DNA from: Nitrospira defluvii
GTDB lineage: Bacteria > Nitrospirota > Nitrospiria > Nitrospirales > Nitrospiraceae
Direction of reading: 5' to 3'
Length of the DNA stretch: 64,000 bases
NCBI GenBank assembly: GCA_000196815.1
Contig: FP929003.1
Location: forward strand, 558,001-622,000
The position numbers and the translations under genes are program-made. This document shows, one piece after another, positions 1-64,000 of this stretch (the stretch's first letter is position 1; each line of letters begins with the position of its first letter). The notes under the pieces are model-generated. The model was given only the letters and a program-made list of their open reading frames with translations. It did no database searches and was not told the origin of the DNA.

Positions 1-430
1 GTCTGGTGAAGCGCGCGGTTGTCCGGCAGCAACCGAACGACACCTTCCCTCTCGGCGGTACGCGGTCCGCGTCAATGAATCCCCATCGTTCACCCAGGAG
101 GGTCGCGACTCGAGGATCCGATTCCGCAGCCGTTCGCAGTCCGGCAACGTCCGCAGCTGAGAGCACCGCCTCTTGATTGGGTGAGCGAGCGATCCCGGCG
201 CCGAGAGCGCTTCCGGCCATTTGGGGCTTGATATGCTCGGGAGATTCTTCAGACGAGAATTCCAGGATATGTCTGGTCGGGAGCTGTGCGGGGAGCGGCT
301 TCTTCGGCACGACGGTTTCAGGATCTTCCGGGCCGAAGGGGCCGCGTGAGGCGGCATCGAGACTGCAGCCTGTGGCGAGAAGGAGCAGCATCAACGCGGC
401 GGATGTCCACATGACCGGTCGAGTTCCCAT
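1..430 (-). CDS. Putative lipoprotein, partial (runs off left edge)
   Basis: The reading frame opens at an ATG at 430 and stays open to the window edge, so the 3' end is missing. The first ~20 residues are a lipoprotein-type signal (MGTRPVM then a Leu-rich stretch ending LLLATGC, Cys about residue 22), followed by a Pro/Glu-rich, low-complexity mature region. It lies 5 bp downstream of the 436-957 gene and is the last visible member of a four-gene minus-strand operon. I do not recognise a family. The final ~15 codons before the edge read better in another frame (see findings), so a frameshift or sequencing error near position 50 is possible. Function unknown; an envelope location is inferred from the signal only. 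Confidence 0.6.
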   Translation of the reverse strand, partial: MGTRPVMWTSAALMLLLLATGCSLDAASRGPFGPEDPETVVPKKPLPAQLPTRHILEFSSEESPEHIKPQMAGSALGAGIARSPNQEAVLSAADVAGLRTAAESDPRVATLLGERWGFIDADRVPPRGKVSFGCCRTTARFTR

Positions 431-435
431 ACCTC

Positions 436-957
436 TCACACCAATGCCAGCTTGCCGGCCACGCCAAGTGCCAAGCGCGAAATCTGCGCGCCCGCTTTAA
501 TGACGGCTGCGCGTTTCTTTCGCGATGCGGCATCCAACACGGCCTTCTTCATCAAATCTTTATAGCCGCTGATTTCGTCGGCGCCGAAGGGGACGATTTG
601 GGCCACGGTCTCGTTATTGAAGGTGTTGGCCAGTTGCAGGTAGAGATTGGAAATCTCTGCGGCATAGATGCCTCGTCGCAGCGGGTCGTTCTTGTAGGTC
701 TCAAATTTCTTTCGCAGCGCGGCGACGGCCTCCAGTAAGGCTGCTTGCCGGACCTTCGTATCGTCCTGGCGGCCGACGCTGAACTCCACCGCGCCCAACT
801 GATCGACCAGCACTTGCGCTTCCTCGCGGGCGTTGCCCACGCGGTCGGCCAGTTGCTCGATTTCATTGGTGGCGCTTTCTGCGGTTTCCATCAGCTGTTT
901 GATCAGATTGTCGTTGTCTCGGAGGAACGTGACCACCCCCTCGATGCTGCGATTCAT
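436..957 (-). CDS. Hypothetical helical protein, 173 aa
   Basis: Starts at ATG 957 (MNRSIEGVVTFLRDND) and encodes a 173-residue, mostly charged, helix-favouring protein. Residues ~20-60 have heptad-like spacing (MNRSIE...ETAESATNEIEQLADRVG) suggesting a coiled coil. The last ~25 residues (RLALGVAGKLALV) are hydrophobic but too short for a confident membrane segment. There is no signal peptide. It follows the 968-1678 lipoprotein by 10 bp and precedes the edge lipoprotein by 5 bp, so the three are almost certainly cotranscribed and probably act together at the envelope. No known domain is recognised. Confidence 0.65.
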   Translation of the reverse strand: MNRSIEGVVTFLRDNDNLIKQLMETAESATNEIEQLADRVGNAREEAQVLVDQLGAVEFSVGRQDDTKVRQAALLEAVAALRKKFETYKNDPLRRGIYAAEISNLYLQLANTFNNETVAQIVPFGADEISGYKDLMKKAVLDAASRKKRAAVIKAGAQISRLALGVAGKLALV

Positions 958-967
958 AGAGCCTCCG

Positions 968-1678
968 TTACTGTCCGTCGTCTTTCTTTAATCGATCGAG
1001 GAGTTCTACCAGGTCGGCGGTAAACAGTTGGGCACGATCCAGCCCGCCGATGCGCAGGATCCGTGCGCCGACCACTTCTTCCAGCGCATCGTTGACGGTA
1101 CGCGAGTGATCCAGGATCTCCATGATCTGGCCGGACCGGTTGGGGGCCTGGTCAAGGATGGCCGTGACGAACTCAGGATCGACGGATGCGAAGGCCGTTT
1201 GCTTGGCAAATCGATGCACCTGGGCATGAAGCGTCGACGTCCGTTTCCATGAGTCGTTCAGGGCATTGGCGGTATCGCGCAGACCGCAGAAATCTTCTTC
1301 AAATTGATTCCAGACCGCCTTCTCGAGTCCCTGTGCATCGGCCATGTAGATGAGACTGGTGAGGTAGGCAGCGGCGTAGGCGGCGTCTCCCTTCTTCGTG
1401 GTGAGATTCCGGAATGAGGCCAGGGCGAAGCGGTGTTTGGTTTCCTGTATCTGGAGCGATTTGAAGCTCTCGTGCAGCGAACTGCGGGCTTGTTCGAGGA
1501 ACTTGATGCGGGCCTCGGTTTCCTTCTGGAAGAGGTTGATGTTGGTCTGCGCCGCGTCGATCTTGGTGCCTTCCAGTTGAATGAGGTCGCGCACCGAACG
1601 GCTGTGGATCGAGTGGCAACCGGTGGCCATGAGGACCAGTATGACGACGGACAGTAGCCTCACGCCTCGCGTGACCAT
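968..1678 (-). CDS. Putative lipoprotein, 236 aa
   Basis: I chose the ATG at 1678 because the protein then begins with a clean lipoprotein signal (MVTRGVRLLSVVILVLMATGC, Cys about residue 21); the frame remains open upstream but reads as shadow of the neighbouring gene. The mature part is helical, with a coiled-coil-like stretch over residues ~35-80 (QTNINLFQKETEARIKFLEQ) and no recognisable catalytic motif. It sits 35 bp downstream of another lipoprotein gene (1714-2346) and 10 bp upstream of the 173-aa gene. Function unknown. A membrane-anchored structural or accessory role is inferred only. Confidence 0.65.
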   Translation of the reverse strand: MVTRGVRLLSVVILVLMATGCHSIHSRSVRDLIQLEGTKIDAAQTNINLFQKETEARIKFLEQARSSLHESFKSLQIQETKHRFALASFRNLTTKKGDAAYAAAYLTSLIYMADAQGLEKAVWNQFEEDFCGLRDTANALNDSWKRTSTLHAQVHRFAKQTAFASVDPEFVTAILDQAPNRSGQIMEILDHSRTVNDALEEVVGARILRIGGLDRAQLFTADLVELLDRLKKDDGQ

Positions 1679-1713
1679 GGAGGGCTCCTTCTTCCGGCCG
1701 GCTGTGCGGCGGA

Positions 1714-2346
1714 TCATCGGCGCACCGTGCGGAGCGCGTCGGCAAGCGACTGGGTGTCGTTCCGGCTGAGGGTGACGTCGATGTCCAGGTATTGCTTGAT
1801 GATGCCGTTGATCCGGCGAAGTGCTTCGACATTGTTCCGGTACTGGTCGAATGCCGTGAGATCGAGGGCCTGTGGGGCCTTGGAATCGGAGGCCACGCGC
1901 TGTTCGATCCGGGAGATCAGTTCGGGAATTTGCTGGATGAGATGACTCATGTCCCCGGAGCCGGCGAGAAAAACAGGCTGCCCGTTCCCGCCTTTGCGTT
2001 CGGGGAGAGATTTGAGGCGCATGGCATTGATCACAGCCAGGACATCGGGGCCCAGCACCTCGGCATCGTCGTCGGCGAGGGTGGCGTCCGAGATGTCGGT
2101 CAGGCGGGGATTGGTCGTGGCCCACTGCAAGGCCAGATCCAGTTTGAGGCGGGTCTGAACATAGCGGAACCACTGTACGTGGCGGCTGTTGATATTGCCG
2201 ACCAGTTCCCGATACTGCTGCATGAGCTGTTCATTTTCGGTATAGGCCCGGTCCTTGGCCGCCAGCGCCTGCTTGACCTCCGGCGGGGTGGTGCAAGCGG
2301 CGAGCGACGCGAAGACCAGTATGGAAGCGATGCGCAACATCCTCAT
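1714..2346 (-). CDS. Putative lipoprotein, 210 aa (first gene of operon)
   Basis: Begins at ATG 2346 (MRMLRIASILVFASLAAC), a textbook lipobox LAAC with Cys at residue 18. A strong Shine-Dalgarno (GGGGAGG) lies about 8 bases upstream of this ATG and settles the start although the frame is open further up. The mature protein is helical (TTPPEVKQALAAKDRAYTEN...), with a central low-complexity segment and a C-terminal helical region. It leads the minus-strand operon of lipoproteins and helical proteins down to position 1. No family recognised. Confidence 0.65.
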   Translation of the reverse strand: MRMLRIASILVFASLAACTTPPEVKQALAAKDRAYTENEQLMQQYRELVGNINSRHVQWFRYVQTRLKLDLALQWATTNPRLTDISDATLADDDAEVLGPDVLAVINAMRLKSLPERKGGNGQPVFLAGSGDMSHLIQQIPELISRIEQRVASDSKAPQALDLTAFDQYRNNVEALRRINGIIKQYLDIDVTLSRNDTQSLADALRTVRR

Positions 2347-2706
2347 CGGGATGCCTCCCCATTGTCGTCTTAAGTCGGATGCCCGAAGAGAGACGCAAAC
2401 TACGTACCTGACAAGCAGCGATTTCTCCGCTGTCGAACGAGTGGCAAAAACCCAATATTCGAAGAGAAAGTGTGCCTGTTCCACTGTGAAGCATCGCCGG
2501 TGAGGCGGATCAAGCGTACCTATTCAGATACGGGTGTATCGAACCCAATACAGTGTATGCGAAGTCCCCGTCGGTATTGCGTTAGCCCGCATCATTCATG
2601 ACGGTTCGTCGCGAAATCGTCGAGCCACATCGCCAGCCCGTCGGCCGAGGGCTCGTCGCAGGAGCGGATCGGCGATTCTAGTAGGAGCGCTCATGAATAG
2701 TGTGGG
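2347..2706. other. Intergenic region, 360 bp
   Basis: Separates the 3' end of uvrC from the start of the lipoprotein operon; both are on the minus strand. It carries the Shine-Dalgarno of the 1714-2346 gene at its left end and should hold the operon promoter. I see no convincing -35/-10 pair, RNA gene or open frame with coding character. Confidence 0.4.
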
Positions 2707-4515
2707 CTAGGACGGGGTGAGGGCTTTACGTAGGGCGGCGACGGTGGAGATATCGAGGCCGGCGGAGCGGAGTTCATCGTCGGTGGCGGTGGCGACCCGT
2801 TGGAGGCTGCCGAATTGCTTCAGAAGTCGCTTGCGGCGAATGGTGCCGATGCCGGCGATCTGGTCGAGTTCGGATGAGAGCAAGGCCTTGCCGCGCAACT
2901 TCCGGTGATAGGTCAGGGCGAAGCGATGGGCTTCGTCGCGAATGCGCTGGACCAGGTGGGTGGCGGGGGAGGTCGGCCGCAGGACAATGGGATTTTTCCG
3001 GCCGGGGAGAAAGATCCGTTCGTCTTTCTCGCCACGGGCCTTGGCGAGGCCCATGATCGGAATCTGGTCCTGTCCGACCTGTTTCAAGCCTTCGAGCGCG
3101 GCGCTCAATTGGCCCAGCCCGCCATCAATGAGGATCAGGTCCGGACGGGCGAGATCTTCGGTCGCGCCATACCGCCGCATCACGGCTTCCTGCATACTCG
3201 CAAAGTCGTTGGCTCCCTCCACCGTCTGAATCCTGAATTTGCGATAATCGGATTTCTTGGCCTCCCCGTCTTCCCACACGACCAGCGAGGCCACCGATTG
3301 ATTGCCCATGATGTTCGAAATGTCGAAGCCTTCGATGCGGCGTGGAACTGCGTCGAGGCGAAGCAGGCGTTTGAGTTCAGCCGTCGCCTGCCGATCCAAA
3401 GCCTCATTGCGGAGATGATCGGCAATGGCCGCCGCGGCATTCTCCTCTGCGAGGAGGACCAGTTGATGCTTGGTACCCCGTTCCGGCGCCAGGAGACGCA
3501 CGCTGTCGCCCCGTTTTCCGCTCAGCCACCGTTCGATGAGCGGGGCCTCGTCGAGGGTCGTGGGGAGCAGCAATTCCTTGGGCGGTTGTCCTTCCTTGTT
3601 GTAGAGCTGCTCGATGGCTGAGCGCACGAGTTCCTCGTCGCTTGAATCGGCGGATTGAGGCCAGAAGAAATCCTTACGTCCGATCAACAGGCCTCCGCGC
3701 ACGAACAGGAGCTGGAGATCCGCAGCAGTGCCCTGACGGGCTAATCCGATCACATCCTGGTCGGTCGTGCTGACTTGGGTGATGCGCTGCTTTTCCAACG
3801 TGCGCTCGACGTTAAAGAGGCGATTCCGCAGCCGGGCCGCTTCCTCGAACTCTTCCCGTTCCGCTGCCCGCTCCATGTCCTCGCGCAGGCTGTCCAGCAG
3901 CTCTCGGTCCCGCCCTTCGAGAAACTGGCGAACCTGTTTCACGATCTGGTGGTACTCGTCTCGCGACTGGTTGCCGGTGCAGGGGGCCATGCAGCGTTTG
4001 ATCTCGAACTCGATGCAGGCCCGGTCGGCCCGGCCGTCGATCTCGATTTCGCAGGTGGCCAACGGAAACGCCTTGCGAATGACCTTCAGTGTCTCGCGGA
4101 GCGCCCCGGCCGGAGTGTAAGGACCGTAGTAGAGCGCCCCGTCTTTTTGTACCCGCCGGACGATGGAGAGGCGCGGAAAGTTCTCTTTGATCGGCAGGCG
4201 CAGATAAGGGTACTGCTTGTCGTCACGCAGGACGATATTGAAACGCGGCCGGTGGCGCTTGATCAGATTGCTTTCGAGGATCAGGGCTTCCAGCTCGGAG
4301 CGGGTCACGATGGTTTCGAGGTCGGCGATCTCGTTGACGAGCACGGCGGTCTTCGGCGTCTGGTCGCTGCCTCTCTGGAAGTAGGAGCGGACCCGGTCGG
4401 CCAACACGGCGGCTTTTCCGACATAGAGGATCTCCCGTTTCGCGTTCCGAAACAGGTAGCAGCCCGGTTGACCGGGCAGGTGATCGAGCTTGGATTGGAG
4501 CGCGTCAGTCGTCAT
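2707..4515 (-). CDS. uvrC: UvrABC excinuclease subunit C
   Basis: 602 aa, the usual length for UvrC, which makes the 3' and 5' incisions flanking a lesion in nucleotide excision repair together with UvrA and UvrB. Visible parts in order: N-terminal GIY-YIG nuclease (residues ~14-95, GQPGCYLFRN...ILYVGKA), the Cys-containing middle region (CIEFEIKRCMAPC, ~165), a UVR UvrB-binding helix pair (~200-235, EREEFEEAARLRNRLF), the RNase H-like nuclease (from ~390, FDISNIMGNQSVASLV ... LILIDGGLGQLSAA) and C-terminal helix-hairpin-helix (IAGIGTIRRKRLLKQFGS, ~550-570). The start is ATG 4515. It appears to be a single transcription unit; a repeat element and dapF-like gene lie upstream. Confidence 0.97.
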   Translation of the reverse strand: MTTDALQSKLDHLPGQPGCYLFRNAKREILYVGKAAVLADRVRSYFQRGSDQTPKTAVLVNEIADLETIVTRSELEALILESNLIKRHRPRFNIVLRDDKQYPYLRLPIKENFPRLSIVRRVQKDGALYYGPYTPAGALRETLKVIRKAFPLATCEIEIDGRADRACIEFEIKRCMAPCTGNQSRDEYHQIVKQVRQFLEGRDRELLDSLREDMERAAEREEFEEAARLRNRLFNVERTLEKQRITQVSTTDQDVIGLARQGTAADLQLLFVRGGLLIGRKDFFWPQSADSSDEELVRSAIEQLYNKEGQPPKELLLPTTLDEAPLIERWLSGKRGDSVRLLAPERGTKHQLVLLAEENAAAAIADHLRNEALDRQATAELKRLLRLDAVPRRIEGFDISNIMGNQSVASLVVWEDGEAKKSDYRKFRIQTVEGANDFASMQEAVMRRYGATEDLARPDLILIDGGLGQLSAALEGLKQVGQDQIPIMGLAKARGEKDERIFLPGRKNPIVLRPTSPATHLVQRIRDEAHRFALTYHRKLRGKALLSSELDQIAGIGTIRRKRLLKQFGSLQRVATATDDELRSAGLDISTVAALRKALTPS

Positions 4516-4665
4516 GCATCAACCGTCCCTCGGCAGGATACCAAGAATTCGACTGAGGGCTCCAGAAGGGGGGAGCCGACGACCGTAGCAGGTTGTTGAA
4601 ACATCACCTCAACAGCGCCGACTTATCAAAGTGCTGGGTGTCAAGGGCAGGGTCAGAAACCCTCA

Positions 4666-4789
4666 CAGGATGCTCAAAGAGGCCGTCCAGCAAGGCCGCA
4701 GCGAGTGAAGATCCGAGGCGTACCCTCGGCGGTACGTTGAGGGTCTGAACAATGCGAGAACGAAGCTGGCGGACTGTTTCAGCATCCTG
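4666..4789 (+). repeat. Palindromic intergenic repeat, copy 1 (~124 bp)
   Basis: Bounded by CAGGATGCTCAAA and TTTCAGCATCCTG, which are near-perfect inverted ends. The interior holds AAGGCCGCAGCGAG, GGTACGTTGAGGGTCTGAA and CGAGAACGAAGC. Related copies occur at 6256-6379 (opposite orientation) and 39542-39664. It abuts the stop codon of the dapF-like gene at 4792. There is no coding capacity; a REP- or MITE-like non-autonomous element is the likely nature. Confidence 0.8.
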
Positions 4790-4791
4790 TT

Positions 4792-5661
4792 TCAGCGCAG
4801 CGTTCGCACAAACGATGGACTCAGAGCGCCTCGGGCGACCTCTGCCACCGGGCCTTTCATCGTTAGGCTGAAGTCCCGGGCGACTTCGATGTTGAGCGTG
4901 CCGCCGGGCATCTTGACCGTGACCGGTCCCTTCACCAGCCCGAGACGGACGGCGGCGCTGGCAGCCGCGCAGGAAGACGATCCGGAGGCCTGCGTTTCTC
5001 CGGCACCGCGTTCCCAGATCAGAATAAAGATTTCTTTGGGGCCGGTGGGCACCGCAAGTTGGACGTTGGTCCGTTTCGGGAAGAGAGGATGGTTTTCGAG
5101 CACAGGCCCCAGTGCGAGGAGCTCTTCCCTCGTCCAGGTTTCGCCGGCTTGTTTGAAAATCACGCAGTGAGGATTGCCGACGCTGACGCCGGTGAATTGC
5201 AGCGCACGTCCGGCGGCTTCGATAGGCTGCTGGATCAGTTCATCGACGGAGAGCGTGCAGGGAAGGGCACTCGGTTGAAACGTCGCCCGGCCCATCTCGA
5301 CCGTGGCGGCAGCGGCATCGCCGTGGCGGTCGATATGGAGGGCAATGGAGACCAAGCCCCCTTTGGTTTCGACGGTGAAGGCTCGTTTTTTGGTTTTGCC
5401 GGTGGCATGCAGGTAGCGGGCGAAGATGCGCAGGCCATTGCCGGATTTTTCCGCCTCGCTGCCGTCAGGATTGTAGATGCGCAGGCCGAAGTCGGCTTTT
5501 TTCGACGGGACCAGCGCCAGGATCCCGTCGCTTCCCAGTCCCCAGTGGCGATCGCAGATGCCGCGGATTTTGCCGGGGGTGAGTGTAAACGTCAGTTCCG
5601 TGGGATCCATCACCACATAGTCGTTGCCGAGTCCGTGTCCGCGGAAAAACCCGTTCTTCAT
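4792..5661 (-). CDS. dapF: DapF-fold epimerase with Ser in place of both catalytic Cys
   Basis: 289 aa, with the full-length two-lobed diaminopimelate epimerase pattern: N-terminal FFRGHGLGNDYVVMDP, DGSEAEKSGNGLR (~residues 67-78), a VGNPHCVIF block (~161-169), PKRTNVQLA (~195-203) and the ERGAGETQASGSSSC block (~217-231). In DAP epimerase, which interconverts LL- and meso-diaminopimelate for lysine and peptidoglycan, the general acid/base pair is two cysteines, in xCGNGxR and ACGTGA. Here the codons are TCC in both places, giving Ser73 and Ser226. The protein may therefore be a weak epimerase, an eliminase/isomerase-like relative, or a variant subfamily using Ser. The family assignment is firm and the exact activity is not; the gene symbol is by homology. 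Confidence 0.75.
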   Translation of the reverse strand: MKNGFFRGHGLGNDYVVMDPTELTFTLTPGKIRGICDRHWGLGSDGILALVPSKKADFGLRIYNPDGSEAEKSGNGLRIFARYLHATGKTKKRAFTVETKGGLVSIALHIDRHGDAAAATVEMGRATFQPSALPCTLSVDELIQQPIEAAGRALQFTGVSVGNPHCVIFKQAGETWTREELLALGPVLENHPLFPKRTNVQLAVPTGPKEIFILIWERGAGETQASGSSSCAAASAAVRLGLVKGPVTVKMPGGTLNIEVARDFSLTMKGPVAEVARGALSPSFVRTLR

Positions 5662-5676
5662 CTGCGTCTCCTTCTC

Positions 5677-5838
5677 ATCGTTCGTCGCTCGTGAAACGTG
5701 AAGCGAGGAGACAATACTTGGACGGATTCGGATTCGTCAATGGGGTCGTGTGCGCGGTAGGCAGCCTGGCAGGGACAATCAGGGGGGCAGATCACGCTCC
5801 AAGGACGAGCGACGCTTCACGAGCGACGAACGACGGAT
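5677..5838. repeat. Inverted GTGAAGCG-type intergenic repeat
   Basis: The left arm (5677-5705, ATCGTTCGTCGCTCGTGAAA...) and right arm (5811-5838, GACGCTTCACGAGCGACGAA...) are inverted copies of one another separated by ~105 bp. The same arm sequence recurs in nuo operon gaps at 20237, 21643, 24601 and 25075. Its right arm ends directly at the stop of the glyoxalase-fold gene. A long-range hairpin in the transcript is possible. Confidence 0.7.
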
Positions 5839-5839
5839 A

Positions 5840-6238
5840 TCACACCAGTGCCGTACCTGGCGGGCGTTCGATGAGTTCCACTTCATAACCGTCCGGCGCA
5901 TCGATAAAAATGAAACGGCTACCGGAGGAGGTCTTGGTCGGGCCGTCGGTGATTTTCACTTGCTTGGCGTCCAGCGCCCGGATCGTGTCGTCCAGGTTCT
6001 CGACCTGAAAGGCGAGGTGCACCAGATCTTCCTGCACGGTCACCGGCCCGCTGGCGGGAAAGCTGCAGAGTTCGATGAGTTCTTCACTATTCGGAACTTT
6101 GAGAAACGCGAGGTGGGACCCCCGCGGCGAGACCTTGCGCTCCAACACCTCCAGGCCCAATACGTGCTGATAAAATCGGATCGTTTGATCCATGTCGCTG
6201 ACCCGCATGCGGGTGTGGAGGAGCTTTGTGACGCGCAT
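5840..6238 (-). CDS. Glyoxalase I-like VOC-fold protein
   Basis: 132 aa, typical for lactoylglutathione lyase-type vicinal oxygen chelate proteins. Two beta-alpha-beta-beta-beta modules are visible: residues ~3-62 (LLHTRMRVSDMDQTIRFYQ ... EELIELC) and ~71-127 (DLVHLAFQVENLDDTIRAL ... YEVELIE). The four expected metal ligands can be placed as His8, the Glu of ELIEL (~55-57), His75 and the Glu of VELIE (~123). Glyoxalase I isomerises the hemithioacetal of methylglyoxal and glutathione, but VOC relatives have varied substrates, so only the fold and metal site are secure. The start ATG 6238 has an AGGAG 8 bases upstream. Cytoplasmic, probably monocistronic between two repeat elements. Confidence 0.85.
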   Translation of the reverse strand: MRVTKLLHTRMRVSDMDQTIRFYQHVLGLEVLERKVSPRGSHLAFLKVPNSEELIELCSFPASGPVTVQEDLVHLAFQVENLDDTIRALDAKQVKITDGPTKTSSGSRFIFIDAPDGYEVELIERPPGTALV

Positions 6239-6255
6239 TCTTGGTACTCCTTTGT

Positions 6256-6379
6256 CGGCTGCTGAAAACAGTCCCCAGCGGCGTTCTCAGTCCTTCGAAC
6301 CCCTCAACGTACCCTGCCCGCGTACGCCTCGGGCTTCGCACTCCTTGCGGCCTTGCTGGAAACTGTTTTGAGCAGCCTG
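6256..6379 (-). repeat. Palindromic intergenic repeat, copy 2 (~124 bp)
   Basis: Read on the minus strand it runs from CAGGCTGCTCAAAACAG to TTTTCAGCAGCCG and contains CAGCAAGGCCGCAAG and GGTACGTTGAGGGG, matching the copies at 4666-4789 and 39542-39664 in order and spacing. The terminal inverted ends have compensating changes (GGATGCT to GGCTGCT on both sides), consistent with selection on a paired structure. It lies between the GNAT and glyoxalase-fold genes. Confidence 0.75.
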
Positions 6380-6421
6380 TGACAGTTCTGCAAGAGAATG
6401 AAACCCCTGGGACCTGTCATT

Positions 6422-6913
6422 CTATGTTGTTCTCGACGGCCCGGTCGTCTTGCGCAGCAGAATCTCGGCGTAGCCGGGAATGAGAAAGTTCGGCATGGGG
6501 CCGATTTCCTTGTAGCCCTGCTTGCGGTAGAAGGCTCGCGCGGCCTCGTTAAAGTCCGACACGCAGGCAAACATATTGTTGGCCCGCGCGAACGTCAGGG
6601 ATTCGACATGGGTCAAGAGCCGGCTGCCCAATCCTCGCCCTACGGCCGACGGGGAGATCCCGAGCAGTTCCAGATAATCCCCGAACAGGAATTTCCTGCG
6701 CACGATGGCAATGCCCAACACGTTCCCTTCGATTTCCAGTACGAATGTGTCTCGCCCTGCAGGGAGCGGCGCAAAGATGCGGTTCCAATCGACGGCCGTG
6801 AAGCCGAGCCGTTTCCAGGGGTCGGAGCCGGTGAGGATCTCGATCACCGGATCGCGATCCTCCGCTCGCATGTCGCGAATTATGGTGCGGGTATGACTGT
6901 CGATTGGTTGCAT
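6422..6913 (-). CDS. GNAT-family N-acetyltransferase
   Basis: 163 aa with the GNAT core: beta strands and the acetyl-CoA pyrophosphate-binding loop VGRGLGSRLLTHVE (Q/RxxGxG/A-type, ~residues 104-117), followed by the AFYRKQGYKEIGP segment (~138-150) characteristic of the C-terminal half. Proteins of this layout acetylate ribosomal protein N-termini (RimI-like), small amines or antibiotics; the substrate cannot be read from the sequence. Its 5' end (6913) overlaps the 3' end of the polysaccharide deacetylase gene (6880) by 34 bp on the same strand, so the two are translationally linked. Soluble and cytoplasmic (no signal). Confidence 0.85.
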   Translation of the reverse strand: MQPIDSHTRTIIRDMRAEDRDPVIEILTGSDPWKRLGFTAVDWNRIFAPLPAGRDTFVLEIEGNVLGIAIVRRKFLFGDYLELLGISPSAVGRGLGSRLLTHVESLTFARANNMFACVSDFNEAARAFYRKQGYKEIGPMPNFLIPGYAEILLRKTTGPSRTT

Positions 6914-7602
6914 CGTAAGAGGTCCGATACGGTCATCGGGGTCAGGCCTTTGGCCGGCAACAGGGTGGCGACCAGGGTTTCGGTCACTTCACGGGTATGT
7001 TTGCCCTTGCCGTTGGCATGCATGACGATGACACTGCCCGGTTTCATACGTTTCTGAACACGAGCCACGATCGCTTCTGCGGTCAGTGTCGGGTCGGGAT
7101 CGCCGGATTCGATATTCCACAGGATGAACTTGAGCCCGAGGGCTTTCACGGCTTCGACCGTGTGGTCGTTATATTCTCCATAGGGCGGCCGGAACAGGGC
7201 GGCGGGGCGACCGTACTTGGACTTGAGCAGGCGCACCGGTCCCATAATTTCCTGTTGCTGTTCCTCGACCTCGTGCATCGGCAAATGGGCATGTACCTCG
7301 CCGTGGGTGCCGATTTCGAAAAACGGCACAGCGAGCAGCATCTTGACCTCGGCATCGTGTTTAGCCATCCAGCGGCCGGACATGAAAAACGTCGCCGGCA
7401 CCTTATGCTCGATGAGAAAGTCGGTCAGCTCACGGTCGAATCCGGATGCCGTGCGCACGGGGCACAGATCATAGGTCAAAGCCACGGCAGGGCATGAAGC
7501 CGGGCCTGCCTTGATGACCTGCGCTTCCACAGGAAGGGCCTGCAGGGCGAGTGCCATGCCGCAGATCGCCGACAGTCTGATCCAGAACTGCTTGCCACGC
7601 AT
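6880..7602 (-). CDS. Secreted polysaccharide deacetylase (NodB homology)
   Basis: 240 aa from ATG 7602; the start is chosen because it gives an N-terminal signal peptide (MRGKQFWIRLSAICGMALAL...VEA). The NodB domain follows: motif 1 is altered (VALTYDLCPV, ~residues 41-50, with one Asp where TFDD is usual), motif 2 is EIGTHGEVHAHL (~97-108; the His-x3/4-His metal pair), motif 3 is LFRPPYGEYN (~136-145), and a late HANGKG (~198) supplies the catalytic His region. The family removes N-acetyl groups from chitin-like polymers or peptidoglycan in a metal-dependent reaction. The reduced motif 1 leaves activity uncertain. It is divergently transcribed from the site-2-protease gene across 72 bp and overlaps the downstream GNAT gene. 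Confidence 0.85.
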   Translation of the reverse strand: MRGKQFWIRLSAICGMALALQALPVEAQVIKAGPASCPAVALTYDLCPVRTASGFDRELTDFLIEHKVPATFFMSGRWMAKHDAEVKMLLAVPFFEIGTHGEVHAHLPMHEVEEQQQEIMGPVRLLKSKYGRPAALFRPPYGEYNDHTVEAVKALGLKFILWNIESGDPDPTLTAEAIVARVQKRMKPGSVIVMHANGKGKHTREVTETLVATLLPAKGLTPMTVSDLLRCNQSTVIPAP

Positions 7603-7674
7603 GGGCGCAGTATACCCGAAGGCACGAAGCGGCGATAGTTGACGCTCTGTCCGGGTGGCTGCTACGGTGAAACC

Positions 7675-8844
7675 ATGCAGGGACCAGACTGGAAAATCGG
7701 CCGGATGTTCGGGATTCCCATCCACGTGCACGCCTCGTGGCTCTTTGTCTTTTTCTTTGTGACCTGGTCGTTGGCGACGGGCTATTTGCCCGACGTGCTG
7801 CCCGGTCTCACCGAGCCTCGATATTGGGCGATGGGCGGTGTGGCGGCCATCCTCCTGTTTGCGTCCGTCCTCCTGCATGAGCTCGGCCACTCCCTGGTGG
7901 CCCTTCGGTATCGGATTCCGATCGGTCAGATCACACTGTTCATCTTCGGAGGTGTGGCCCAGATGCGAAAGGAACCACCGCATCCCCGGGCTGAGTTCCT
8001 GATTGCGATTGCCGGTCCGATCGTGAGCTTTCTGCTCGCCGGTCTGTGCATCGGCCTGGTCACGCTGTTGGAGTTCCTTCCGACCGGATCCTCCGTGCAC
8101 GGGTTGGTCGCGTTGGGGACGCTGCTCGGAATGGTCAACACTCAATTGGGCCTGTTTAATCTGCTCCCTGGTTTTCCGCTGGACGGCGGTCGCGCCTTGC
8201 GGGCCGGGTTGTGGGCCTGGAGCAAGGACTATTATCGCGCAACCAGTCAGGCGGCATTGGTCGGGTTGTTGTTCGGCGTGAGCTTCGGCCTCTTCGGGGC
8301 CTTCCTTCTCGTCGGGGCCCTTTCCGGTACCGTCTCCGGTGCTCTGGCGAGCAGTGGGGGCTGGATTGTGTTGCTGGGGGCGTTCTTGTTCGCCGCCGCG
8401 CGAGGGAGCCGGAAGCAGGCCGCTATCCGCGAGTCACTGGCGTCGGTGCCGGTCCGCGAGTTGATGGTCAGCAATGTCGTGGCCGTATCGCCAGACACCA
8501 CGTTGGAGGAGGCCGTGAACCAGTATTTTCTCCCCTACGGCTACGGAGGATTCCCTGTGGTGCAGGACGGCCGGCTGCTGGGTGTGGTGGGGGTACGCGA
8601 TGTGCAGACGGTGAACAATTCTCTCTGGGCGTTCCGCCGCGTGGCCGATATCATGCAAACTTCCAGTGATGACATGGTGGTCTCACCGGATCTCTCGGCG
8701 ATGCAAGCGCTGGAACAGATGATCGCGACGGGGGCTGAGCGGCTTGTCGTCGTTCAAGACGGGCAACTCCTGGGCCTGGTGACCCGCGCATCCATCGGGC
8801 ATTTCATTGAGCAGCGACACCCTTCCGGTATGGGATCCTCCTAA
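7675..8844 (+). CDS. Site-2 protease family (M50) membrane metalloprotease with CBS pair
   Basis: 389 aa from ATG 7675, which fits the family start (MQGPDWKIGRMFGIPIHVH) better than an upstream GTG-type option at 7639. The N-terminal membrane part (residues ~15-235, about six hydrophobic segments) contains the zinc motif HELGH (~69-73) and the second ligand motif FPLDGGRALRAG (~170-181). A C-terminal pair of CBS domains (~255-310 and ~318-385, PVRELMVSNVVAVSPDTTL ... MVVSPDLSAMQALEQM) would bind an adenine nucleotide and regulate the protease. M50/SpoIVFB-like enzymes cut membrane-embedded substrates; the target here is unknown. Inner membrane. Confidence 0.93.
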   Translation: MQGPDWKIGRMFGIPIHVHASWLFVFFFVTWSLATGYLPDVLPGLTEPRYWAMGGVAAILLFASVLLHELGHSLVALRYRIPIGQITLFIFGGVAQMRKEPPHPRAEFLIAIAGPIVSFLLAGLCIGLVTLLEFLPTGSSVHGLVALGTLLGMVNTQLGLFNLLPGFPLDGGRALRAGLWAWSKDYYRATSQAALVGLLFGVSFGLFGAFLLVGALSGTVSGALASSGGWIVLLGAFLFAAARGSRKQAAIRESLASVPVRELMVSNVVAVSPDTTLEEAVNQYFLPYGYGGFPVVQDGRLLGVVGVRDVQTVNNSLWAFRRVADIMQTSSDDMVVSPDLSAMQALEQMIATGAERLVVVQDGQLLGLVTRASIGHFIEQRHPSGMGSS

Positions 8845-8955
8845 TAACAGGATCCGGCCCCCGTCCAGTCCGGGTCTTCCTTTCTCTCCAATTCTCCAAC
8901 GCATCAGACAACTTCCGTCCGATCAGGCGAGGCTTCTTTGCTGTACGACGGCCGT

Positions 8956-9807
8956 TCAGCGATGCAGGTCGACCGGAGGCTGCGAGAGGGACGGCCGACT
9001 GCATTGGCATTCGTGGGTCACGACTGCGCCGAGAAGCACCAGCGCCGAGGAATAGTAGACCCAGAGCATGAGGAGCACCACTTCGAGCAATGAGCCGTAT
9101 AGTTGGGTGTAGACGGCGGCATCTTCGAGATAGGTCACGAACAGGGCTTTGGCGGACACCCACAAGAGGCTGAACACCGCCCCTCCGATCGTCGCCTCCC
9201 GCCACGTGGGCCGCTGATGAGGAAGAAATCGATAAAGACAGGTGACAGAGGCAAAGGCGAGCAGGAACGGGAGTGAATAGGCGATCAGAAAATCATGGGC
9301 GGCGATAGCGACCAAGTTCATGCCGAGGAAGCGAGGCGCATAGGCCGTCAACAGCTCGATCGCCTGGGTGGCCACGAAGGAGATCAGCGTCAAGAAACCC
9401 AACATCCAGATCAACGCGACCGCCACCAGCGTGGAGATCAGCGGATGCCGTTTGGCTGCTGTGCCGAATACGGTGTTCATGGCATAGTCCAATTCGTAGA
9501 ACACGAGTGCGCTGAACCAGCCGAACGCGAGAAACACTGCCCACCGGACCTCTTCCTGTTCCGCCACGCGGCGAATATCCCTGGCCAACCGTTCACCCAT
9601 GCTGGGGAGAAAGCCTTTCAAGAACCCCAGCAGAAATTGATATCCGATCACATCCTGGCTGACGATGAAACTGATGCCGTAGAGCAGCAGGAACACCATG
9701 GGAAAGAGAGACAGCAGGGAGAAGAAAGCCAGTGAGGCGGCCAAGCTGAGACAGCCTCGCCGTCGAAAGGTGTCGAAGACATTGGAGAGAAACGACAGTT
9801 CAATCAT
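8956..9807 (-). CDS. YihY/virulence factor BrkB family membrane protein
   Basis: 283 aa with about six hydrophobic segments (residues ~25-55, ~90-115, ~130-160, ~180-205, ~213-235, ~245-270) and the family signature GCLSLAASLAFFSLLSLFPM near the N-terminus plus the late LWVYYSSALVLLGAVVTHE. The family was once misnamed RNase BN; its biochemical role is not established. It is convergent with the site-2-protease gene (111-bp gap) and lies 133 bp downstream of nuoN on the same strand, so readthrough from the nuo operon is possible but not shown. Confidence 0.9.
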   Translation of the reverse strand: MIELSFLSNVFDTFRRRGCLSLAASLAFFSLLSLFPMVFLLLYGISFIVSQDVIGYQFLLGFLKGFLPSMGERLARDIRRVAEQEEVRWAVFLAFGWFSALVFYELDYAMNTVFGTAAKRHPLISTLVAVALIWMLGFLTLISFVATQAIELLTAYAPRFLGMNLVAIAAHDFLIAYSLPFLLAFASVTCLYRFLPHQRPTWREATIGGAVFSLLWVSAKALFVTYLEDAAVYTQLYGSLLEVVLLMLWVYYSSALVLLGAVVTHECQCSRPSLSQPPVDLHR

Positions 9808-9940
9808 GCCATCCTGGATGGTGTGGATTCGGTGTGCTGCGACACAGGGCCCGGTCCGGTGCGGAGCGCGGTATGAGGAAGGCCGGCGCGACGTCGTCGC
9901 AGGAACGCGGACGCCACCGCATGACGAACGGTTCGGGATG

Positions 9941-11416
9941 CTACTTCAAGAGCGGCGCGGCCTGGCTGGCCAACGACCACAGGCCATTGGGGAACAGACC
10001 CAGAAGCACCACGCCGGCGAGGGCGCAGGCCAGAACCAATGACAGGGCCGGAGAGGTTTCCAGCCGTGAATGGGTGGCAATGGAGCCCTCGGCCTCGCGC
10101 ATATACATGACCATCACGATACGCAGGTAGTAGAAGGCTGAAATTGCGGCGAAGATGACCGCCACGATGGCCAGCCAGGTCATACCCCCATTCACCGCGG
10201 CCATGAAAATGTAGAACTTGCCGATGAAACCCGCGGTCGGGGGAATGCCGGCCAGTGACACCAGAAACACGAGCATGAAAAAAGCCGCCAGGGGCTCGCG
10301 TTTGGCCAGCCCCGCGTAATCCTCGATCTGGTCACTTTCCTGCCCTTCCTTGCGCAACATGCCGACTAAGGCAAACGCCCCCAGCGTCATAAACGAATAG
10401 ATGGCGATATACAGCAACACGCTCGCAAACCCGGTCGAGGCTCCTTCGCCGCTGTGGCCGCCCGCCACCACGACCCCGATCAGAGCATACCCGGCATGGG
10501 CGATGCTGGAATAGGCCAGCATGCGTTTGATGTTGGTCTGGACGATCGCCACGAGGTTGCCCAGGGCGAGGGTCGCCAGGCAGACCACGGTAAACAAGAC
10601 CGACCAATCGGCGCTGGCTGCTCCCAGGCCCTCCACGAACACCCGGAGGAAGGCGCCGAAACTGGCGGCTTTCGAGGCGACGGCCATAAACGCCGTCACG
10701 GAGGTCGGGGCTCCTTGATAGACGTCCGGGGTCCACATGTGAAAGGGCACTACGGCCATTTTGAATCCGAATCCGACCGCGAGTAGCACCAGCGCGAGAG
10801 AGAGGAGCGGGTCTCCGGTGCCATGGGCGGTGATCGCGGCGGCGATGGCGGAGAGGCCTGTGCTGCCGGCCAGGCCGAACAACAGCGAAATGCCGTACAA
10901 CAACACTCCGGAGGAGAAGGCGCCCAACACGAAATACTTGGCCGACGCTTCCAGTGATCGGGCTTCCGTGCGTTTCAATCCGGCCATTACATAGAGCGAG
11001 AGGGACATCAGCTCGGTCCCGAGGTAGATGGTCAGCAGATCGGCGCCGGACACCATCACCATCATTCCGGCCAGTGCGAGCAGGATGAAACCGTAGTACT
11101 CGCCGATACTCAGGCGTTCAGCCTTGAGATAAGCGAGAGACAGTAACACGGTGAGTCCGGTGACGATGTACAGCAATAATTTCCAGAATGCCGCATAGGC
11201 ATCGATCACCACCATGCCGCTGAACGCGGACACACGACCCGTCATCTGAGAGGAGGTCAGGCCGATGCACATGGCCAGTGCGCCTAATGTCAGCCAGGCG
11301 AGGACGTCTTTCTTGGTGGCTTCGAGGATGGGATCCAGCGCTAGAATGAGACAGGCCGTCCCGATGACGATGAGTTCCGGAAGGATCGTGAGGAGGTCCT
11401 GGAGTGGAAAGGTCAT
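9941..11416 (-). CDS. nuoN: NADH-quinone oxidoreductase subunit N
   Basis: 491 aa antiporter-like membrane subunit of complex I, with about 14 predicted transmembrane segments. It contains the proton-channel features of the family: a Glu in the TM5 region (LGTELMSLSLYVMAGL), a broken-helix Lys region (VGFGFKMAVVPFHMWTPDVYQGAPTSVTAF) and a later Lys helix (NIKRMLAYSSIAHAGY). Last gene of the nuo operon; its ATG overlaps the nuoM stop by 4 bp (ATGA), which implies coupled translation. Contributes one of the proton-pumping half channels. Confidence 0.96.
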   Translation of the reverse strand: MTFPLQDLLTILPELIVIGTACLILALDPILEATKKDVLAWLTLGALAMCIGLTSSQMTGRVSAFSGMVVIDAYAAFWKLLLYIVTGLTVLLSLAYLKAERLSIGEYYGFILLALAGMMVMVSGADLLTIYLGTELMSLSLYVMAGLKRTEARSLEASAKYFVLGAFSSGVLLYGISLLFGLAGSTGLSAIAAAITAHGTGDPLLSLALVLLAVGFGFKMAVVPFHMWTPDVYQGAPTSVTAFMAVASKAASFGAFLRVFVEGLGAASADWSVLFTVVCLATLALGNLVAIVQTNIKRMLAYSSIAHAGYALIGVVVAGGHSGEGASTGFASVLLYIAIYSFMTLGAFALVGMLRKEGQESDQIEDYAGLAKREPLAAFFMLVFLVSLAGIPPTAGFIGKFYIFMAAVNGGMTWLAIVAVIFAAISAFYYLRIVMVMYMREAEGSIATHSRLETSPALSLVLACALAGVVLLGLFPNGLWSLASQAAPLLK

Positions 11417-12981
11417 CGTGCCGCTGCCTGTTCAGAGGATGAGGGAGAAAGCATTGCCGCGATCGTGGCCGTCGGCTTGTCTGTTGCGGCCGGGGTTTGC
11501 TGAGGTTCGACGGCAACGGTCGGAGCCTTCTGGCCGGCCAGGAGCTGCGTCACGCTCGCATGCATGCGGCTCAACAACGGGTTTGGAAAAATCCCCAGCG
11601 CGAACACGAGTACGATCAACGGGACTAGGGTGGCCGTTTCGCGGGCATTCAGGTCTAGAAGATGCGCGCGATGGGCAGGGGCCGGGGTCCCGAAGACCAC
11701 GCGTTGCATCAGCCAGAGAATGTACGCCGCGGCCAGGATTACTCCCAATGCGGCCAGGGCCGTCGCAAATTGACTCCAGACGAACGTGCCGGCCAGGACC
11801 AGGAATTCGCCGACGAAGCTGTTGGTGCCGGGAAGTCCCAAGGACGACAGGGCGAAAATCATCAAAAAGAGCGCATACCGAGGCATCGGCCCGGCCAGGC
11901 CCGTATTGTCCTGAATCTGGCGGCTGTGGGTTCGTTCATAGATGATTCCGACGCACAAGAATAGGCCCCCGGTGGTGATGCCATGGTTCACCATCTGCAT
12001 GACCGCCCCTTCGATGCCCTGGATGTTCAGGACGAAGATCCCCAGGGTCACGAAGCCCATGTGGCTGACGCTGGAGTAGGCGATGAGTTTCTTGATGTCC
12101 GTCTGGGCCAGGGCCATGTAGGCGCCGTAAATGATGGCGATGATCGAAAGCGCGATCATCGGCTTAGTGAAGGTCACGGTGGCGTCCGGCAGCATCGGCA
12201 GGGTGAAACGAAGGAAGCCGTACGTGCCCATCTTCAACAGGACACTCGCGAGAATCACGCTGCCTGCGGTCGGCGCCTCCACGTGTGCGTCAGGCAACCA
12301 GGTATGGAAGGGAAACATCGGCACTTTCACCGCGAAGGCGGCGAAGAAGGCGAGAAACAACCACATCTGGAGCGAGGTGCTGTAGGTGCCGCGGCTCAAC
12401 GCCAGGATGTCGAAGGTATGCCCGCCCTGGAAGTACAGGGCGAGGATCGCAACCAGGAGCAGGACGCTGCCGGCCAGGGTGTAGAGGAAAAACTTGATCG
12501 CTGCATAGAGGCGGTTAGGACCGCCCCAGACGCCGATGAGCAGATACATCGGGATCAACATGGCTTCCCAGAACACGTAGAACAGCACGAAGTCCAGGGC
12601 CACGAACACTCCCAGCATGGCCGTTTCCATGACCAGCAGCATCGACATGAACAGCTGAACGCGCTTATCGATCGCCGTCCAGGACACGGTGACGCAAAAG
12701 GGCATGAGAAACGTGGTCATCAACACAAGCGGGAAACTGATGCCGTCGAGGCCCAGGCTGTATTGCACCGGCGGAGCGGTGATCCAGGAGGCGCGCTCCA
12801 CGAACTGCATCCCGGCGGTCGAGGAATCGAAGAGCCACCAGAGCGGCAGGGAGAGTACAAAGTCGGCAACGGTCACGCCGAGCGCCAGCCAACGGGCGGA
12901 TTCCGGCTTGACCAGCAGGCACAACAGGGCTCCAGCCAACGGCAGGAAGACGATCAGACTCAGCCAGGGGAATGAGGTCAC
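11413..12981 (-). CDS. nuoM: NADH-quinone oxidoreductase subunit M
   Basis: 522 aa, antiporter-like, with family blocks FVFWEAMLIPMYLLIG-type sequence at ~residues 125-145, FAVKVPMFPFHTWLPDAHVEAPTAGSV-type sequence at ~225-250 and TDIKKLIAYSSVSHMGF at ~295-311 (quoted in pieces). The conserved Glu and Lys residues used in proton translocation are present. The C-terminal ~45 residues are a Pro/Ala/Thr-rich tail (QKAPTVAVEPQQTPA...), longer than usual and probably disordered. Only one nuoM copy lies between nuoL and nuoN, so this is not a two-NuoM (2M) complex I operon. Confidence 0.96.
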   Translation of the reverse strand: MTSFPWLSLIVFLPLAGALLCLLVKPESARWLALGVTVADFVLSLPLWWLFDSSTAGMQFVERASWITAPPVQYSLGLDGISFPLVLMTTFLMPFCVTVSWTAIDKRVQLFMSMLLVMETAMLGVFVALDFVLFYVFWEAMLIPMYLLIGVWGGPNRLYAAIKFFLYTLAGSVLLLVAILALYFQGGHTFDILALSRGTYSTSLQMWLFLAFFAAFAVKVPMFPFHTWLPDAHVEAPTAGSVILASVLLKMGTYGFLRFTLPMLPDATVTFTKPMIALSIIAIIYGAYMALAQTDIKKLIAYSSVSHMGFVTLGIFVLNIQGIEGAVMQMVNHGITTGGLFLCVGIIYERTHSRQIQDNTGLAGPMPRYALFLMIFALSSLGLPGTNSFVGEFLVLAGTFVWSQFATALAALGVILAAAYILWLMQRVVFGTPAPAHRAHLLDLNARETATLVPLIVLVFALGIFPNPLLSRMHASVTQLLAGQKAPTVAVEPQQTPAATDKPTATIAAMLSPSSSEQAAAR

Positions 12982-13008
12982 GAATGCGTCCTTATCGTGT
13001 TCGTTGTC

Positions 13009-14907
13009 CTAGAACAGTAAATACACCGTCAGAATCACCACAGCGCCCAGCGTCATGCCGAGCGCGTAATGCTGCGTTTGCCCACTCTGTGTCAGGCGGA
13101 TGAGCCAGCCGCCCCAGGCAATAGCGCGAGCGACTCCGTTGACCGCTCCGTCAATAATCGCGACATCGACATGTTTCCAGAGCCCCTGCGCCGCCGACAG
13201 GGTCGGGCGGACCAGCGAGCGGTCGTACGCTTCATCGATATACCACTTGTGAAGCGACAGCTCATAGGCGGCACGCCATTGCCGCGCGAGCCGGTCCGGT
13301 AAGCCGGGATTCAGCACATACAGATAGTAGGCAGCTCCGATCCCGGTAAGTCCCATCAACGTGGCGACCGCCATGATACCGTAGGCGGCCGACCCCTCAT
13401 GATGCGAGGCTGCGCCTTCACCATGGAAGACCGGTTCCAGAAACGCCGGAATGCCGAGATATCCGGCGACGATACTCAGGACGGCAAGCACCATCAGCGG
13501 AGCGGTCATCGTGGTCGAGGGCTCGTGGACATGGCCTGCGTGATGCGGATCGACGCGGGATTTCCCCCAGAAGGTGACAAAGACCAGACGGAAACTATAG
13601 AAGGCGGTCAACCCTGCCGTCAGCAGCCCGCAGATCGTCAGCACCTGGCCCAAGGGACCGGATGACCAGGAAGAGACCAGCAGGTCGTCCTTGCTGAAGA
13701 ACCCGGCGGTGAGCGGGAATCCTGCCAGCGCAAGTGAGCCCACCAGGAATGTCCAATAGGTGACCGGAAGGGTATCTTTCAAACCGCCCATGTGGCGCAT
13801 GTCCTGTTCATGGTGCAGGGCGATGATGACCGATCCGCAACCGAGGAACAGGAGGGCCTTGAAGGCGCCGTGGGTGAGCAGGTGGTACATGCCGGCGCTG
13901 TAGGCGCCCAAGCCGCAGGCCATCACCATGTAGCCCAGCTGACTCATCGTCGAATAGGCCACCACGCGTTTGATGTCGGTTTGGGTCAGGGCGATGGTGG
14001 CGCCCAGCATCATGGTGAGCCCGCCGACCAGTGCCACGACGGTCATGGCCGTGGGAGACAGGTTATACAGCGGTGAGAGGCGCGCGACCATGAAGACACC
14101 GGCGGTGACCATGGTGGCGGCGTGGATCAAGGCCGAGATCGGCGTGGGACCTTCCATCGCGTCAGGGAGCCAGACGTGCAGCGGGACCTGCGCGGATTTC
14201 CCCACCGCCCCGGTAAAGAGCAGGAGGCAGATCATGGTCATGACCGAGACATCCCAGGTGCCGCCGAAGGGGCCGAGGAGATTGGTGGTCTTGGCAGCCA
14301 GGTCCTGCGCGTGCGCGAACACGGTGGCGTAATCGAGCGAACCGAAGGAATACCAGACGAGGAACAGGCCGAGGATGAAACCGAAGTCTCCCACACGATT
14401 GACCAGGAAGGCCTTCGTGGCGGCGGCACAGGCGCTCGCCCGTTCATACCAGTGGCCGATCAGCAGATAGGAGCAGAGTCCCACCGCTTCCCAGAAGACG
14501 AACAACTGGAGCAGATTGTCCGCCATCACCAGCATGAGCATGGAGAAGGTGAACAGGGCGATATAGGCAAAGAAGCGGGCGTAGCCCGGTTCGCCATGCA
14601 TGTAGCCGATCGTGTAGATGTGCACCAGCGTGCTGACGGTGGTGACCAGAATCAACATGACGGCGGTCAGACGATCGATGGAAATCCCGATGTGAATGTC
14701 GAGGTTGCCGGAGGTCAACCAGGTATAGAGAGGCACGTTGATGGCCTGGCCTGTGGCCACGTCATGCAACGCCATGAGCGAGAGCAGAAACGAGCCCGCC
14801 ATGGCCGGAACGGCTACCAGGTGCGCGCGGTCTTTGATCCACTGTTCGCCTATACCGACGATCAGAAAGGCGAACAACGGGAGAAAGGGAATCAACGCAT
14901 AGAGCAT
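13009..14907 (-). CDS. nuoL: NADH-quinone oxidoreductase subunit L
   Basis: 632 aa, the largest antiporter-like subunit of complex I, at the distal tip of the membrane arm. Recognisable blocks are FVFWEAVGLCSYLLIGHWYE (~residues 132-151), KSAQVPLHVWLPDAMEGPTP (~227-246), TDIKRVVAYSTMSQLGYM (~303-320) and the C-terminal long lateral helix region with the final membrane anchor. The HHAGHVHEPSTTMTAP loop (~445-460) is His-rich, as in many NuoL proteins. It lies 16 bp downstream of nuoK and 27 bp upstream of nuoM. Confidence 0.97.
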   Translation of the reverse strand: MLYALIPFLPLFAFLIVGIGEQWIKDRAHLVAVPAMAGSFLLSLMALHDVATGQAINVPLYTWLTSGNLDIHIGISIDRLTAVMLILVTTVSTLVHIYTIGYMHGEPGYARFFAYIALFTFSMLMLVMADNLLQLFVFWEAVGLCSYLLIGHWYERASACAAATKAFLVNRVGDFGFILGLFLVWYSFGSLDYATVFAHAQDLAAKTTNLLGPFGGTWDVSVMTMICLLLFTGAVGKSAQVPLHVWLPDAMEGPTPISALIHAATMVTAGVFMVARLSPLYNLSPTAMTVVALVGGLTMMLGATIALTQTDIKRVVAYSTMSQLGYMVMACGLGAYSAGMYHLLTHGAFKALLFLGCGSVIIALHHEQDMRHMGGLKDTLPVTYWTFLVGSLALAGFPLTAGFFSKDDLLVSSWSSGPLGQVLTICGLLTAGLTAFYSFRLVFVTFWGKSRVDPHHAGHVHEPSTTMTAPLMVLAVLSIVAGYLGIPAFLEPVFHGEGAASHHEGSAAYGIMAVATLMGLTGIGAAYYLYVLNPGLPDRLARQWRAAYELSLHKWYIDEAYDRSLVRPTLSAAQGLWKHVDVAIIDGAVNGVARAIAWGGWLIRLTQSGQTQHYALGMTLGAVVILTVYLLF

Positions 14908-14923
14908 GATGAGTGCAGTCGGC

Positions 14924-15229
14924 CTATCGTTTCAACAGGTTCAGGTCGTCGATATAAATGGATGAATGCGCTCGATGCAGGGCGATAATGATGGCCAGGC
15001 CCACGGCCACTTCCGCGGCTGCCACGGTCAAGGCGAAAAAGACGAACACCTGCCCCGCCACATTGTGAAAGTATTCCGAAAAGGCCACGAAGTTGATGTT
15101 CGTGGCATTCAGCATCAATTCAACCGATAGCAGGATCACGATGATGTTGCGCCGGATCAACACGCCGACCACGCCGGTGAGAAACACGAACCCGCTCAAA
15201 ATCAGATAGTAGGATAACGGTACAGCCAT
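14924..15229 (-). CDS. nuoK: NADH-quinone oxidoreductase subunit K
   Basis: 101 aa with three transmembrane helices, the standard size. Family sequence [20 protein letters not shown] (~residues 24-43) includes the conserved membrane Glu of the E-channel, with a second acidic site in [16 protein letters not shown] (~70-85). It packs beside NuoA/J/N in the membrane arm. Located 14 bp downstream of nuoJ. Confidence 0.97.
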
Positions 15230-15243
15230 GAAATTACCGGTTG

Positions 15244-15753
15244 TTACTGCACGGGTTCATTGATGTCTTTCTTCGCCAGGATGATCGCCCCGATCATGGC
15301 CACCAGCAGGATCAGGGACGCGACTTCGAACGGGAACAAATAGGTGGAGTACAGGGCTTCCCCGATCATTTCCGTATTGCCGGGGCCTGCGATCGGATCG
15401 GCCGCCGCCGGGGCCGCTGCGCCGGTTCGCGACTGGATGAACAGGAGAATCACTTCCGTGCACAACATGACGCCGAGAAGCCCTGCCACCGGGAGCTGGC
15501 TGTGGTAGCGCTCCTCCGACTTGATGCTCAGCAGCATGACCACGAAGAGGTACAGCACCAGAATGGCGCCGGCATACACGACGATCTGCACCGCTGCCAG
15601 AAACTCCGCATGCAGGGTGACATAGAGTCCGGCCACATGAAAAAACATGATCAGCAGTGACAACGCGCTGTAGACCGGGTTTCGCAAGGCGACCACCAAC
15701 AGCGAGGTGGCTGCAATCACCGCGGCGAAATAGAAGAAGAAAATGTGGTCCAT
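15244..15753 (-). CDS. nuoJ: NADH-quinone oxidoreductase subunit J
   Basis: 169 aa from ATG 15753 ([17 protein letters not shown]), the expected NuoJ beginning; the frame stays open upstream to 15864, but those 37 codons read as spacer between nuoI and nuoJ. Five transmembrane helices are visible, including the [20 protein letters not shown] block (~residues 59-78), which carries the pi-bulge Tyr/Gly motif of NuoJ/ND6. An Ala/Pro-rich loop ([17 protein letters not shown], ~108-124) separates helices 4 and 5. Confidence 0.95.
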
Positions 15754-15883
15754 GCGTCCGTCGTCTCTTCCGAATCTGATGAAGGTCCCGCCCCCTGTTG
15801 CTCTTGCGTCTTGCCCGGTGGCAGCCAGTTCCGCCTCGGTCGTCTCGGTGTGGGGGGCCAGCACGGAGGACGAGGCGGGGGGC

Positions 15884-16459
15884 CTAATTCTCCTTTTGCG
15901 GGAGATGCTTGAAGGTGACGTTGAAAAACGCCACGTTCGGATGCTGCAGCTCGAGGCGTTTTTCCCGGACGGGAAACGAACGGTCGCCGATGGCGAGCAG
16001 TTGTTGCTTGTTCAGATGCAGTTGGCGTTTATCGTAGACGGCCCATTCAAATTCGCGAGTCATGCCCAGGGCATCCACGGGACAGGCGTCGACGCAAAGG
16101 CCGCAGAACAGACAGCGCGTCATATCCATGTAGTATTCCTTCGAATACCGTTTGGTCGGTTCTCCGGGGACTTCTCCGCTGACGACCCGGATGACCCGCG
16201 AGGGACAGGCCGCTTCGCACAGGTCGCAGCCCACGCATTTTTCCGTCCCGTCGTCGTACCGAAGCAGGGCCAGCATGCCCCGGTAGTTGTCGGGCAGCAG
16301 CCGCTTCTCATGCGGGTATTGCAGCGTAATCGGCTTGTAGTTGAGCAGGTGCGTCAGTGTCGCCTTCATGCCCACCAGAAGCTCATAGAAGGTCAACGTC
16401 TTCAGCCAGTCGCCGAACGACGGTTTCCGCTTGGGTTGCGTTGTGACGGCGACGTTCAT
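15884..16459 (-). CDS. nuoI: NADH-quinone oxidoreductase subunit I (2x[4Fe-4S] ferredoxin)
   Basis: 191 aa with two [4Fe-4S] motifs, CVGCDLCEAACP (~residues 75-86) and CLFCGLCVDACP (~115-126), which hold clusters N6a and N6b linking NuoG to NuoB. An N-terminal amphipathic region (FGDWLKTLTFYELLVGMKAT) anchors it to NuoH. It follows nuoH by 9 bp. The gap to nuoJ (130 bp) is the largest inside the nuoN-nuoH half. Confidence 0.97.
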   Translation of the reverse strand: MNVAVTTQPKRKPSFGDWLKTLTFYELLVGMKATLTHLLNYKPITLQYPHEKRLLPDNYRGMLALLRYDDGTEKCVGCDLCEAACPSRVIRVVSGEVPGEPTKRYSKEYYMDMTRCLFCGLCVDACPVDALGMTREFEWAVYDKRQLHLNKQQLLAIGDRSFPVREKRLELQHPNVAFFNVTFKHLPQKEN

Positions 16460-16468
16460 TTCGCTCCG

Positions 16469-17536
16469 TTACCGCGGGAAGAAATAGGCGGCAATGGCCG
16501 TCAGGACGATGTTGCCCAGCGCGATCGGGAGCATCACTTTCCAGCCGAATCGCATCAATTGGTCATACCGCAGGCGGGGCAGCGTCGCCCGCAGCCAGAA
16601 AAACAGGAACAAGAAAAAGTAGACCTTCGCGGCAAACCAGACCACATTTTCGATCCAGGCCAAGGCGTCCAGGCCGAGGTGCCCCAAGATGGTGCCGGGA
16701 TACGGAGCATTCCAGCCGCCTAAAAACAGGGCCGCCGCGACGCAGGACACCAGAATCATGTTGGCGTATTCCGCGATGAAGAAGAAGGCGAAGCGCATGC
16801 CGCTATATTCGGTGAAGAAGCCCGCGACGAGTTCGCTTTCCGCTTCCGGCAGGTCGAACGGCACGCGGTTCGTTTCCGCCACCGATGAAATCACGTAGAC
16901 GACAAAAGCAAAAATCTGCGGGAAGGGCATGGCGATGACGAACCAGTTCCAGAACCCGCCGGCCTGCGCTTCGGTGATCTTCACGAGGCTGAGCGAGCCG
17001 GACAGGAGAATGACTCCGACGATCGCCAGGCCGACGTTCAATTCGTAGCTGATGACCTGCGCGGCGGAGCGGAGTCCGCCGAGGAGGGAGTATTTGCTGT
17101 TCGAGGACCAGCCACCCAGAATGATTCCGTAAGCGCCGATCGAGGCAAAGGCCAGGATGTACAGGATGCCGATGTTGATGTCGCTGATCACGAATGGCTT
17201 GATCTGCATCCCGAACAATTCGATGGTCATGCTCGGGCCGAAGGGAATGACCGCAAACCCGATCATGGCCGGCACCAGGGCCAGAATCGGTGCAAGGGTA
17301 AACATGAACTTATTGGCGCCCGCCGGGATGATGTCTTCTTTGAAGAAGAGTTTGAGACCGTCGGCGATCGGCTGCAGGACACCGTAGGGGCCGACTTCCA
17401 TCGGGCCCATACGATCCTGCATCCAGCCCAGAACTTTCCGTTCCGCGAGGGTGAGGACCATGACGGTCAGCATCACCACCCCCATTACCGCGGCGATTTG
17501 AGCTAACGACACCGCCAGTCGCAATCCGATTTCCAT
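16469..17536 (-). CDS. nuoH: NADH-quinone oxidoreductase subunit H
   Basis: 355 aa with about eight transmembrane helices. The family hallmarks LAERKVLGWMQDRMGPMEVG (~residues 30-49), the quinone-cavity loop GWSSNSKYSLLGGLRSAAQV (~141-160) and SVAETNRVPFDLPEAESELV (~216-235) are intact, including the acidic residues of the quinone-proximal channel. NuoH forms the quinone chamber together with NuoB and NuoD. Located 24 bp downstream of nuoG. Confidence 0.97.
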   Translation of the reverse strand: MEIGLRLAVSLAQIAAVMGVVMLTVMVLTLAERKVLGWMQDRMGPMEVGPYGVLQPIADGLKLFFKEDIIPAGANKFMFTLAPILALVPAMIGFAVIPFGPSMTIELFGMQIKPFVISDINIGILYILAFASIGAYGIILGGWSSNSKYSLLGGLRSAAQVISYELNVGLAIVGVILLSGSLSLVKITEAQAGGFWNWFVIAMPFPQIFAFVVYVISSVAETNRVPFDLPEAESELVAGFFTEYSGMRFAFFFIAEYANMILVSCVAAALFLGGWNAPYPGTILGHLGLDALAWIENVVWFAAKVYFFLFLFFWLRATLPRLRYDQLMRFGWKVMLPIALGNIVLTAIAAYFFPR

Positions 17537-17560
17537 GACAGCAATACTCCTCGTCCCGTC

Positions 17561-20230
17561 CTACGAGACCTTCGCGAGAGACACGTGCGCGAGCTTAAAA
17601 TAGGGGATTTGAGTCCGGGGATCAATCGTCCATTCAGCGAGCTGTTTGGCTTCGCCGTCGAAATGCTCCGGGAACCACAACAGGCCGGCCGGCACCCGCT
17701 CGCGAATCTTCACCGTTGTGGTGATGGCGCCGCGTGAGTTGGAGACCTTCACCTGCCCGCCGTCCGCCAAATCGAGCCGGGCGGCATCCTCCGGATTGAT
17801 GGAGAGGAACCCTTCCTGCTGCAACTGGAGGAGCCCCTTGGAGTGAGTGGACAGTTTCCCGGAGTGAAACAGTGTTTGCACGAACATCAGGGTAAACGAG
17901 CCGTCGCCCGTCTGCCGGGGCTGGCTCACGGCATACCGTGTCGCCGCATCACCCGCAAAACCCTGTGTCAGATAGCCGCTTAGCACGGCCTGATCCACCT
18001 TGGGTGGAGTGGGAGTCGGTCCTAACAGGCCATAACCGGGGATGACGGTCCGAATCTCTTTCAGGATTTCACGCGCATCGCCATATTCAAGCGGCGAGCC
18101 CATCAGAACAGAGAGTGCCGAGAACATTTCCCAGTCGGGGCGGCTGTCGCCCACGGGATTGATCGCTTGTCGAACCCCCTGAACATGGCCTTCGGAATTC
18201 GTGAAGGTGCCGTCCTTTTCCATATAGGAGCAGGCGGGGAGTACCACATGGGCCATCGCCGCCGTCTCGGTGAGAAACAGTTCCTGACAGACCAGCAGGT
18301 CCAGCTTTCCGAGGGCTTCTGCGGCCTGGGCCTCGGCAGGCAGGGTGCCGACCGGGTTTTCTCCGACCACGAACAGGGCCTTGAGACTGCCCTTGTTGGC
18401 GGCGGCCAGCATTTCGGTGAGCGAGGCACCCGGGGTGCGCGGCAATTCTTCGCGCCACACTGTCGCGATGCGATCGCGGACGGGCTGGTCGTCGAGCGGA
18501 GCGGGTCCGGGAAAGAATTCGGCGACGGCGCCCATTTCGACTGCACCTTGATCGTTATTCTCTTCGGCGAGCGGCCCGAGTCCGCAGCCCGGCTTGTCGA
18601 GTTTTCCAAGCAGAATCAGCAGGTCCAGAAGATTCGTGACCGTCGCGTCTCCGCCCGGATGGCGCAACACACCGTTACCGACCAGGATGACGAGCCGATT
18701 GGCTCCAGCCAGGATTTTCGCCGTCTCCGTCCACTGTGTGCGGGTCTGACCAGTAACGGCCTCCAGGTTTTCCCATGAGATGCCCTGTAGGGCGGAGGTC
18801 AGCCGCTGGACGAAGGCCGGCGCCTGCTGTGCGAGCGTGGCATCGACCAGGTTGCCCTCAATGACGGCTTTGGTGAGGCCCAGGACGGTATTCCCGAACT
18901 GAGCGGGATGCGTCGGAAAATGTTGCAGGGCCAGGTTCGTGATGTTGCTCAGGGTATCGATGGCCGGCTGCAAGGCTTCCATCGTGACGAGACTGGCCTG
19001 CCGTTTCTTGACGGCTTCTTTGACCTTGAGGCCGGTGATCGGGCTGGTCTCGGTGATGTTCGTCCCGACCAGGAGCAACGCGTTTGCGGCGACGATGTCT
19101 TCGAACGCGATGGTCCAGCGATGGGTCCCCTGCACGCGTCGGAGCGCCTGCACTCCGTTGAGGTGGCCATACCGAGCGCTGCTGTCGATCCGGTTGGTGC
19201 CGATCACCTGGCGCATGAACTTTTGGAACACGTAGAGGTCTTCGTTGGTGCAACGGGAGGTAATGAGTCCACCGAACGCATCCGCGCTGTGCGCCAGCTT
19301 CAGGCGCAGCGCCTGTTCGGCGACATATTCCAGAGCGTCTTCCCACGTGGCCTCGACTAACTTGCCTTCGCGGCGGATCAACGGATGGGTGAGGCGGTCG
19401 GCATCGCTGCTGGCATGGAAGCCGAAGAAGCCACGGGCGCAGAGGTCGCCGTTGTTCCGTCCGGCTCCGTGAGCGGAATTCACCTCGATCAGCTCATTGC
19501 CTTTGGTCTGTACGGTGATCCGGCAGCCGTCGCCGCAGAAGGTGCAGATCGTGTCGGCGCGCTTGAGCATCCAGGGGCGGTACTCATACATGGAGAGCCG
19601 GCTCGTAATGGCGCCCACGGGGCAGATCTGAATGCAGCCGCCACAGAATTCGCAATCCAGTTCATGCGGACCGAAGTGTTTGATCTCGGTCATGGTGCCG
19701 CGTCCCACCGGAGCCAGCGCCTTCACGTCCATGATTTCATCGCAATACCTGACGCAGCGCAAACACTGCACGCAGCGGTTCATCTGCGTTTCGATGAGGG
19801 GGCTGAAGTACTCTTTCTGGAAGATGCGTTTGGTTTCCGTGAACCGGCTGGTCGTCGGGGTGTATTGATGCGAGAAATCCTGGAGGTCGCATTTGCCGCC
19901 CTGGTCGCAGACCGGGCAATCCAACGGATGGTTGGCCAGGATGAATTCCAAGACCGACTTGTGGGCGTCGTCCACCGTAGTGGTGGCGGTGCGCACGGCC
20001 ATGCCTTCGGCGACCGGCGTGCTGCAGGCGGTCTGGAGCTTCGGCATCTTCTCGACTTCGACCAGGCACATCCGGCAATTGGCGTCGGGTTTGAGCTTGG
20101 GGTGGTAACAAAAATGCGGAATCATTACCCCGACGCGCCGCGCCGCTTCGATCACCAGGGTTCCCTTAGGAACCGCGACCGTCGTGCCGTCGATGGTGAG
20201 CCGGACTGTTTCTGGTTTTTGATCAGGCAT
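17561..20230 (-). CDS. nuoG: NADH-quinone oxidoreductase subunit G
   Basis: 889 aa. The N-terminal 2Fe-2S ferredoxin domain (CYHPKLKPDANCRMCLVE, ~residues 41-58, with a further Cys at ~69), the HxxxCxxCxxxxxC-type cluster region (CPVCDQGGKCDLQ, ~104-116), and two further Cys quartets (CVQCLRCVRYC ~153-163; CEFCGGCIQICPVG ~196-209) match clusters N1b, N5 and N4. A CTFCGDGC motif (~234) followed exactly 27 residues later by Cys gives the extra N7 cluster site, which is found in only some bacterial NuoG proteins. The rest is a molybdopterin-oxidoreductase-like domain without an expected cofactor. Separated from nuoF by a 96-bp gap holding an inverted repeat. Confidence 0.97.
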   Translation of the reverse strand: MPDQKPETVRLTIDGTTVAVPKGTLVIEAARRVGVMIPHFCYHPKLKPDANCRMCLVEVEKMPKLQTACSTPVAEGMAVRTATTTVDDAHKSVLEFILANHPLDCPVCDQGGKCDLQDFSHQYTPTTSRFTETKRIFQKEYFSPLIETQMNRCVQCLRCVRYCDEIMDVKALAPVGRGTMTEIKHFGPHELDCEFCGGCIQICPVGAITSRLSMYEYRPWMLKRADTICTFCGDGCRITVQTKGNELIEVNSAHGAGRNNGDLCARGFFGFHASSDADRLTHPLIRREGKLVEATWEDALEYVAEQALRLKLAHSADAFGGLITSRCTNEDLYVFQKFMRQVIGTNRIDSSARYGHLNGVQALRRVQGTHRWTIAFEDIVAANALLLVGTNITETSPITGLKVKEAVKKRQASLVTMEALQPAIDTLSNITNLALQHFPTHPAQFGNTVLGLTKAVIEGNLVDATLAQQAPAFVQRLTSALQGISWENLEAVTGQTRTQWTETAKILAGANRLVILVGNGVLRHPGGDATVTNLLDLLILLGKLDKPGCGLGPLAEENNDQGAVEMGAVAEFFPGPAPLDDQPVRDRIATVWREELPRTPGASLTEMLAAANKGSLKALFVVGENPVGTLPAEAQAAEALGKLDLLVCQELFLTETAAMAHVVLPACSYMEKDGTFTNSEGHVQGVRQAINPVGDSRPDWEMFSALSVLMGSPLEYGDAREILKEIRTVIPGYGLLGPTPTPPKVDQAVLSGYLTQGFAGDAATRYAVSQPRQTGDGSFTLMFVQTLFHSGKLSTHSKGLLQLQQEGFLSINPEDAARLDLADGGQVKVSNSRGAITTTVKIRERVPAGLLWFPEHFDGEAKQLAEWTIDPRTQIPYFKLAHVSLAKVS

Positions 20231-20236
20231 AATATA

Positions 20237-20323
20237 CGTCGTTCGTCGCTCGTGAAGCGTCCAGTGTTGTGAGTGATGCGCAGCGTCCGTTCTTCTCCGA
20301 TGACCAGAGACGCTTCACGAGAT
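20237..20323. repeat. Inverted GTGAAGCG-type repeat between nuoG and nuoF
   Basis: Left arm CGTCGTTCGTCGCTCGTGAA (20237 on) and right arm GACGCTTCACGAGATAG (20309 on) are inverted copies around ~47 bp. It occupies nearly the whole nuoF-nuoG gap, so it is present in the operon transcript. Confidence 0.65.
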
Positions 20324-20326
20324 AGG

Positions 20327-21634
20327 TCACTGTTTGGCTCCTACCGGTTCCGGCCGTATTAAGTTTGCCGCCTCGGCCGCGTGGATCATGGCGACATACT
20401 CGTGCCGCCAATGTTTGAGCGTGCTCAGGATCGGCGAGACTTCGGCATCACCGAAGGCGCAGACCGTTCGGCCGGCAATGTTTTTACACAGGTCGGTCAG
20501 GGTTTCAAGGTCCGCCAGCTGGCCCCGCTTGTTGACGATCCGTCGCATGATCTGCACGAGCCAGGAGCTGCCTTCACGGCAGGGACTGCACTTGCCGCAG
20601 GATTCGTGATAGAAAAATTCCATCAGCCGCAGGGCCGCCCACACCATGTCGGTGCCCTCTTCCATGACCGTCACACCGCCCGACCCCAGCATGGACCCGG
20701 CCAATGCGACGGATTCGAAATCCAGCTTCACGTCGAGGTGGTCGGGCGTCAGGAAGGGCGCGGAGGCGCCTCCGGGAATGAAGGCCTTCAATTTTTTGTC
20801 CGACCGCATCCCGCCGGCCTGTTCGTAGATCAGTTCGCGAAAGGTGATGCCCATCGGGACTTCGTAATTCCCGGGCCTCGCGACATGCCCGCTGACGCAG
20901 AAGACTCGTGTGCCGGTGCTCTTCGGTGGTGACCCGATCGAAGCGAACCATTCGGCGCCCCGGTTCAGGATGTGCGGCAGATTGGCCAGGGTTTCGACAT
21001 TGTTCACCACGGTCGGCTTGTTGTAGAGCCCGTGCGTGGCGGGGAACGGCGGCTTGACGCGCGGAAGGCCACGCTTGCCTTCGAGCGATTCCAGGAGCGC
21101 CGTTTCTTCACCGCAAATATACGCGCCGGCTCCCCGATGCACCCAAATGTCGATCGTCGTGTTCGAGCCGAAAATATTCTTGCCGACATATCCGGCGGCC
21201 CGCGCCTCGTTGATGGCCTGTTCGAGAATCTTGGCCCCCAGGACAAATTCCCCGCGAATGTAGATGTAGGAGCTGGCCGCGCCGATGGCGTAGCAGGCCA
21301 GCAACATGCCTTCGAGCAATTGGTGCGGGTCGCGTTCGATGAGCTGCCGATCTTTAAAGGTGCCCGGTTCGCTTTCATCGGCGTTACAGCAGAGGTAACG
21401 CGGACCTTGGTAGTCCTTGGGCAGAAATCCCCATTTGACTCCGGTCGGGAAACCGGCACCGCCGCGCCCGCGCAACCCGGACTTCATCACCACCGCGGTT
21501 ACGTCCGCAGGGCTGACCTTGCCGAGCACCTTCCGGATTGCCTGGTAGCCGCCGGCGCGTTCATACTCCGCCAGCGAACCCGTATAGCCGGGTTGCAGCA
21601 TGTTTTTCAGCAGAATGGGTTCGTACTTCGGCAT
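20327..21634 (-). CDS. nuoF: NADH-quinone oxidoreductase subunit F (NADH/FMN-binding)
   Basis: 435 aa. The FMN/NADH-binding sequences GLRGRGGAGFPTGVKWGF (~residues 55-72) and GAGAYICGEETALLESLEG (~168-186) are typical, and the N3 [4Fe-4S] cluster ligands are visible as CGKCSPC (~345-351) with the fourth Cys in GRTVCAFGD (~388-396). It accepts hydride from NADH and passes electrons to NuoE/NuoG. ATG 21634 is preceded by a repeat-containing gap after nuoE. Confidence 0.97.
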   Translation of the reverse strand: MPKYEPILLKNMLQPGYTGSLAEYERAGGYQAIRKVLGKVSPADVTAVVMKSGLRGRGGAGFPTGVKWGFLPKDYQGPRYLCCNADESEPGTFKDRQLIERDPHQLLEGMLLACYAIGAASSYIYIRGEFVLGAKILEQAINEARAAGYVGKNIFGSNTTIDIWVHRGAGAYICGEETALLESLEGKRGLPRVKPPFPATHGLYNKPTVVNNVETLANLPHILNRGAEWFASIGSPPKSTGTRVFCVSGHVARPGNYEVPMGITFRELIYEQAGGMRSDKKLKAFIPGGASAPFLTPDHLDVKLDFESVALAGSMLGSGGVTVMEEGTDMVWAALRLMEFFYHESCGKCSPCREGSSWLVQIMRRIVNKRGQLADLETLTDLCKNIAGRTVCAFGDAEVSPILSTLKHWRHEYVAMIHAAEAANLIRPEPVGAKQ

Positions 21635-21642
21635 AGTCTTTA

Positions 21643-21731
21643 GTCTCGTGAAGCGTCGTCCGTGAAGCGTGAAGCGTTAGATCCCCCGGTTTTCTTGCTT
21701 GCGAACGACGAGATACGATTCACGTTTCACG
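21643..21731. repeat. Inverted GTGAAGCG-type repeat between nuoF and nuoE
   Basis: Left part has three tandem GTGAAGCGT units (TCGTGAAGCGTCGTCCGTGA... at 21645); right part ends with GATTCACGTTTCACG (21717-21731). The minus-strand TGA stop of nuoE lies inside the right arm (the TCA at 21727-21729), so the repeat provides the nuoE stop codon. Confidence 0.65.
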
Positions 21732-22263
21732 CCCCTGGTTTCGCCGGGGCCGGTTCCGGCCACATGAAAGGGCCGGTTTTCAGCGAACAGGTGCCGGTCT
21801 GCCGTAGGTCGGCCAGAATGCGATCCAGCTTCTCTTCCGTCAGCCGCTCGTAATAGTCGTCGTTGACCTGCATCATCGGGCCGGTTCCGCATGCCGCCAG
21901 GCATTCCACGATACTCAAGGTGAAGAGGCGGTCCGGCGTCGTCTCACCCGGCTTGATGCCGAGTTTCGCGCTGATCCAGCCGATGACCGTATCCGAACCG
22001 ACCAGTGCGCACATGAGCGACTTACAGACCTGCAGGTGGAATTTCCCCACCGGCTTGAGATTCAACATCGTATAAAACGTGGCCGTCTCGTACACCTGCG
22101 GCGGAGTCAGCTTCAACAGCCCGGCGATTTCCTGCATGGCCGCTTCCGTGATATAGCCCTGCTCCCGCTGCGCCAGATAGAGGAGGGGCAGCAGCGCGGA
22201 CCGTTTGACCGGATAGCGGCTTAGAATGTCGTCGATCTCTGCCTTGTGCGTCTCTTTCAGCAT
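21727..22263 (-). CDS. nuoE: NADH-quinone oxidoreductase subunit E (2Fe-2S)
   Basis: 178 aa thioredoxin-fold subunit carrying cluster N1a. The four Cys ligands are seen as CKSLMC (C-x4-C, ~residues 88-93) and CLAAC (C-x3-C, ~129-133, in IVECLAACGTGPMMQVNDDYY). N-terminal helical domain (IDDILSRYPVKRSALLPLLYLAQ) is standard. The C-terminal tail (EPAPAKPGA) runs into an intergenic repeat that supplies the stop codon. Confidence 0.96.
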   Translation of the reverse strand: MLKETHKAEIDDILSRYPVKRSALLPLLYLAQREQGYITEAAMQEIAGLLKLTPPQVYETATFYTMLNLKPVGKFHLQVCKSLMCALVGSDTVIGWISAKLGIKPGETTPDRLFTLSIVECLAACGTGPMMQVNDDYYERLTEEKLDRILADLRQTGTCSLKTGPFMWPEPAPAKPGA

Positions 22264-22328
22264 CTATCGTGTCCCTATGCCTGCGCCACGATGAATCGTG
22301 AGCCGGTCTTCTTCCTGCGCGCGCCCTC

Positions 22329-24092
22329 TCATCTATCACATTCTCCCATCACGATGTCGTAGGTTCCGAAGATGGTGATGATGTCCGAGATCAGGTAGCC
22401 CCGGGCCATGTGATCGAATGCGCCCATGTGGATGAACGAGGGGGCGCGAATTTTCAATCGGTAAGGCCGCGGGCTTCCGTCGCTGACGATGAAGAACCCG
22501 AGTTCTCCCTTGGGCGCTTCGGTGCCGCAATAGGTTTCGCCTTTGGGCGGCTTGAAGCCCTGCGTGAAAATAATAAAGTGATGAATCAGGCTCTCCATGT
22601 CGCGCATGACCTTCGCCTTGGGCGGGGGAATGACGTGCGGCACGTCCGCCATGATCGGTCCTTCCGGCATCTGGTCAAGGCATTGGGCGATGATCCGCGC
22701 GCTCTGCCGCATTTCCTCCATGCGCACCCAGTAGCGATCGTAGGTGTCGCCGCGTTTGCCGACCGGCACTTCCCACTCGACCTTGTCGTACACACCGTAG
22801 GGCTCGTATTTGCGCACATCGTAATCGACCCCCGATCCGCGGAGCGTCGGCCCGGTGAGCCCGAAATTGATCGCGTCTTCCGCGGAAATCACGGCGATGT
22901 CTTTGGTCCGTCCGACCCAGATCCGGTTGGACATGAGCAGTTGGTTGTATTCGTTGACCTTCTCAGGAAAGGTCTGCAGGAACGCCTTCAGCCGGACCAC
23001 GAGATCCGGGGTGAAATCGCTGTCCACCCCGCCGATGCGATAGTAATTCAACGTCAGCCGCGCGCCGCAGAGCTTTTCGAACATATCCAAGAGCACTTCG
23101 CGTTCGCGAAACGTCCAGAAAAAGACGGTCATGGCTCCGATGTCGAGCGCCTGGGTGCCGAGCCAGAAGAGATGACCGATGATGCGTTGCATCTCGGCAA
23201 CGATGGTGCGGACGTATTCCGCCCGTTCCGGCACGGTGATGTCGAGCAGCTTCTCCACCGCGCGGACGTAGGCATAGTTGTTCGTCATCGCGCAGACATA
23301 ATCCAGCCGGTCGGTATGCGGGATGACTTGCATGTAGTGGAGGCCTTCCGCCAGCTTCTCGACGCCGCGATGCAAATAGCCGAGGTCCGGTGTGGCCTTC
23401 ACGATTCGCTCACCGTCCAGTTCCAGCACCACCCGGAGGACGCCGTGTGTACTCGGGTGTTGCGGGCCCATGTTCAGTAACAGCTCTTCACGGCGACGTG
23501 TGCCGCCCTGGTGCTCGGCGACAAGGTAGGCCTGCTTCTCCTGTTCCGGAACCTCCCCTTCCGTCTGTTCTTCCGGAGCTTCGTCCAGACGAGGAATGAA
23601 CGGGAACGAGCTGCGCCAGCCGCGTCCTTCGGCCGGGAAATCCTTTCGCAGGGGATGGCCTTCTTCGTAGTCGTCAGGCAAGAGGATACGACGTAAATCG
23701 GGGTGGCCGACGAAGGTGATGCCCATCAGGTCATAGACTTCCCGCTCCATGAACTCGGCGCCTTTCCAGATGCCGGTCACCGAGGCGATCTGCGGCGCTT
23801 CTTCGGTGACGCGTGCTTTCAAGCGGATGCGCCGGCGGTGAGCCAGTGAGAGGAGCTGATAGACCACCTCAAACCGTTCCGGGTCGTTGGGGTAGTCCAC
23901 CGAGCAGATGTCGGTGATATGGTCGAATGAGGCCTCCGGCGTGTCGTGCAGCCAACGCGCGACATCCACGATTCGAGCGGCGGCCACGCGGGCCGTGATC
24001 TCGTTTCGGGCGGTATCCACCTCCACGCCGCGGACGGCGTCGGGAAAGGTGGTCATAAGTCGTTCAAGCAGCGGTTGCATGTGTCTCGGCAC
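22329..24092 (-). CDS. nuoCD: NADH-quinone oxidoreductase subunit C/D fusion
   Basis: 587 aa. Residues ~1-185 are NuoC (30-kDa type: [16 protein letters not shown] ... [31 protein letters not shown]-like block), a charged Glu/Gln-rich linker covers ~186-205, and the remainder is NuoD (49-kDa type: [18 protein letters not shown] at ~207-225 through the C-terminal MGECDR). NuoD forms the quinone site with NuoB; HGVLR contains the Arg that NDUFAF7 methylates in the mitochondrial homologue. Start: a GTG at 24092 or the ATG at 24080 four codons later; neither has a clear Shine-Dalgarno. Confidence 0.96.
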   Translation of the reverse strand: [587 protein letters not shown]

Positions 24093-24110
24093 GTACGGTT
24101 CGTCGATGAC

Positions 24111-24590
24111 TTACTTGACGAAGATCTTTTCGCGCTGAATCTTTTCCTGTAATTTCAACAATCCGTCCAGCAGCGCTTCAGGACGCGGCGGACAACCGGC
24201 AATATACACATCGACCGGCACGATCTGGTCCACACCCTGCACGACGGCGTAACTGTTGTAGTGATTGCCGGAGGTCGCGCAGGATCCCATGGAAATCACA
24301 TACCGGGGTTCGGCCATCTGATCGTAGATGCGGCGGATAACGGGGGCCATCTTGCGCGACACCGTGCCGGCCACGATCATCAGGTCGGACTGGCGGGGCG
24401 AGGCGCGGAACACGCCGGCACCGAAGCGATCGATGTCGTAGCGCGACGACACGCTGGCGATCATTTCGATGGCGCAACAGGCCAGCCCGAACGTCATCGG
24501 CCATAACGACGATTTCCGCGCCCATCCAACAAAGGCATCGAGATTTGTCGTCAGAATATTGGCATCCAGTTGCCGCTCTAAAAAGCTCAT
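24111..24590 (-). CDS. nuoB: NADH-quinone oxidoreductase subunit B (cluster N2)
   Basis: 159 aa. The N2 [4Fe-4S] ligands are clear: tandem Cys in [12 protein letters not shown] (~residues 33-44), [10 protein letters not shown] (~101-110) and [15 protein letters not shown] (~129-143). NuoB passes electrons from N6b to quinone bound at the NuoB/NuoD interface. It lies 18 bp upstream of nuoCD and downstream of a repeat-filled gap after nuoA. Confidence 0.97.
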
Positions 24591-24600
24591 AGGTAGTATC

Positions 24601-24685
24601 TCGTTGTTCGTGAAGCGTCGTTCGTCGAAAGCGGAGCCAGGTTCCCAAGCGCCTGCGCTTCACGTTTCACGAGCGACGAATAACG
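24601..24685. repeat. Inverted GTGAAGCG-type repeat between nuoB and nuoA
   Basis: TCGTTGTTCGTGAAGCGTCG (24601 on) is the inverse of CGCTTCACGTTTCACGAGCG (24656 on), with ~25 bp between. Fills most of the 103-bp nuoA-nuoB gap. Confidence 0.65.
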
Positions 24686-24693
24686 GTTTGTTC

Positions 24694-25065
24694 TCAGTCC
24701 CATTCGAGCGCTCCCTTTTTCCAGGCGTACCAGAACCCGACGATCAGGATGGCGATAAACACGACCATTTCGACGAGCCCCACCAGTCCCAACTTCTTGA
24801 ACGCCACGGCCCAGGGGAACATGAAGACGATTTCGATATCGAAGATCACGAACAGCATTGCAATGATGTAATACCGGATCGGGAACTGCACACGCGCGTC
24901 GGAGAACAAGGGGCTGCCGCTCTCGTACGGCGCGAGTTTGGCGCGATAGGGACGGCTCGGGCGAACGATGCGTCCCAGGAGAATCTGGACGGCGCCGAAC
25001 GCAAATGCGATCACGATGAAAATCAGGATCGGGATGTAGTTCAGCGGTGCGGCTTCGCTACCCAT
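24694..25065 (-). CDS. nuoA: NADH-quinone oxidoreductase subunit A
   Basis: 123 aa with three transmembrane helices. The family sequences PYESGSPLFSDARVQFPIRYY (~residues 46-66, spanning the quinone-cavity loop) and IFDIEIVFMFPWAVAFKKLG (~75-94, with membrane acidic residues) are intact. First structural nuo gene; its start codon overlaps the end of the midA-like gene by 8 bp, indicating a shared transcript and probably coupled translation. Confidence 0.97.
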   Translation of the reverse strand: MGSEAAPLNYIPILIFIVIAFAFGAVQILLGRIVRPSRPYRAKLAPYESGSPLFSDARVQFPIRYYIIAMLFVIFDIEIVFMFPWAVAFKKLGLVGLVEMVVFIAILIVGFWYAWKKGALEWD

Positions 25066-26320
25066 GACAGACCTGTGAGTCGTGAAGCGTTGTTTGTGAA
25101 GCGTCGTGTGCCAGCGCGCTTGTTCGCAAAATCGATCCGAAGAACGGCTGGAATTTCAGTCCGTCCAATTCGGGCTTGGCCATGCCCTTGTGCTGTATCA
25201 GCACTTTGAATGTGCGACCCATGCCGTCCGGTCTCAGCAGGTGTATCGCCGCGTAAAACTCCGGCGATTCCGGCTGGAGCGATTCCAGCAATTGTTCGGC
25301 GCCCAGGCCGATCAAGAAACTCATCTGATTCGTAAATCCGGTGACGTCCAATCCGGCCCGTCGGCCCGTTTGCGCCAGGGTGGTGAAGTCCACGTGGGCG
25401 GTCATGTCCTGCTCCCCCACCCGGTCGTACGCATCCTCAGAGGTGGTTTGGTGGTAGTAGCAGAGGAATGTGCCGTTCTTGCGGTCCGGGCCATAAAGGT
25501 CTTCGGCGGTGTGGCCGTAATCGATTGTCAGCACGGCGCCGCGTACCATCACCTGCGCCACCTGCGTCATCCAGCGAACTGCGTCGAGATTGATTTCAGC
25601 CCGATAGCCGTCCGGCAGGTTGATCCCACCCTCTCGCAGGTAGGCGGAGAGTTCATTGGAGAGGGGGCGGTAGACCTCGCAGAACCTGTCGTCGCGATTG
25701 TCCACATAGATTTCCTGCGGCCGGCCGTCGACCACCGCCAACCGGTGAACAGGAAAGGCATCCACCAGCTCATTCGAAAAAAAGAGTCCGGTGACGCTGT
25801 TCGGCGGCAGATCGTCCAGGCGGTCAAGCCACGCCACGCGCCCGGCCTCTCCTACCCAGGGAGCCAGATTGTGTTGCTGCTGGGTGCGCATCGCGGCGCT
25901 GCGCTCGATCAGGATGTAGCGAAGGCGATTGCCGAGGTTCGCGGGCGCGTTCCGGCAAGCCGTCAGGAAATCCCGCGCCAGCAGTCCCTTGCCCGCCCCC
26001 ATCTCCACCACGGTGAAAGGGTCCGGATGCCCGAGCAGAGCATCGAGTTGCTGTGCCTGTCTGGCTACCGCCTGGCCGAGAATCGGATGCACGTCGGAAC
26101 TCGTATAAAAATCGCCCGACCATCCGATGCGTTCCTTGGCGGGATCATCGACGGGGCGAACATAGTAGCCGTACTGCGGATGATACAGGGCGACGTCCAT
26201 GAAGCGGGCGAACGGAATCGGACCAGTGGCTGCGATTTCAGCCCTGATTTCCGCCAGGAGTTGTGGATGCCCAGTGCTCAAAGTGACACCACCCTTGTCG
26301 GTAGTCGCCTCCCGTTTCAC
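25058..26320 (-). CDS. midA: MidA/NDUFAF7-family SAM-dependent methyltransferase
   Basis: 420 aa from a GTG at 26320 (a TTG at about 26282 is an alternative). The N-terminal block IPFARFMDVALYHPQYGYYV (~residues 34-53) followed by DFYTSSDVHPILGQAVARQ and the SAM-binding VVEMGAGKGLLARDFL (~105-120) are signatures of the COG1565/DUF185 family. In mitochondria and Dictyostelium this protein (NDUFAF7/MidA) symmetrically dimethylates an Arg of the NuoD homologue NDUFS2 and is needed for complex I assembly. Here it is the first gene of the nuo unit and overlaps nuoA, supporting the same role. Its last ~14 residues (DASQTTLHDSQVCHG) are encoded by a GTGAAGCG-type repeat and are probably not conserved. 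A weak promoter candidate lies upstream. Confidence 0.88.
   Translation of the reverse strand: MKREATTDKGGVTLSTGHPQLLAEIRAEIAATGPIPFARFMDVALYHPQYGYYVRPVDDPAKERIGWSGDFYTSSDVHPILGQAVARQAQQLDALLGHPDPFTVVEMGAGKGLLARDFLTACRNAPANLGNRLRYILIERSAAMRTQQQHNLAPWVGEAGRVAWLDRLDDLPPNSVTGLFFSNELVDAFPVHRLAVVDGRPQEIYVDNRDDRFCEVYRPLSNELSAYLREGGINLPDGYRAEINLDAVRWMTQVAQVMVRGAVLTIDYGHTAEDLYGPDRKNGTFLCYYHQTTSEDAYDRVGEQDMTAHVDFTTLAQTGRRAGLDVTGFTNQMSFLIGLGAEQLLESLQPESPEFYAAIHLLRPDGMGRTFKVLIQHKGMAKPELDGLKFQPFFGSILRTSALAHDASQTTLHDSQVCHG
25075..25110. repeat. GTGAAGCG-type direct repeat inside midA 3' end
   Basis: Two tandem units (GTCGTGAAGCGTTG, then TTGTGAAGCGTCGTG) of the family found in other nuo gaps. Unlike those it lies inside the coding 3' end of the midA-like gene, whose final residues it encodes. 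Confidence 0.6.
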
Positions 26321-26902
26321 GCGTCATCGCTGGAAACAGCACTTCTACCGGATTCTCTAGGGAAAAGAGTGGGTTAGATTAGCCGCTGGCTCTGCGGCAA
26401 GTCAAGGCGAAAAGACCCCGCGGGCGCGGCGGCGAGCCCAGTCTCGGTGCTCGCAGACCGCGCACCAGGATCACCCTCAATTTTTCAGGAGCGGGCGATG
26501 CTCGGTCCATGCGCGCAGTCGAGTCTGCACTCGCCGCTTCGCCGCCGGTAGGAAAACAAGAGGGTGGGTCCTGTCGCGGCGAACAGCCACATCGAGTTCG
26601 GGGCACCCACGACTAGCCCTCCCGATTCCCCGATCTCTCGACCTAGGTTCCTGGCCGACTGATCCAACAGATCATGAATGGCTTCAGCCTAGCAGTGCTG
26701 GCCTCAGAACGGCCTGGTCAGGCCTTGGAGTGACTTAAGCACCTCACCGACTTGGCGAACTCATCGCCTGACATCCCTCGCAGTAGGGCGAAGGTTGCCA
26801 TGCTATTCGGCGCACCTTTCAGTCAAGATCGAAGTCTTCCGCGCGATGACGGGGGCAATGGCACGGGGAGGTGGCCAGGTGAGGTGGGCTGCACCGGGAG
26901 GT
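26321..26902. other. Intergenic region, 582 bp
   Basis: Lies between the midA-nuo operon start and the 3' end of the BLUF gene. Apart from the promoter candidate at 26376-26405 I see no RNA gene, repeat or coding frame with convincing composition; short open frames here have no Shine-Dalgarno and no recognisable content. Confidence 0.4.
26376..26405 (-). promoter_or_regulatory. Candidate sigma70-type promoter for midA-nuo operon
   Basis: Read on the minus strand there is TTGACT (26405-26400) and TAATCT (26381-26376) with an 18-bp spacer, placing a start site near 26369, about 50 bases before the midA start. The -35 is 5/6 to consensus; the -10 is only 3/6, so the call is tentative. Confidence 0.35.
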
Positions 26903-27319
26903 CTACATCATTTTCTTAAAGATCGTCAGAAGCCGTTGGCAATAGGTGGGATCGGACGAGAATTCGGCCTCGGTCAGCGGCCTATTCAAGAACTCGTTGT
27001 ACCCGGGCAGCGATCGTACCTCGGGAGAGTTGAGATCACGAAACCCCATAGACCAGTTGGGAAATTGTCGTGCCGATATGGTTGTCTGCAAGAGCGTGAG
27101 GACTCCGGTATGTCGCTCATCCTGGTAGATTTTGGCGTAGAGGTTCAGCACCGTTTGTTCCTCGCCCTCGAGCGCCTGCATAAAATTTCCATTTTTATAG
27201 AGCAAGAGTCCCGTGATGCCTAACCGACTGTTGTTGGCATGGCAGGAGGCGAGCAGGTCGGTGAGTTGAGATGGAGAAAACAGTCTCGTAGCGGAACTGG
27301 CGTACACGAGGCAAAACAT
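26903..27319 (-). CDS. BLUF-domain blue-light sensor protein
   Basis: 138 aa, a stand-alone BLUF domain. FAD-site residues can be placed: Tyr6 in LVYASSA, the Asn pair (HANNSRLGITGLLLYKNGNF, Asn ~29-30), Gln48 in FMQALEGEE, and the NWSMGFRDL segment (~90-98) with the Trp/Met involved in signalling. BLUF proteins sense blue light through a Tyr-Gln hydrogen-bond switch around flavin. No output domain is attached, so it probably acts through a partner protein. A Shine-Dalgarno (GGGAGGG) precedes ATG 27319. Soluble. Its neighbours are remnants of mobile DNA, so no partner is evident. Confidence 0.9.
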   Translation of the reverse strand: MFCLVYASSATRLFSPSQLTDLLASCHANNSRLGITGLLLYKNGNFMQALEGEEQTVLNLYAKIYQDERHTGVLTLLQTTISARQFPNWSMGFRDLNSPEVRSLPGYNEFLNRPLTEAEFSSDPTYCQRLLTIFKKMM

Positions 27320-28137
27320 CAGGCCCTCCCTGAGACGGTGATTCTGCGATGGTCAGTCGTAACAGAAAAACTCGCAACCTGTCACGAAGAGGCCTGCGAG
27401 TCGTAAAACTACTCTGGGGCCATTCTGGCGCTCAATCAAGTCAATTTAACTTTTTCTTCCTGCTCCTCGCTGCTCCGTTTGTGTCACTGTCTGCTTGTCC
27501 GTCTGGTCATCGGCCTGTGTCTTCTGAAATGAAGGGAAATCGGGTCGGGAGTCTTTTATTGGGAGGCCAATGGCCTGGTGCTCGAAGGTGGCCGACCCGT
27601 CGTCCCCGTCTCGCCGCTGGTGAGCTTGCCCATCATGTGTTGAATCGTCACGCGGGCGGATGAGGGGCCCTCCGATGCTCGCGGAACGCGCGCCCCCGGA
27701 AGGCACTCGTTCGACCTGTGCCGCCATGTTCGGACCGCCTTGAGTCCGACGCCACAGACTCCCTCATCACCAGCTATGCCTACGACCTGGTCGGCAACTT
27801 GACCACTACGACTGGGTGGCCAAGAAGCAAATGGTGCCAGGAATGGTTTCAGGCACTTCCGTGGAGCGCAATGTGTGACGGGTTCAGCTCGGGTTGGGCG
27901 GAAACCTGGCGGTGGGGCGCTCTAGCCTGGAACGAAACGAGATTCAGGACTGTAGGCGAGTTGAACCAAAGATTCCCCACCATCGGCTTCGTCCCGCCCC
28001 TGATGCAGGTCTCATCAGGGGCGGTAACACCTTGGTTCATACGGGCTGATAGTGCTGTACTCGGACTTAGAACCTAAGATGAAAAGGTGATATGACTCTC
28101 CTGCTTTTACAGCCCCAGTTGGTTTGGAGGACATGCG
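27320..28137. other. Gene-poor accessory stretch, 818 bp
   Basis: Contains the BLUF gene leader, an RHS/YD-repeat remnant at 27718-27816 and a Shine-Dalgarno (GGAGG at about 28126) for the broken CHC2 gene. No other frame looks like a real gene; codon use and amino-acid composition of the open frames are unlike their neighbours. Confidence 0.45.
27718..27816 (+). pseudogene. RHS/YD-repeat remnant
   Basis: A short frame reads DSLITSYAYDLVGNLTTTT, a recognisable YD repeat (Y-x-YD-x2-GN) of RHS-type toxins/cell-surface proteins. The sequence loses that character immediately downstream (Trp-rich, unrelated residues to the stop at 28077), and no upstream repeats remain. I take it as a fragment left by deletion or transfer. 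Confidence 0.5.
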
Positions 28138-28255
28138 ATGCCCTTTCGTATTCGAGACGTATCCGAACAGCCTTTCGATCTCAGACGGTCACGCCGGATC
28201 GTGCGGCATGTCGATATTGTCAAAGTCGTAAGGCGCTATATAAAGCTTGGCGGTT

Positions 28256-29269
28256 TCAAGTTCCAAGTGCAACGGGTGAATAATGACGCAACTGCGCATA
28301 GACCTCCAGGGGCGTGGCGAAGTGGAGACATTTCCGTGGGCGGGTGTTCAGCCGATAGGCGATGGCGTTCAATTCCCGTTGGGTATAGCGCGACAGATCG
28401 GTGCCCTTCGGCAAATACTGACGCAGGAGTCCGTTCGTATTCTCGTTGGTTCCCCGTTGCCAGGGGCCATGGGGATCGGCAAAAAAGATACGGATCGTCA
28501 GACGCGGTGCCAACCGTTCGTGAGCGGCCATCTCTTTGCCCCGATCATAGGTCAGGGTGGAGCGCAGCGCGGCTGGCACGTGCCGAAGCTTCTTGGAGAA
28601 CCCGCGATAGGCCCTCTCGGCATCGGTGCCCTCCATTTTCGCCAACAAGACCAGGCGGGTAGTCCGCTCAACCAGTGTGCCAACGGCCGATCCATTGCGA
28701 GCACCTTTGAGCAAGTCGCCTTCCCAGTGTCCGGGCATCGTCCGGGTCGCCACTTCAGCAGGGCGTGCGGCAATCGGGGTCATGTTGGGAATCTGGCCAC
28801 GGCGGTCGGTCCCTCGTGCGCGTGGCCGGCGCGTCTTGCGTGCCTGACGCAGGGCCGCCAACAATTCAGTCCGCAAGGCGCCACGTGGCAGCACGTACAG
28901 GCCTGCATAGATGGTTTCGGCAGACAGCCGCTTCCTCATGTCGTCAGGATACATGCGGCGGAGGCGTCCAGCAATCTGCTCGGGCGAGCACCCTGCCGCC
29001 AGATGCCGCTGGACGTACTGCCACAACCACGGGTCGAGGAGTTTTCGAGGTCGCCGTGGGTGATGAGCTCGGATGCCTGCGTGGCGCTGTGCCGTACAGG
29101 CCCGATAGGGACAGCCGCGTGTGGTGTTCCGGGCCACCTCGCGGCTCACGGTGCTCGGGGCTCGTCCCAAGATCCGCGCCATCGTTCGGAGCGAATGGCC
29201 ATGGGCCAGCCCCAGACTCAACGTTTCACGCTCTTCAGCACTCAGGTGTGTGTACGCTCTCGTGTGCAT
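28256..29269 (-). CDS. IS30-family transposase
   Basis: About 337 aa from ATG 29269 (MHTRAYTHLSAEERETLSLG; an ATG at 29287 adds six residues). It has the N-terminal HTH (HSLRTMARILGRAPSTVSRE, ~residues 24-43), a second helical DNA-binding region, and a DDE catalytic core: GHWEGDLL (first Asp, ~180), TYDRGKEM (second Asp, ~238) and GTNENTNGLLRQYLPKGTDL (Glu, ~273 on), the typical IS30 pattern. Cuts and moves the element through a circular intermediate in this family. The stop codon (TGA, minus strand of 28256-28258) lies just outside the inverted repeat, so translation ends in host DNA. The frame is intact, so the element may be active. Confidence 0.9.
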   Translation of the reverse strand: MHTRAYTHLSAEERETLSLGLAHGHSLRTMARILGRAPSTVSREVARNTTRGCPYRACTAQRHAGIRAHHPRRPRKLLDPWLWQYVQRHLAAGCSPEQIAGRLRRMYPDDMRKRLSAETIYAGLYVLPRGALRTELLAALRQARKTRRPRARGTDRRGQIPNMTPIAARPAEVATRTMPGHWEGDLLKGARNGSAVGTLVERTTRLVLLAKMEGTDAERAYRGFSKKLRHVPAALRSTLTYDRGKEMAAHERLAPRLTIRIFFADPHGPWQRGTNENTNGLLRQYLPKGTDLSRYTQRELNAIAYRLNTRPRKCLHFATPLEVYAQLRHYSPVALGT

Positions 29270-29312
29270 GGCAACACCGTAGCCCATTTGGGCTGGCAGT
29301 GTTGCACTTGGA
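28262..29312. mobile_element. IS30-family insertion sequence, ~1.05 kb
   Basis: Bounded by inverted ends TCCAAGTGCAAC (28262-28273) and GTTGCACTTGGA (29301-29312), 12 bp perfect, with a GT dinucleotide on the outside of both ends that may be the target duplication (the family makes 2-3 bp). It contains one transposase gene on the minus strand and interrupts a CHC2 zinc-finger gene. Confidence 0.8.
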
Positions 29313-29814
29313 GTTAGACCTCAAGCTTTCAAAACAAGGCCCCTTGTTTGTCGGTCGATGTCCTTTGTTACGACATCGCACTAGAACAAAAAGAGGGCCA
29401 TTTGTCGTGTCATCGGAGCATGGTGAGTTCTATTGCTTCGGATGTGGGCACAGTGGGTCTGTTCTCTCTTTCGTCATGATGACGGCGGGACTTTCGTTCA
29501 TCGATGCCGTGCGGCATTTGGAAGAGAAGTTCCTCTCTGCGCGCTCCACCTAAGGATCTGAAATTCTGATCACGCACTGTTCATCTCATAGCTGCCTCTG
29601 TCGTTTCTCCCTCAACAATTGGTAAACGCCGCGATTCCGAACTGCCCCTCAACCGCAGGCAAAGCGGTTCACATCTCTTTGGTCCCTTCGTATCCGTTGC
29701 CACCGATCTAGGCGTAGTCCTTCCATCTGCTACACTTGCCCATAGTTAGCCTGGTGGATTCGAGCGGGCAGCGCTTCCAACTGAGAAAGGAGAGGTGATC
29801 ACATCAAACACACC

Positions 29815-30237
29815 TTGTCAGACCCGTTCGTGCCACAGCCAGATGCAGAAAAGATCGTCCAGAGTGCAAAGAGCGCCATTGCGAAAATCTTGAAGATGGG
29901 TGAAGACGTTCTTCTCGAACATCGGAGAGCCTTACTCTCCCGAATGATTTGGAAGATTACTGAAGCCCACGGCAAGTACACTACACGCTATTGCTCCGGC
30001 GCAGCACGCAATGATGGAGGTAAGCTGCGACATGAGCATGTGACACCAAGAAAGGTCTTAATCGATCGGCTTTTGAACAATCCTTCGGGTGTAGAACGCA
30101 TTCTTCAAGACGCGATCGCCTGCACGGTGACAGCCGAGGAACACAGCCGCCTCTCAGGCGTGCGGGAAGAGCTCTGCGGCTGGGATCGGTACAGCAGGGC
30201 CAAGATAGAAGTCATTGATCGAGCAAAGGGCAAGTAG
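29815..30237 (+). CDS. Hypothetical protein with HEH motif
   Basis: 140 aa if begun at TTG 29815. A good Shine-Dalgarno (AGGAGAGG, 29789-29796) is too far from the TTG (~18 bases) but ideal for an in-frame ATC at 29803, so an unusual start or a mutated ATG is possible. The protein is helical and ends soon after LRHEHVTPRKVLIDRLLNNP (~residues 71-90), whose His-Glu-His resembles HNH-type nuclease or related metal sites, without a complete second half. No signal peptide. It sits alone in the accessory patch. Function not assigned. Confidence 0.55.
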   Translation: MSDPFVPQPDAEKIVQSAKSAIAKILKMGEDVLLEHRRALLSRMIWKITEAHGKYTTRYCSGAARNDGGKLRHEHVTPRKVLIDRLLNNPSGVERILQDAIACTVTAEEHSRLSGVREELCGWDRYSRAKIEVIDRAKGK

Positions 30238-30811
30238 TTCATATGATGCTTGTCCTAAATATCTACTGCCGGGGCATAGCTATTGAGTTGGACCGCTTTG
30301 TTCTGCCCGATTGCGCAGGGTCTGAACATGAAGCAGATGTTATCAGTGGCCCGGCTTCCTCGTGCAGGGAGGGCGCCGTATTGCCGACACGTCGGCCGCT
30401 CTCCACTTCCGGAGCTCGCCCTGCGGCACCACCTGGAACCTAGGAAGATCGGCTGAAGCCAGCCGGTTTTGCGGGACACGCGAACGAAGAAACCCTCGCC
30501 GCGCGGTGTGCTCATGTGCATTTCAGCTGTTCTCGCCCTCCGTATCGATTCCGATACAACCTGCCGGACGATGAGATACGTCGCGCCGTGTGAATCCCGA
30601 GCACACGGTCAAACACGTCCATTCGCATGTTTGTGAAATCACGATCAGTGAGTGCCGTTCATTCTATCGGCATGTTGTTTGCTTTTTGGTCTTGCGTGCG
30701 TGAACACCGGTCGCTCCATTGCCCGACACCGTGCCGAGGACACTCTCTATAGTCGCACACGGCCTTGCGCGGGCGAGTGACCTCATGACTCACAAACCAA
30801 GGAGGGTTTCC
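30238..30811. other. Intergenic region, 574 bp
   Basis: Lies between the HEH protein and the metalloprotease. The only supported element is the strong Shine-Dalgarno (AAGGAGGG) at 30798-30806 for the downstream gene. Open frames on both strands lack ribosome sites and recognisable sequence. I see no RNA gene or repeat. Confidence 0.4.
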
Positions 30812-32974
30812 ATGAACGCACCGCGCGCCGATCTCATTCCCAACCCAGTAGGTCCGTTCCCCCCGCTCCCTCAGCCGCTTCCGGAGGTACCCATCCCACA
30901 ACCACAGTCTGTTCCTCAACCGGGCCTCGAGCCGCTTCAACCTTTCCCAGTTCCTTTCCCTTGGCCGCCATTGAAGTTTCGGAGTGTGCGTTGCGGCTGC
31001 TATCTGCTCAATTACAAGCCGTCGGGGAGTCCCTTGGTGACCTATGACGGCACGTTGCGTGTGGAGTGTCATGGCAGCGGCCGAACAGCGAGCGGCGACC
31101 TGTATCAACGCCCGCTCATTTGGTTGCCGTGGAAACCGGGATTCCCGCCGATTCCCTCTTCCCCTTTACTCCTCCCGGGCCCCAGCCCGAGCGCCGGGAT
31201 CCCTATTTTGTCCCGAGGCCGGTATCGGTACTACCTCCGGGTTACTCAGATTCTCGAATATTTTACGATCGGGACCAGCTTCACGCTCGGCTTCGAGATG
31301 TGGCGCTTCACGAAGAGCGCTGGAGCGTGGAGTACAGGCGGCATCTGGACGAACGAGGGCACCTTTACCGCGTTGATGTCGTGGCAGACGGCCCCGGCTG
31401 GCTACCCTTCCAGCAGCGATTACCTAGCAGGCGATGTCAAGAACAGCAGCGGCACGGTCGTCGGTCGGCTGACCATGGGGTGGATTTCGGCCTACCTGCG
31501 GAAGGCGACGATTGAGATCGACCGGGTAAGCCAGTCCGAATCGCCGCTGCACAACGGTGCGGGCGTGGATTGGAAGGCGATCGGCGACGGCATCGGGTGG
31601 GACATCACCGTCGATCAGAGTGACAGCAACCTGGTCGAGCCGAGCGGCGAGTCCTGGTCGGATGCGGAATGCCATGCGGCCATGCTGGCCAGGCGGGATG
31701 CCTCCAACCTGGACGCCGAATGGCGCTATCATGTCCTGTGTGTGCGGCGATTGGATTCCACCTCCCGCGGCATCATGTACGATGCATATGGGGGCGATTC
31801 CAATAATGTCCCTCGGGAGGGTTGTGCCATCGCTTCGCACTGGACGGTTCCTACCAGTGCGGAATGGGGCTTGGTCAAGGGGTTGCGCTTCGGTACGGCG
31901 ACCTCCCCGTATTTTCGAACGGCGGTCCACGAAACGGGCCACGCTATGGGGCTGTACCACAACACGAGTGACAATGGCTTTATGAACACGACCGACGTCA
32001 TTGCCAACAACTCCTTGTCCCCGGGGAGCGTAGCGTTTCCAAACAACGTGCAATGGTCGTATCATGCGGACGACGCCAAACGGTTGCGGCACATTCCGGA
32101 TATTTATGTCCGTCCGGGCGGGACGCCGTTCGGCACCTCCTACTCGACGACGCCGATCAGCCCGACCGACATGGAATTGTACGTGGAGGGCCTCGTGCTG
32201 ACGGTCACGCCGGTGCATGCGTCCGCGCCGCTCGGCGCACCGATCCGGCTCAACCTCGAATTGACGAACACGAGCGACGAGCCGGTGCCCGCCCCGGCCA
32301 CCCTCTCCATGAAGAGTGGGTTCGTCCGAGGTCACGTGACCGACCCGGCGGGGACGGTGCGTACGTTTTCGCCGATCATTCTCTGCGTGGAAGACCATCC
32401 GATGGTCACGCTCAAGCCGCGGCACAGTCTCCGGAACTCGTTGACGCTCCTCCGGGGCTCTCAAGGCGCGCTGTTCCCCATGCCGGGGGCCTACCGCGTG
32501 GACGTGGAAGTCCATTGGGATCAGGGCGGGGTCGAGGTCGTCACCACAGGCTCGACTGATGTGATGGTGTCGTCGGCCAGCGACGAGGCACACGCACAGG
32601 CGGCGCTGAAGGTGCTTTCCACGCCCAATACGCTGTTGACGCTCGTAGTTGGGGGCGACCACCTGAGCGACGGGATCGAGGCGATTCAGACGGCCTTGAA
32701 GAACCCGGTGCTTCGGCCTCATTATGCCTATATCGAGGCTAAGCGTCTCGGCGAACGCTTCGGCACACGCAAGGCGAACCTCAAGGCCGTTGCCGATTTG
32801 CTGGATGATGCGGTCGTCATGAGTCCGGCGGAAATCCGCCGGGCGGCCGAATTGACGAAAGCCGACGCGAGCGACGGCGCCGCGAAAAAGGCGATCGCCA
32901 AGAGGCTTAAGCAGAAGGCGACGGGTTTGAGAGGCGATGAGGATGTCAAAGCCGCGGTGGAGTCGATCCAGTAA
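30812..32974 (+). CDS. Large metzincin-type zinc metalloprotease
   Basis: 720 aa from ATG 30812, which has AAGGAGGG 5 bases upstream; the frame is open earlier but lacks such a site. The N-terminal ~60 residues are strongly Pro-rich (PLPQPLPEVPIPQPQSVPQP) with no obvious signal peptide. A middle region (~residues 100-250) is Trp/Tyr-rich and beta-like. The zinc motif HETGHAMGLYH (HExxHxxGxxH, ~373-383) followed by DNGFMN, a candidate Met-turn, marks it as a metzincin. Beyond ~440 there is a beta-sandwich-like domain (LRLNLELTNTSDEPVPAPA-type) and a C-terminal helical region. Proteases of this kind are usually secreted; the lack of a signal is odd. Substrate unknown. Confidence 0.8.
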   Translation: MNAPRADLIPNPVGPFPPLPQPLPEVPIPQPQSVPQPGLEPLQPFPVPFPWPPLKFRSVRCGCYLLNYKPSGSPLVTYDGTLRVECHGSGRTASGDLYQRPLIWLPWKPGFPPIPSSPLLLPGPSPSAGIPILSRGRYRYYLRVTQILEYFTIGTSFTLGFEMWRFTKSAGAWSTGGIWTNEGTFTALMSWQTAPAGYPSSSDYLAGDVKNSSGTVVGRLTMGWISAYLRKATIEIDRVSQSESPLHNGAGVDWKAIGDGIGWDITVDQSDSNLVEPSGESWSDAECHAAMLARRDASNLDAEWRYHVLCVRRLDSTSRGIMYDAYGGDSNNVPREGCAIASHWTVPTSAEWGLVKGLRFGTATSPYFRTAVHETGHAMGLYHNTSDNGFMNTTDVIANNSLSPGSVAFPNNVQWSYHADDAKRLRHIPDIYVRPGGTPFGTSYSTTPISPTDMELYVEGLVLTVTPVHASAPLGAPIRLNLELTNTSDEPVPAPATLSMKSGFVRGHVTDPAGTVRTFSPIILCVEDHPMVTLKPRHSLRNSLTLLRGSQGALFPMPGAYRVDVEVHWDQGGVEVVTTGSTDVMVSSASDEAHAQAALKVLSTPNTLLTLVVGGDHLSDGIEAIQTALKNPVLRPHYAYIEAKRLGERFGTRKANLKAVADLLDDAVVMSPAEIRRAAELTKADASDGAAKKAIAKRLKQKATGLRGDEDVKAAVESIQ

Positions 32975-33071
32975 CACCAGCCTCTCGACTGCCTGGTTGA
33001 CAGCTATCGTATGGATGCACGTCCCCGGTGTGGCCATTCCGGTCATGCCGGGGACGCCCTTGGAGGACCGT

Positions 33072-33377
33072 ATGTCAGAATCATTGGCTCCCCACGTGTT
33101 GCTCGGTCGGTGGGAAAAGCTGCCGCATTCTCCCTGTGCTCAGCGGTACCCTGACACCCTCGAGTTTCGTGAACGCGGCCTCTACGTCGGCCGCTCCGAT
33201 CCGCCCGGCGCGTTTAGCCTGTGGGATGCAGGAACGTTCGAGCTGCTCGATCCGCAGCACCTTCGACTCTCAACGGCCAATGATGCGCTCGTCACCTATG
33301 ATGTCTCCTGGCAACAGGACCGGCTGACCTTCGTCGATGCCGATGGATGCGAGTTCGCATACCGCAAGATGACCTAA
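33072..33377 (+). CDS. Small hypothetical protein (lipocalin-like beta strands)
   Basis: 101 aa from ATG 33072, chosen because GGAGG lies 5 bases upstream; the frame extends up into the metalloprotease end but without a site. The chain alternates short strands (LLGRWEKLPHSP, YPDTLEFRERGLYVG, GTFELLDPQHLRLS, ALVTYDVSWQQDRLTFVD), which suggests a small beta-barrel or lipocalin-like fold such as those in META/DUF-type proteins. No signal peptide. It follows the metalloprotease by ~100 bp on the same strand and could be an inhibitor or partner; that is speculation. Confidence 0.6.
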   Translation: MSESLAPHVLLGRWEKLPHSPCAQRYPDTLEFRERGLYVGRSDPPGAFSLWDAGTFELLDPQHLRLSTANDALVTYDVSWQQDRLTFVDADGCEFAYRKMT

Positions 33378-33541
33378 GGGGCGGCCACCTGACAATCGAA
33401 CCACGGACTCGAAAAAGGGGCGACTATTTTAGTCGTATCAAGACGGGCCGAGCTGGCCTTGCGGCGCGAGTGGCGGAAGTTCGGGAACCGGCAAAGCGAA
33501 AGCGCGACGTTCTGTTTTGCAGACAGCGAGCACTGTTCGAA

Positions 33542-33572
33542 GTTCCGCTGTGAGCTATGCTCACAGTGGAAC
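33542..33572. terminator. Bidirectional hairpin between convergent genes
   Basis: A near-perfect 14-bp inverted repeat (GTTCCGCTGTGAGC, 3-base loop, GCTCACAGTGGAAC) lies between the convergent 33072-33377 gene and secA. There is no clear T-run on either side, so a terminator role is inferred from stem strength and location. Confidence 0.5.
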
Positions 33573-33652
33573 GAGTTGCGCAGCTGGGGCAAGCGGAGCG
33601 CTGGCCAATCGAACTTCCGTCCGAAGCGACGCAGGTCGGTTCGGCCCGCCTG

Positions 33653-36358
33653 CTACGCCCCGTGGCATTTCTTGAATTTTTTTCCGCTCCCGCAGGGGCA
33701 GGGATCGTTGCGACCGGTCTTGTCCGCCTGGCTCTGGACCGTTTGCGTGGCCGGTTCGTCGCTGCGGTTGAGTACCATGCGCGGCGGCGGGGTCGGTTCG
33801 GGTGCGGGAGGGGGCGGTTGCTCGCCCCGCACGGCCTGGACGCGGAACATCCGCTCCAGCACATCCGACTTGATCCGGTCCATCATGGACGAGAACATGT
33901 CGAACCCTTCGCGCTTGTACTCGATCAGCGGGTCCTTCTGCCCATACCCACGCAGGCCGATGCCGTCCCGCAGATGGTCCATGCCCAGCAAGTGATCTTT
34001 CCAGTGGTGGTCGATGACTTGAAGGAGCAGCATCTTTTCCAGATACCGCATCAGCTCGGAGCCGAGTTCCTGTTCTTTGTGGTCGTAGGCCCGCCGGACC
34101 TGGTTCTGAATGTCCTCAATCAGCGCATCCCGGCCGACGTCTTTGAAATGGTCGGCGACGCTGCCCTTACCCTGGGTGATGTCGAGGGCGAACTGGCCCT
34201 GCAAGGCCTCCCCGAGGCCATTGAAGTCCCATTCTTCCTGGTATTGATCGGCCGGGCAGTAGGTCTCCACGAAGTTGTTCACGATGTCCCGCATCATGTC
34301 GTGAATATCCTGCTGGATGTGCTCGCCGGCCAGCACGGCGTGGCGGTGCTGGTAGATCACTTCCCGCTGCTTGTTCATCACGTCGTCATATTCGAGGAGC
34401 TGTTTCCGGATTTCGAAGTTGTGCGCCTCGACTTTTTTCTGTGCGTTGGCGATCGCTCTGGTGACCATCCCGTGTTCGATCGGCACGCCTTCTTCCATGC
34501 CCAGCTTGAGCATCAACTGGGACACGCGCTCGGAGGCGAAAATGCGCATCAGATCGTCTTCGAGCGACAGGTAGAAGCGCGAGGAGCCCGGATCGCCCTG
34601 ACGGCCGGCGCGTCCACGGAGCTGGTTGTCGATGCGGCGGCTTTCGTGCCGCTCGGTGCCAAGGATATGGAGCCCTCCGGCGGCGACCACTTCCTGCTTG
34701 TCCTTTTCGCAATCGTCCTTAATCTGGTCGAAAACTTCCTGTTTACGTGCGTCCGTCAGGTTTTCGTCCTGGTACAGGATACGTTTGAACAGGAAGTCGG
34801 CGTTGCCGCCCAGGAGAATGTCGGTGCCGCGGCCCGCCATGTTGGTGGCGATGGTGACGGCGCCCTTGCGGCCCGCTTGCGCGATGATCTCCGCTTCTTT
34901 CTCGTGGAATTTGGCGTTCAGCACATTGTGCTTCACGCCGTTTCGGCTCAGGTAGCCGGACAGCCGCTCGGATTTTTCAATGGAGACGGTGCCGACCAGG
35001 ACCGGCTGCCCACGTTCGTTGCAGTCCTTAATTTCCTCGACGATCGCCGTGAATTTTTCTTTTTCCGTCCGGAAGACGACGTCGGCGTAATCCTTGCGGA
35101 CCATCGACCGATTGGTCGGCACCACGTTGACGTCCAGATTGTAGATCTTGGCAAACTCTCCCGCTTCCGTGTCCGCCGTGCCGGTCATGCCGGCCAGCTT
35201 CTTGTACATACGGAAGTAGTTCTGGAAGGTGACGGAAGCCAGGGTCTGGTTCTCGTTGGCGATCTTGACGCCTTCTTTGGCTTCCACGGCCTGGTGCAAC
35301 CCGTCGCTCCACCGACGGCCCGGCATCAACCGGCCGGTAAACTCATCGACGATGATGACTTCGCCGTCCTTGACCACGTAATCGACATCGCGCTTGTAGA
35401 GTGAGTAGGCCTGGAGCGCCTTCACGACGTGGTGGACCAGATCCATGTGCTGCAGGTCGTAGAGGTTGTCCACGCCCAGCAGTTTCTCCACACGGACGTT
35501 GCCCTCTTCGGTGAGCGAGGCGGTTTTGGTCTTTTCTTCGATCGTATAGTCGTGCTCCGCCTTGAGCTGCGGGATGATCGAATTGATGCGGTAGTACAGA
35601 TCGGTTGTTTGATCGGTCGGACCGGAGATGATCAATGGCGTGCGCGCTTCGTCGATCAGAATGCTGTCCACTTCGTCCACGATGGCGAAGTTCAGCGGGC
35701 GCTGGACGCATTGGCTCAGGTCGCTGACGATCAGATTGTCGCGGAGGTAATCGAACCCGTATTCGTTGTTGGTGCCGTAGGTGATCTCGGCGCGATAGGC
35801 CTCATGCCTGGTGCAGGGTCGCAGGTGCTGCAGGCGTTTGTCCGACGCTTCATAGGTCGGATCGTAGAGAAAGGACGCATCGTGCTGGATAATGCCGACG
35901 GAGAGACCGAGCGCGTGATAGAGCTGTGCCATCCATTGCGCGTCGCGCTTGGCCAGGTAATCGTTGACGGTGACCAGATGGGCGCCTTTGCCTTCCAGCG
36001 CATTGAGATACAGCGGGAGGGTGGCGACCAGGGTTTTGCCCTCACCCGTCTTCATTTCGGCGATCCGGCCTTTATTTAGAATCATGCCGCCGATGAGCTG
36101 CACGTCGAAATGCCGCATATTCAAGCGGCGGCGGGACATTTCCCGGCAGACGGCGAACGCTTCGGGCAGAATGTCTTCCAGCGTCTCTCCGTCTTCGAGA
36201 CGCTTTTTGAACTCTTGCGTCTTCTCGGCCAATGCCTGGTCGGACAAGGGTGTGAGGCTGGACTCGAGTCCGTTGATACGCTCGACGATCGGGCGCAACG
36301 CTTTGATCTCGCGGTCGTTTTTGCTTCCGAAGATGATGTTCAGGACTTGGGTCAACAT
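33653..36358 (-). CDS. secA: Preprotein translocase ATPase SecA
   Basis: 901 aa, full length. Nucleotide-binding fold 1 carries Walker A ([20 protein letters not shown], ~residues 101-120) and the [15 protein letters not shown] segment (~208-222). The preprotein cross-linking domain, NBF2 ([11 protein letters not shown]-like [14 protein letters not shown] block, ~490-503) and helical wing/scaffold ([18 protein letters not shown], ~640-660) follow. The C-terminus ends in the zinc-binding SecB/ribosome tail [14 protein letters not shown], preceded by a Pro-rich linker. SecA drives protein export through SecYEG and would export the many signal-bearing proteins in this window. Divergent from the TPR gene across 255 bp. 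Confidence 0.98.
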
Positions 36359-36613
36359 GCAGACGTACCTTTATTCACTTGAGCCTTCTCACGGGCGAGA
36401 CTCACCCTCTGAGCATGGGCTCGGCGGCGGAGTATACAGGAATCCATAGGGGAATCCTACCCAAACAGCGCCGGAGGTCTCAACTGCTCTGCAATGAACG
36501 GAGCCACCGCGCCTCCTCTCGTTGCTTTCGCATGCGCTGCGATCTATAGTGAGGCTCATCGCTTCGCCGGCTCTACAGGCGAAGGTCACCCACGGATTCC
36601 ACTGCGGATTTCG

Positions 36614-37693
36614 ATGCGGCAAGGGGCCACCTTCTCTCTCAGTCTCATCACGAGCGTTCCGCTCTTCTCCATGATTGTTTTCCTGGCACCCGTTGACGTG
36701 TCGGCCGCTTCCTCCGCGTCGTCCGACTCGGCGCGGCGCAGTTATGAGCGGGGCGTGACATTGTTTCGTGAAGGCAATGCCGACGGCGCGATCGAGGCGT
36801 TGAAGAAGGCGCTCGTACAAAATCCCAAGCTGGCCGAGGCCTACCATGTGTTAGGGCTTGTGTATTTTCAGAGCAAGCGCAATCCCGACGAGGCGATTCA
36901 GGCCTACAAGCAGTCGCTGAAATTGGGGCCGGCTTCCGCGGAGATTCTGAACGATCTCGCCGATGTGTATCTGGCGCAAGGACGCGGCAGCGACGCGGAG
37001 GGGGTACTGCGGCAGGCGCTGGATATCGCACCCGGAAATGAAGAAGCCCATCTGGATCTGGCGCGCCTCTATGAAGCACGGCATGATCGCGCCAATGCCC
37101 TGAAGATGTATCAGTCTCTCCTGCGGGTGCGTCCTGACCATGCCGAGGCCCTGTATCATTTGGCGAGTCTCTACGACAGCCAAGGTGACCTCAAGCTGGC
37201 CCGCGAGTATTTGTCCCGTCTCACCCAGGCGAACCCCGGGCATGCGGATGCCTGGTATCTCCTCGGGCGACTGGCCGAGCGCGGCAACGACCTCAACGCC
37301 GCCGCCGCCGCATTCAAGGAAGCCATTGCGGTCAAGGCCGATCTGGTCGATGCCCATTACAACCTGGGGTTTGTCTATCGAAGTCAGGGCCTGCTGGCCG
37401 AGGCGGAGCGGGAATTTCTGGAAGTGATCCGGTATCGTCCCGAATATGCGGAAGCGCACTTGAATCTGGGCATGGTCTACACCAGCTTGAACCGGCTGGA
37501 GGAGGCGGAGAAGGAGCACGAGCGGGCGGTGGCTCTCAAGCCCCAGTCGGCGGAGGCCCACTATAACCTCGGGGTCTTTTACGAGCTTCATCGCAAGGAC
37601 ATGGGGCGGGCGCTGGCGCAATACCGGCGCTATCGGGACCTTGGCGGCCGCGACGAGCGGGTCGAGCGCATCATCGGCGTGGGCGGACCGTAA
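36614..37693 (+). CDS. Tetratricopeptide-repeat protein, probably exported
   Basis: 359 aa from ATG 36614 (MRQGATFSLSLITSVPLFSM), which gives a signal-peptide-like N-terminus ending near ~residue 30 (DVSAASS). The rest is ~9 TPR units of 34 residues (e.g. EAYHVLGLVYFQSKRNPDEA, AHYNLGFVYRSQGLLAEAER, AHLNLGMVYTSLNRLEEAEK). TPRs form protein-binding superhelices; no enzyme domain is present. A scaffold role in the envelope is inferred. The frame is open to 36494 without a better start. Confidence 0.85.
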   Translation: MRQGATFSLSLITSVPLFSMIVFLAPVDVSAASSASSDSARRSYERGVTLFREGNADGAIEALKKALVQNPKLAEAYHVLGLVYFQSKRNPDEAIQAYKQSLKLGPASAEILNDLADVYLAQGRGSDAEGVLRQALDIAPGNEEAHLDLARLYEARHDRANALKMYQSLLRVRPDHAEALYHLASLYDSQGDLKLAREYLSRLTQANPGHADAWYLLGRLAERGNDLNAAAAAFKEAIAVKADLVDAHYNLGFVYRSQGLLAEAEREFLEVIRYRPEYAEAHLNLGMVYTSLNRLEEAEKEHERAVALKPQSAEAHYNLGVFYELHRKDMGRALAQYRRYRDLGGRDERVERIIGVGGP

Positions 37694-37789
37694 CCGGCCC
37701 CGGCCGAATGGCCCTTGGAGGCCAAAAGTTGCGTTGACGCTCCGTCGGTCAGTTTGTTAGCATGCACCCCAGATTTTGGGCCTTTCCTT

Positions 37790-38095
37790 ATGCGAAGTTC
37801 CCGTTTTAGAAGCATCGTCTGGGTGGTCGCATTCGCCGTCATTGCCTTATTGGCGATGACGACCGGAAGCGCGGTCGCGCACGAACTCCAACATGCCGCG
37901 CATCACGATGCCGGGATGCATGGATCCGGCATTTGTGCCTGGATGTGTGCGACGGCCGGGGTCCATGTGGTGACCTCCGTTCACTCGACGCACCTGCTCA
38001 CCGTGGCCGGTGACGCTTCGTTCCGCTCTGACACCGTGCTCTTGCCTCAGTTACTCGCTCCGAGTCGTCCCCGCGCTCCACCCCTGTTCGCCTAA
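37790..38095 (+). CDS. Small one-helix His/Cys protein (family copy 1)
   Basis: 101 aa from ATG 37790 (MRSSRFRSIVWVVAFAVIALLAMTTGSAVA, a signal/anchor helix). Then HELQHAAHHDAGMHGSGICAWMCATAG (residues ~36-62, in pieces: HELQHAAHHDAGMHG and ICAWMCATAG) gives a His cluster plus a C-x-W-x-C pair; the C-terminus is PRAPPLFA. Four more proteins in this island share this layout. It precedes the first CxCCR propeller gene by 132 bp. The likely role is metal (copper or haem?) handling at the periplasmic face; the family resembles DUF2946-type proteins as I remember them, unverified. Confidence 0.7.
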   Translation: MRSSRFRSIVWVVAFAVIALLAMTTGSAVAHELQHAAHHDAGMHGSGICAWMCATAGVHVVTSVHSTHLLTVAGDASFRSDTVLLPQLLAPSRPRAPPLFA

Positions 38096-38227
38096 TCCAA
38101 GTCTCCGTTGTGCCTGTCTCGCTCCGTGACTCGATGTCGCAGAGTCTGAGGAAACAGTTCGGCGAGGTGTCTCGCATGCTGTGGGTGCATTCCTTCTTTC
38201 AGATCGTCGGAATACGAGGACACTGTG

Positions 38228-39502
38228 ATGGTCCCTGTGCGTGAGATCGGCGTGGCTGTGTGTGGTGCTGCGGCCTTGCTGGCCCTCGTGGGCTTCAGCA
38301 GCGGAGCCTCTGCCCACAAGGAATCCGAGGCTGTCACGATGCTCGGGGCGCCGCTGACACTCGTCCAGTCCACCGCGGCGCTCTCTCCCCCCACACTTCG
38401 GTTTCATCGCGATGGAAGGCTGCACGCGGCCTGGATTGAAAAAAACGGGGTGCAGGGGGAAGTGAAGACGGCAGCTATTCCTACTGATCATTCGGCGATC
38501 ACACAGGTGCCCGTCAATCCGCCGGGTGCCGGGCCGGAAGCCGTGCATCAATCACCGGGTTTTGCCATAGGCGGTGACGGAGAACAGTTCGTCACCTGGT
38601 CCTCTGCCAATAAGACTCCCGGAGCATTATTCGCGTCGGATCTCCGCCTCGCGCGATTGGACGCCGGGGGCATGCCTGTTCAGCCGCCGGTGCAGGTCAA
38701 TGACGATGGCTTGGCCATCTCGCATACCTTCGAGCATGTCATTGCCGGCAACAATGGCGAGGTCTTTGTCGCCTGGCTGGATGGGCGGAACAAGGACCGG
38801 AGCGGGGCGAGCATTCTGTTCATGTGCTCCCGGGACCATGGCGCCACGGTCGGCAAGAATCTCGTTCTCGACGGGATGGCCTGTCCCTGTTGTCGCCCGA
38901 TGCTCGCGCAGGCACCGGATGGGTCGCTGTGGGCTGTCTGGCGCAAGACCTTCGAGGGCAATGTGCGGGATATTGTAATTGCGCATTCAACCGACCAGGG
39001 CCGGACGTTTTCCACGCCGACCGTCGTCAGTCGGGACGGGTGGGTCTTTGACGCCTGTCCCCATCGGGGCCCTTCGATCGCATTCGATGGCCTGGGACGC
39101 CTGTATATCGGGTGGTACACCGAGGGCAAGGACGAACAGCCGCGCCTCTTTATTTCAACATCGGACGATCAGGGCGCGACGTTTTCAGCGCCGGTGGCGC
39201 TGCACACCGCCACCACCTCTCTGCCGGACAACCTTCACATGGCCGTCCATCCGGATGGCCGGGTCGTGGCGGTGTGGGAGGAAGTGACGGGGGTGCGGAA
39301 GCGCGTGGTGATGCGGGTTTCCGACGATCGCGGGCAGACATTCGGCCCGATGCAGACCTTGAGCCGCGGCTCGAAGGCCGAGCATCCGACCGTGGCTATC
39401 CACGACAGTGGAACGGTCGCGTTGGGATGGACCGAACATGCCTTTCCGCATAACAGAATTATCGTACAACAAGGGCAATTGTCGCGCGTGGTGACACCCT
39501 AG
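38228..39502 (+). CDS. Secreted BNR/sialidase-like beta-propeller with CxCCR motif (paralogue 1)
   Basis: 424 aa from ATG 38228 (MVPVREIGVAVCGAAALLAL, signal peptide to ~residue 30). It has repeated Asp-box-like strands (STDQGRTFSTP, STSDDQGATFSAP, VSDDRGQTFGP) of sialidase/BNR propellers but none of the sialidase active-site Arg triad that I can place. Conserved with the second copy: CPCCR (Cys 219, 221, 222), WRKTFEGNVRD and WVFDACPHR (Cys277, His279). These Cys/His could bind a metal or be kept reduced by the nearby TlpA proteins. The protein is periplasmic. It sits between two members of the small His/Cys family. Confidence 0.8.
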   Translation: MVPVREIGVAVCGAAALLALVGFSSGASAHKESEAVTMLGAPLTLVQSTAALSPPTLRFHRDGRLHAAWIEKNGVQGEVKTAAIPTDHSAITQVPVNPPGAGPEAVHQSPGFAIGGDGEQFVTWSSANKTPGALFASDLRLARLDAGGMPVQPPVQVNDDGLAISHTFEHVIAGNNGEVFVAWLDGRNKDRSGASILFMCSRDHGATVGKNLVLDGMACPCCRPMLAQAPDGSLWAVWRKTFEGNVRDIVIAHSTDQGRTFSTPTVVSRDGWVFDACPHRGPSIAFDGLGRLYIGWYTEGKDEQPRLFISTSDDQGATFSAPVALHTATTSLPDNLHMAVHPDGRVVAVWEEVTGVRKRVVMRVSDDRGQTFGPMQTLSRGSKAEHPTVAIHDSGTVALGWTEHAFPHNRIIVQQGQLSRVVTP

Positions 39503-39541
39503 CGCGGTCCGGAAGTGCGACGACAACGACGGAATGATTCG

Positions 39542-39664
39542 CAGGATGCTCAAAAAGGCCGTCCGGCAAGGCCGCAGCAAGGGCAGGGGTGAAGCGTACT
39601 GTTCCCGCACGGTGAGGCTCTGAACGCCGCGAGAACGAAGCCGACGGACTTTTTCAGCATTCTG
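39542..39664 (+). repeat. Palindromic intergenic repeat, copy 3 (~123 bp)
   Basis: Runs from CAGGATGCTCAAAAAGGCCG to TTTTTCAGCATTCTG with the interior CGAGAACGAAGCCGACGGAC, matching copy 1 at 4666-4789 in order. It lies between the first propeller gene and the small periplasmic gene and separates the two transcriptional blocks. Confidence 0.8.
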
Positions 39665-39684
39665 CACGAGCAAGGGGAGGACTC

Positions 39685-40143
39685 ATGAAGACGCAGGTGG
39701 ATCAACGGGTGGGACGAATGGGGCTGTATGGGTTGGTGGGATTGGCGCTCATGCTGTGGGCGCCTGGCGTGTCCGCCGCGGATGGAAAGGCGGAAAAGTC
39801 GTTCACCATGGCCGTGACCGACCAGCAGGGGGTCGAGACCGAGTTGAAGAACGGCATCTTCTATTGGGAAGAAAAAATGAGTGAAACCTCGTTCGTCCCG
39901 CATGAGTTGCGGCACCTGCCGGCCAAGCGCGGCACGGCGACGGTCAATATCAAGTTCGACCAGATCAAGCAGATCGAGATGAAGCCCGGTGCCGACAAGA
40001 CTGCGCCGGCCATGACGGTGACGTTGATCAACGGCAAGAACGGGGAGTTTACGCCCGCCGTCAGCGGCAGCTTCAAGGGAGAATCGGATTTCGGCCAGGT
40101 CGAAGTGCCGATCGGATCCGTATCCAAGGTGATGTTCAAGTAA
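39685..40143 (+). CDS. Hypothetical periplasmic protein
   Basis: 152 aa with a signal peptide (MKTQVDQRVGRMGLYGLVGLALMLWAPGVSA) and a mature region of mainly beta strands (EKSFTMAVTDQQGVETELK, GTATVNIKFDQIKQIEMK, SDFGQVEVPIGSVSKVMFK). There are no Cys or metal-type clusters. It begins the tonB-tlpA unit: tonB starts 34 bp downstream. No family recognised; a role in TonB-linked uptake is inferred from position only. Confidence 0.65.
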   Translation: MKTQVDQRVGRMGLYGLVGLALMLWAPGVSAADGKAEKSFTMAVTDQQGVETELKNGIFYWEEKMSETSFVPHELRHLPAKRGTATVNIKFDQIKQIEMKPGADKTAPAMTVTLINGKNGEFTPAVSGSFKGESDFGQVEVPIGSVSKVMFK

Positions 40144-40177
40144 GGGCGGAACGAATCGTTTCGAAAGGACGTGTCCC

Positions 40178-41320
40178 ATGGAGAATGTGCTCGTGGCGCA
40201 ATCGTGGCAACCCAAGCGATCGATGACAGGGTGGGGAGCATCGCTCCTGCTGCACGCCTGTCTCGCCCTCGCTGCATTCGGGCTGATGCCGAAAATGGCC
40301 ATGATCGCGGAGAAAGAGCCGTTCAAGTGGGATGTGGCGCTGGTCGAGGCCCCGCGAGAAGTGGTGCGCCAGGAAGAGCCGGCCCCGGTGCCGCAGGTGC
40401 AGCCTCCTGCTCCGACGCCCGTGAAGCCGCGACCTGAGCCGGTGCGCGCCGTGCCGCCGCCGCCTCAGCCGGTGCAACGCCAGGTCGAAACCCGGGTGGT
40501 GCCGCAGGCGATCCAACGTGAGGTGCAGCCGGTCGTCGAAACGGTTCGTCCTCAGGAGCAGATTCAGCCGACCAGGGAAGTGGTGCAGGTACAGGCGAAG
40601 CCCCTCGAGCCGCAAGAGATCCAGAAAACGGAACCGTTGATGCAAGCGGCGGTGCCGGCTGAGGTGGTACGGGAAACGGCTGCGGCCGTCGAACAAACGG
40701 TGGTGGAAGCGGCGCCGGTGACGGCGCAGACCTATCAGGCGCAAGCGGTGGTGAGTGCGCCGGCGGTCATGGAGACGAGGCCGGAACCGATCGTCACGGC
40801 GAGTGCACCGGTCGTGCAGGCGGCTCCGGCGTCTGAGCCGGCTCCGCCAAGTCCCGCTCCGGCCGTGGAGGCTGTCGCATCTGTCAGTGAGCCGGCACCT
40901 GCTCCTCCTTCCCCGGCGGAACCGGTCGCTGCCGCCCCTGCGCCGGCGGCCGCTGCGCAGCCGGATCCGGCGACGTTGCAAGAACATCAAGTCGTGGCGC
41001 GCGTGGCGACGCCGCGGCCTGCCACCAAAGCCGACTACGGCTGGCTGGCCGAATCGCTGCATCGTCGCATCATCGAACTCCGGCATTATCCCAGCACTGC
41101 GCGCTTGAATGGCTGGGAAGGCAAGGTCGTCTTGAAGGTGTCGATCCGCAACGACGGCCAACTCAAAGATGTCGAGGTGGTGAAAAGTTCAGGGCATGAG
41201 TCGTTGGATCAGGCGGCGATGGAAGCGGTGCGGCGCGCCTGTCCTCTGCACATGAAGCATGAATTGACCGCGCCGATGGTCGTGCTGCATTTGCCGGTCA
41301 GTTACAGTTTGAATCGGTAA
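40178..41320 (+). CDS. tonB: TonB energy-transducing protein
   Basis: 380 aa. An N-terminal anchor helix (GWGASLLLHACLALAAFGLM, ~residues 15-34) is followed by a very long Pro/Glu/Val/Ala-rich periplasm-spanning region (~35-270), and then a C-terminal TonB domain (ESLHRRIIELRHYPSTARLN, VVLKVSIRNDGQLKDVEVVKSSG). TonB couples the proton gradient, via ExbB/ExbD, to outer-membrane receptors. It is 21 bp upstream of the TlpA gene. The matching exbB/exbD genes lie ~22 kb downstream in this same island rather than beside it. Confidence 0.92.
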   Translation: MENVLVAQSWQPKRSMTGWGASLLLHACLALAAFGLMPKMAMIAEKEPFKWDVALVEAPREVVRQEEPAPVPQVQPPAPTPVKPRPEPVRAVPPPPQPVQRQVETRVVPQAIQREVQPVVETVRPQEQIQPTREVVQVQAKPLEPQEIQKTEPLMQAAVPAEVVRETAAAVEQTVVEAAPVTAQTYQAQAVVSAPAVMETRPEPIVTASAPVVQAAPASEPAPPSPAPAVEAVASVSEPAPAPPSPAEPVAAAPAPAAAAQPDPATLQEHQVVARVATPRPATKADYGWLAESLHRRIIELRHYPSTARLNGWEGKVVLKVSIRNDGQLKDVEVVKSSGHESLDQAAMEAVRRACPLHMKHELTAPMVVLHLPVSYSLNR

Positions 41321-41341
41321 CCCGAGTCGGGAGAACGCAGC

Positions 41342-41923
41342 ATGGATACGCAATCACGGGCCTGTCGGAAATCGACGAATGTGACCCAGGGCCTTACGCG
41401 GAAACTGGTCGTGACGGTTCTTCTCCTATCGACTCTGGTCGGTTCGGCTCTGGCCATGGGCTCACGGCCGCCGGCGGCCGGCATGCCGGCCAGTGGCTTT
41501 TCGCTGACGGATCTCCACGGCAAGACGCATAGTCTGGAGCAATACCGGGGGAAAATCGTCTTGGTGAATTTCTGGGCGACCTGGTGCAAGCCCTGCACCT
41601 CCGAGATGCCGGCGATGCAGACCGTCTATGAGCAGCTCCGAGACAAAGACTTTGTGGTGCTGGCGGTCAATGAGTTGGAGGATGAGGCTAAGGTACGCGA
41701 GCATATCCAACAGTATCAGCACACCTTCCCCGTGCTGCTGGATCGGGAGAATCAGGTGGCCAACCAGTATGGCGTGTTCGGCCTGCCGGTCAGTGTGTTT
41801 ATCGACCAGCAGGGGGTGGTGCAGGAATACATCAAGGGTGGGTTGCTGACGGAGCGAAAAATTCAGGAGATCGTCAACCGGATTCAGAATGCCGTGCCCA
41901 TCACCGCGGCCTCCTTGCGATAA
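41342..41923 (+). CDS. TlpA-family thiol-disulfide oxidoreductase (CKPC)
   Basis: 193 aa with an N-terminal signal (~residues 18-40, LVVTVLLLSTLVGSALA) and a thioredoxin fold: active site FWATWCKPCTSEMP (~78-91), and the cis-Pro loop FGLPVSVFID (~150). TlpA/ResA-like proteins reduce periplasmic disulfides, often in cytochrome or metalloprotein maturation. Cluster context suggests it reduces the Cys-rich propeller or small His/Cys proteins. It is followed by a small His/Cys gene at 5 bp (TAA-ccct-ATG). Confidence 0.9.
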   Translation: MDTQSRACRKSTNVTQGLTRKLVVTVLLLSTLVGSALAMGSRPPAAGMPASGFSLTDLHGKTHSLEQYRGKIVLVNFWATWCKPCTSEMPAMQTVYEQLRDKDFVVLAVNELEDEAKVREHIQQYQHTFPVLLDRENQVANQYGVFGLPVSVFIDQQGVVQEYIKGGLLTERKIQEIVNRIQNAVPITAASLR

Positions 41924-41928
41924 ACCCT

Positions 41929-42240
41929 ATGATGACCCGTGTTCGACATATCGCGATACCGCTCCTGCTGGTCTGCGTGTTCCTGGCCCTCCAGGGGGTC
42001 GTGTATCCGCACATGCTCGAGCATCTGTCGCAACATGCCCATCACGAGTCCGGTGTGCACGGGACCGTGGTGTGTTCCTGGATGTGCGCGGCCGGACAAG
42101 ATCTCGAACCCGTGCCTGAGTTGGTTCCCGTCACGATCCCTGTCATTGCCCTGATCGATGACAATGTGGTCGACTCCTTGTCGATCGAATCCCGTGCCCT
42201 GTGGAGCTCACGGGGCCCTCCCGATTCCTCCCGGTCCTGA
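41929..42240 (+). CDS. Small one-helix His/Cys protein (family copy 2)
   Basis: 103 aa. One hydrophobic helix (MMTRVRHIAIPLLLVCVFLALQG) is followed by HMLEHLSQHAHHESGVHGTVVCSWMCAAGQ in pieces (HMLEHLSQHAHHESGVHG; VCSWMCAAG) and the C-terminus SSRGPPDSSRS. It shares the His cluster, C-x-W-x-C pair and R-x-P-P-like end with copies at 37790, 45308, 54655 and 58560. Directly follows the TlpA gene with a 5-bp gap and precedes the barrel protein. Confidence 0.72.
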   Translation: MMTRVRHIAIPLLLVCVFLALQGVVYPHMLEHLSQHAHHESGVHGTVVCSWMCAAGQDLEPVPELVPVTIPVIALIDDNVVDSLSIESRALWSSRGPPDSSRS

Positions 42241-42353
42241 ACCGTTTCCTTCGTTCATCGCATTCATCAAGAGTCGCGCCTTTGCCGGAGGCTTCTTCCA
42301 GCATCGGGCGCGACTCGTACCATCATTCGTGATTGGAGAAAGGATTGTGCGTG

Positions 42354-43391
42354 ATGCGGGCTCTCAGTAGAAAACTGTTGGTGTCTGTGTTCGGAATTGT
42401 GACGGTGGCTGTCGGAAGTGTGGTCTCCCTGCCTACGGCCTATGCCGCCTGCGGTGCCGTCAGTTGCTTCGTGACGATCGGTTCTCAGCAGCAGGTGCCG
42501 CAATCCGGCCTGCTGACCATGAATTTTATCTACAGTTATACGCCGATGAATCTGCCCAGCGGGTCGACAGGCCTGATCGCCGAAGCCGACCAGATCGGGC
42601 GGCGCATCATTCCCAATCATCATAACGAGCGTTCGACCTACACGAATTCCTTCGCATTGGATTTCAACTACGGCGTGACCGATCGGTTTGGCTTGCAGGT
42701 GACCTTGCCCTACATGACACGCCGGCATGAGCATTACCATGTTCACGAGGGAGAGAATGAGGACCTCAGCCGCTTTTCCGACAAGGGCATCGGCGATATC
42801 CGGGTGATGGCGAAATACAATGTCCTGGCCTCCCTGAAGAACATGTTGGTCTTCGGCGTCGGCACGGAACTGCCGACCGGCGACTATCGACAGACGGACA
42901 ACCTGGGCGGAGTGCTGGAACCGGCCGGTCAGCTGGGACGCGGGCAATTCGGACTGGTGGGAACGATGTACCAGTCCTACGAAATTCTCCCTCACCGGTT
43001 AAATCAATTTGTGTTCGCCAGTTATCGACATACGTTCAAGAACAACGACGGCTATCAGTTCGGCGACGAATACATCGTGAACGGCGGGTTCAATCTGGTA
43101 ACGTTGCCCTGGCTGGTGTTCACGGCGCAGGTGAACTACCGCTACATGACGCATGATAGCCTGAGTGCAAGCATCGGGTCGGGGCCGATCCTGGACCACG
43201 GGATTCCCAACACCGGCTCTTCCTGGTTCGGCGCGGCGCCCGGTGTGTTGTTCAACATCGGGGACACGTGGCAGGCGTATTTTTATGCGCAGGTGCCCCT
43301 CTATCGGGATGCCAATAATAATCTTGCGCAGGCCACCAGCTACACGTTCGGCGTGACCAAGTATTTCCAATTGTTCACGCCAGGGGCCTGA
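42354..43391 (+). CDS. Outer-membrane beta-barrel with His-rich loop
   Basis: 345 aa from ATG 42354. A signal peptide (LLVSVFGIVTVAVGSVVS) is followed by a CGAVSC pair at the mature N-terminus, then alternating amphipathic strands ending in the aromatic-terminated FQLFTPGA. It looks like a MetA-pathway/transporter-type barrel. One loop reads RRHEHYHVHEGENED (~residues 123-137), a likely metal-sensing or binding loop. Not a TonB receptor, as there is no plug. It sits between a small His/Cys protein and the second propeller. Function unknown; passive channel or metal-binding porin inferred. Confidence 0.75.
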   Translation: MRALSRKLLVSVFGIVTVAVGSVVSLPTAYAACGAVSCFVTIGSQQQVPQSGLLTMNFIYSYTPMNLPSGSTGLIAEADQIGRRIIPNHHNERSTYTNSFALDFNYGVTDRFGLQVTLPYMTRRHEHYHVHEGENEDLSRFSDKGIGDIRVMAKYNVLASLKNMLVFGVGTELPTGDYRQTDNLGGVLEPAGQLGRGQFGLVGTMYQSYEILPHRLNQFVFASYRHTFKNNDGYQFGDEYIVNGGFNLVTLPWLVFTAQVNYRYMTHDSLSASIGSGPILDHGIPNTGSSWFGAAPGVLFNIGDTWQAYFYAQVPLYRDANNNLAQATSYTFGVTKYFQLFTPGA

Positions 43392-43442
43392 GGCGCCAGG
43401 CGATTCGCGCAGGCTACATTCAAGTTCCAACGGGGGAGAGTC

Positions 43443-44753
43443 ATGATCCAGAGCATGCGAGGCCGACGGACGATGCGGAGACCGAGACGAGAAAGACAGG
43501 CCTTGTGCGCGGGGCTGATGCTCGGGCTGCTTCCAATGACGTCGCCGGCCTTCGCGGAGACGGCTCTACCCGGAGAGTTTGGTCCCAAGGTCATCACCGA
43601 ACATAAGGTGAAAAGCCTGGTGGGGCCGTCGGTACAGATTGACGACACCGGGGCCCTCTCGCTGGCGTGGATGGAAGAAGACAAGGATGTGCGGTCCGTC
43701 CTCTATGCTCGTAGCACGGAGCCGGGCGGACCGATGGGAGCGCCGGTACGCATCAACCATCCGGAAGACGTGCCCTATTGGCGCCAGGAAGCGCCGGCAC
43801 TAGTGGTGCAGGGGGAGGACGTGTTTGTCACATGGGGACTGGCCCATCCGAAAGCGACCCCGCAACAGCCCCTTGCGACGGAACTGCGATTGAGCCGCTC
43901 GACCGATGGCGGGAAGACGTTTCAACCCTCCGTCACGGTGAACGACGATCCGGGAGTCATTCAACATACCTTCGATGCCCTGCATCGTGATGCGGATGGA
44001 CGGTTGCACCTCTCCTGGATCGACGGGCGTGAAGGAAAGAAGGAGCCCGGCACCTACGTGGCCCGTTCCTTGGACCGTGGCGCGACAATCACCAAGAATC
44101 TCAAGGTGGATGAGGGGACCTGTGTCTGTTGCCGCACCGCGGTGACGAGCGGCCCGGAGGGGATGGTCTACGTGGCCTGGCGGAAGATTTTCGAAGGGAA
44201 TGTACGGGAAACCGTCGTGGCCCGTTCGACGGACCACGGGGAGACCTTCGAGGCGCCGGTGATTGTGGGGCATGATCAATGGGTGTTTCCGGCCTGCCCG
44301 CATCGTCCGGCCTCGATGGGTGTCGACCGTCAGGGTCGTCTCTACGTCGTCTGGTACACCGAAGGAACGGACGAAATCCCCGCCGTCTACATCGCATCTT
44401 CGGACGATCGAGGGAAGAGTTTTTCTGAAAAGCGGAAGTTGAACGTCTCGAAAAACACCTTTCCCGACCATCCGCAGATTGCGGTCGATCCTGAAGGACG
44501 GATCGTGGTGGTGTGGGAGGAGCAGGCTCCGGTCAAGCGGGATGTGGTGATGAGCGTCTCGATGGATCGTGGCGCAACCTTTACGGCCCCGCACAAAGTG
44601 AATGAGAGAAAAAGCCAGACTCCGGTCGTGGCCGTGAATAGTCAAGGTCTGTTTGTCCTGGCCTGGATGGAGCATGGCATGCCCGGTCATAAACTTGTGA
44701 TGCAGACCGTGAAGGTACCTTCGGTGAAGGTGGCGGCTGAACCAGTGCGATAG
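43443..44753 (+). CDS. Secreted BNR/sialidase-like beta-propeller with CxCCR motif (paralogue 2)
   Basis: 436 aa with signal peptide (LCAGLMLGLLPMTSPAFA, cut near residue 38). Same architecture as the 38228-39502 protein: Asp-box-type repeats, CVCCR (Cys 227, 229, 230), WRKIFEGNVRETVVARSTDHG and WVFPACPHR (Cys285, His287). The alignment of these blocks is close while N- and C-termini diverge, so this is an old duplication. It is followed 12 bp later by the second TlpA gene, strengthening a redox link. Confidence 0.8.
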   Translation: MIQSMRGRRTMRRPRRERQALCAGLMLGLLPMTSPAFAETALPGEFGPKVITEHKVKSLVGPSVQIDDTGALSLAWMEEDKDVRSVLYARSTEPGGPMGAPVRINHPEDVPYWRQEAPALVVQGEDVFVTWGLAHPKATPQQPLATELRLSRSTDGGKTFQPSVTVNDDPGVIQHTFDALHRDADGRLHLSWIDGREGKKEPGTYVARSLDRGATITKNLKVDEGTCVCCRTAVTSGPEGMVYVAWRKIFEGNVRETVVARSTDHGETFEAPVIVGHDQWVFPACPHRPASMGVDRQGRLYVVWYTEGTDEIPAVYIASSDDRGKSFSEKRKLNVSKNTFPDHPQIAVDPEGRIVVVWEEQAPVKRDVVMSVSMDRGATFTAPHKVNERKSQTPVVAVNSQGLFVLAWMEHGMPGHKLVMQTVKVPSVKVAAEPVR

Positions 44754-44765
44754 CCGGGCGGGTTT

Positions 44766-45311
44766 GTGATTGGAACGATGATGACGACGGGATTGTTCAG
44801 GGGCCTCATGTTGGCGGTTGTGCTGAGCGCGACGGCCGGTCCTGCATGGGCGGATGATCCCTTCGCCGCGTTGAAAATCGCGCGGGTCGCACCGGGCACT
44901 GCCGCTGCGGCCTTCGAGTTGCCATCTCTTGACGGGCGCATGGTGCAACTCGCGGACTTGAAGGGGAAAGTCGTCGTGGTGAATTTCTGGGCCACCTGGT
45001 GCGGGCCCTGCAAGGAAGAAATGCCCGCCTTCGAGCGTCTGCGGCAACAACTGGATCCGAACCGGTTCGCGCTGCTCACCGTCACGACGGATTTGCAGCG
45101 CGAGGGCATCAAGCATTTTCTCGCCAATCTCCATGTGCTGGTGCCTGTGTTGTTCGATGAAGATCAAGCCGTGTCCCAAGCCTATCTCGTGCGGGCGTTA
45201 CCGACGACCGTGTTCATCGATCGGCAGGGCGCGTTGATCGGGCGTGCCGTGGGGCCCCGCGAGTGGGACACGCCGAAAGCCGTGCAGGCCATTCAGAGTC
45301 TGATGCCATGA
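44766..45311 (+). CDS. TlpA-family thiol-disulfide oxidoreductase (CGPC)
   Basis: 181 aa from GTG 44766 (an ATG at 44778 is an equal candidate). The signal peptide (LMLAVVLSATAGPAWA) precedes a thioredoxin fold with FWATWCGPCKEEMP (~residues 77-90) and cis-Pro ALPTTVFID (~147). It belongs to the periplasmic TlpA/ResA-type reductants. Its stop overlaps the ATG of the next small His/Cys gene (ATGA), so the two are translationally coupled. Confidence 0.9.
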   Translation: MIGTMMTTGLFRGLMLAVVLSATAGPAWADDPFAALKIARVAPGTAAAAFELPSLDGRMVQLADLKGKVVVVNFWATWCGPCKEEMPAFERLRQQLDPNRFALLTVTTDLQREGIKHFLANLHVLVPVLFDEDQAVSQAYLVRALPTTVFIDRQGALIGRAVGPREWDTPKAVQAIQSLMP

Positions 45312-45628
45312 TGCGTCTCACGAAACCTTCCATTGGACTGGCAGCCGCCCTCGCCGGCCTCTATCTGGTTCTAGCCGTCTTTTCCGTCGCCTGCGTGTTC
45401 GATCATGCCGATCCGAAACCGGCCGCTCATCACCACGGCGAACCGGTCTCTCATTCCAGCTTTTGCGCCTGGGCCTGTCAGGCAAACCCCACGTCGGATA
45501 CTGGCCCTGTCGCCTTGGTCCTGCAGCCGTTTTTCGTCGCCACGCTCTTGGTCGAGAGTAGTCATTCCATCATCACGGGAGGCGGTGGCTTTCACGCCGC
45601 CTCTCGTGCGCCACCCGTTCAGTCCTGA
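45308..45628 (+). CDS. Small one-helix His/Cys protein (family copy 3)
   Basis: 106 aa from ATG 45308, which overlaps the TlpA stop in an ATGA. One hydrophobic helix (residues ~9-30, LAAALAGLYLVLAVFSVACV) is followed by FDHADPKPAAHHHGEPVSHS and FCAWACQAN (C-x-W-x-C), and the C-terminus is AASRAPPVQS. A receptor gene starts 110 bp downstream. The motif set matches the other four copies. Confidence 0.72.
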   Translation: MMRLTKPSIGLAAALAGLYLVLAVFSVACVFDHADPKPAAHHHGEPVSHSSFCAWACQANPTSDTGPVALVLQPFFVATLLVESSHSIITGGGGFHAASRAPPVQS

Positions 45629-45738
45629 TTCCCTTTTCATATCGCTAGATCGTCTAGCTTCTCTTCTCGTCCGTTCAGACAGGGGCGCGAGGAGGTTGTC
45701 TTTTCTGTCGTGTGCACAGTTGTGCCGGGAGGACGTGT

Positions 45739-48063
45739 ATGTGGGCCCGTCGGTACTTACCTCAAATTCAATTCATTCTGTTTCTTACTCTCGTCGCGGC
45801 GCTGCCCTTGAGCGGGCTCCAAGTCTTTGCGCAGGAGGAGTCGGCCACCGGCGCCGTCATGGAAAAAAGCGCGCGTGAGCGCGACCTGCGGGATCAGTTG
45901 CAGAAAATTCTTCATGAGCTGGAGGAACTCCAGCAGGCGCCTGCGGGAGGCGCGACTGCCGCGCCGGTACAGCCGTCGGTGCTGCAGGAACCGTCGGAGG
46001 CAAAGGCTGCCGAAGCGATTCCGCAATATGAGCTGTCCGATGTGAGTATCGTCAGCAATCGCGTGCAGCGACGTCCGGAAGGCATTACGCTCTCGGCGAC
46101 CGAGCAGTCGGAAACCGAATCACAGCCGACCAGGACGCTTCGTGAGTCGATGGAGTCGCTCCCCGGCGTAGTGCTGCGGCAGGCCAACGGACCGAGGGAT
46201 TTCAGTATTTCGATCCGTGGCTCGGGCGTGAAGACCTCGTTTGCGGTGCGTGAGATCAAGATGTACGAGGACGGATTCATCCAAACGCAATCCGATGGGT
46301 TGTCCCGTCTGGATATCCACGATCCCTGGTTCATGCGGAGCGTGGAAGTCACGCGAGGCGCGTCGTCGTCGCTCTACGACAACTACGCACTCGGCGGCAT
46401 GGTGCATTTCCGTACGAGGCGGGGCAGCGACATCAACGGCATGGAGAGTTTCATCAGCGGCGGGTCCTACGGCTATCAAAAATACGGGTTCGCCGTCGGC
46501 CAGCAATTCGACAATGTGGATATCTCCCTCTTCGGCAGCCACGTTTCCGAGGATGGATTCATTCGCCACAGCGACTACAGCACGCAAACGATGAATTTCA
46601 ATTTTCGCGTGAAGGTCGACGACAAACAGAACCTGTATTTCAAGGCGATTACGAACTGGCTGGACTCGCGGGTGCCGACGCGGCTGACGCTGTCGCAGTT
46701 CGATGCCGACCACCGGCAAGCCGGCGGGATCAACAATGCCACGAATGCGGTGCTCCTGGGCCAGCGTCGATTGGATCGGCGGAATATCATTGGTGGAATG
46801 TATGAACGGCAGATCGATGCCAACACCGTCTTGACGATGGAAGCCGACTACGACGTGAAGGACATCAATCAGACCTTCGCGCAGGTCAGCGACAACATCA
46901 ATCCGAACTACAAACATTACACCGATTTGCGTCACGACGGGCGGCTGTTCGATATGCCGTTGCGGAGCTACGTCGGCTTTTTTGTGAATCAGATGGAGCA
47001 GGAAGGGCAGACCTTCAATAACCTCCAGGACTTTTTCGGGACACGCGGCACATTGGCACAGAACAGCCGCGGGACGATCCGGAACATCGGCGGACGGTTC
47101 CGGGAAGAATTGGAATTTGTGCCGAAGTGGACCCTGGCCGCAGGCCTCGGGTTCGAGCAATCGCAGTTGAGCGTGCAGACAATCAACTACACCGCCGGGG
47201 CGGTGAGTGGTCGGTCCGGAGCGGAACGGAGCTTCAGCAACTGGGCGCCGGAACTGTCGGTCAGCTGGAAGCCGGCCGACGGGTATCGTCATTGGGTGCG
47301 TGCCTCCACCGGGTATGCCATTCCGGGGTTCGGCAATCTGTTGACCAATCCGTTTACGGGTCTCGCCGGAACCAACTTCGACCTGAAGCCGCAGAAAAAC
47401 CTCAACGTCGAACTCGGCACCGAGTCCCGTCTGCACAAGACCTTGACCGTGCAATTAGTCGGCTTTGTCACGTTCGTCAAAGACGAAATCATCACGCAGG
47501 TGGTCTCCAATACCGGCGGTCAGGCGGCGATCAATGCGGACTCGTCGCAATATCGAGGCATCGAGTTGTTCTACGACTGGCGGCCCTTGGACGGGTTGCG
47601 GCTCTCCGGCGCCTACACGCACATCGATGCGAAGTACATCAATTTCAGCGACCGGTTCCTCGCCGGCGGAATTCCGACGGCCTTCGTGCGGGACGGCAAA
47701 GTGGTGCCGAACGTGCCGACCGACACGTTCAATTTCAAGGAGTCCTACGACCATGCCGCCAGCGGGTGGGGCGGTTGGGTGGAAGTCAACTATATGAACA
47801 GTTACTTCCTGAACAACAACAATACGGTGGGGATCCCCTCCTTTGTGATCGCCAACCTGAATATCCATAAGAACTTCGAGTTCCAGAATAACAAGTGGAT
47901 CCGGTTCGCCAAGTTCTTTGCCGAGATCGACAATATCGCCGACAAGAAATATGCGGCCTCCGGCAACGTGGTGGCCGATAGCACGGCCGATGCGAACAAG
48001 ACGTTGTTCTTTGCCGGGTACGGCCGGTCGTTTTATGCCGGGGTGACATTGGGATTGTTCTAA
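45739..48063 (+). CDS. TonB-dependent receptor with N-terminal coiled-coil extension
   Basis: 774 aa from ATG 45739 (GGGAGGA 6 bases upstream; the frame is open earlier). After the signal (residues ~1-30) there is a helical, heptad-like segment (EKSARERDLRDQLQKILHEL, ~40-70), then a Ton-box-like LSDVSIVSNR (~103) and plug (LRESMESLPGVVLRQANGPR ... VEVTRGASSSLYDNYALGG), then a 22-strand-type barrel ending in YAGVTLGLF. The receptor could import a metal-chelate or vitamin; the ligand is unknown. The same N-terminal extension recurs in the receptor cut off at the window edge. A hairpin at 48071-48107 follows. Confidence 0.9.
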   Translation: MWARRYLPQIQFILFLTLVAALPLSGLQVFAQEESATGAVMEKSARERDLRDQLQKILHELEELQQAPAGGATAAPVQPSVLQEPSEAKAAEAIPQYELSDVSIVSNRVQRRPEGITLSATEQSETESQPTRTLRESMESLPGVVLRQANGPRDFSISIRGSGVKTSFAVREIKMYEDGFIQTQSDGLSRLDIHDPWFMRSVEVTRGASSSLYDNYALGGMVHFRTRRGSDINGMESFISGGSYGYQKYGFAVGQQFDNVDISLFGSHVSEDGFIRHSDYSTQTMNFNFRVKVDDKQNLYFKAITNWLDSRVPTRLTLSQFDADHRQAGGINNATNAVLLGQRRLDRRNIIGGMYERQIDANTVLTMEADYDVKDINQTFAQVSDNINPNYKHYTDLRHDGRLFDMPLRSYVGFFVNQMEQEGQTFNNLQDFFGTRGTLAQNSRGTIRNIGGRFREELEFVPKWTLAAGLGFEQSQLSVQTINYTAGAVSGRSGAERSFSNWAPELSVSWKPADGYRHWVRASTGYAIPGFGNLLTNPFTGLAGTNFDLKPQKNLNVELGTESRLHKTLTVQLVGFVTFVKDEIITQVVSNTGGQAAINADSSQYRGIELFYDWRPLDGLRLSGAYTHIDAKYINFSDRFLAGGIPTAFVRDGKVVPNVPTDTFNFKESYDHAASGWGGWVEVNYMNSYFLNNNNTVGIPSFVIANLNIHKNFEFQNNKWIRFAKFFAEIDNIADKKYAASGNVVADSTADANKTLFFAGYGRSFYAGVTLGLF

Positions 48064-48070
48064 CCATGTG

Positions 48071-48107
48071 GTGCGAGCGGCGCCCTGACGCGGGACCGCT
48101 CGCGCAC
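48071..48107 (+). terminator. Hairpin after first receptor gene
   Basis: GTGCGAGCGG (48071-48080) pairs with CCGCTCGCGCAC (48096-48107), with a 2-base bulge and 15-base loop, 8 bp after the receptor stop. There is no T-run, so termination is likely partial; the HTH gene starts 20 bp further on. Confidence 0.4.
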
Positions 48108-48126
48108 ACTTAACAAGGAGATTGCC

Positions 48127-48321
48127 ATGAACAAGCAACTCTTGCGGGTCGGTGAGGCGGCGGATGTGTTGGCGGTGAGCCGTTGGACGATTTATCGATG
48201 GGTGGAAGAGGGGCGGTTGGAGGGTACCAAGATCGGGCGCGGGAGCCTCAGGGTCTTTCGCACCTCGCTGGACCGGTTGGTGCAAAACAATAAGACGCAG
48301 GAAATGAACCTGACCGTCTGA
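48127..48321 (+). CDS. Excisionase-type helix-turn-helix DNA-binding protein
   Basis: 64 aa, with AAGGAG a few bases upstream of ATG 48127. The core reads LLRVGEAADVLAVSRWTIYR then WVEEGRLEGTKIGRGSLRVF (residues ~5-45), the pattern of HTH_17/excisionase-family proteins related to MerR. Such proteins bind DNA as small regulators or recombination directionality factors. No integrase is nearby, so a role as a local regulator of the receptor genes is more likely, by inference. Confidence 0.85.
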   Translation: MNKQLLRVGEAADVLAVSRWTIYRWVEEGRLEGTKIGRGSLRVFRTSLDRLVQNNKTQEMNLTV

Positions 48322-48395
48322 GGTGTGCGCTGCAAAGACCGTGATCGGCCGGTGAGAAGGCCGATGCGGTCTGTTGTGAGCGGATGAGAGGACCT

Positions 48396-49805
48396 ATGAG
48401 TCGCATCCTATTGTGTCTGGTTATTGTGCTGGCCGGTTGTGCGGGCGGGACGGACCTGCCCTCGTCGTCGAAAGCCTCGCACCAGACGGGGCCGTCCGGG
48501 AGCGATTCCTACGCGTTCATCAACGGCCGATGGTTCGACGGCCAAGGGTTTCAGTCCACCACTTGGTATTCAGTGCAGGGACGTTTGACGCGCACCCCGC
48601 CGCAGGGACGAGTCGAGACGGTGGATTTGTCCGGCCTGTTCGTCGTGCCGCCGTTCGGGGAAGCGCACAATCACAACGTGGAAGGTCCCTGGAATATTCA
48701 GGCGGTAACTGAGCGGTATCTCAAGGACGGCGTGTTCTATGTAAAGAATCCCAACAACGTTCGGGACTTTGCATTGCAGATTCGACGCGCCGTCAATCAA
48801 CCGACGAGCATCGATGCGACCTTCGCCCATGCCGGACTGACCGGGCGGGGCGGCCATCCCGTTGCGTTGTATGAGGATGTCTTGCGCGTCAGTCGGTATG
48901 AGCCGGCGATCGGGCCAATCGAGCGGGGATGGTTTGAGGACCGGTCGTACATCGTGCTCGACACCGAGGCCGATCTGGAAACGAAATGGCCGGTGATCAC
49001 GAGTGGCCGGCCTGACTTCCTGAAAGTGTACCTGGTGCATTCGGAAGACGAGGACGCGACCGGAATGTCCGGACAGTCCCCGCGACGAAGCGGTCTCCAT
49101 CCTCGACTCGTGCCACTAATTGTCGCGAAGGCCCATGCCGCGGGGCTGCAGGTGACGGCGCATGTCGAGACGGCAGCGGATTTTCGCCGGGCGGTTCGCG
49201 CAGGTGTCGACGAACTGGCGCATGTGCCGGGATGGCTGGTGACCAGTGCCGCCGATGGGGAGTCCGCCCGACTCACGGAAGCGGATGCGCAGTTAGCCCT
49301 GGAACATCACGTGCGAGTCGTGACCACCGCTGTGGCGGGGAGCGCCATGCCTTCTGTTCAGGGCCATCATCCGCACGGGCATGACGAAGGGCATGCAACC
49401 GGGATGTCCGATCATCACCCGGCCGCGCCGGATGAATCGCGGGTACAGATTCTCAAGGACAACCTTGCGTTGCTCCATCGCGTGGGGGTGCACGTAGTGG
49501 TCGGCAGCGACCATGCCGAGACATCGCTGGCGGAAGTGATGCAGCTGGACAGATTTCATCTCTTCGACAACCTGACGCTGCTCAAGATGTGGTGTGAGGA
49601 CACGCCGGCTGCGATTTTCCCCGGCCGTCGGATCGGGCGATTCGACGAAGGGTACGAGGCCAGCTTTGTCGCGTTGGCCGGCAACCCCATCCAGGATTTT
49701 TCGCAGGTGCAGCGCATTGTGCGGCGATTCAAGCAGGGGGTGTTTCTGGGCGACTCAGTCGGCTCCGGCGCTGCCTCGTCAGCAGCGGTGTACCAGGGTC
49801 ACTGA
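48396..49805 (+). CDS. Amidohydrolase-superfamily lipoprotein with His-rich insertion
   Basis: 469 aa from ATG 48396 (MSRILLCLVIVLAGC, lipobox LAGC, Cys ~residue 15; an ATG at 48384 is possible). The metal-site pattern of cytosolic-type amidohydrolases is complete: AHNHN (HxH, ~92), FLKVYLVHS (Lys ~211), VTAHVE (~252), ELAHVPG (~273) and VVGSDHAE (Asp, ~371). A His-rich insertion (HHPHGHDEGHATGMSDHHP, ~325-343) is unusual and may bind metal. Outer- or inner-membrane anchored, facing the periplasm. It lies between two TonB receptor genes, so it may process the ligand after uptake; substrate unknown. Confidence 0.85.
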   Translation: MSRILLCLVIVLAGCAGGTDLPSSSKASHQTGPSGSDSYAFINGRWFDGQGFQSTTWYSVQGRLTRTPPQGRVETVDLSGLFVVPPFGEAHNHNVEGPWNIQAVTERYLKDGVFYVKNPNNVRDFALQIRRAVNQPTSIDATFAHAGLTGRGGHPVALYEDVLRVSRYEPAIGPIERGWFEDRSYIVLDTEADLETKWPVITSGRPDFLKVYLVHSEDEDATGMSGQSPRRSGLHPRLVPLIVAKAHAAGLQVTAHVETAADFRRAVRAGVDELAHVPGWLVTSAADGESARLTEADAQLALEHHVRVVTTAVAGSAMPSVQGHHPHGHDEGHATGMSDHHPAAPDESRVQILKDNLALLHRVGVHVVVGSDHAETSLAEVMQLDRFHLFDNLTLLKMWCEDTPAAIFPGRRIGRFDEGYEASFVALAGNPIQDFSQVQRIVRRFKQGVFLGDSVGSGAASSAAVYQGH

Positions 49806-49875
49806 GACGGGACGCTTACAACCAGCGTCGCGCCGTAATCTAACGTTCGGTCTGGGCATGAAAAGGAGCGCGGGA

Positions 49876-52134
49876 ATGAAGGAGAGGGGTTGGAGCTTGT
49901 TCGCAGTCGGTTGCCTGGCAACCATGGTGTTAGGAGTGAGCATCGATCAGTCGATCGCGCGGGCGGCCGAGGAGCCGTCCGGTCAGGAGGCGCCGGTTGT
50001 CGTCGTTGATCCGGTGGAGGTGAGGGGAAAGCGGATTGAAAACGTCGAGGATGTGAAGCAGGAACTTGCCCGCCGGCCGGGCAGCAATATCCTGATCGAG
50101 GAAAAGCAGATTACCGAGTCGCGCGCAATCAACTTGCAAGACGTGTTGCAGTTCTCGCCGGGCGTTCGGTTTCAATCGCGATTTGGCGCCGATGAAGGAC
50201 AGTTCCAAATCCGGGGCACTTCGTTGCGCAATAACTTCCACCATCGCGGGATCAATATTCTCATCAATGGAATCTTCTTCGGCGATGCCGACGGGTTTTC
50301 GGATTTTGAATCGATCGACCTGTTGGCCTACGAGCGGATCGAGGTCTACAAGGGCGCGAACGCCTTGCGGTATGGAGCCAACAGCATCGGCGGCGCGATC
50401 AATTTCGTGCCGCGTACCGGGTATAGCGCCTCGACCATGCAATTGCGGATGTTGGGGGGCAGCTTCGGGATGGTCAGCGGGCAGGTATCCAGCGGCAAAG
50501 TGCTGAAGCCGTTCCAGGTAGGCAACATGAGCGCCACGATGGATTACTACATCAGCGTGTCCGGTAATCGCCAGGATGGATTTCAAGATAACAGCCAGCA
50601 GGCCCGTGAACGCATCAATGCCAACATCGGTCTGCAACTCGGCAACCACCAGGAGATCCGGGCCTATTTCCTCCAAGCCAATGTCGCCGAGCGGATTCCC
50701 GGCTCCTTGACCAATCAGCAGCTGTTCTTCAACCGGCAGCAAACCGGAGGGCAGAGTCCTGCCGGGGCACCGCCTTTCTTTGCCTGCGTGTCGAGCAATC
50801 AGGCCTGTAACTGGGGCCGGTACTACACGTTGCAGCGGATCGGGATCGCGTACCATAACGAGTTCGCGCCGAATCAGTTTTTCGAGATCATTCCGTACTT
50901 CTCGAATCAATTTGTCGACCATCCGATTTTTCAAACGATCCGACAGGAAAATAACAACGTCGGCGGTGAGTTCCGCTATGTGAACTCGAACAGCCTGTTC
51001 GGAAAGAATAACTCCTTCGTCGCCGGGTTCCAGCCGCGCTATGGCAACCAACGGCAACAGCGTTTCGTGAACATCAACGGCAGCATCGGGGCCATGACGC
51101 AGAACTACACCGCGAAGACCACGTATTTCGGCGCCTATGCCGAAGACGCCTTCGATGCGACCAAAGATTTCACCATCGTCATCGGCGGGCGCTGGGACTA
51201 TACCGGACGCGAGGCGACGGTCGATAACTTCGGGCCGGCGGGGAATCCGTTTAACCCCAATACTCCCTCCACGCCGACCGGGACGCAGAAACCGTTGCAA
51301 CATTTCGGAGCCATCAGTCCGAAGGTCGGCTTTGTCTATCGCACGACGCCGACGTCCCAACTGTACTTCAACGCCAGCCGGGCGTACGAAGCGCCGCTTA
51401 ACGTCGAATTGTTGTCGTCGCTCAACGCCAACGGATCGGCGAACACTGGATTCCTGAACCTCGACGCCCAACGCGCCTGGCAGTTGGAATTGGGCCACCG
51501 CGGCACCTCGGCGGATAAGCGCTACAGCTGGGATGTGACCGTCTACAACCTGGAAATGCAGAAAGAAATTCTGGCGTCGAACATCAATAACCAGGGCACC
51601 TTCCAAAACGCCAATGGGACGCGCCACACCGGCGTGGAAGCGGGCGGAGGTATGGTGTTGAAGAAAGGCTTGTTTGCGCAGGGCGGTGCCGGTAAGGAAG
51701 ACAGCCTGCAGACCCGCGTGGCCTATACCTGGTCGCGGTTCAAGTTTACCGACGATGTGCGAGGCGGCGGGATCGGCGGCCCGAATGTGCTGATCGCGAA
51801 GGATGGCAATACGGTCGCCGGTGCACCGGAACATAGTCTGAACATGGAGGTGCGGTACGATCACCCCTCTGGTTGGTGGATCGCACCGAACGTCGAATGG
51901 TCGTTGTCGGGTTTCTATACGGATTACAACAACACGATCAAGAATCCCTCCTATGCCTTGATCAATATGCGGTCGGGATGGAACATCGATGAGCACTGGA
52001 CGCTGTTTGCCGAAGGTCGCAATTTGACCAACAAGACCTATGCCGGGGCCGTCGTGGTCAATGATTCGCTGAATCGTTTCGCCAATCCCGGATTCGGGAT
52101 CAGCGCATTCGGAGGAGTCGAATATAAATTCTAA
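49876..52134 (+). CDS. TonB-dependent receptor (FecA-like layout)
   Basis: 752 aa from ATG 49876, fixed by AAGGAG 7 bases upstream (the frame is open far earlier). Signal peptide to ~residue 36 (SIARAAEE). Short N-terminal region with a Ton-box-like PVEVRGKR (~55), then plug with EEKQITESRAINLQDVLQFS, FQIRGTSLRNNFHHRG and RIEVYKGANALRYGANSIGG, then a barrel ending GISAFGGVEYKF with terminal Phe. There is no N-terminal signalling (STN) domain. Transport of a ferric chelate is typical for this layout, but the ligand is unproved. Confidence 0.9.
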   Translation: MKERGWSLFAVGCLATMVLGVSIDQSIARAAEEPSGQEAPVVVVDPVEVRGKRIENVEDVKQELARRPGSNILIEEKQITESRAINLQDVLQFSPGVRFQSRFGADEGQFQIRGTSLRNNFHHRGINILINGIFFGDADGFSDFESIDLLAYERIEVYKGANALRYGANSIGGAINFVPRTGYSASTMQLRMLGGSFGMVSGQVSSGKVLKPFQVGNMSATMDYYISVSGNRQDGFQDNSQQARERINANIGLQLGNHQEIRAYFLQANVAERIPGSLTNQQLFFNRQQTGGQSPAGAPPFFACVSSNQACNWGRYYTLQRIGIAYHNEFAPNQFFEIIPYFSNQFVDHPIFQTIRQENNNVGGEFRYVNSNSLFGKNNSFVAGFQPRYGNQRQQRFVNINGSIGAMTQNYTAKTTYFGAYAEDAFDATKDFTIVIGGRWDYTGREATVDNFGPAGNPFNPNTPSTPTGTQKPLQHFGAISPKVGFVYRTTPTSQLYFNASRAYEAPLNVELLSSLNANGSANTGFLNLDAQRAWQLELGHRGTSADKRYSWDVTVYNLEMQKEILASNINNQGTFQNANGTRHTGVEAGGGMVLKKGLFAQGGAGKEDSLQTRVAYTWSRFKFTDDVRGGGIGGPNVLIAKDGNTVAGAPEHSLNMEVRYDHPSGWWIAPNVEWSLSGFYTDYNNTIKNPSYALINMRSGWNIDEHWTLFAEGRNLTNKTYAGAVVVNDSLNRFANPGFGISAFGGVEYKF

Positions 52135-52176
52135 CCGGCTGCGGAAACAGACTGTCGGCGATGTCTCGTATGGCAG

Positions 52177-52206
52177 GCAGGGGCCCATCATCGGATGGGC
52201 TCCTGC
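52177..52206 (+). terminator. Strong hairpin after second receptor gene
   Basis: GCAGGGGCCCATC (52177-52189), loop ATCG, GATGGGCTCCTGC (52194-52206): a 13-bp stem with one G-T wobble, 42 bp after the receptor stop codon. The stretch after it is not T-rich, so an intrinsic terminator is likely but not certain. Confidence 0.5.
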
Positions 52207-52367
52207 TGCGTGTATTCGCGAACGGCGCTAACAGGGCCGGGGAGTACCTCTCGCAAGGTGAGATGGCTCGAAAAATAGGATGGACGCTTGCCGTCCGGAC
52301 ATGGGATAACTAAAACCGTCGGGTATTCCCGGATATGGGCATGTCCTGGTAACTTCAGGGATAGACC

Positions 52368-54341
52368 GTGCCGGCCATGTGCGGACTTTTTATTTTCTTT
52401 CTTTTCGTCTGGAGCGTGGTACCGGCCTCTGCCGATTCCGGCCCCCCGGCTCCACCTGCCGAAGCCTTCGCCTCACTCCCCCGTATCGCCTCCATCCAAC
52501 TCTCCCCCTCGGGTCGGCACCTCGCCGTGCTTCGTCACCACGAGGGGAAGACCTATCTGGATACCCAAACGGTTACAGGGCAGGATGCGCATCGCATCGT
52601 CTCCACGGACAACCAGGACTATGTCATCGCCTGGTTCCGATGGGCCAATGACGAACGGGTGTTGGTGAGCGTGCGTTTTGCGGATACACGTGAGGGTGTC
52701 GATTCACAGGAGACCCGACTGTTGGCAGCGAACCGGGATGGAACGCAACAGAACGGCAATCTCCTCAAGGTGGGCTCCTTTCCCTCAATCTTCGGGAAAA
52801 AACACTTTCCGCAATTTCAGGATCGTCTGGTGGGCACCATTCCAGGCGATCCCAGGCATGTCTTGATTGCGCTTGACCTGGAGCGTCCGAACTCTCCTGA
52901 CGTCTATAACGTGGATATCTATTCCGGCGAGCGGACGCTGGTGCAAAACAATCCAGGTCTGCAACCAGGGCCACGGAATGTCTTGCAGTGGATAGCCGAT
53001 CGCGAAGGCCGGTTGAGGGTGGGCGTCGGTCAGTTCGGCACCACCGTGCGGGTGATGTACAAGGTGCCGGAATCCACGCTTTGGCGTGAGTTGGTGGAGT
53101 ATGACCTGGCGAAAGAAACCGGCATGGTGCCCCTGGCCTTCGATGCCGACCCGGACTGGCTCTATGTGAGAGATCAACATCAGGGCAAGGCGGCCATCTT
53201 CAAGGTGAACGTCGCCGATCGTCGCGTGGACCGTCTCCTCGTTGTCGCCGATGCGAAGCATGATTTAACCGGCGAGTTGGTGTATGCGCCGGGACGCAGG
53301 AAGGTGGTCGGGGTCCGGTACAGCGCGGCGGACGAGCGGGTACTCTTCTGGGATTTCGATGCGCAGCGGCTGCAGGCGCGTATCGATCGGGCGGTTCCCG
53401 GGCGGGTCAATGTGATTCACAGCAGCAGCGACGACGGGCGGCTTCACGTCGTCAAATCGAGCGGTGCGGCGCATCCTCCGCAATGGTCGCTGTTCGATGA
53501 ACACGACGGGCGGATGGTCTTGCTCGGCAAGTCGTATCCTGATTTGGAGGGGGTTGGACTGACTGCTCCGAGCACGACCTACGTGACGGCGCGGGACGGC
53601 AAGGAGTTGCAAGTCTTTCTGACCGTTCCCAAGGATCGGGACCCGCGCCACCTTCCGATGATTGTGTTTCCCCACGGAGGGCCTGCCGCCCGAATGCCCG
53701 GCGCGTTTAACTATTGGACACAGTGGTTCGTCAGCCGCGGCTGGGCGGTGCTGGAGCCACGATTTCGCGGTACCGAAGGATATGGGGATGAATGGCTCCG
53801 CGCCGGTTTCCAGCGGTGGGGGCTGGAGATGCAGGACGATCTGACGGACGCGGTGCAGTATGCGATCCGCTCCGGCCTTGCCAATGCCAACAGGATTTGT
53901 ATCGTGGGCGCCGGCTACGGAGGATACGCTGCCTTGATGGGGGCCGTGAAGACGCCGAATCTCTACCGCTGCGCCGTCAGTCTGGGCGGGGTGACAGACT
54001 TGCCCCAGGTCGTCTCCGATAGCCGTTGGTACCTGAATCAAAAGCCGATGGCTGAGTTGCGTATCGGTTCCTGGTGGAACGACCGTGAGCGGCTGCGCGA
54101 CACGTCGCCGGTCTTTCATGCGAAAGAGATTCGTATGCCGCTGCTGCTGCTCCACGGCGCCATGGACCGGGCGGTGCCGGTCTCGCATGGTCGCGACATG
54201 GCCGAGGCGTTGAAATCAGCGAATGTCATGACTTATCGCTATGTAGAACTTCCCCTCGCCGATCAGACGCTGAGTCGCGAACAAGACAGGATTCACGTCT
54301 TCAAGGAACTCGAACAGTTCCTCACTACGTACCTCGACTGA
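52368..54341 (+). CDS. S9-family (prolyl oligopeptidase fold) protein with lost catalytic Ser and His
   Basis: 657 aa from GTG 52368 (ATG at 52377 is an alternative) with a signal-peptide-like start (LFIFFLFVWSVVPASA). The N-terminal ~400 residues form propeller-like strands; the C-terminal alpha/beta-hydrolase (from ~425) includes the S9 landmarks FPHGGPAARMPGAFNYWTQW and ICIVGAGYGGYAALMG. The nucleophile Ser of GxSxGG is Gly516, and the usual His of the DHxL motif is Gln633 (ADQTLSREQDR); Asp600 (HGAMDRAVP) remains. So it should not hydrolyse peptides; a binding or chaperone-like role is possible. Periplasmic. It lies between receptors. Confidence 0.8.
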   Translation: MPAMCGLFIFFLFVWSVVPASADSGPPAPPAEAFASLPRIASIQLSPSGRHLAVLRHHEGKTYLDTQTVTGQDAHRIVSTDNQDYVIAWFRWANDERVLVSVRFADTREGVDSQETRLLAANRDGTQQNGNLLKVGSFPSIFGKKHFPQFQDRLVGTIPGDPRHVLIALDLERPNSPDVYNVDIYSGERTLVQNNPGLQPGPRNVLQWIADREGRLRVGVGQFGTTVRVMYKVPESTLWRELVEYDLAKETGMVPLAFDADPDWLYVRDQHQGKAAIFKVNVADRRVDRLLVVADAKHDLTGELVYAPGRRKVVGVRYSAADERVLFWDFDAQRLQARIDRAVPGRVNVIHSSSDDGRLHVVKSSGAAHPPQWSLFDEHDGRMVLLGKSYPDLEGVGLTAPSTTYVTARDGKELQVFLTVPKDRDPRHLPMIVFPHGGPAARMPGAFNYWTQWFVSRGWAVLEPRFRGTEGYGDEWLRAGFQRWGLEMQDDLTDAVQYAIRSGLANANRICIVGAGYGGYAALMGAVKTPNLYRCAVSLGGVTDLPQVVSDSRWYLNQKPMAELRIGSWWNDRERLRDTSPVFHAKEIRMPLLLLHGAMDRAVPVSHGRDMAEALKSANVMTYRYVELPLADQTLSREQDRIHVFKELEQFLTTYLD

Positions 54342-54654
54342 ATCGTTTTTTTTCTGTCCAATCCACAAGCATCCGTCTCCAGACAGGGGCAATGACGGCG
54401 CAGGACAGGGCCGCGGCGCGATTTCCACCGCTCCGGTCTCGGCTCCGAAGTGCCGGACGTTCCTCAATCCGCCCGACGTCACTCCCTCTTCATGTGTCCC
54501 GCGGTGTGTCATTCCTGGTGTCCGCCAGGTCAGGAAGCATTGCGTACTACGTCACGAACAGGACAGTCCTGCTGCCGGTGCGATTGTGGTGCATTAGTGA
54601 GCATGCATCGGTAGCTGCATCGCACGGTACCTGTTAGAAGTGCGGCGCTGAATC
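54342..54654. other. Intergenic region, 313 bp
   Basis: Begins with a T-run (about eight T at 54347-54354) just after the S9-like stop but no convincing stem before it. I see no coding frame or RNA gene. A short open frame (54392-54637) has Arg/Ser-rich composition and no ribosome site. Confidence 0.4.
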
Positions 54655-54990
54655 ATGGGAATGCATCGGAAACAACTCGCCGCACTGGTGCTGCTCGTTC
54701 CGCTTTATTGGTGGATGGTCTGTGTCCTGCCTCCCATCGGAGCGGTCGAATTCGTGACACACATGGCTGAGGCGGGCGAGCATTGTTATAGCTTCTGTCA
54801 GCATCCATCCCCTCCGGTCGATCACCCTCCAGAATCGGTCGCACTCGACCTTCTCGTTGATCGACAGGCTCCTCGTCTGGCCCCGGTCGTTCTTCTGCCG
54901 CACCGGTGCGTTCGGCAAGACCGGCCGCCGCCGCTGTTCTATTCCCTCAGTCACAGTCTCCGCGCGCCTCCATCCCTGATCGACTGCTGA
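54655..54990 (+). CDS. Small one-helix His/Cys protein (family copy 4)
   Basis: 111 aa from ATG 54655 (a second ATG at 54661). Hydrophobic helix (LAALVLLVPLYWWMVCVLPP), then EFVTHMAEAGEHCYSFCQHPSPPVDH (His plus C-x3-C, in pieces: EFVTHMAEAGEHCYSFCQH), and the C-terminus SLRAPPSLIDC. Compared with copies 1-3 the C-x-W-x-C is replaced by C-x3-C; the RAPPSLI ending is shared with copy 5. A receptor gene starts 124 bp downstream. Confidence 0.65.
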   Translation: MGMHRKQLAALVLLVPLYWWMVCVLPPIGAVEFVTHMAEAGEHCYSFCQHPSPPVDHPPESVALDLLVDRQAPRLAPVVLLPHRCVRQDRPPPLFYSLSHSLRAPPSLIDC

Positions 54991-55114
54991 CCGGCAGGAA
55001 GCGGGCGGGGTGCACCCGATCAGAGACCTGACGATCCCGGCCCCTCGACGGCACCCTGCGTCAGGCCGGATTCCGATCGTTGTCATTGCGTCATTCAATC
55101 CAAGGAGTGTGGAT

Positions 55115-57349
55115 ATGTCATGTGCGGATTTCCGTCGAAGATGGGGGCGTATGGTGTTGGCGGCGAGTTTCGTGTCGGCGGTGTGCGTGTCGACGGGACC
55201 GGCATCGGCGGACGAGGGATCGGAGCCGTCCGCCGAGCCGGTGACGGCGCCGACTGTGGTGGTGCAGGGGACCCGCACCTATCCGGAGGGCACCGGCACA
55301 TTGCATTTAAGTGAGCAAAGCCAGGGGAGCTCGCGCTTGGGGCTCACGCTTCGCGAGATTCCGGCCAGTGTCGATGTGGTGACGCAACAGACGATGCAGG
55401 AGCGAGGGTTGCGCACAGTGTCGGAAGCGATCCAAGCGGCGACCGGTGTTGTCGTGGGGGATCACCCGGTTGCCCCCGGCGCGTTTTCTATGCGCGGGTT
55501 TTCGCAGAACCAGATCCGGTTGTTGTTCGATGGGCTGTCGCTTGGCCCGACCGGGTTCGTCACGCGGCCGCGGGATTCCTGGAATTTGGATCGGGTCGAA
55601 ATTCTGAAGGGGCCGGCGTCCGTCCTGTATGGAGAGGGGGCGGTGGCCGGAGCGGTAAACTTGGTGACGAAGCGGCCCATTCGTGAGTTGACCGGCAGCG
55701 AGGCGTTTCTCTCCTACGGAAGCTTCAATACATTGCGGGCCGGTGTGGGGAGCGGCGGGAAATTGGGAACGGATCAGCTGCACTATCGGGTCGATCTGAG
55801 CTATCAGAATTCAGACAGTTTCAACGGCATTCAACGGACGCCCTATACCTATTGGAATATGACGAGCGCGGTGCTGTACGACGTGACCTCGCGGTTCAAC
55901 CTCGAACTGTCGTTCGACATCGCGCACGATCGGGCGAAGCCCTACACAGGCACGCCGCTGGTACCCTCGTCTTTCGCCACACAAGGTGTCAACGGGGTCG
56001 TGAGCACGACGGACGGCCGAACCGTGGACGCGCGGATGCTGCGGCAGAACTACAACGTGCAAGATGCCGACATGAGTGCGTTGACGACCTGGACGAAGTT
56101 GAAAGCGACGTGGCAGCCGACGGACTTCATCGAGTTGCGGAATCAAGCGTATTACTACACGGCGAAGCGCGACTGGATGAACGGGGAAACCTATCGGTTT
56201 AACACCGGCACACAACTGATCGATCGAGACCGCTTCATGGTCGCGCACGACCAATCCGTGATCGGCGATCGCTTGGAGCTGCAGCTCAATCACCCGATCG
56301 GTACGTTTAAGAACCGGTTCGTGGCGGGCGTGGACTTCACCTACACGGACTTCACGCGGCCGAGCTTCTTCAATGGGGCTGCGGATAGTCTCAGCCCGCT
56401 CAGTCCGGTGCAAGGCTTGTTCGGCGGCGGTCCGACGGCCACGCAGACCGCCAAGATCCTCGATACGGCCGTGTTTGCGGAAGATCAATTCAGCGTGACG
56501 GAACAACTCAAGCTGGTCGCGGGCTTCCGGACGGATTCCATCAATTTGGAACGGGAGTTCTTCACCACCGCCGGGGCCGTGAATACGGCGCAGAGCTTCA
56601 AACAGAACTTCACGCCGACGACCTGGCGCGCCGGTGTCGTGTACGACGTGCTGCCGCAGGTGACGCTGTATGGCCAATTCGCCACTGCGGCGGATCAGGT
56701 GGGCGGCAGTCTCTTCTCCGCCCGCGCCAACCAACAGTTCAATCTGGCGACCGGCCATCAGTGGGAGGTCGGGGCCAAGGGGCAGTTCTGGAATCATCGC
56801 GCCGAATGGACTGTGGCCTACTTCGATATGGTACGGAAAAATATCCTGACGCAAATCTCACAAATCGAATCGCTCAACGTGGGGCGGCGTTCATCCAAGG
56901 GCGTTGAACTGGAGGGGGCCGTGCGCCTCACTGATGCGTGGCGCCTCCATGGGAACGTGACGTTCCTGTCGGCGAAGTTCGATGAATTTGCCGAAGTGGT
57001 GGGCGGCACGTTCGTCTCGCGCAACGGCAATCGGCCGTTCGAAGTCCCGCAGGCGGTCGGCAACCTCTGGACGATCTATCGCGTGCCCACGCCGATCCCG
57101 TTCGATCTTGGCGCGGCCTGGCGCTACGTCGGCGACCGGTATGTCGATGCGGCGAACAGCACGCGCCTGCATGCGTATATGACGGCGGATGCCTGGATTT
57201 CAGTGCCGTACAAACAGTTTGTGGTGACGCTGCGCGGGAGCAATCTGTTCGACAAGACCTATGGGATATTCGGATCCAATTTTTATCCGGACCAGGTCCT
57301 GATCGGAGCCCCACGGACCTTCGAGCTGAGCGTCATGGGACGATTCTGA
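55115..57349 (+). CDS. TonB-dependent siderophore-type receptor
   Basis: 744 aa from ATG 55115, with AAGGAG 7 bases upstream (the frame is open to 55010). Signal peptide (MVLAASFVSAVCVSTGPASA). Ton-box-like PTVVVQGTR (~residue 45), plug with REIPASVDVVTQQTMQERGL and VEILKGPASVLYGEGAVAG (FhuA/FhuE-type plug), then a barrel ending in ELSVMGRF. No STN domain. This subfamily usually imports ferric hydroxamate or related siderophores. It sits between small His/Cys copy 4 and the DMT transporter. Confidence 0.92.
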   Translation: MSCADFRRRWGRMVLAASFVSAVCVSTGPASADEGSEPSAEPVTAPTVVVQGTRTYPEGTGTLHLSEQSQGSSRLGLTLREIPASVDVVTQQTMQERGLRTVSEAIQAATGVVVGDHPVAPGAFSMRGFSQNQIRLLFDGLSLGPTGFVTRPRDSWNLDRVEILKGPASVLYGEGAVAGAVNLVTKRPIRELTGSEAFLSYGSFNTLRAGVGSGGKLGTDQLHYRVDLSYQNSDSFNGIQRTPYTYWNMTSAVLYDVTSRFNLELSFDIAHDRAKPYTGTPLVPSSFATQGVNGVVSTTDGRTVDARMLRQNYNVQDADMSALTTWTKLKATWQPTDFIELRNQAYYYTAKRDWMNGETYRFNTGTQLIDRDRFMVAHDQSVIGDRLELQLNHPIGTFKNRFVAGVDFTYTDFTRPSFFNGAADSLSPLSPVQGLFGGGPTATQTAKILDTAVFAEDQFSVTEQLKLVAGFRTDSINLEREFFTTAGAVNTAQSFKQNFTPTTWRAGVVYDVLPQVTLYGQFATAADQVGGSLFSARANQQFNLATGHQWEVGAKGQFWNHRAEWTVAYFDMVRKNILTQISQIESLNVGRRSSKGVELEGAVRLTDAWRLHGNVTFLSAKFDEFAEVVGGTFVSRNGNRPFEVPQAVGNLWTIYRVPTPIPFDLGAAWRYVGDRYVDAANSTRLHAYMTADAWISVPYKQFVVTLRGSNLFDKTYGIFGSNFYPDQVLIGAPRTFELSVMGRF

Positions 57350-57412
57350 ACAGGCTGGCACATGCGGAGTGACGGGCTTGCCGAGCCGCATGCGTGCTGA
57401 GGAACCTGTGCA

Positions 57413-58471
57413 ATGCGACCATCAACCAAAGGAGCGCTCTGCGGGCTGACGGCGGCTCTGTTAGCCGGTGTGAGCGCCCCTATCTCCAAATTGTTCTTGT
57501 CCGATGTGTCCCCGCTCCACATAGCCGGCCTCCTGTATACCGGCGGGGGGCTTGGCCTCGTGATATGTGAATGGGGAAGGAGGCGATGGGGAGGCGCGAC
57601 AGTCGATGAGGCGCCTCTCCGGCGAGCCGATCTCCCATTGCTGAGCGGGATGGTGTGCCTCGGCGGTATGGTCGGTCCCATTCTGATGCTGTCGGGTCTG
57701 CAGCGCCTCTCGGGGGTGTTCGGTTCGCTGCTGTTGGCTATGGAAGCACCGTTCACCATTCTTTTGGCCGTTGGATGGTTCAAGGAACATCTGACGAGGC
57801 AAGAGGCCGCAGGCGCTGTCATCATTCTGCTCGGCGGGGGACTGATCGGGTATGCGCCGTTCGGGCCGGTCGGCGATCTGATCGGTGTGCTGGCGCTGAG
57901 CGGCGCGACCGTTTGTTGGGCGCTCGACAACAATCTGGCGCAGAGGTTGTCGTCTCTTCGGGATCCGCTGGCGGTGATGAAGGTGAAGGCGCTGAGCGCG
58001 GGGCTTGTCATGATCGGTATTGGGTGCTTCTCTCATGATCGGTGGCCCGAGGCCATGGCGGTGGCGGCGCTCATGGGGGTGGGGAGTGTGAGCTACGGCG
58101 TCAGCCTGGTCCTGGATGCCTACGCTCTTCGATTCGTCGGCGCGGCCCGGGAGGCAGCGTATTTCGCCACGGCACCGTTTGTGGGAGCGGTCTTCTCCAT
58201 CCCGTTGCTCGGTGAGCCGTGGGGCTCACGCGAAGTCCTGGTCGCGCTGCTGATGGGAACGGGAGTTCTGCTCCTGCAGGGGGCTCGGCACGTCCATCTC
58301 CATACGCAGGCAGAAGTTGAGCATGATCATCTGCATCGCCACGCCGACCTGCATCATGATCACCACGAGACGTTCGGTACTGGCGCGCATGCGCACCAGC
58401 ACCGACATCAGCCCATCACGCACGATCATGCGCATGTGTCTGATCTGCATCATCGTCATCCTCACTCGTAG
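57413..58471 (+). CDS. EamA/DMT-family transporter with very His-rich C-terminal tail
   Basis: 352 aa. The first ~290 residues are two EamA repeats giving about ten transmembrane helices (e.g. LCGLTAALLAGVSAPISKLF, GVLALSGATVCWALDNNLAQ). The last ~60 residues are cytoplasmic- or periplasmic-facing and extremely His-rich (about 22 His; e.g. HVHLHTQAEVEHDHLHRHAD and HHDHHETFGTGAHAHQHRHQ), suggesting binding or sensing of Ni, Co, Zn or Cu. EamA proteins export or import small metabolites. Here a metal or metallophore efflux/uptake role fits the cluster; direction is unknown. Inner membrane. Confidence 0.85.
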   Translation: MRPSTKGALCGLTAALLAGVSAPISKLFLSDVSPLHIAGLLYTGGGLGLVICEWGRRRWGGATVDEAPLRRADLPLLSGMVCLGGMVGPILMLSGLQRLSGVFGSLLLAMEAPFTILLAVGWFKEHLTRQEAAGAVIILLGGGLIGYAPFGPVGDLIGVLALSGATVCWALDNNLAQRLSSLRDPLAVMKVKALSAGLVMIGIGCFSHDRWPEAMAVAALMGVGSVSYGVSLVLDAYALRFVGAAREAAYFATAPFVGAVFSIPLLGEPWGSREVLVALLMGTGVLLLQGARHVHLHTQAEVEHDHLHRHADLHHDHHETFGTGAHAHQHRHQPITHDHAHVSDLHHRHPHS

Positions 58472-58559
58472 CCCGGCGCTCGACGAATCGTCTCGCAGTG
58501 TAGTATCGAGCGGCATCCGTCGGTAGCGCCTGAAACGGCGAGTCTGGTACATAACCCGC

Positions 58560-59015
58560 ATGCCGACACGGTTCGAATTCCATCGTACGCCGAGAGTCGT
58601 CGCAGGCCTGTTGCTGGTGATGGGGGTCGCGCTGGCCTGGATGTCCGTCACGCCGACCGGCGCGCTCAGTTGCCTGCATTGTTTTCTGGCGCAACGATGG
58701 GTGGAGGCGACCGTTGTCGATCAGAGCCCCAGACCATCACGGTCCGATACCCGGGCAGCATCCGCCAGTCATGCCTCAAGACGTGTCGTCCTCAATCCCC
58801 CTGTCCTGTCTGACTCTGCTGTTGGCGATCCCCGCACGCTTCCTGTCTCGCGGGACGCCTCGCTCAGCGACCTCCATCCGGCTACTGAGCGCCACTGGGT
58901 ATTCCCTGAAAGATACGTATTCGCGCCAGTCCATACCGGTCCGTCCCAGTTCCCTGTCGTCCGTGACCCCAAGATTGTCGGGTTGCGGGCGCCTCCCTCG
59001 CTGATCATCGCCTAG
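58560..59015 (+). CDS. Small one-helix His/Cys protein (family copy 5, long)
   Basis: 151 aa. Hydrophobic helix (VVAGLLLVMGVALAWMSVTP), then GALSCLHCFLAQRW (C-x2-C with His between), a long Ser/Arg/Pro-rich middle, and the end LRAPPSLIIA, matching copy 4 (LRAPPSLIDC). It lacks the dense His cluster of copies 1-3, so membership rests on layout, the Cys pair and the C-terminal motif. A receptor gene starts ~95 bp downstream. Confidence 0.55.
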   Translation: MPTRFEFHRTPRVVAGLLLVMGVALAWMSVTPTGALSCLHCFLAQRWVEATVVDQSPRPSRSDTRAASASHASRRVVLNPPVLSDSAVGDPRTLPVSRDASLSDLHPATERHWVFPERYVFAPVHTGPSQFPVVRDPKIVGLRAPPSLIIA

Positions 59016-59110
59016 TCGTCCCTTTATTTCATCAGCCTGGCAGTGACGCGTGTGGCTTGGATGCCTCTGCCCAGGCTATGCCTCGACTACGAGGGAAAGG
59101 ACCTTGCGTG

Positions 59111-61525
59111 ATGGAAGCGTTGTCGTTCGTTCGAGGGCCTCAGAGCCGCCCTTCATCAGCCACAAGAATGACGCCGGGCAAGGGACCGGTCTGGGTCGTG
59201 TTCGCGGTGATCACGAGTACGGGTTGCATCGGGCCGCATGTCGCGCCGCAGGACAAACGAGACGCCTCTGCCGTCACGGCGCGGTCAGAGCCTGCAGCAG
59301 AGACGGTAGACGCGCCACGGACAGCGACCCCACCGACGGGCGTACCTGTTCCGATCCCGCCGATTGTTGGAGTCGGATCGACGGATGCCTCCCGGCCGGA
59401 TGATGTGCCGGTGGTGGAGGTGCGCCCGGTGGTGGTGGCATCGACTCGCGAGTCCTACAGCGTTTCGAATAGCACTACGGCGACCAAGACCGATACGCCG
59501 ATTCATGAGACGCCGGCAAGCATTCAGGTAGTGCCGCGGCAGGTGATCGAAGACCAGAAGACGCCGCGGATGAAGGATGCGTTGGAGAACGTCAGCGGCG
59601 TCCGCCCGAATCAATCCATCGGATCGGGGAATCGATTCATCATTCGCGGCTTTCCGGATCTGGGGAAAACCTATCGCAATGGACTGCTCGCCACGTCCCC
59701 GTCAGGGTTTCCGTTCGAAATGGACACGGCGAACATCGAAAGCATTGAGGTGTTGAAGGGGCCAGCCTCCATCCTCTACGGCCGCATCGAGCCGGGCGGC
59801 ATGATCAACGTCAACACGAAGCGGCCGTTGGACACCCCTCACGGCGCCCTGGAACAACAATTCGGGTCCTACAGTTTCTACCGCACGCTCTGGGACGTCG
59901 GCGGGGCCATCACGGACAGCAGGTCGTTGTCGGTCCGCTTTGCGGGGGGGTATCAGAACAGCGGGTCGTTCCGCGATTTCAACTTCATCGACCGGAAGGT
60001 CTTCAATCCCAGTGTGACCTGGCGGCCGACGGACAAAACCACGATGACCGTGGATGTGGAGATCTTGAAGCAAGACTTCCGCGCCGACAGCGGCATTCCG
60101 GTCATCGGCACTCGCCCGGCCCCCGTGCCGATCAGCCGGTCGTACGGCGATCCCAATACGCCGGTGTCGTTCACAAACAAAACGCATATCGGATTCAATC
60201 TCGATCATACGTTCAATGAGTCGTGGAAGCTGACGAATCGCTTCCTCTCCAGCTTCATCGATGCAGAAAGCATCTGGGCGAATCCGGCTCCGGCGTTCGG
60301 GAACGCGCTTCAAGCGGACGGGCGCACCCTCAACCGGAATATCTTCGGCCAAACCAGCTACGTACGGACCTATGCCACAAATCTGGATCTGACGGGGAAG
60401 TTCCGTGTGATGGGCACCCAACACAAGCTGCTGGTCGGGCTCGACTATACGAAAGCCACCACAGACTATTGGTTCTTCGGGAACTTCAATGTGTCGAACC
60501 CGGCGCTGGCGATCGATCTCTTCAACCCCACGTACGGCATTCCTCCCGGCCTGTTCACCGCCGCCCGGTCGATTACCGAACGGCCTAATGCCAATTTTAA
60601 CGTCTTCCAGGAGCATTGGTATGGACTCTATATCCAAGATCAGGTGACGGTCTTCGACCGGCTGCATCTCTTGCTCGGCGGGCGCTACGACTGGGCGGAA
60701 GTAGGGCGAGGGCGGGGCGCGACGTTCGATGCCGCGTCTGCCGCCGTAGATGGAGTGACACGCAAGGACAGCCGGTTCAATCCTCGGTTCGGCCTCCTCT
60801 ACGATCTGACGCCCTGGCTCGCGATGTATGGCAATTATGTGACCTCGTTCGGCGCCAATAACGGAGTCTCCTCGACGAACCAGCCGTTCCCGCCGCAGAC
60901 CGGCAAGCAGCGGGAAGCCGGCCTCAAGGCCGATCTGTTCGACCATCGGTTGAATGCCACGTTGGCCTTCTACCACCTGACCAGAAACAACCTTGTGACG
61001 CCCGATCTGGCCAGTGGCGACCCGCTCGCGCGAATCGTGGTCGGCGAGCAGCGTAGCCAGGGCATCGAGTTCGACATGACCGGGCGAGTGACGAATGCGG
61101 TGAGCGTCATCGGCAGTTACGCCTACACCGACACCCGTGTCACCAAAGACAATTCGGGGTTGCAGGAGAAACGTTTGCCGGGTGTGCCTCTGCACGGAGG
61201 CAGCCTGTGGATGAAATATGACTTTGCCGAACTGAGCGGTCCGGTGAAGGGGCTGAGCGTGGGATTCGGGACCTACATCTCCGGTTCTCGGCACGGGGAC
61301 ATTCAAAACACGTTCACCCTCCCCGGATATGTGCGGCTGGACGGGTTTGCCGCGTACCGGTGGATGATCGGGCCGACGCGGGCGATTGCGCAGGTGACGG
61401 TTCGCAATCTCTTGAATCAGGAGTACTACGAAAATGCCGATCAGAATTCGAACGTGGCCCCACGCAACGGCGTCTATCCGGGCGCGCCCATGACGGTGTT
61501 CGGGTCGTTGCGCCTTGAATACTGA
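59111..61525 (+). CDS. TonB-dependent siderophore-type receptor, long N-terminus
   Basis: 804 aa from ATG 59111; ATG 59168 would begin directly before the signal sequence (GPVWVVFAVITSTGC), whose Cys could be a lipoprotein site. A ~90-residue Pro/Ala/Val-rich stretch (PPTGVPVPIPPIVGVGSTDA) comes before the Ton-box-like VVEVRPVVVAST. Plug: HETPASIQVVPRQVIEDQKT and IEVLKGPASILYGRIEPGG; barrel end FGSLRLEY with terminal aromatic residue. This layout matches ferric-siderophore receptors. It is followed by PepSY, exbB and exbD, whose products would reduce the ferric ligand and energise uptake. Confidence 0.9.
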   Translation: MEALSFVRGPQSRPSSATRMTPGKGPVWVVFAVITSTGCIGPHVAPQDKRDASAVTARSEPAAETVDAPRTATPPTGVPVPIPPIVGVGSTDASRPDDVPVVEVRPVVVASTRESYSVSNSTTATKTDTPIHETPASIQVVPRQVIEDQKTPRMKDALENVSGVRPNQSIGSGNRFIIRGFPDLGKTYRNGLLATSPSGFPFEMDTANIESIEVLKGPASILYGRIEPGGMINVNTKRPLDTPHGALEQQFGSYSFYRTLWDVGGAITDSRSLSVRFAGGYQNSGSFRDFNFIDRKVFNPSVTWRPTDKTTMTVDVEILKQDFRADSGIPVIGTRPAPVPISRSYGDPNTPVSFTNKTHIGFNLDHTFNESWKLTNRFLSSFIDAESIWANPAPAFGNALQADGRTLNRNIFGQTSYVRTYATNLDLTGKFRVMGTQHKLLVGLDYTKATTDYWFFGNFNVSNPALAIDLFNPTYGIPPGLFTAARSITERPNANFNVFQEHWYGLYIQDQVTVFDRLHLLLGGRYDWAEVGRGRGATFDAASAAVDGVTRKDSRFNPRFGLLYDLTPWLAMYGNYVTSFGANNGVSSTNQPFPPQTGKQREAGLKADLFDHRLNATLAFYHLTRNNLVTPDLASGDPLARIVVGEQRSQGIEFDMTGRVTNAVSVIGSYAYTDTRVTKDNSGLQEKRLPGVPLHGGSLWMKYDFAELSGPVKGLSVGFGTYISGSRHGDIQNTFTLPGYVRLDGFAAYRWMIGPTRAIAQVTVRNLLNQEYYENADQNSNVAPRNGVYPGAPMTVFGSLRLEY

Positions 61526-61546
61526 CACAGAAATGAGAGACGGCGA

Positions 61547-62851
61547 ATGTTCTCCACAGAGCCCACGGTGCCGCGGACGGTAGCCGCCCTACGCAAGCGT
61601 TGGTTGCTGGCTCATCGATACCTCGGGCTCACGGCCGGAGCCCTGTTGGTGCTGATCGGGCTGACGGGCAGCATCCTCGTGTTTCATCTGGAGATCGACG
61701 AGTGGCTGAACCCCGACTTGATCCGGGTGGCACCGAAGCCCGGTGGTTCGGCAGCCTATCGTCCGGTGGATGAGATGGCCGAGGCTGCGCGACGTATCAT
61801 GCCGCAGGGGGGGCAGCTGGTCTTCGGGCAATACCCGCGTCATGACGGAATCGCCTTTCGGTGGAACGTGTCGGTGCCCACGGGGCCGGACGCGAAGGCA
61901 CCGATGGATTTTGAGCTTCACCACGTGTTCGTCGATCCGTATAGCGCCAAGGTCATCGGGTCCCGATTGGTCCGGCCGGCCGGCCTCGGCGGCGCCGTGC
62001 CTCGTACGTTCGTCGGCTTCGTGTTTGCGCTGCACTATGCGTTGCTGTTGCCGCGCTTCGGAGACCCGCCGTTCGGGGATACGGTTGTCGCCGTCATCGG
62101 GATGGTGCTGATCGTGTCTTTGTTCACAGGTCTATACCTCTGGTGGCCGCGGAACGGCGGGTGGCGTGCGGCGTTGACGATCAAACGCCGGGCCCATGTG
62201 CGCCGGGTCCATTTCGACGTGCACAAGACAGCGGGAGTGTATTGCTCGCTCATCTTCCTGGCCATCTTTGTATCCGGGGTCTTTCTCAACCTGCGGGCGC
62301 CGTTCCACGCGGTCGTGCGGCTGTTTTCCCCCACCATCGACCGATACGACATTCACTCGAAACCGGCCGAGGGCCGCGGATCCGTCTCTCTGGGACAGGT
62401 CATGCAGACCGTGGAAACGCAGTACCCGGGAGGGCGGCCGGAATGGCTCTACCTGCCGAAGAAACCGACCGGCACCTATACGATCTGCCGGCGCGATGTT
62501 CCTGGGCTGAGCCTGGTATTGAGCCGGCGATGCGTAGTGGTGGATCGGTACAGCGGCGACATTGTGCACGTGCAAAGCCCGGAGCGCGGGACGGCCGGGG
62601 ACCACTTCATTCAATGGCAATGGCCGATGCATTCGGGACAGATCTTCGGCCTGACCGGGCGCTGGATCGTGTTGGTCTCGGGCCTGATCTGTCCACTCCT
62701 GTTTGTGACGGGCTGGTATCTCTGGCGGCGAAAACGCCGAGGGATGCACGGGCGGCCGCCCATAGGGAATGGCGTTCCGAGCGGAGCGTGTCAAGTCGGG
62801 GCTCGCGCAGGCGAGGGGGCCGCAGTATCAGTGAAAGGAAACGGCACATGA
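61547..62851 (+). CDS. PepSY-associated membrane protein (siderophore reductase-like)
   Basis: 434 aa. Four membrane helices are clear (~residues 25-50, 165-215, 238-262, 365-395) around periplasmic PepSY-type domains; LAHRYLGLTAGALLVLIGLT at the start, LHYALLLPRF, FDVHKTAGVYCSLIFLAIFV in the middle and WPMHSGQIFGLTGRWIVLVS near the end give conserved membrane His residues that could ligate haem. Members such as FsrB/PiuB act as inner-membrane ferric-siderophore reductases or iron-uptake factors. Stop overlaps the exbB ATG (ATGA), linking both to the receptor upstream. Confidence 0.88.
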   Translation: MFSTEPTVPRTVAALRKRWLLAHRYLGLTAGALLVLIGLTGSILVFHLEIDEWLNPDLIRVAPKPGGSAAYRPVDEMAEAARRIMPQGGQLVFGQYPRHDGIAFRWNVSVPTGPDAKAPMDFELHHVFVDPYSAKVIGSRLVRPAGLGGAVPRTFVGFVFALHYALLLPRFGDPPFGDTVVAVIGMVLIVSLFTGLYLWWPRNGGWRAALTIKRRAHVRRVHFDVHKTAGVYCSLIFLAIFVSGVFLNLRAPFHAVVRLFSPTIDRYDIHSKPAEGRGSVSLGQVMQTVETQYPGGRPEWLYLPKKPTGTYTICRRDVPGLSLVLSRRCVVVDRYSGDIVHVQSPERGTAGDHFIQWQWPMHSGQIFGLTGRWIVLVSGLICPLLFVTGWYLWRRKRRGMHGRPPIGNGVPSGACQVGARAGEGAAVSVKGNGT

Positions 62852-63273
62852 ACGGATTGAAAGAAGCGGTGGAGTACGGCGTGATCGGGTTATTGGTTGG
62901 ACTAAGTCTCTGGGCAGTGGCCGTGGCGATTGAGCGGTGGCTGTGTTACCGGCGGATCGATGTGCGGGGATTCACCTCCCTGGAGGAATGCGAAATCGTG
63001 CTGACCAGGCGGCTGGTCGTGATCGGTACCGTGGCGGCCAACGCGCCCTATATCGGGCTGCTGGGGACGGTGTTGGGCATCATGCTCACCTTCCACACCA
63101 TGGGCACGTCCGGCGCGCTAGCCGTCACCACGATCATGATCGGCCTGAGTCTCGCGTTGAAGGCCACCGCCGCGGGATTGGTCGTCGCGATTCCCTGCGT
63201 CGTCATGAACAACGTGCTCCGGCGGCGCGTCAGCGAGTTGCTCGCGCAGTACAAGGCGCACCATGGAGCGTGA
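62848..63273 (+). CDS. exbB: ExbB proton-channel subunit, short form
   Basis: 141 aa from ATG 62848 (GTGAAAGG upstream), overlapping the PepSY stop by 4 bp. Three membrane helices: ~8-28, ~58-90 (IGTVAANAPYIGLLGTVLGI, the family signature) and ~98-125 (TTIMIGLSLALKATAAGLVV). It lacks the extended cytoplasmic loop of enterobacterial ExbB, resembling the short epsilonproteobacterial type. With ExbD it forms the proton-driven motor for TonB. Confidence 0.92.
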   Translation: MNGLKEAVEYGVIGLLVGLSLWAVAVAIERWLCYRRIDVRGFTSLEECEIVLTRRLVVIGTVAANAPYIGLLGTVLGIMLTFHTMGTSGALAVTTIMIGLSLALKATAAGLVVAIPCVVMNNVLRRRVSELLAQYKAHHGA

Positions 63274-63637
63274 GGTCGATCAAATCAATGTGATTCCGTT
63301 GGTAGACATCATGCTGGTCTTGCTCGTGATTGTGCTGACCACGGCGACCTTCATCACAACGGGACAGATTCCCGTCAATCTCGCGAAGGCCGGTTCGGCG
63401 AGCGAGCGGCACGATCGGCCGATCATTGTCACCGTCACCGCGGAGGGCGGCCTGTTTGTCGATGACCATCCGTTGGTCGATGCGGCATTGGAAACGGCGC
63501 TCCAGGATCGCGGACGGGAGTCGCCCGTGCTGGTGCGCGCAGACAAAGTCACGAAATTGGAACGGTTCGTCGGGATCGTGGATCGCGTGCGCACGATGGG
63601 TTTTCAGCAGGTGAGCTTGGAAGTAGTGCGGACGTAA
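63263..63637 (+). CDS. exbD: ExbD proton-motor subunit
   Basis: 124 aa. Single N-terminal helix with the functional Asp (INVIPLVDIMLVLLVIVLTT, Asp15) followed by a periplasmic domain (DRPIIVTVTAEGGLFVDDHP ... VRTMGFQQVSLEVVRT). It overlaps the end of exbB by 11 bp. With ExbB it powers TonB, whose gene lies 22 kb upstream. Confidence 0.94.
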   Translation: MEREVDQINVIPLVDIMLVLLVIVLTTATFITTGQIPVNLAKAGSASERHDRPIIVTVTAEGGLFVDDHPLVDAALETALQDRGRESPVLVRADKVTKLERFVGIVDRVRTMGFQQVSLEVVRT

Positions 63638-63680
63638 GCATGCGTGCCGGACTCCGCGCCGGTGATGAAAGGAAAATCAT

Positions 63681-64000
63681 ATGATGTCACGGAAAATCGT
63701 GCAGCACGGGGTCGCGGGAATGATGCTGGTATGCGGTTGGCTTGTGGGTTCCACCTGGGCCCAGAGCGAACCATCGTCATCGACGCCGGGCACAATGGAA
63801 TCGGAGGCGGTCTTGCGCGAACGGCTTCAGCAGAATGGAAATGAGCGAGAGCAACTCCTCCGGCAATTGGAAGATCTCAGCCGCATCCGAGATGAGGCCT
63901 TGCCGGCGAATGAGAAACCCCAGCGTTACCAGGAAGCAGCCGTGCCTCAGTCCGATGGAGTCGATGCGCCCGAAGCGGTTCCGGTGTACGACTTGGCCGA
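63681..64000 (+). CDS. TonB-dependent receptor, N-terminus only (cut by right edge)
   Basis: The frame opens at ATG 63681 (AAAGGAAAA just upstream) and runs past the edge. The visible ~106 residues are a signal peptide (MMSRKIVQHGVAGMMLVCGW..., to about residue 28), a helical coiled-coil-like segment (LRERLQQNGNEREQLLRQLE) and the sequence DAPEAVPVYDLA, which lines up with AAEAIPQYELSDVSIV just before the plug of the 45739-48063 receptor. So this is very probably a second receptor with the same N-terminal extension. It lies 44 bp after exbD. Confidence 0.65.
   Translation, partial: MMSRKIVQHGVAGMMLVCGWLVGSTWAQSEPSSSTPGTMESEAVLRERLQQNGNEREQLLRQLEDLSRIRDEALPANEKPQRYQEAAVPQSDGVDAPEAVPVYDLA

Follow-up and report, generated by a model that had tools for sequence, protein, structure and literature searches.

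A DapF-like protein of Nitrospira with serine at both catalytic cysteine positions is a candidate Ser/Ser diaminopimelate epimerase

The usual account of cofactor-independent racemases rests on a Cys thiolate/thiol pair, and laboratory replacement of either Cys cripples these enzymes. The advantage of Cys lies in easier loss of its water shell and in a lower pKa (PMC8142540). Turnover of HisR is greatly reduced by C67S and by C209S (PMC11602996), and the ability of Chlamydia DapF to rescue through its glutamate-racemase role is abolished by C72A and by C207A (PMC5885031). In the proline racemase superfamily, Ser/Cys enzymes epimerise and Ser/Thr enzymes dehydrate (PMC4113996). Our search of the open-access literature (subscription journals lay outside it) found no Ser/Ser racemase and no natural Ser-type DapF.

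Nitrospira is a major nitrite and ammonia oxidiser. We analysed 64,000 nucleotides of the Nitrospira defluvii genome (FP929003.1, positions 558,001 to 622,000; hereafter, the window), the nearest relatives of which are contigs of Nitrospira genomes (92-96% identity). The genome is a single contig of 4.317 Mb and is 99.97% complete. The window carries a dapF-like gene with the following features, in window coordinates:

4792..5661, minus strand: dapF-like gene of the Ser/Ser type, 289 aa (open reading frame; matches to TIGR00652, PF01678 and solved structures)
5661-5659, minus strand: ATG start codon of the dapF-like gene
5668..5673, minus strand: AAGGAG, the likely ribosome-binding site of the dapF-like gene (read from the sequence)
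5443..5445, minus strand: Ser73 codon TCC, in EKSGNGLR, at the catalytic Cys position of the N-terminal domain (SGNG for CGNG)
4984..4986, minus strand: Ser226 codon TCC, in ETQASGSSSC, at the catalytic Cys position of the C-terminal domain (ASGSS for ACGTG)
5446..5448, minus strand: Lys72 codon (clade alignment)
5425..5427, minus strand: Ile79 codon (clade alignment)
5617..5619, minus strand: Tyr15 codon, in GNDY (clade alignment)
2707..4515, minus strand: uvrC-like gene, directly downstream of the dapF-like gene (named by eye from the sequence)

The protein scores 226.4 bits against the TIGR00652 DapF profile (cut-off 114.65) and 182.3 bits against PF01678 (cut-off 34.7). Its sequence does not match the family of the proline racemase superfamily: PF01678 is its only Pfam match, and identity in structural alignments is 10-17%. 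Members of the DapF family have two catalytic Cys at helix N-termini (C73/C217 in H. influenzae numbering). Here, both are Ser; HMMER alignments place Ser73 and Ser226 onto the catalytic Cys of the three best solved DapF chains, confirming what the first-pass annotation had read from the two TCC codons. That annotation had also raised the possibility that this is the only dapF of the genome, and so it proved: searches of the whole genome with PF01678 and TIGR00652 returned it as the sole DapF match, with no second canonical dapF. The uvrC neighbour recurs beside dapF in another genome (G163, locus L158), indicating that dapF is not in a lysine operon. We found no operon link of the Nitrospira Ser/Ser dapF to lysine genes, and no functional signal from its neighbours: Nitrospira keeps uvrC, and the families f2, f19 and f16 have different neighbours.

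The absence of two residues that are both held to be essential could point to a pseudo-enzyme, or to a sequencing or assembly artefact. We consider this hardly credible. Both positions are Ser in 112 of the 112 relatives' loci first read, well past what chance would give, and the genomes of the Ser/Ser group that were read, from four families, agree without exception. Only Ser codons occur at position 73 in 120 distinct sequences (TCC, TCA, TCG, TCT and AGC) and at position 226 in the 119 sequences that reach it (TCC, TCA, TCG and TCT). Unless two bases change at once, the path from TCN to AGC leads through Thr or Cys, and only Ser is retained at position 73. Comparisons with relatives as distant as 66% identity give dN/dS ratios of 0.05-0.11. 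The concordant loci and the codon variation rule out a sequencing error or frameshift, and refute the artefact reading altogether. We conclude that the Ser/Ser DapF is under purifying selection, that it is neither an error nor a decaying gene, and that Ser/Ser is an old, selected trait. At one locus (L157, G171:C22:829919-832133), the Ser/Ser dapF is duplicated in tandem, with both copies intact and both Ser/Ser.

The N. defluvii genome has lysA, dapA and dapB together (named by HMM), a DapL that exceeds the cut-off of TIGR03540 (625.3 bits), and a MurE with the sequence SDNPR, of the DNPR type. We take the DNPR motif in MurE to be a mark of meso-DAP use. DapL produces LL-DAP, and the substrate of LysA is meso-DAP (PMC4176475). 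Hence LysA, and with it MurE, requires either epimerisation of LL-DAP or direct synthesis of meso-DAP. One further gene, in genome coordinates, bears on the second route:

3800590-3801501 (L198:4590-5501), minus strand: type II meso-DAP dehydrogenase homologue, 304-324 aa (matches 8zmx and 3wb9)

The first-pass annotation had held that a sole dapF would leave the LL- to meso-DAP step unexplained. The copy is indeed the only one, but "unexplained" overstates the case here, because the dehydrogenase homologue is a possible direct maker of meso-DAP. It matches 8zmx with an E value of 7.6e-54 and 3wb9 with 7.7e-52, both of which we take to be type II meso-DAP dehydrogenases. Its TIGR01921 score of 119.7 bits is under the cut-off of 180.6, so that its substrate is not certain; this profile may have been built mostly on type I members, and the low score does not settle the function of the homologue. 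The homologue could bypass epimerisation in N. defluvii, judging from these matches, and the DapF-like protein would then be secondary or redundant. We regard this as very improbable. The homologue occurs in only 16 of the 245 Nitrospirota genomes of our phylum sample and in 9 of the 16 genomes of the genus, and with so patchy a distribution it is not a general answer for the Ser/Ser lineage. Moreover, the Ser/Ser DapF is equally strongly constrained in genomes without the homologue, and DapL, the maker of LL-DAP, is retained as well. Thirteen single-contig genomes (G065, G153, G226, G019, G084, G115, G121, G123, G163, G178, G184, G220 and G224) each have one DapF, of the Ser/Ser type, and none of the thirteen has a full-length DAP dehydrogenase. 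LysA is over its cut-off in all 13 and DapL in 12, the DapL of G019 being just under (587 bits against 593). The first-pass annotation had left open whether the protein has another chemistry or is an epimerase using Ser; a sole DapF in closed genomes with DapL and LysA, and with no meso-DAP dehydrogenase, favours the Ser epimerase.

We read residues 73 and 226 in most DapF matches of the 245 genomes. Ser/Ser is found in every full-length protein read from the family of Nitrospira (f1, four genera excepted) and from f2 and f19, and also in f16. Ser/Cys is found in five f1 genomes, from genera g3, g6, g8 and g10, and in f7, and the remaining families read are Cys/Cys. In a maximum-likelihood tree computed without columns 73 and 226, the 23 Ser/Ser rows form one side of a branch with 100/100 support, covering four Nitrospirota families and two plasmid paralogues. 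Multiple origins of Ser/Ser are unneeded given this single branch, within which the exact placement of the long-branched plasmid rows is unsure. No Ser/Ser protein was found in viral contigs.

In genera g3, g6, g8 and g10 the Ser/Ser gene is missing, and a DapF of another lineage takes its place. Within f1, the distribution is thus that of a replacement rather than of an added function; f16 is the exception. The other-lineage proteins have Ser73 and Cys226 (L123, L125, L127, L128 and L129 in the four genera; L132-L134 in f7). The Ser/Cys type arose separately, inside that lineage, so that the first catalytic Cys has been lost in nature a second time, independently. In G048 the gene adjoins lysA, directly downstream. 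Long open frames in the sister genera had raised the idea of a LysA-DapF fusion, which we rejected for G048, where the two are adjacent genes in different frames.

In three genomes of f16, a Ser/Ser DapF coexists with a Cys/Cys one (L151, L152 and L300 with L164, L217 and L218). In G006, from this family, the Cys/Cys gene is near lysA and the Ser/Ser gene follows an rpe-like gene. A canonical dapF elsewhere, which the first-pass annotation would have counted against its reading when joined to a clear other function, is thus absent from the N. defluvii genome and present in this related family. Ser/Ser paralogues also occur on plasmids of Streptomyces sp. NBC_01216 (L251 and L255) and Agrobacterium vitis (L256), where they are annotated as diaminopimelate epimerase only. 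Common to both plasmid clusters are genes for an iron-containing redox enzyme, a 2OG-Fe dioxygenase, the DapF-like protein, a molybdopterin oxidoreductase and an aldo/keto reductase, a set that looks like a conserved biosynthetic cluster. Given the f16 genomes, with their Cys/Cys DapF near lysA, and the plasmid paralogues in biosynthetic clusters, the Ser/Ser branch need not be DAP-specific everywhere.

The f16 pairs and the plasmid clusters would fit an alternative in which the Ser/Ser protein performs other proton chemistry, one-sided or two-sided (elimination, isomerisation, or racemisation of another amino acid), and an unrelated, unrecognised epimerase converts LL- to meso-DAP. Also in keeping with it, both Cys are essential in the family members that have been tested, and single Cys-to-Thr changes make dehydratases of proline-racemase relatives (PMC8142540, PMC4113996). 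We think this alternative unlikely. It requires that at least 13 closed genomes encode a second, wholly unrecognised enzyme, and within the family of Nitrospira the Ser/Ser gene substitutes for the other DapF and does not stand alongside it. A change of substrate would also free the residues that make DAP-specific contacts at the far end of the molecule, and all of these are kept.

We examined the DAP-contacting residues named for the Anabaena DapF structure (PMC12039745), namely Asn13, Asn66, Gly76, Asn77, Asn164, Asn197, Glu215, Arg216, Gly225 and Thr226. With the numbering mapped by motif, and not by direct alignment with the Anabaena chain, the Nitrospira protein keeps them as N13, N64, G74, N75, N163, N199, E217, R218 and G227, and has Ser228 for Thr226. 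Hence, apart from the two Cys, each contacting residue is kept or conservatively replaced. The catalytic His is H147 in Chlamydia DapF (PMC5885031); we equate it with the His of the GNPH motif, H165, which is present in 57 of 57 rows. The first-pass annotation had described the rest of the fold as intact, a view upheld by the fold match described below and extended by the kept contacts to the remainder of the active site.

The Nitrospirota Ser/Ser clade has further marks of its own: Tyr15, Ser44, Pro65, Lys72, Leu77 and Ile79. Lys72 is present in 21 of its 21 rows and at most rarely in the 34 Cys/Cys and Ser/Cys rows, where Met, Phe, Gln, Leu and Ala are commonest. All 34 of those rows have a third, non-catalytic Cys at position 79 (CGNGxRC), where the Nitrospira protein has Ile. 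Tyr15 is invariant in the clade and in the plasmid paralogues, and the other rows mostly have Phe. Lys72, Tyr15 and the loss of Cys79 may compensate for a weaker base, the help from Lys72 and Tyr15 being a guess from conservation only.

An AlphaFold2 model built from 30 sequences (mean pLDDT 77.6, with residues 130-146 poor) has the two-domain DapF fold, and places Ser73 and Ser226 at the N-termini of helices 74-87 and 227-239, like the Cys in DapF. The best fold match is a closed, ligand-bound cyanobacterial DAP epimerase, 9mro (TM 0.83/0.86; Z 30.3, rmsd 2.9, 271 residues aligned). An O-ureidoserine racemase and a plant DapF are within 1 Z of 9mro, and the substrate therefore cannot be told from the fold alone.

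On comparative grounds, we favour the reading that the Nitrospira protein truly epimerises DAP and does so by a Ser/Ser acid/base pair, and put its probability at roughly 0.68. We infer both its epimerisation of DAP in vivo and the acid/base role of Ser73 and Ser226. Several lines of evidence point this way: its position as sole DapF in a genome with lysA-dapA-dapB, DapL and an SDNPR MurE; the thirteen closed genomes with a sole Ser/Ser DapF, LysA and DapL and no full-length DAP dehydrogenase; the complementary distribution in the four genera with a different DapF; purifying selection with Ser-only codons, from both Ser codon families at position 73; the kept DAP contacts, together with the match to 9mro; and the precedent of Ser/Cys epimerases in the proline racemase superfamily. 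This reading is weakened by the finding that changes of Cys to Ser or Ala cut or abolish activity in known members. Also against it stand the failure of our open-access search to find a Ser/Ser racemase, the f16 pairs, the plasmid paralogues and the missing operon link to lysine genes. As the mechanism, LL-DAP from DapL would sit between the domains in the way it does in ordinary DapF. Its far end would be held by Asn64, Asn163, Asn199, Glu217 and Arg218, its amine by Asn13, and its carboxylate by the backbone of Gly74/Asn75 and Gly227/Ser228 at the two helix N-termini. One Ser would remove the alpha proton, as an alkoxide or via water or a neighbouring residue, and the other would return a proton from the opposite face, giving meso-DAP for LysA and MurE.

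A Ser/Ser branch that has long persisted under strong selection, as the sole DapF beside an otherwise complete DapL-LysA pathway, would allow the two-Cys rule to be tested directly. Either the textbook two-Cys chemistry has an exception, or something else performs the epimerisation step. An active Ser/Ser DapF would mean that the argument from base strength needs revision, and would be expected to escape inhibitors that target thiols (aziridino-DAP, iodoacetamide). An inactive one would imply that Nitrospira has a new enzyme for the LL- to meso-DAP step, still to be discovered. Profile-based annotation labels Ser/Ser proteins DapF and overlooks the missing catalytic residues. Tentatively, and at slightly less than an even chance, we propose that this is a natural amino-acid epimerase in which two serines, aided by no cofactor, invert an unactivated alpha-carbon; cofactor-independent racemases would then be able to do without a thiol/thiolate pair, and a whole nitrite-oxidiser lineage would make its cell-wall and lysine precursor in this way.

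The closest described systems are the solved DapF enzymes of Anabaena (9mro), H. influenzae (1gqz) and E. coli (4ijz), to which the Nitrospira protein is about 34-39% identical. It shares with them the fold over its whole length, the helix N-termini at the catalytic positions, the substrate-contacting Asn, Glu, Arg and Gly, and the pathway setting with DapL and LysA. It differs in its Ser/Ser pair, in Ile at the third Cys, and in Lys72, Tyr15, Pro65 and Ser228. The H. influenzae DapF mutants C73S (2q9h) and C217S (2q9j), both among the fold matches, likewise have Ser at one position. However, theirs are single engineered changes, chosen for slowing catalysis (PMC12039745), whereas the Nitrospira protein has both, natural and long-standing.

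Enzymes of the same fold that naturally have Ser where a catalytic Cys would stand include 4-hydroxyproline epimerase (4lb0, Ser/Cys) and trans-3-hydroxyproline dehydratase (4k7g, Ser/Thr) (PMC4113996). These act on different substrates; the 4lb0 epimerase retains one Cys, and the Cys-less 4k7g is a dehydratase and no epimerase. The Ser/Cys DapF of the sister Nitrospiraceae genera (G048 and others) shares Ser73, separately arisen, but retains Cys226 and belongs to a different DapF lineage, at about 28% identity. The histidine racemases HisR and CntK and the O-ureidoserine racemase DcsC (7vdy) have the DapF fold and, unlike the Nitrospira protein, are Cys/Cys enzymes with other substrates, the identity to CntK being far lower (17-18%).
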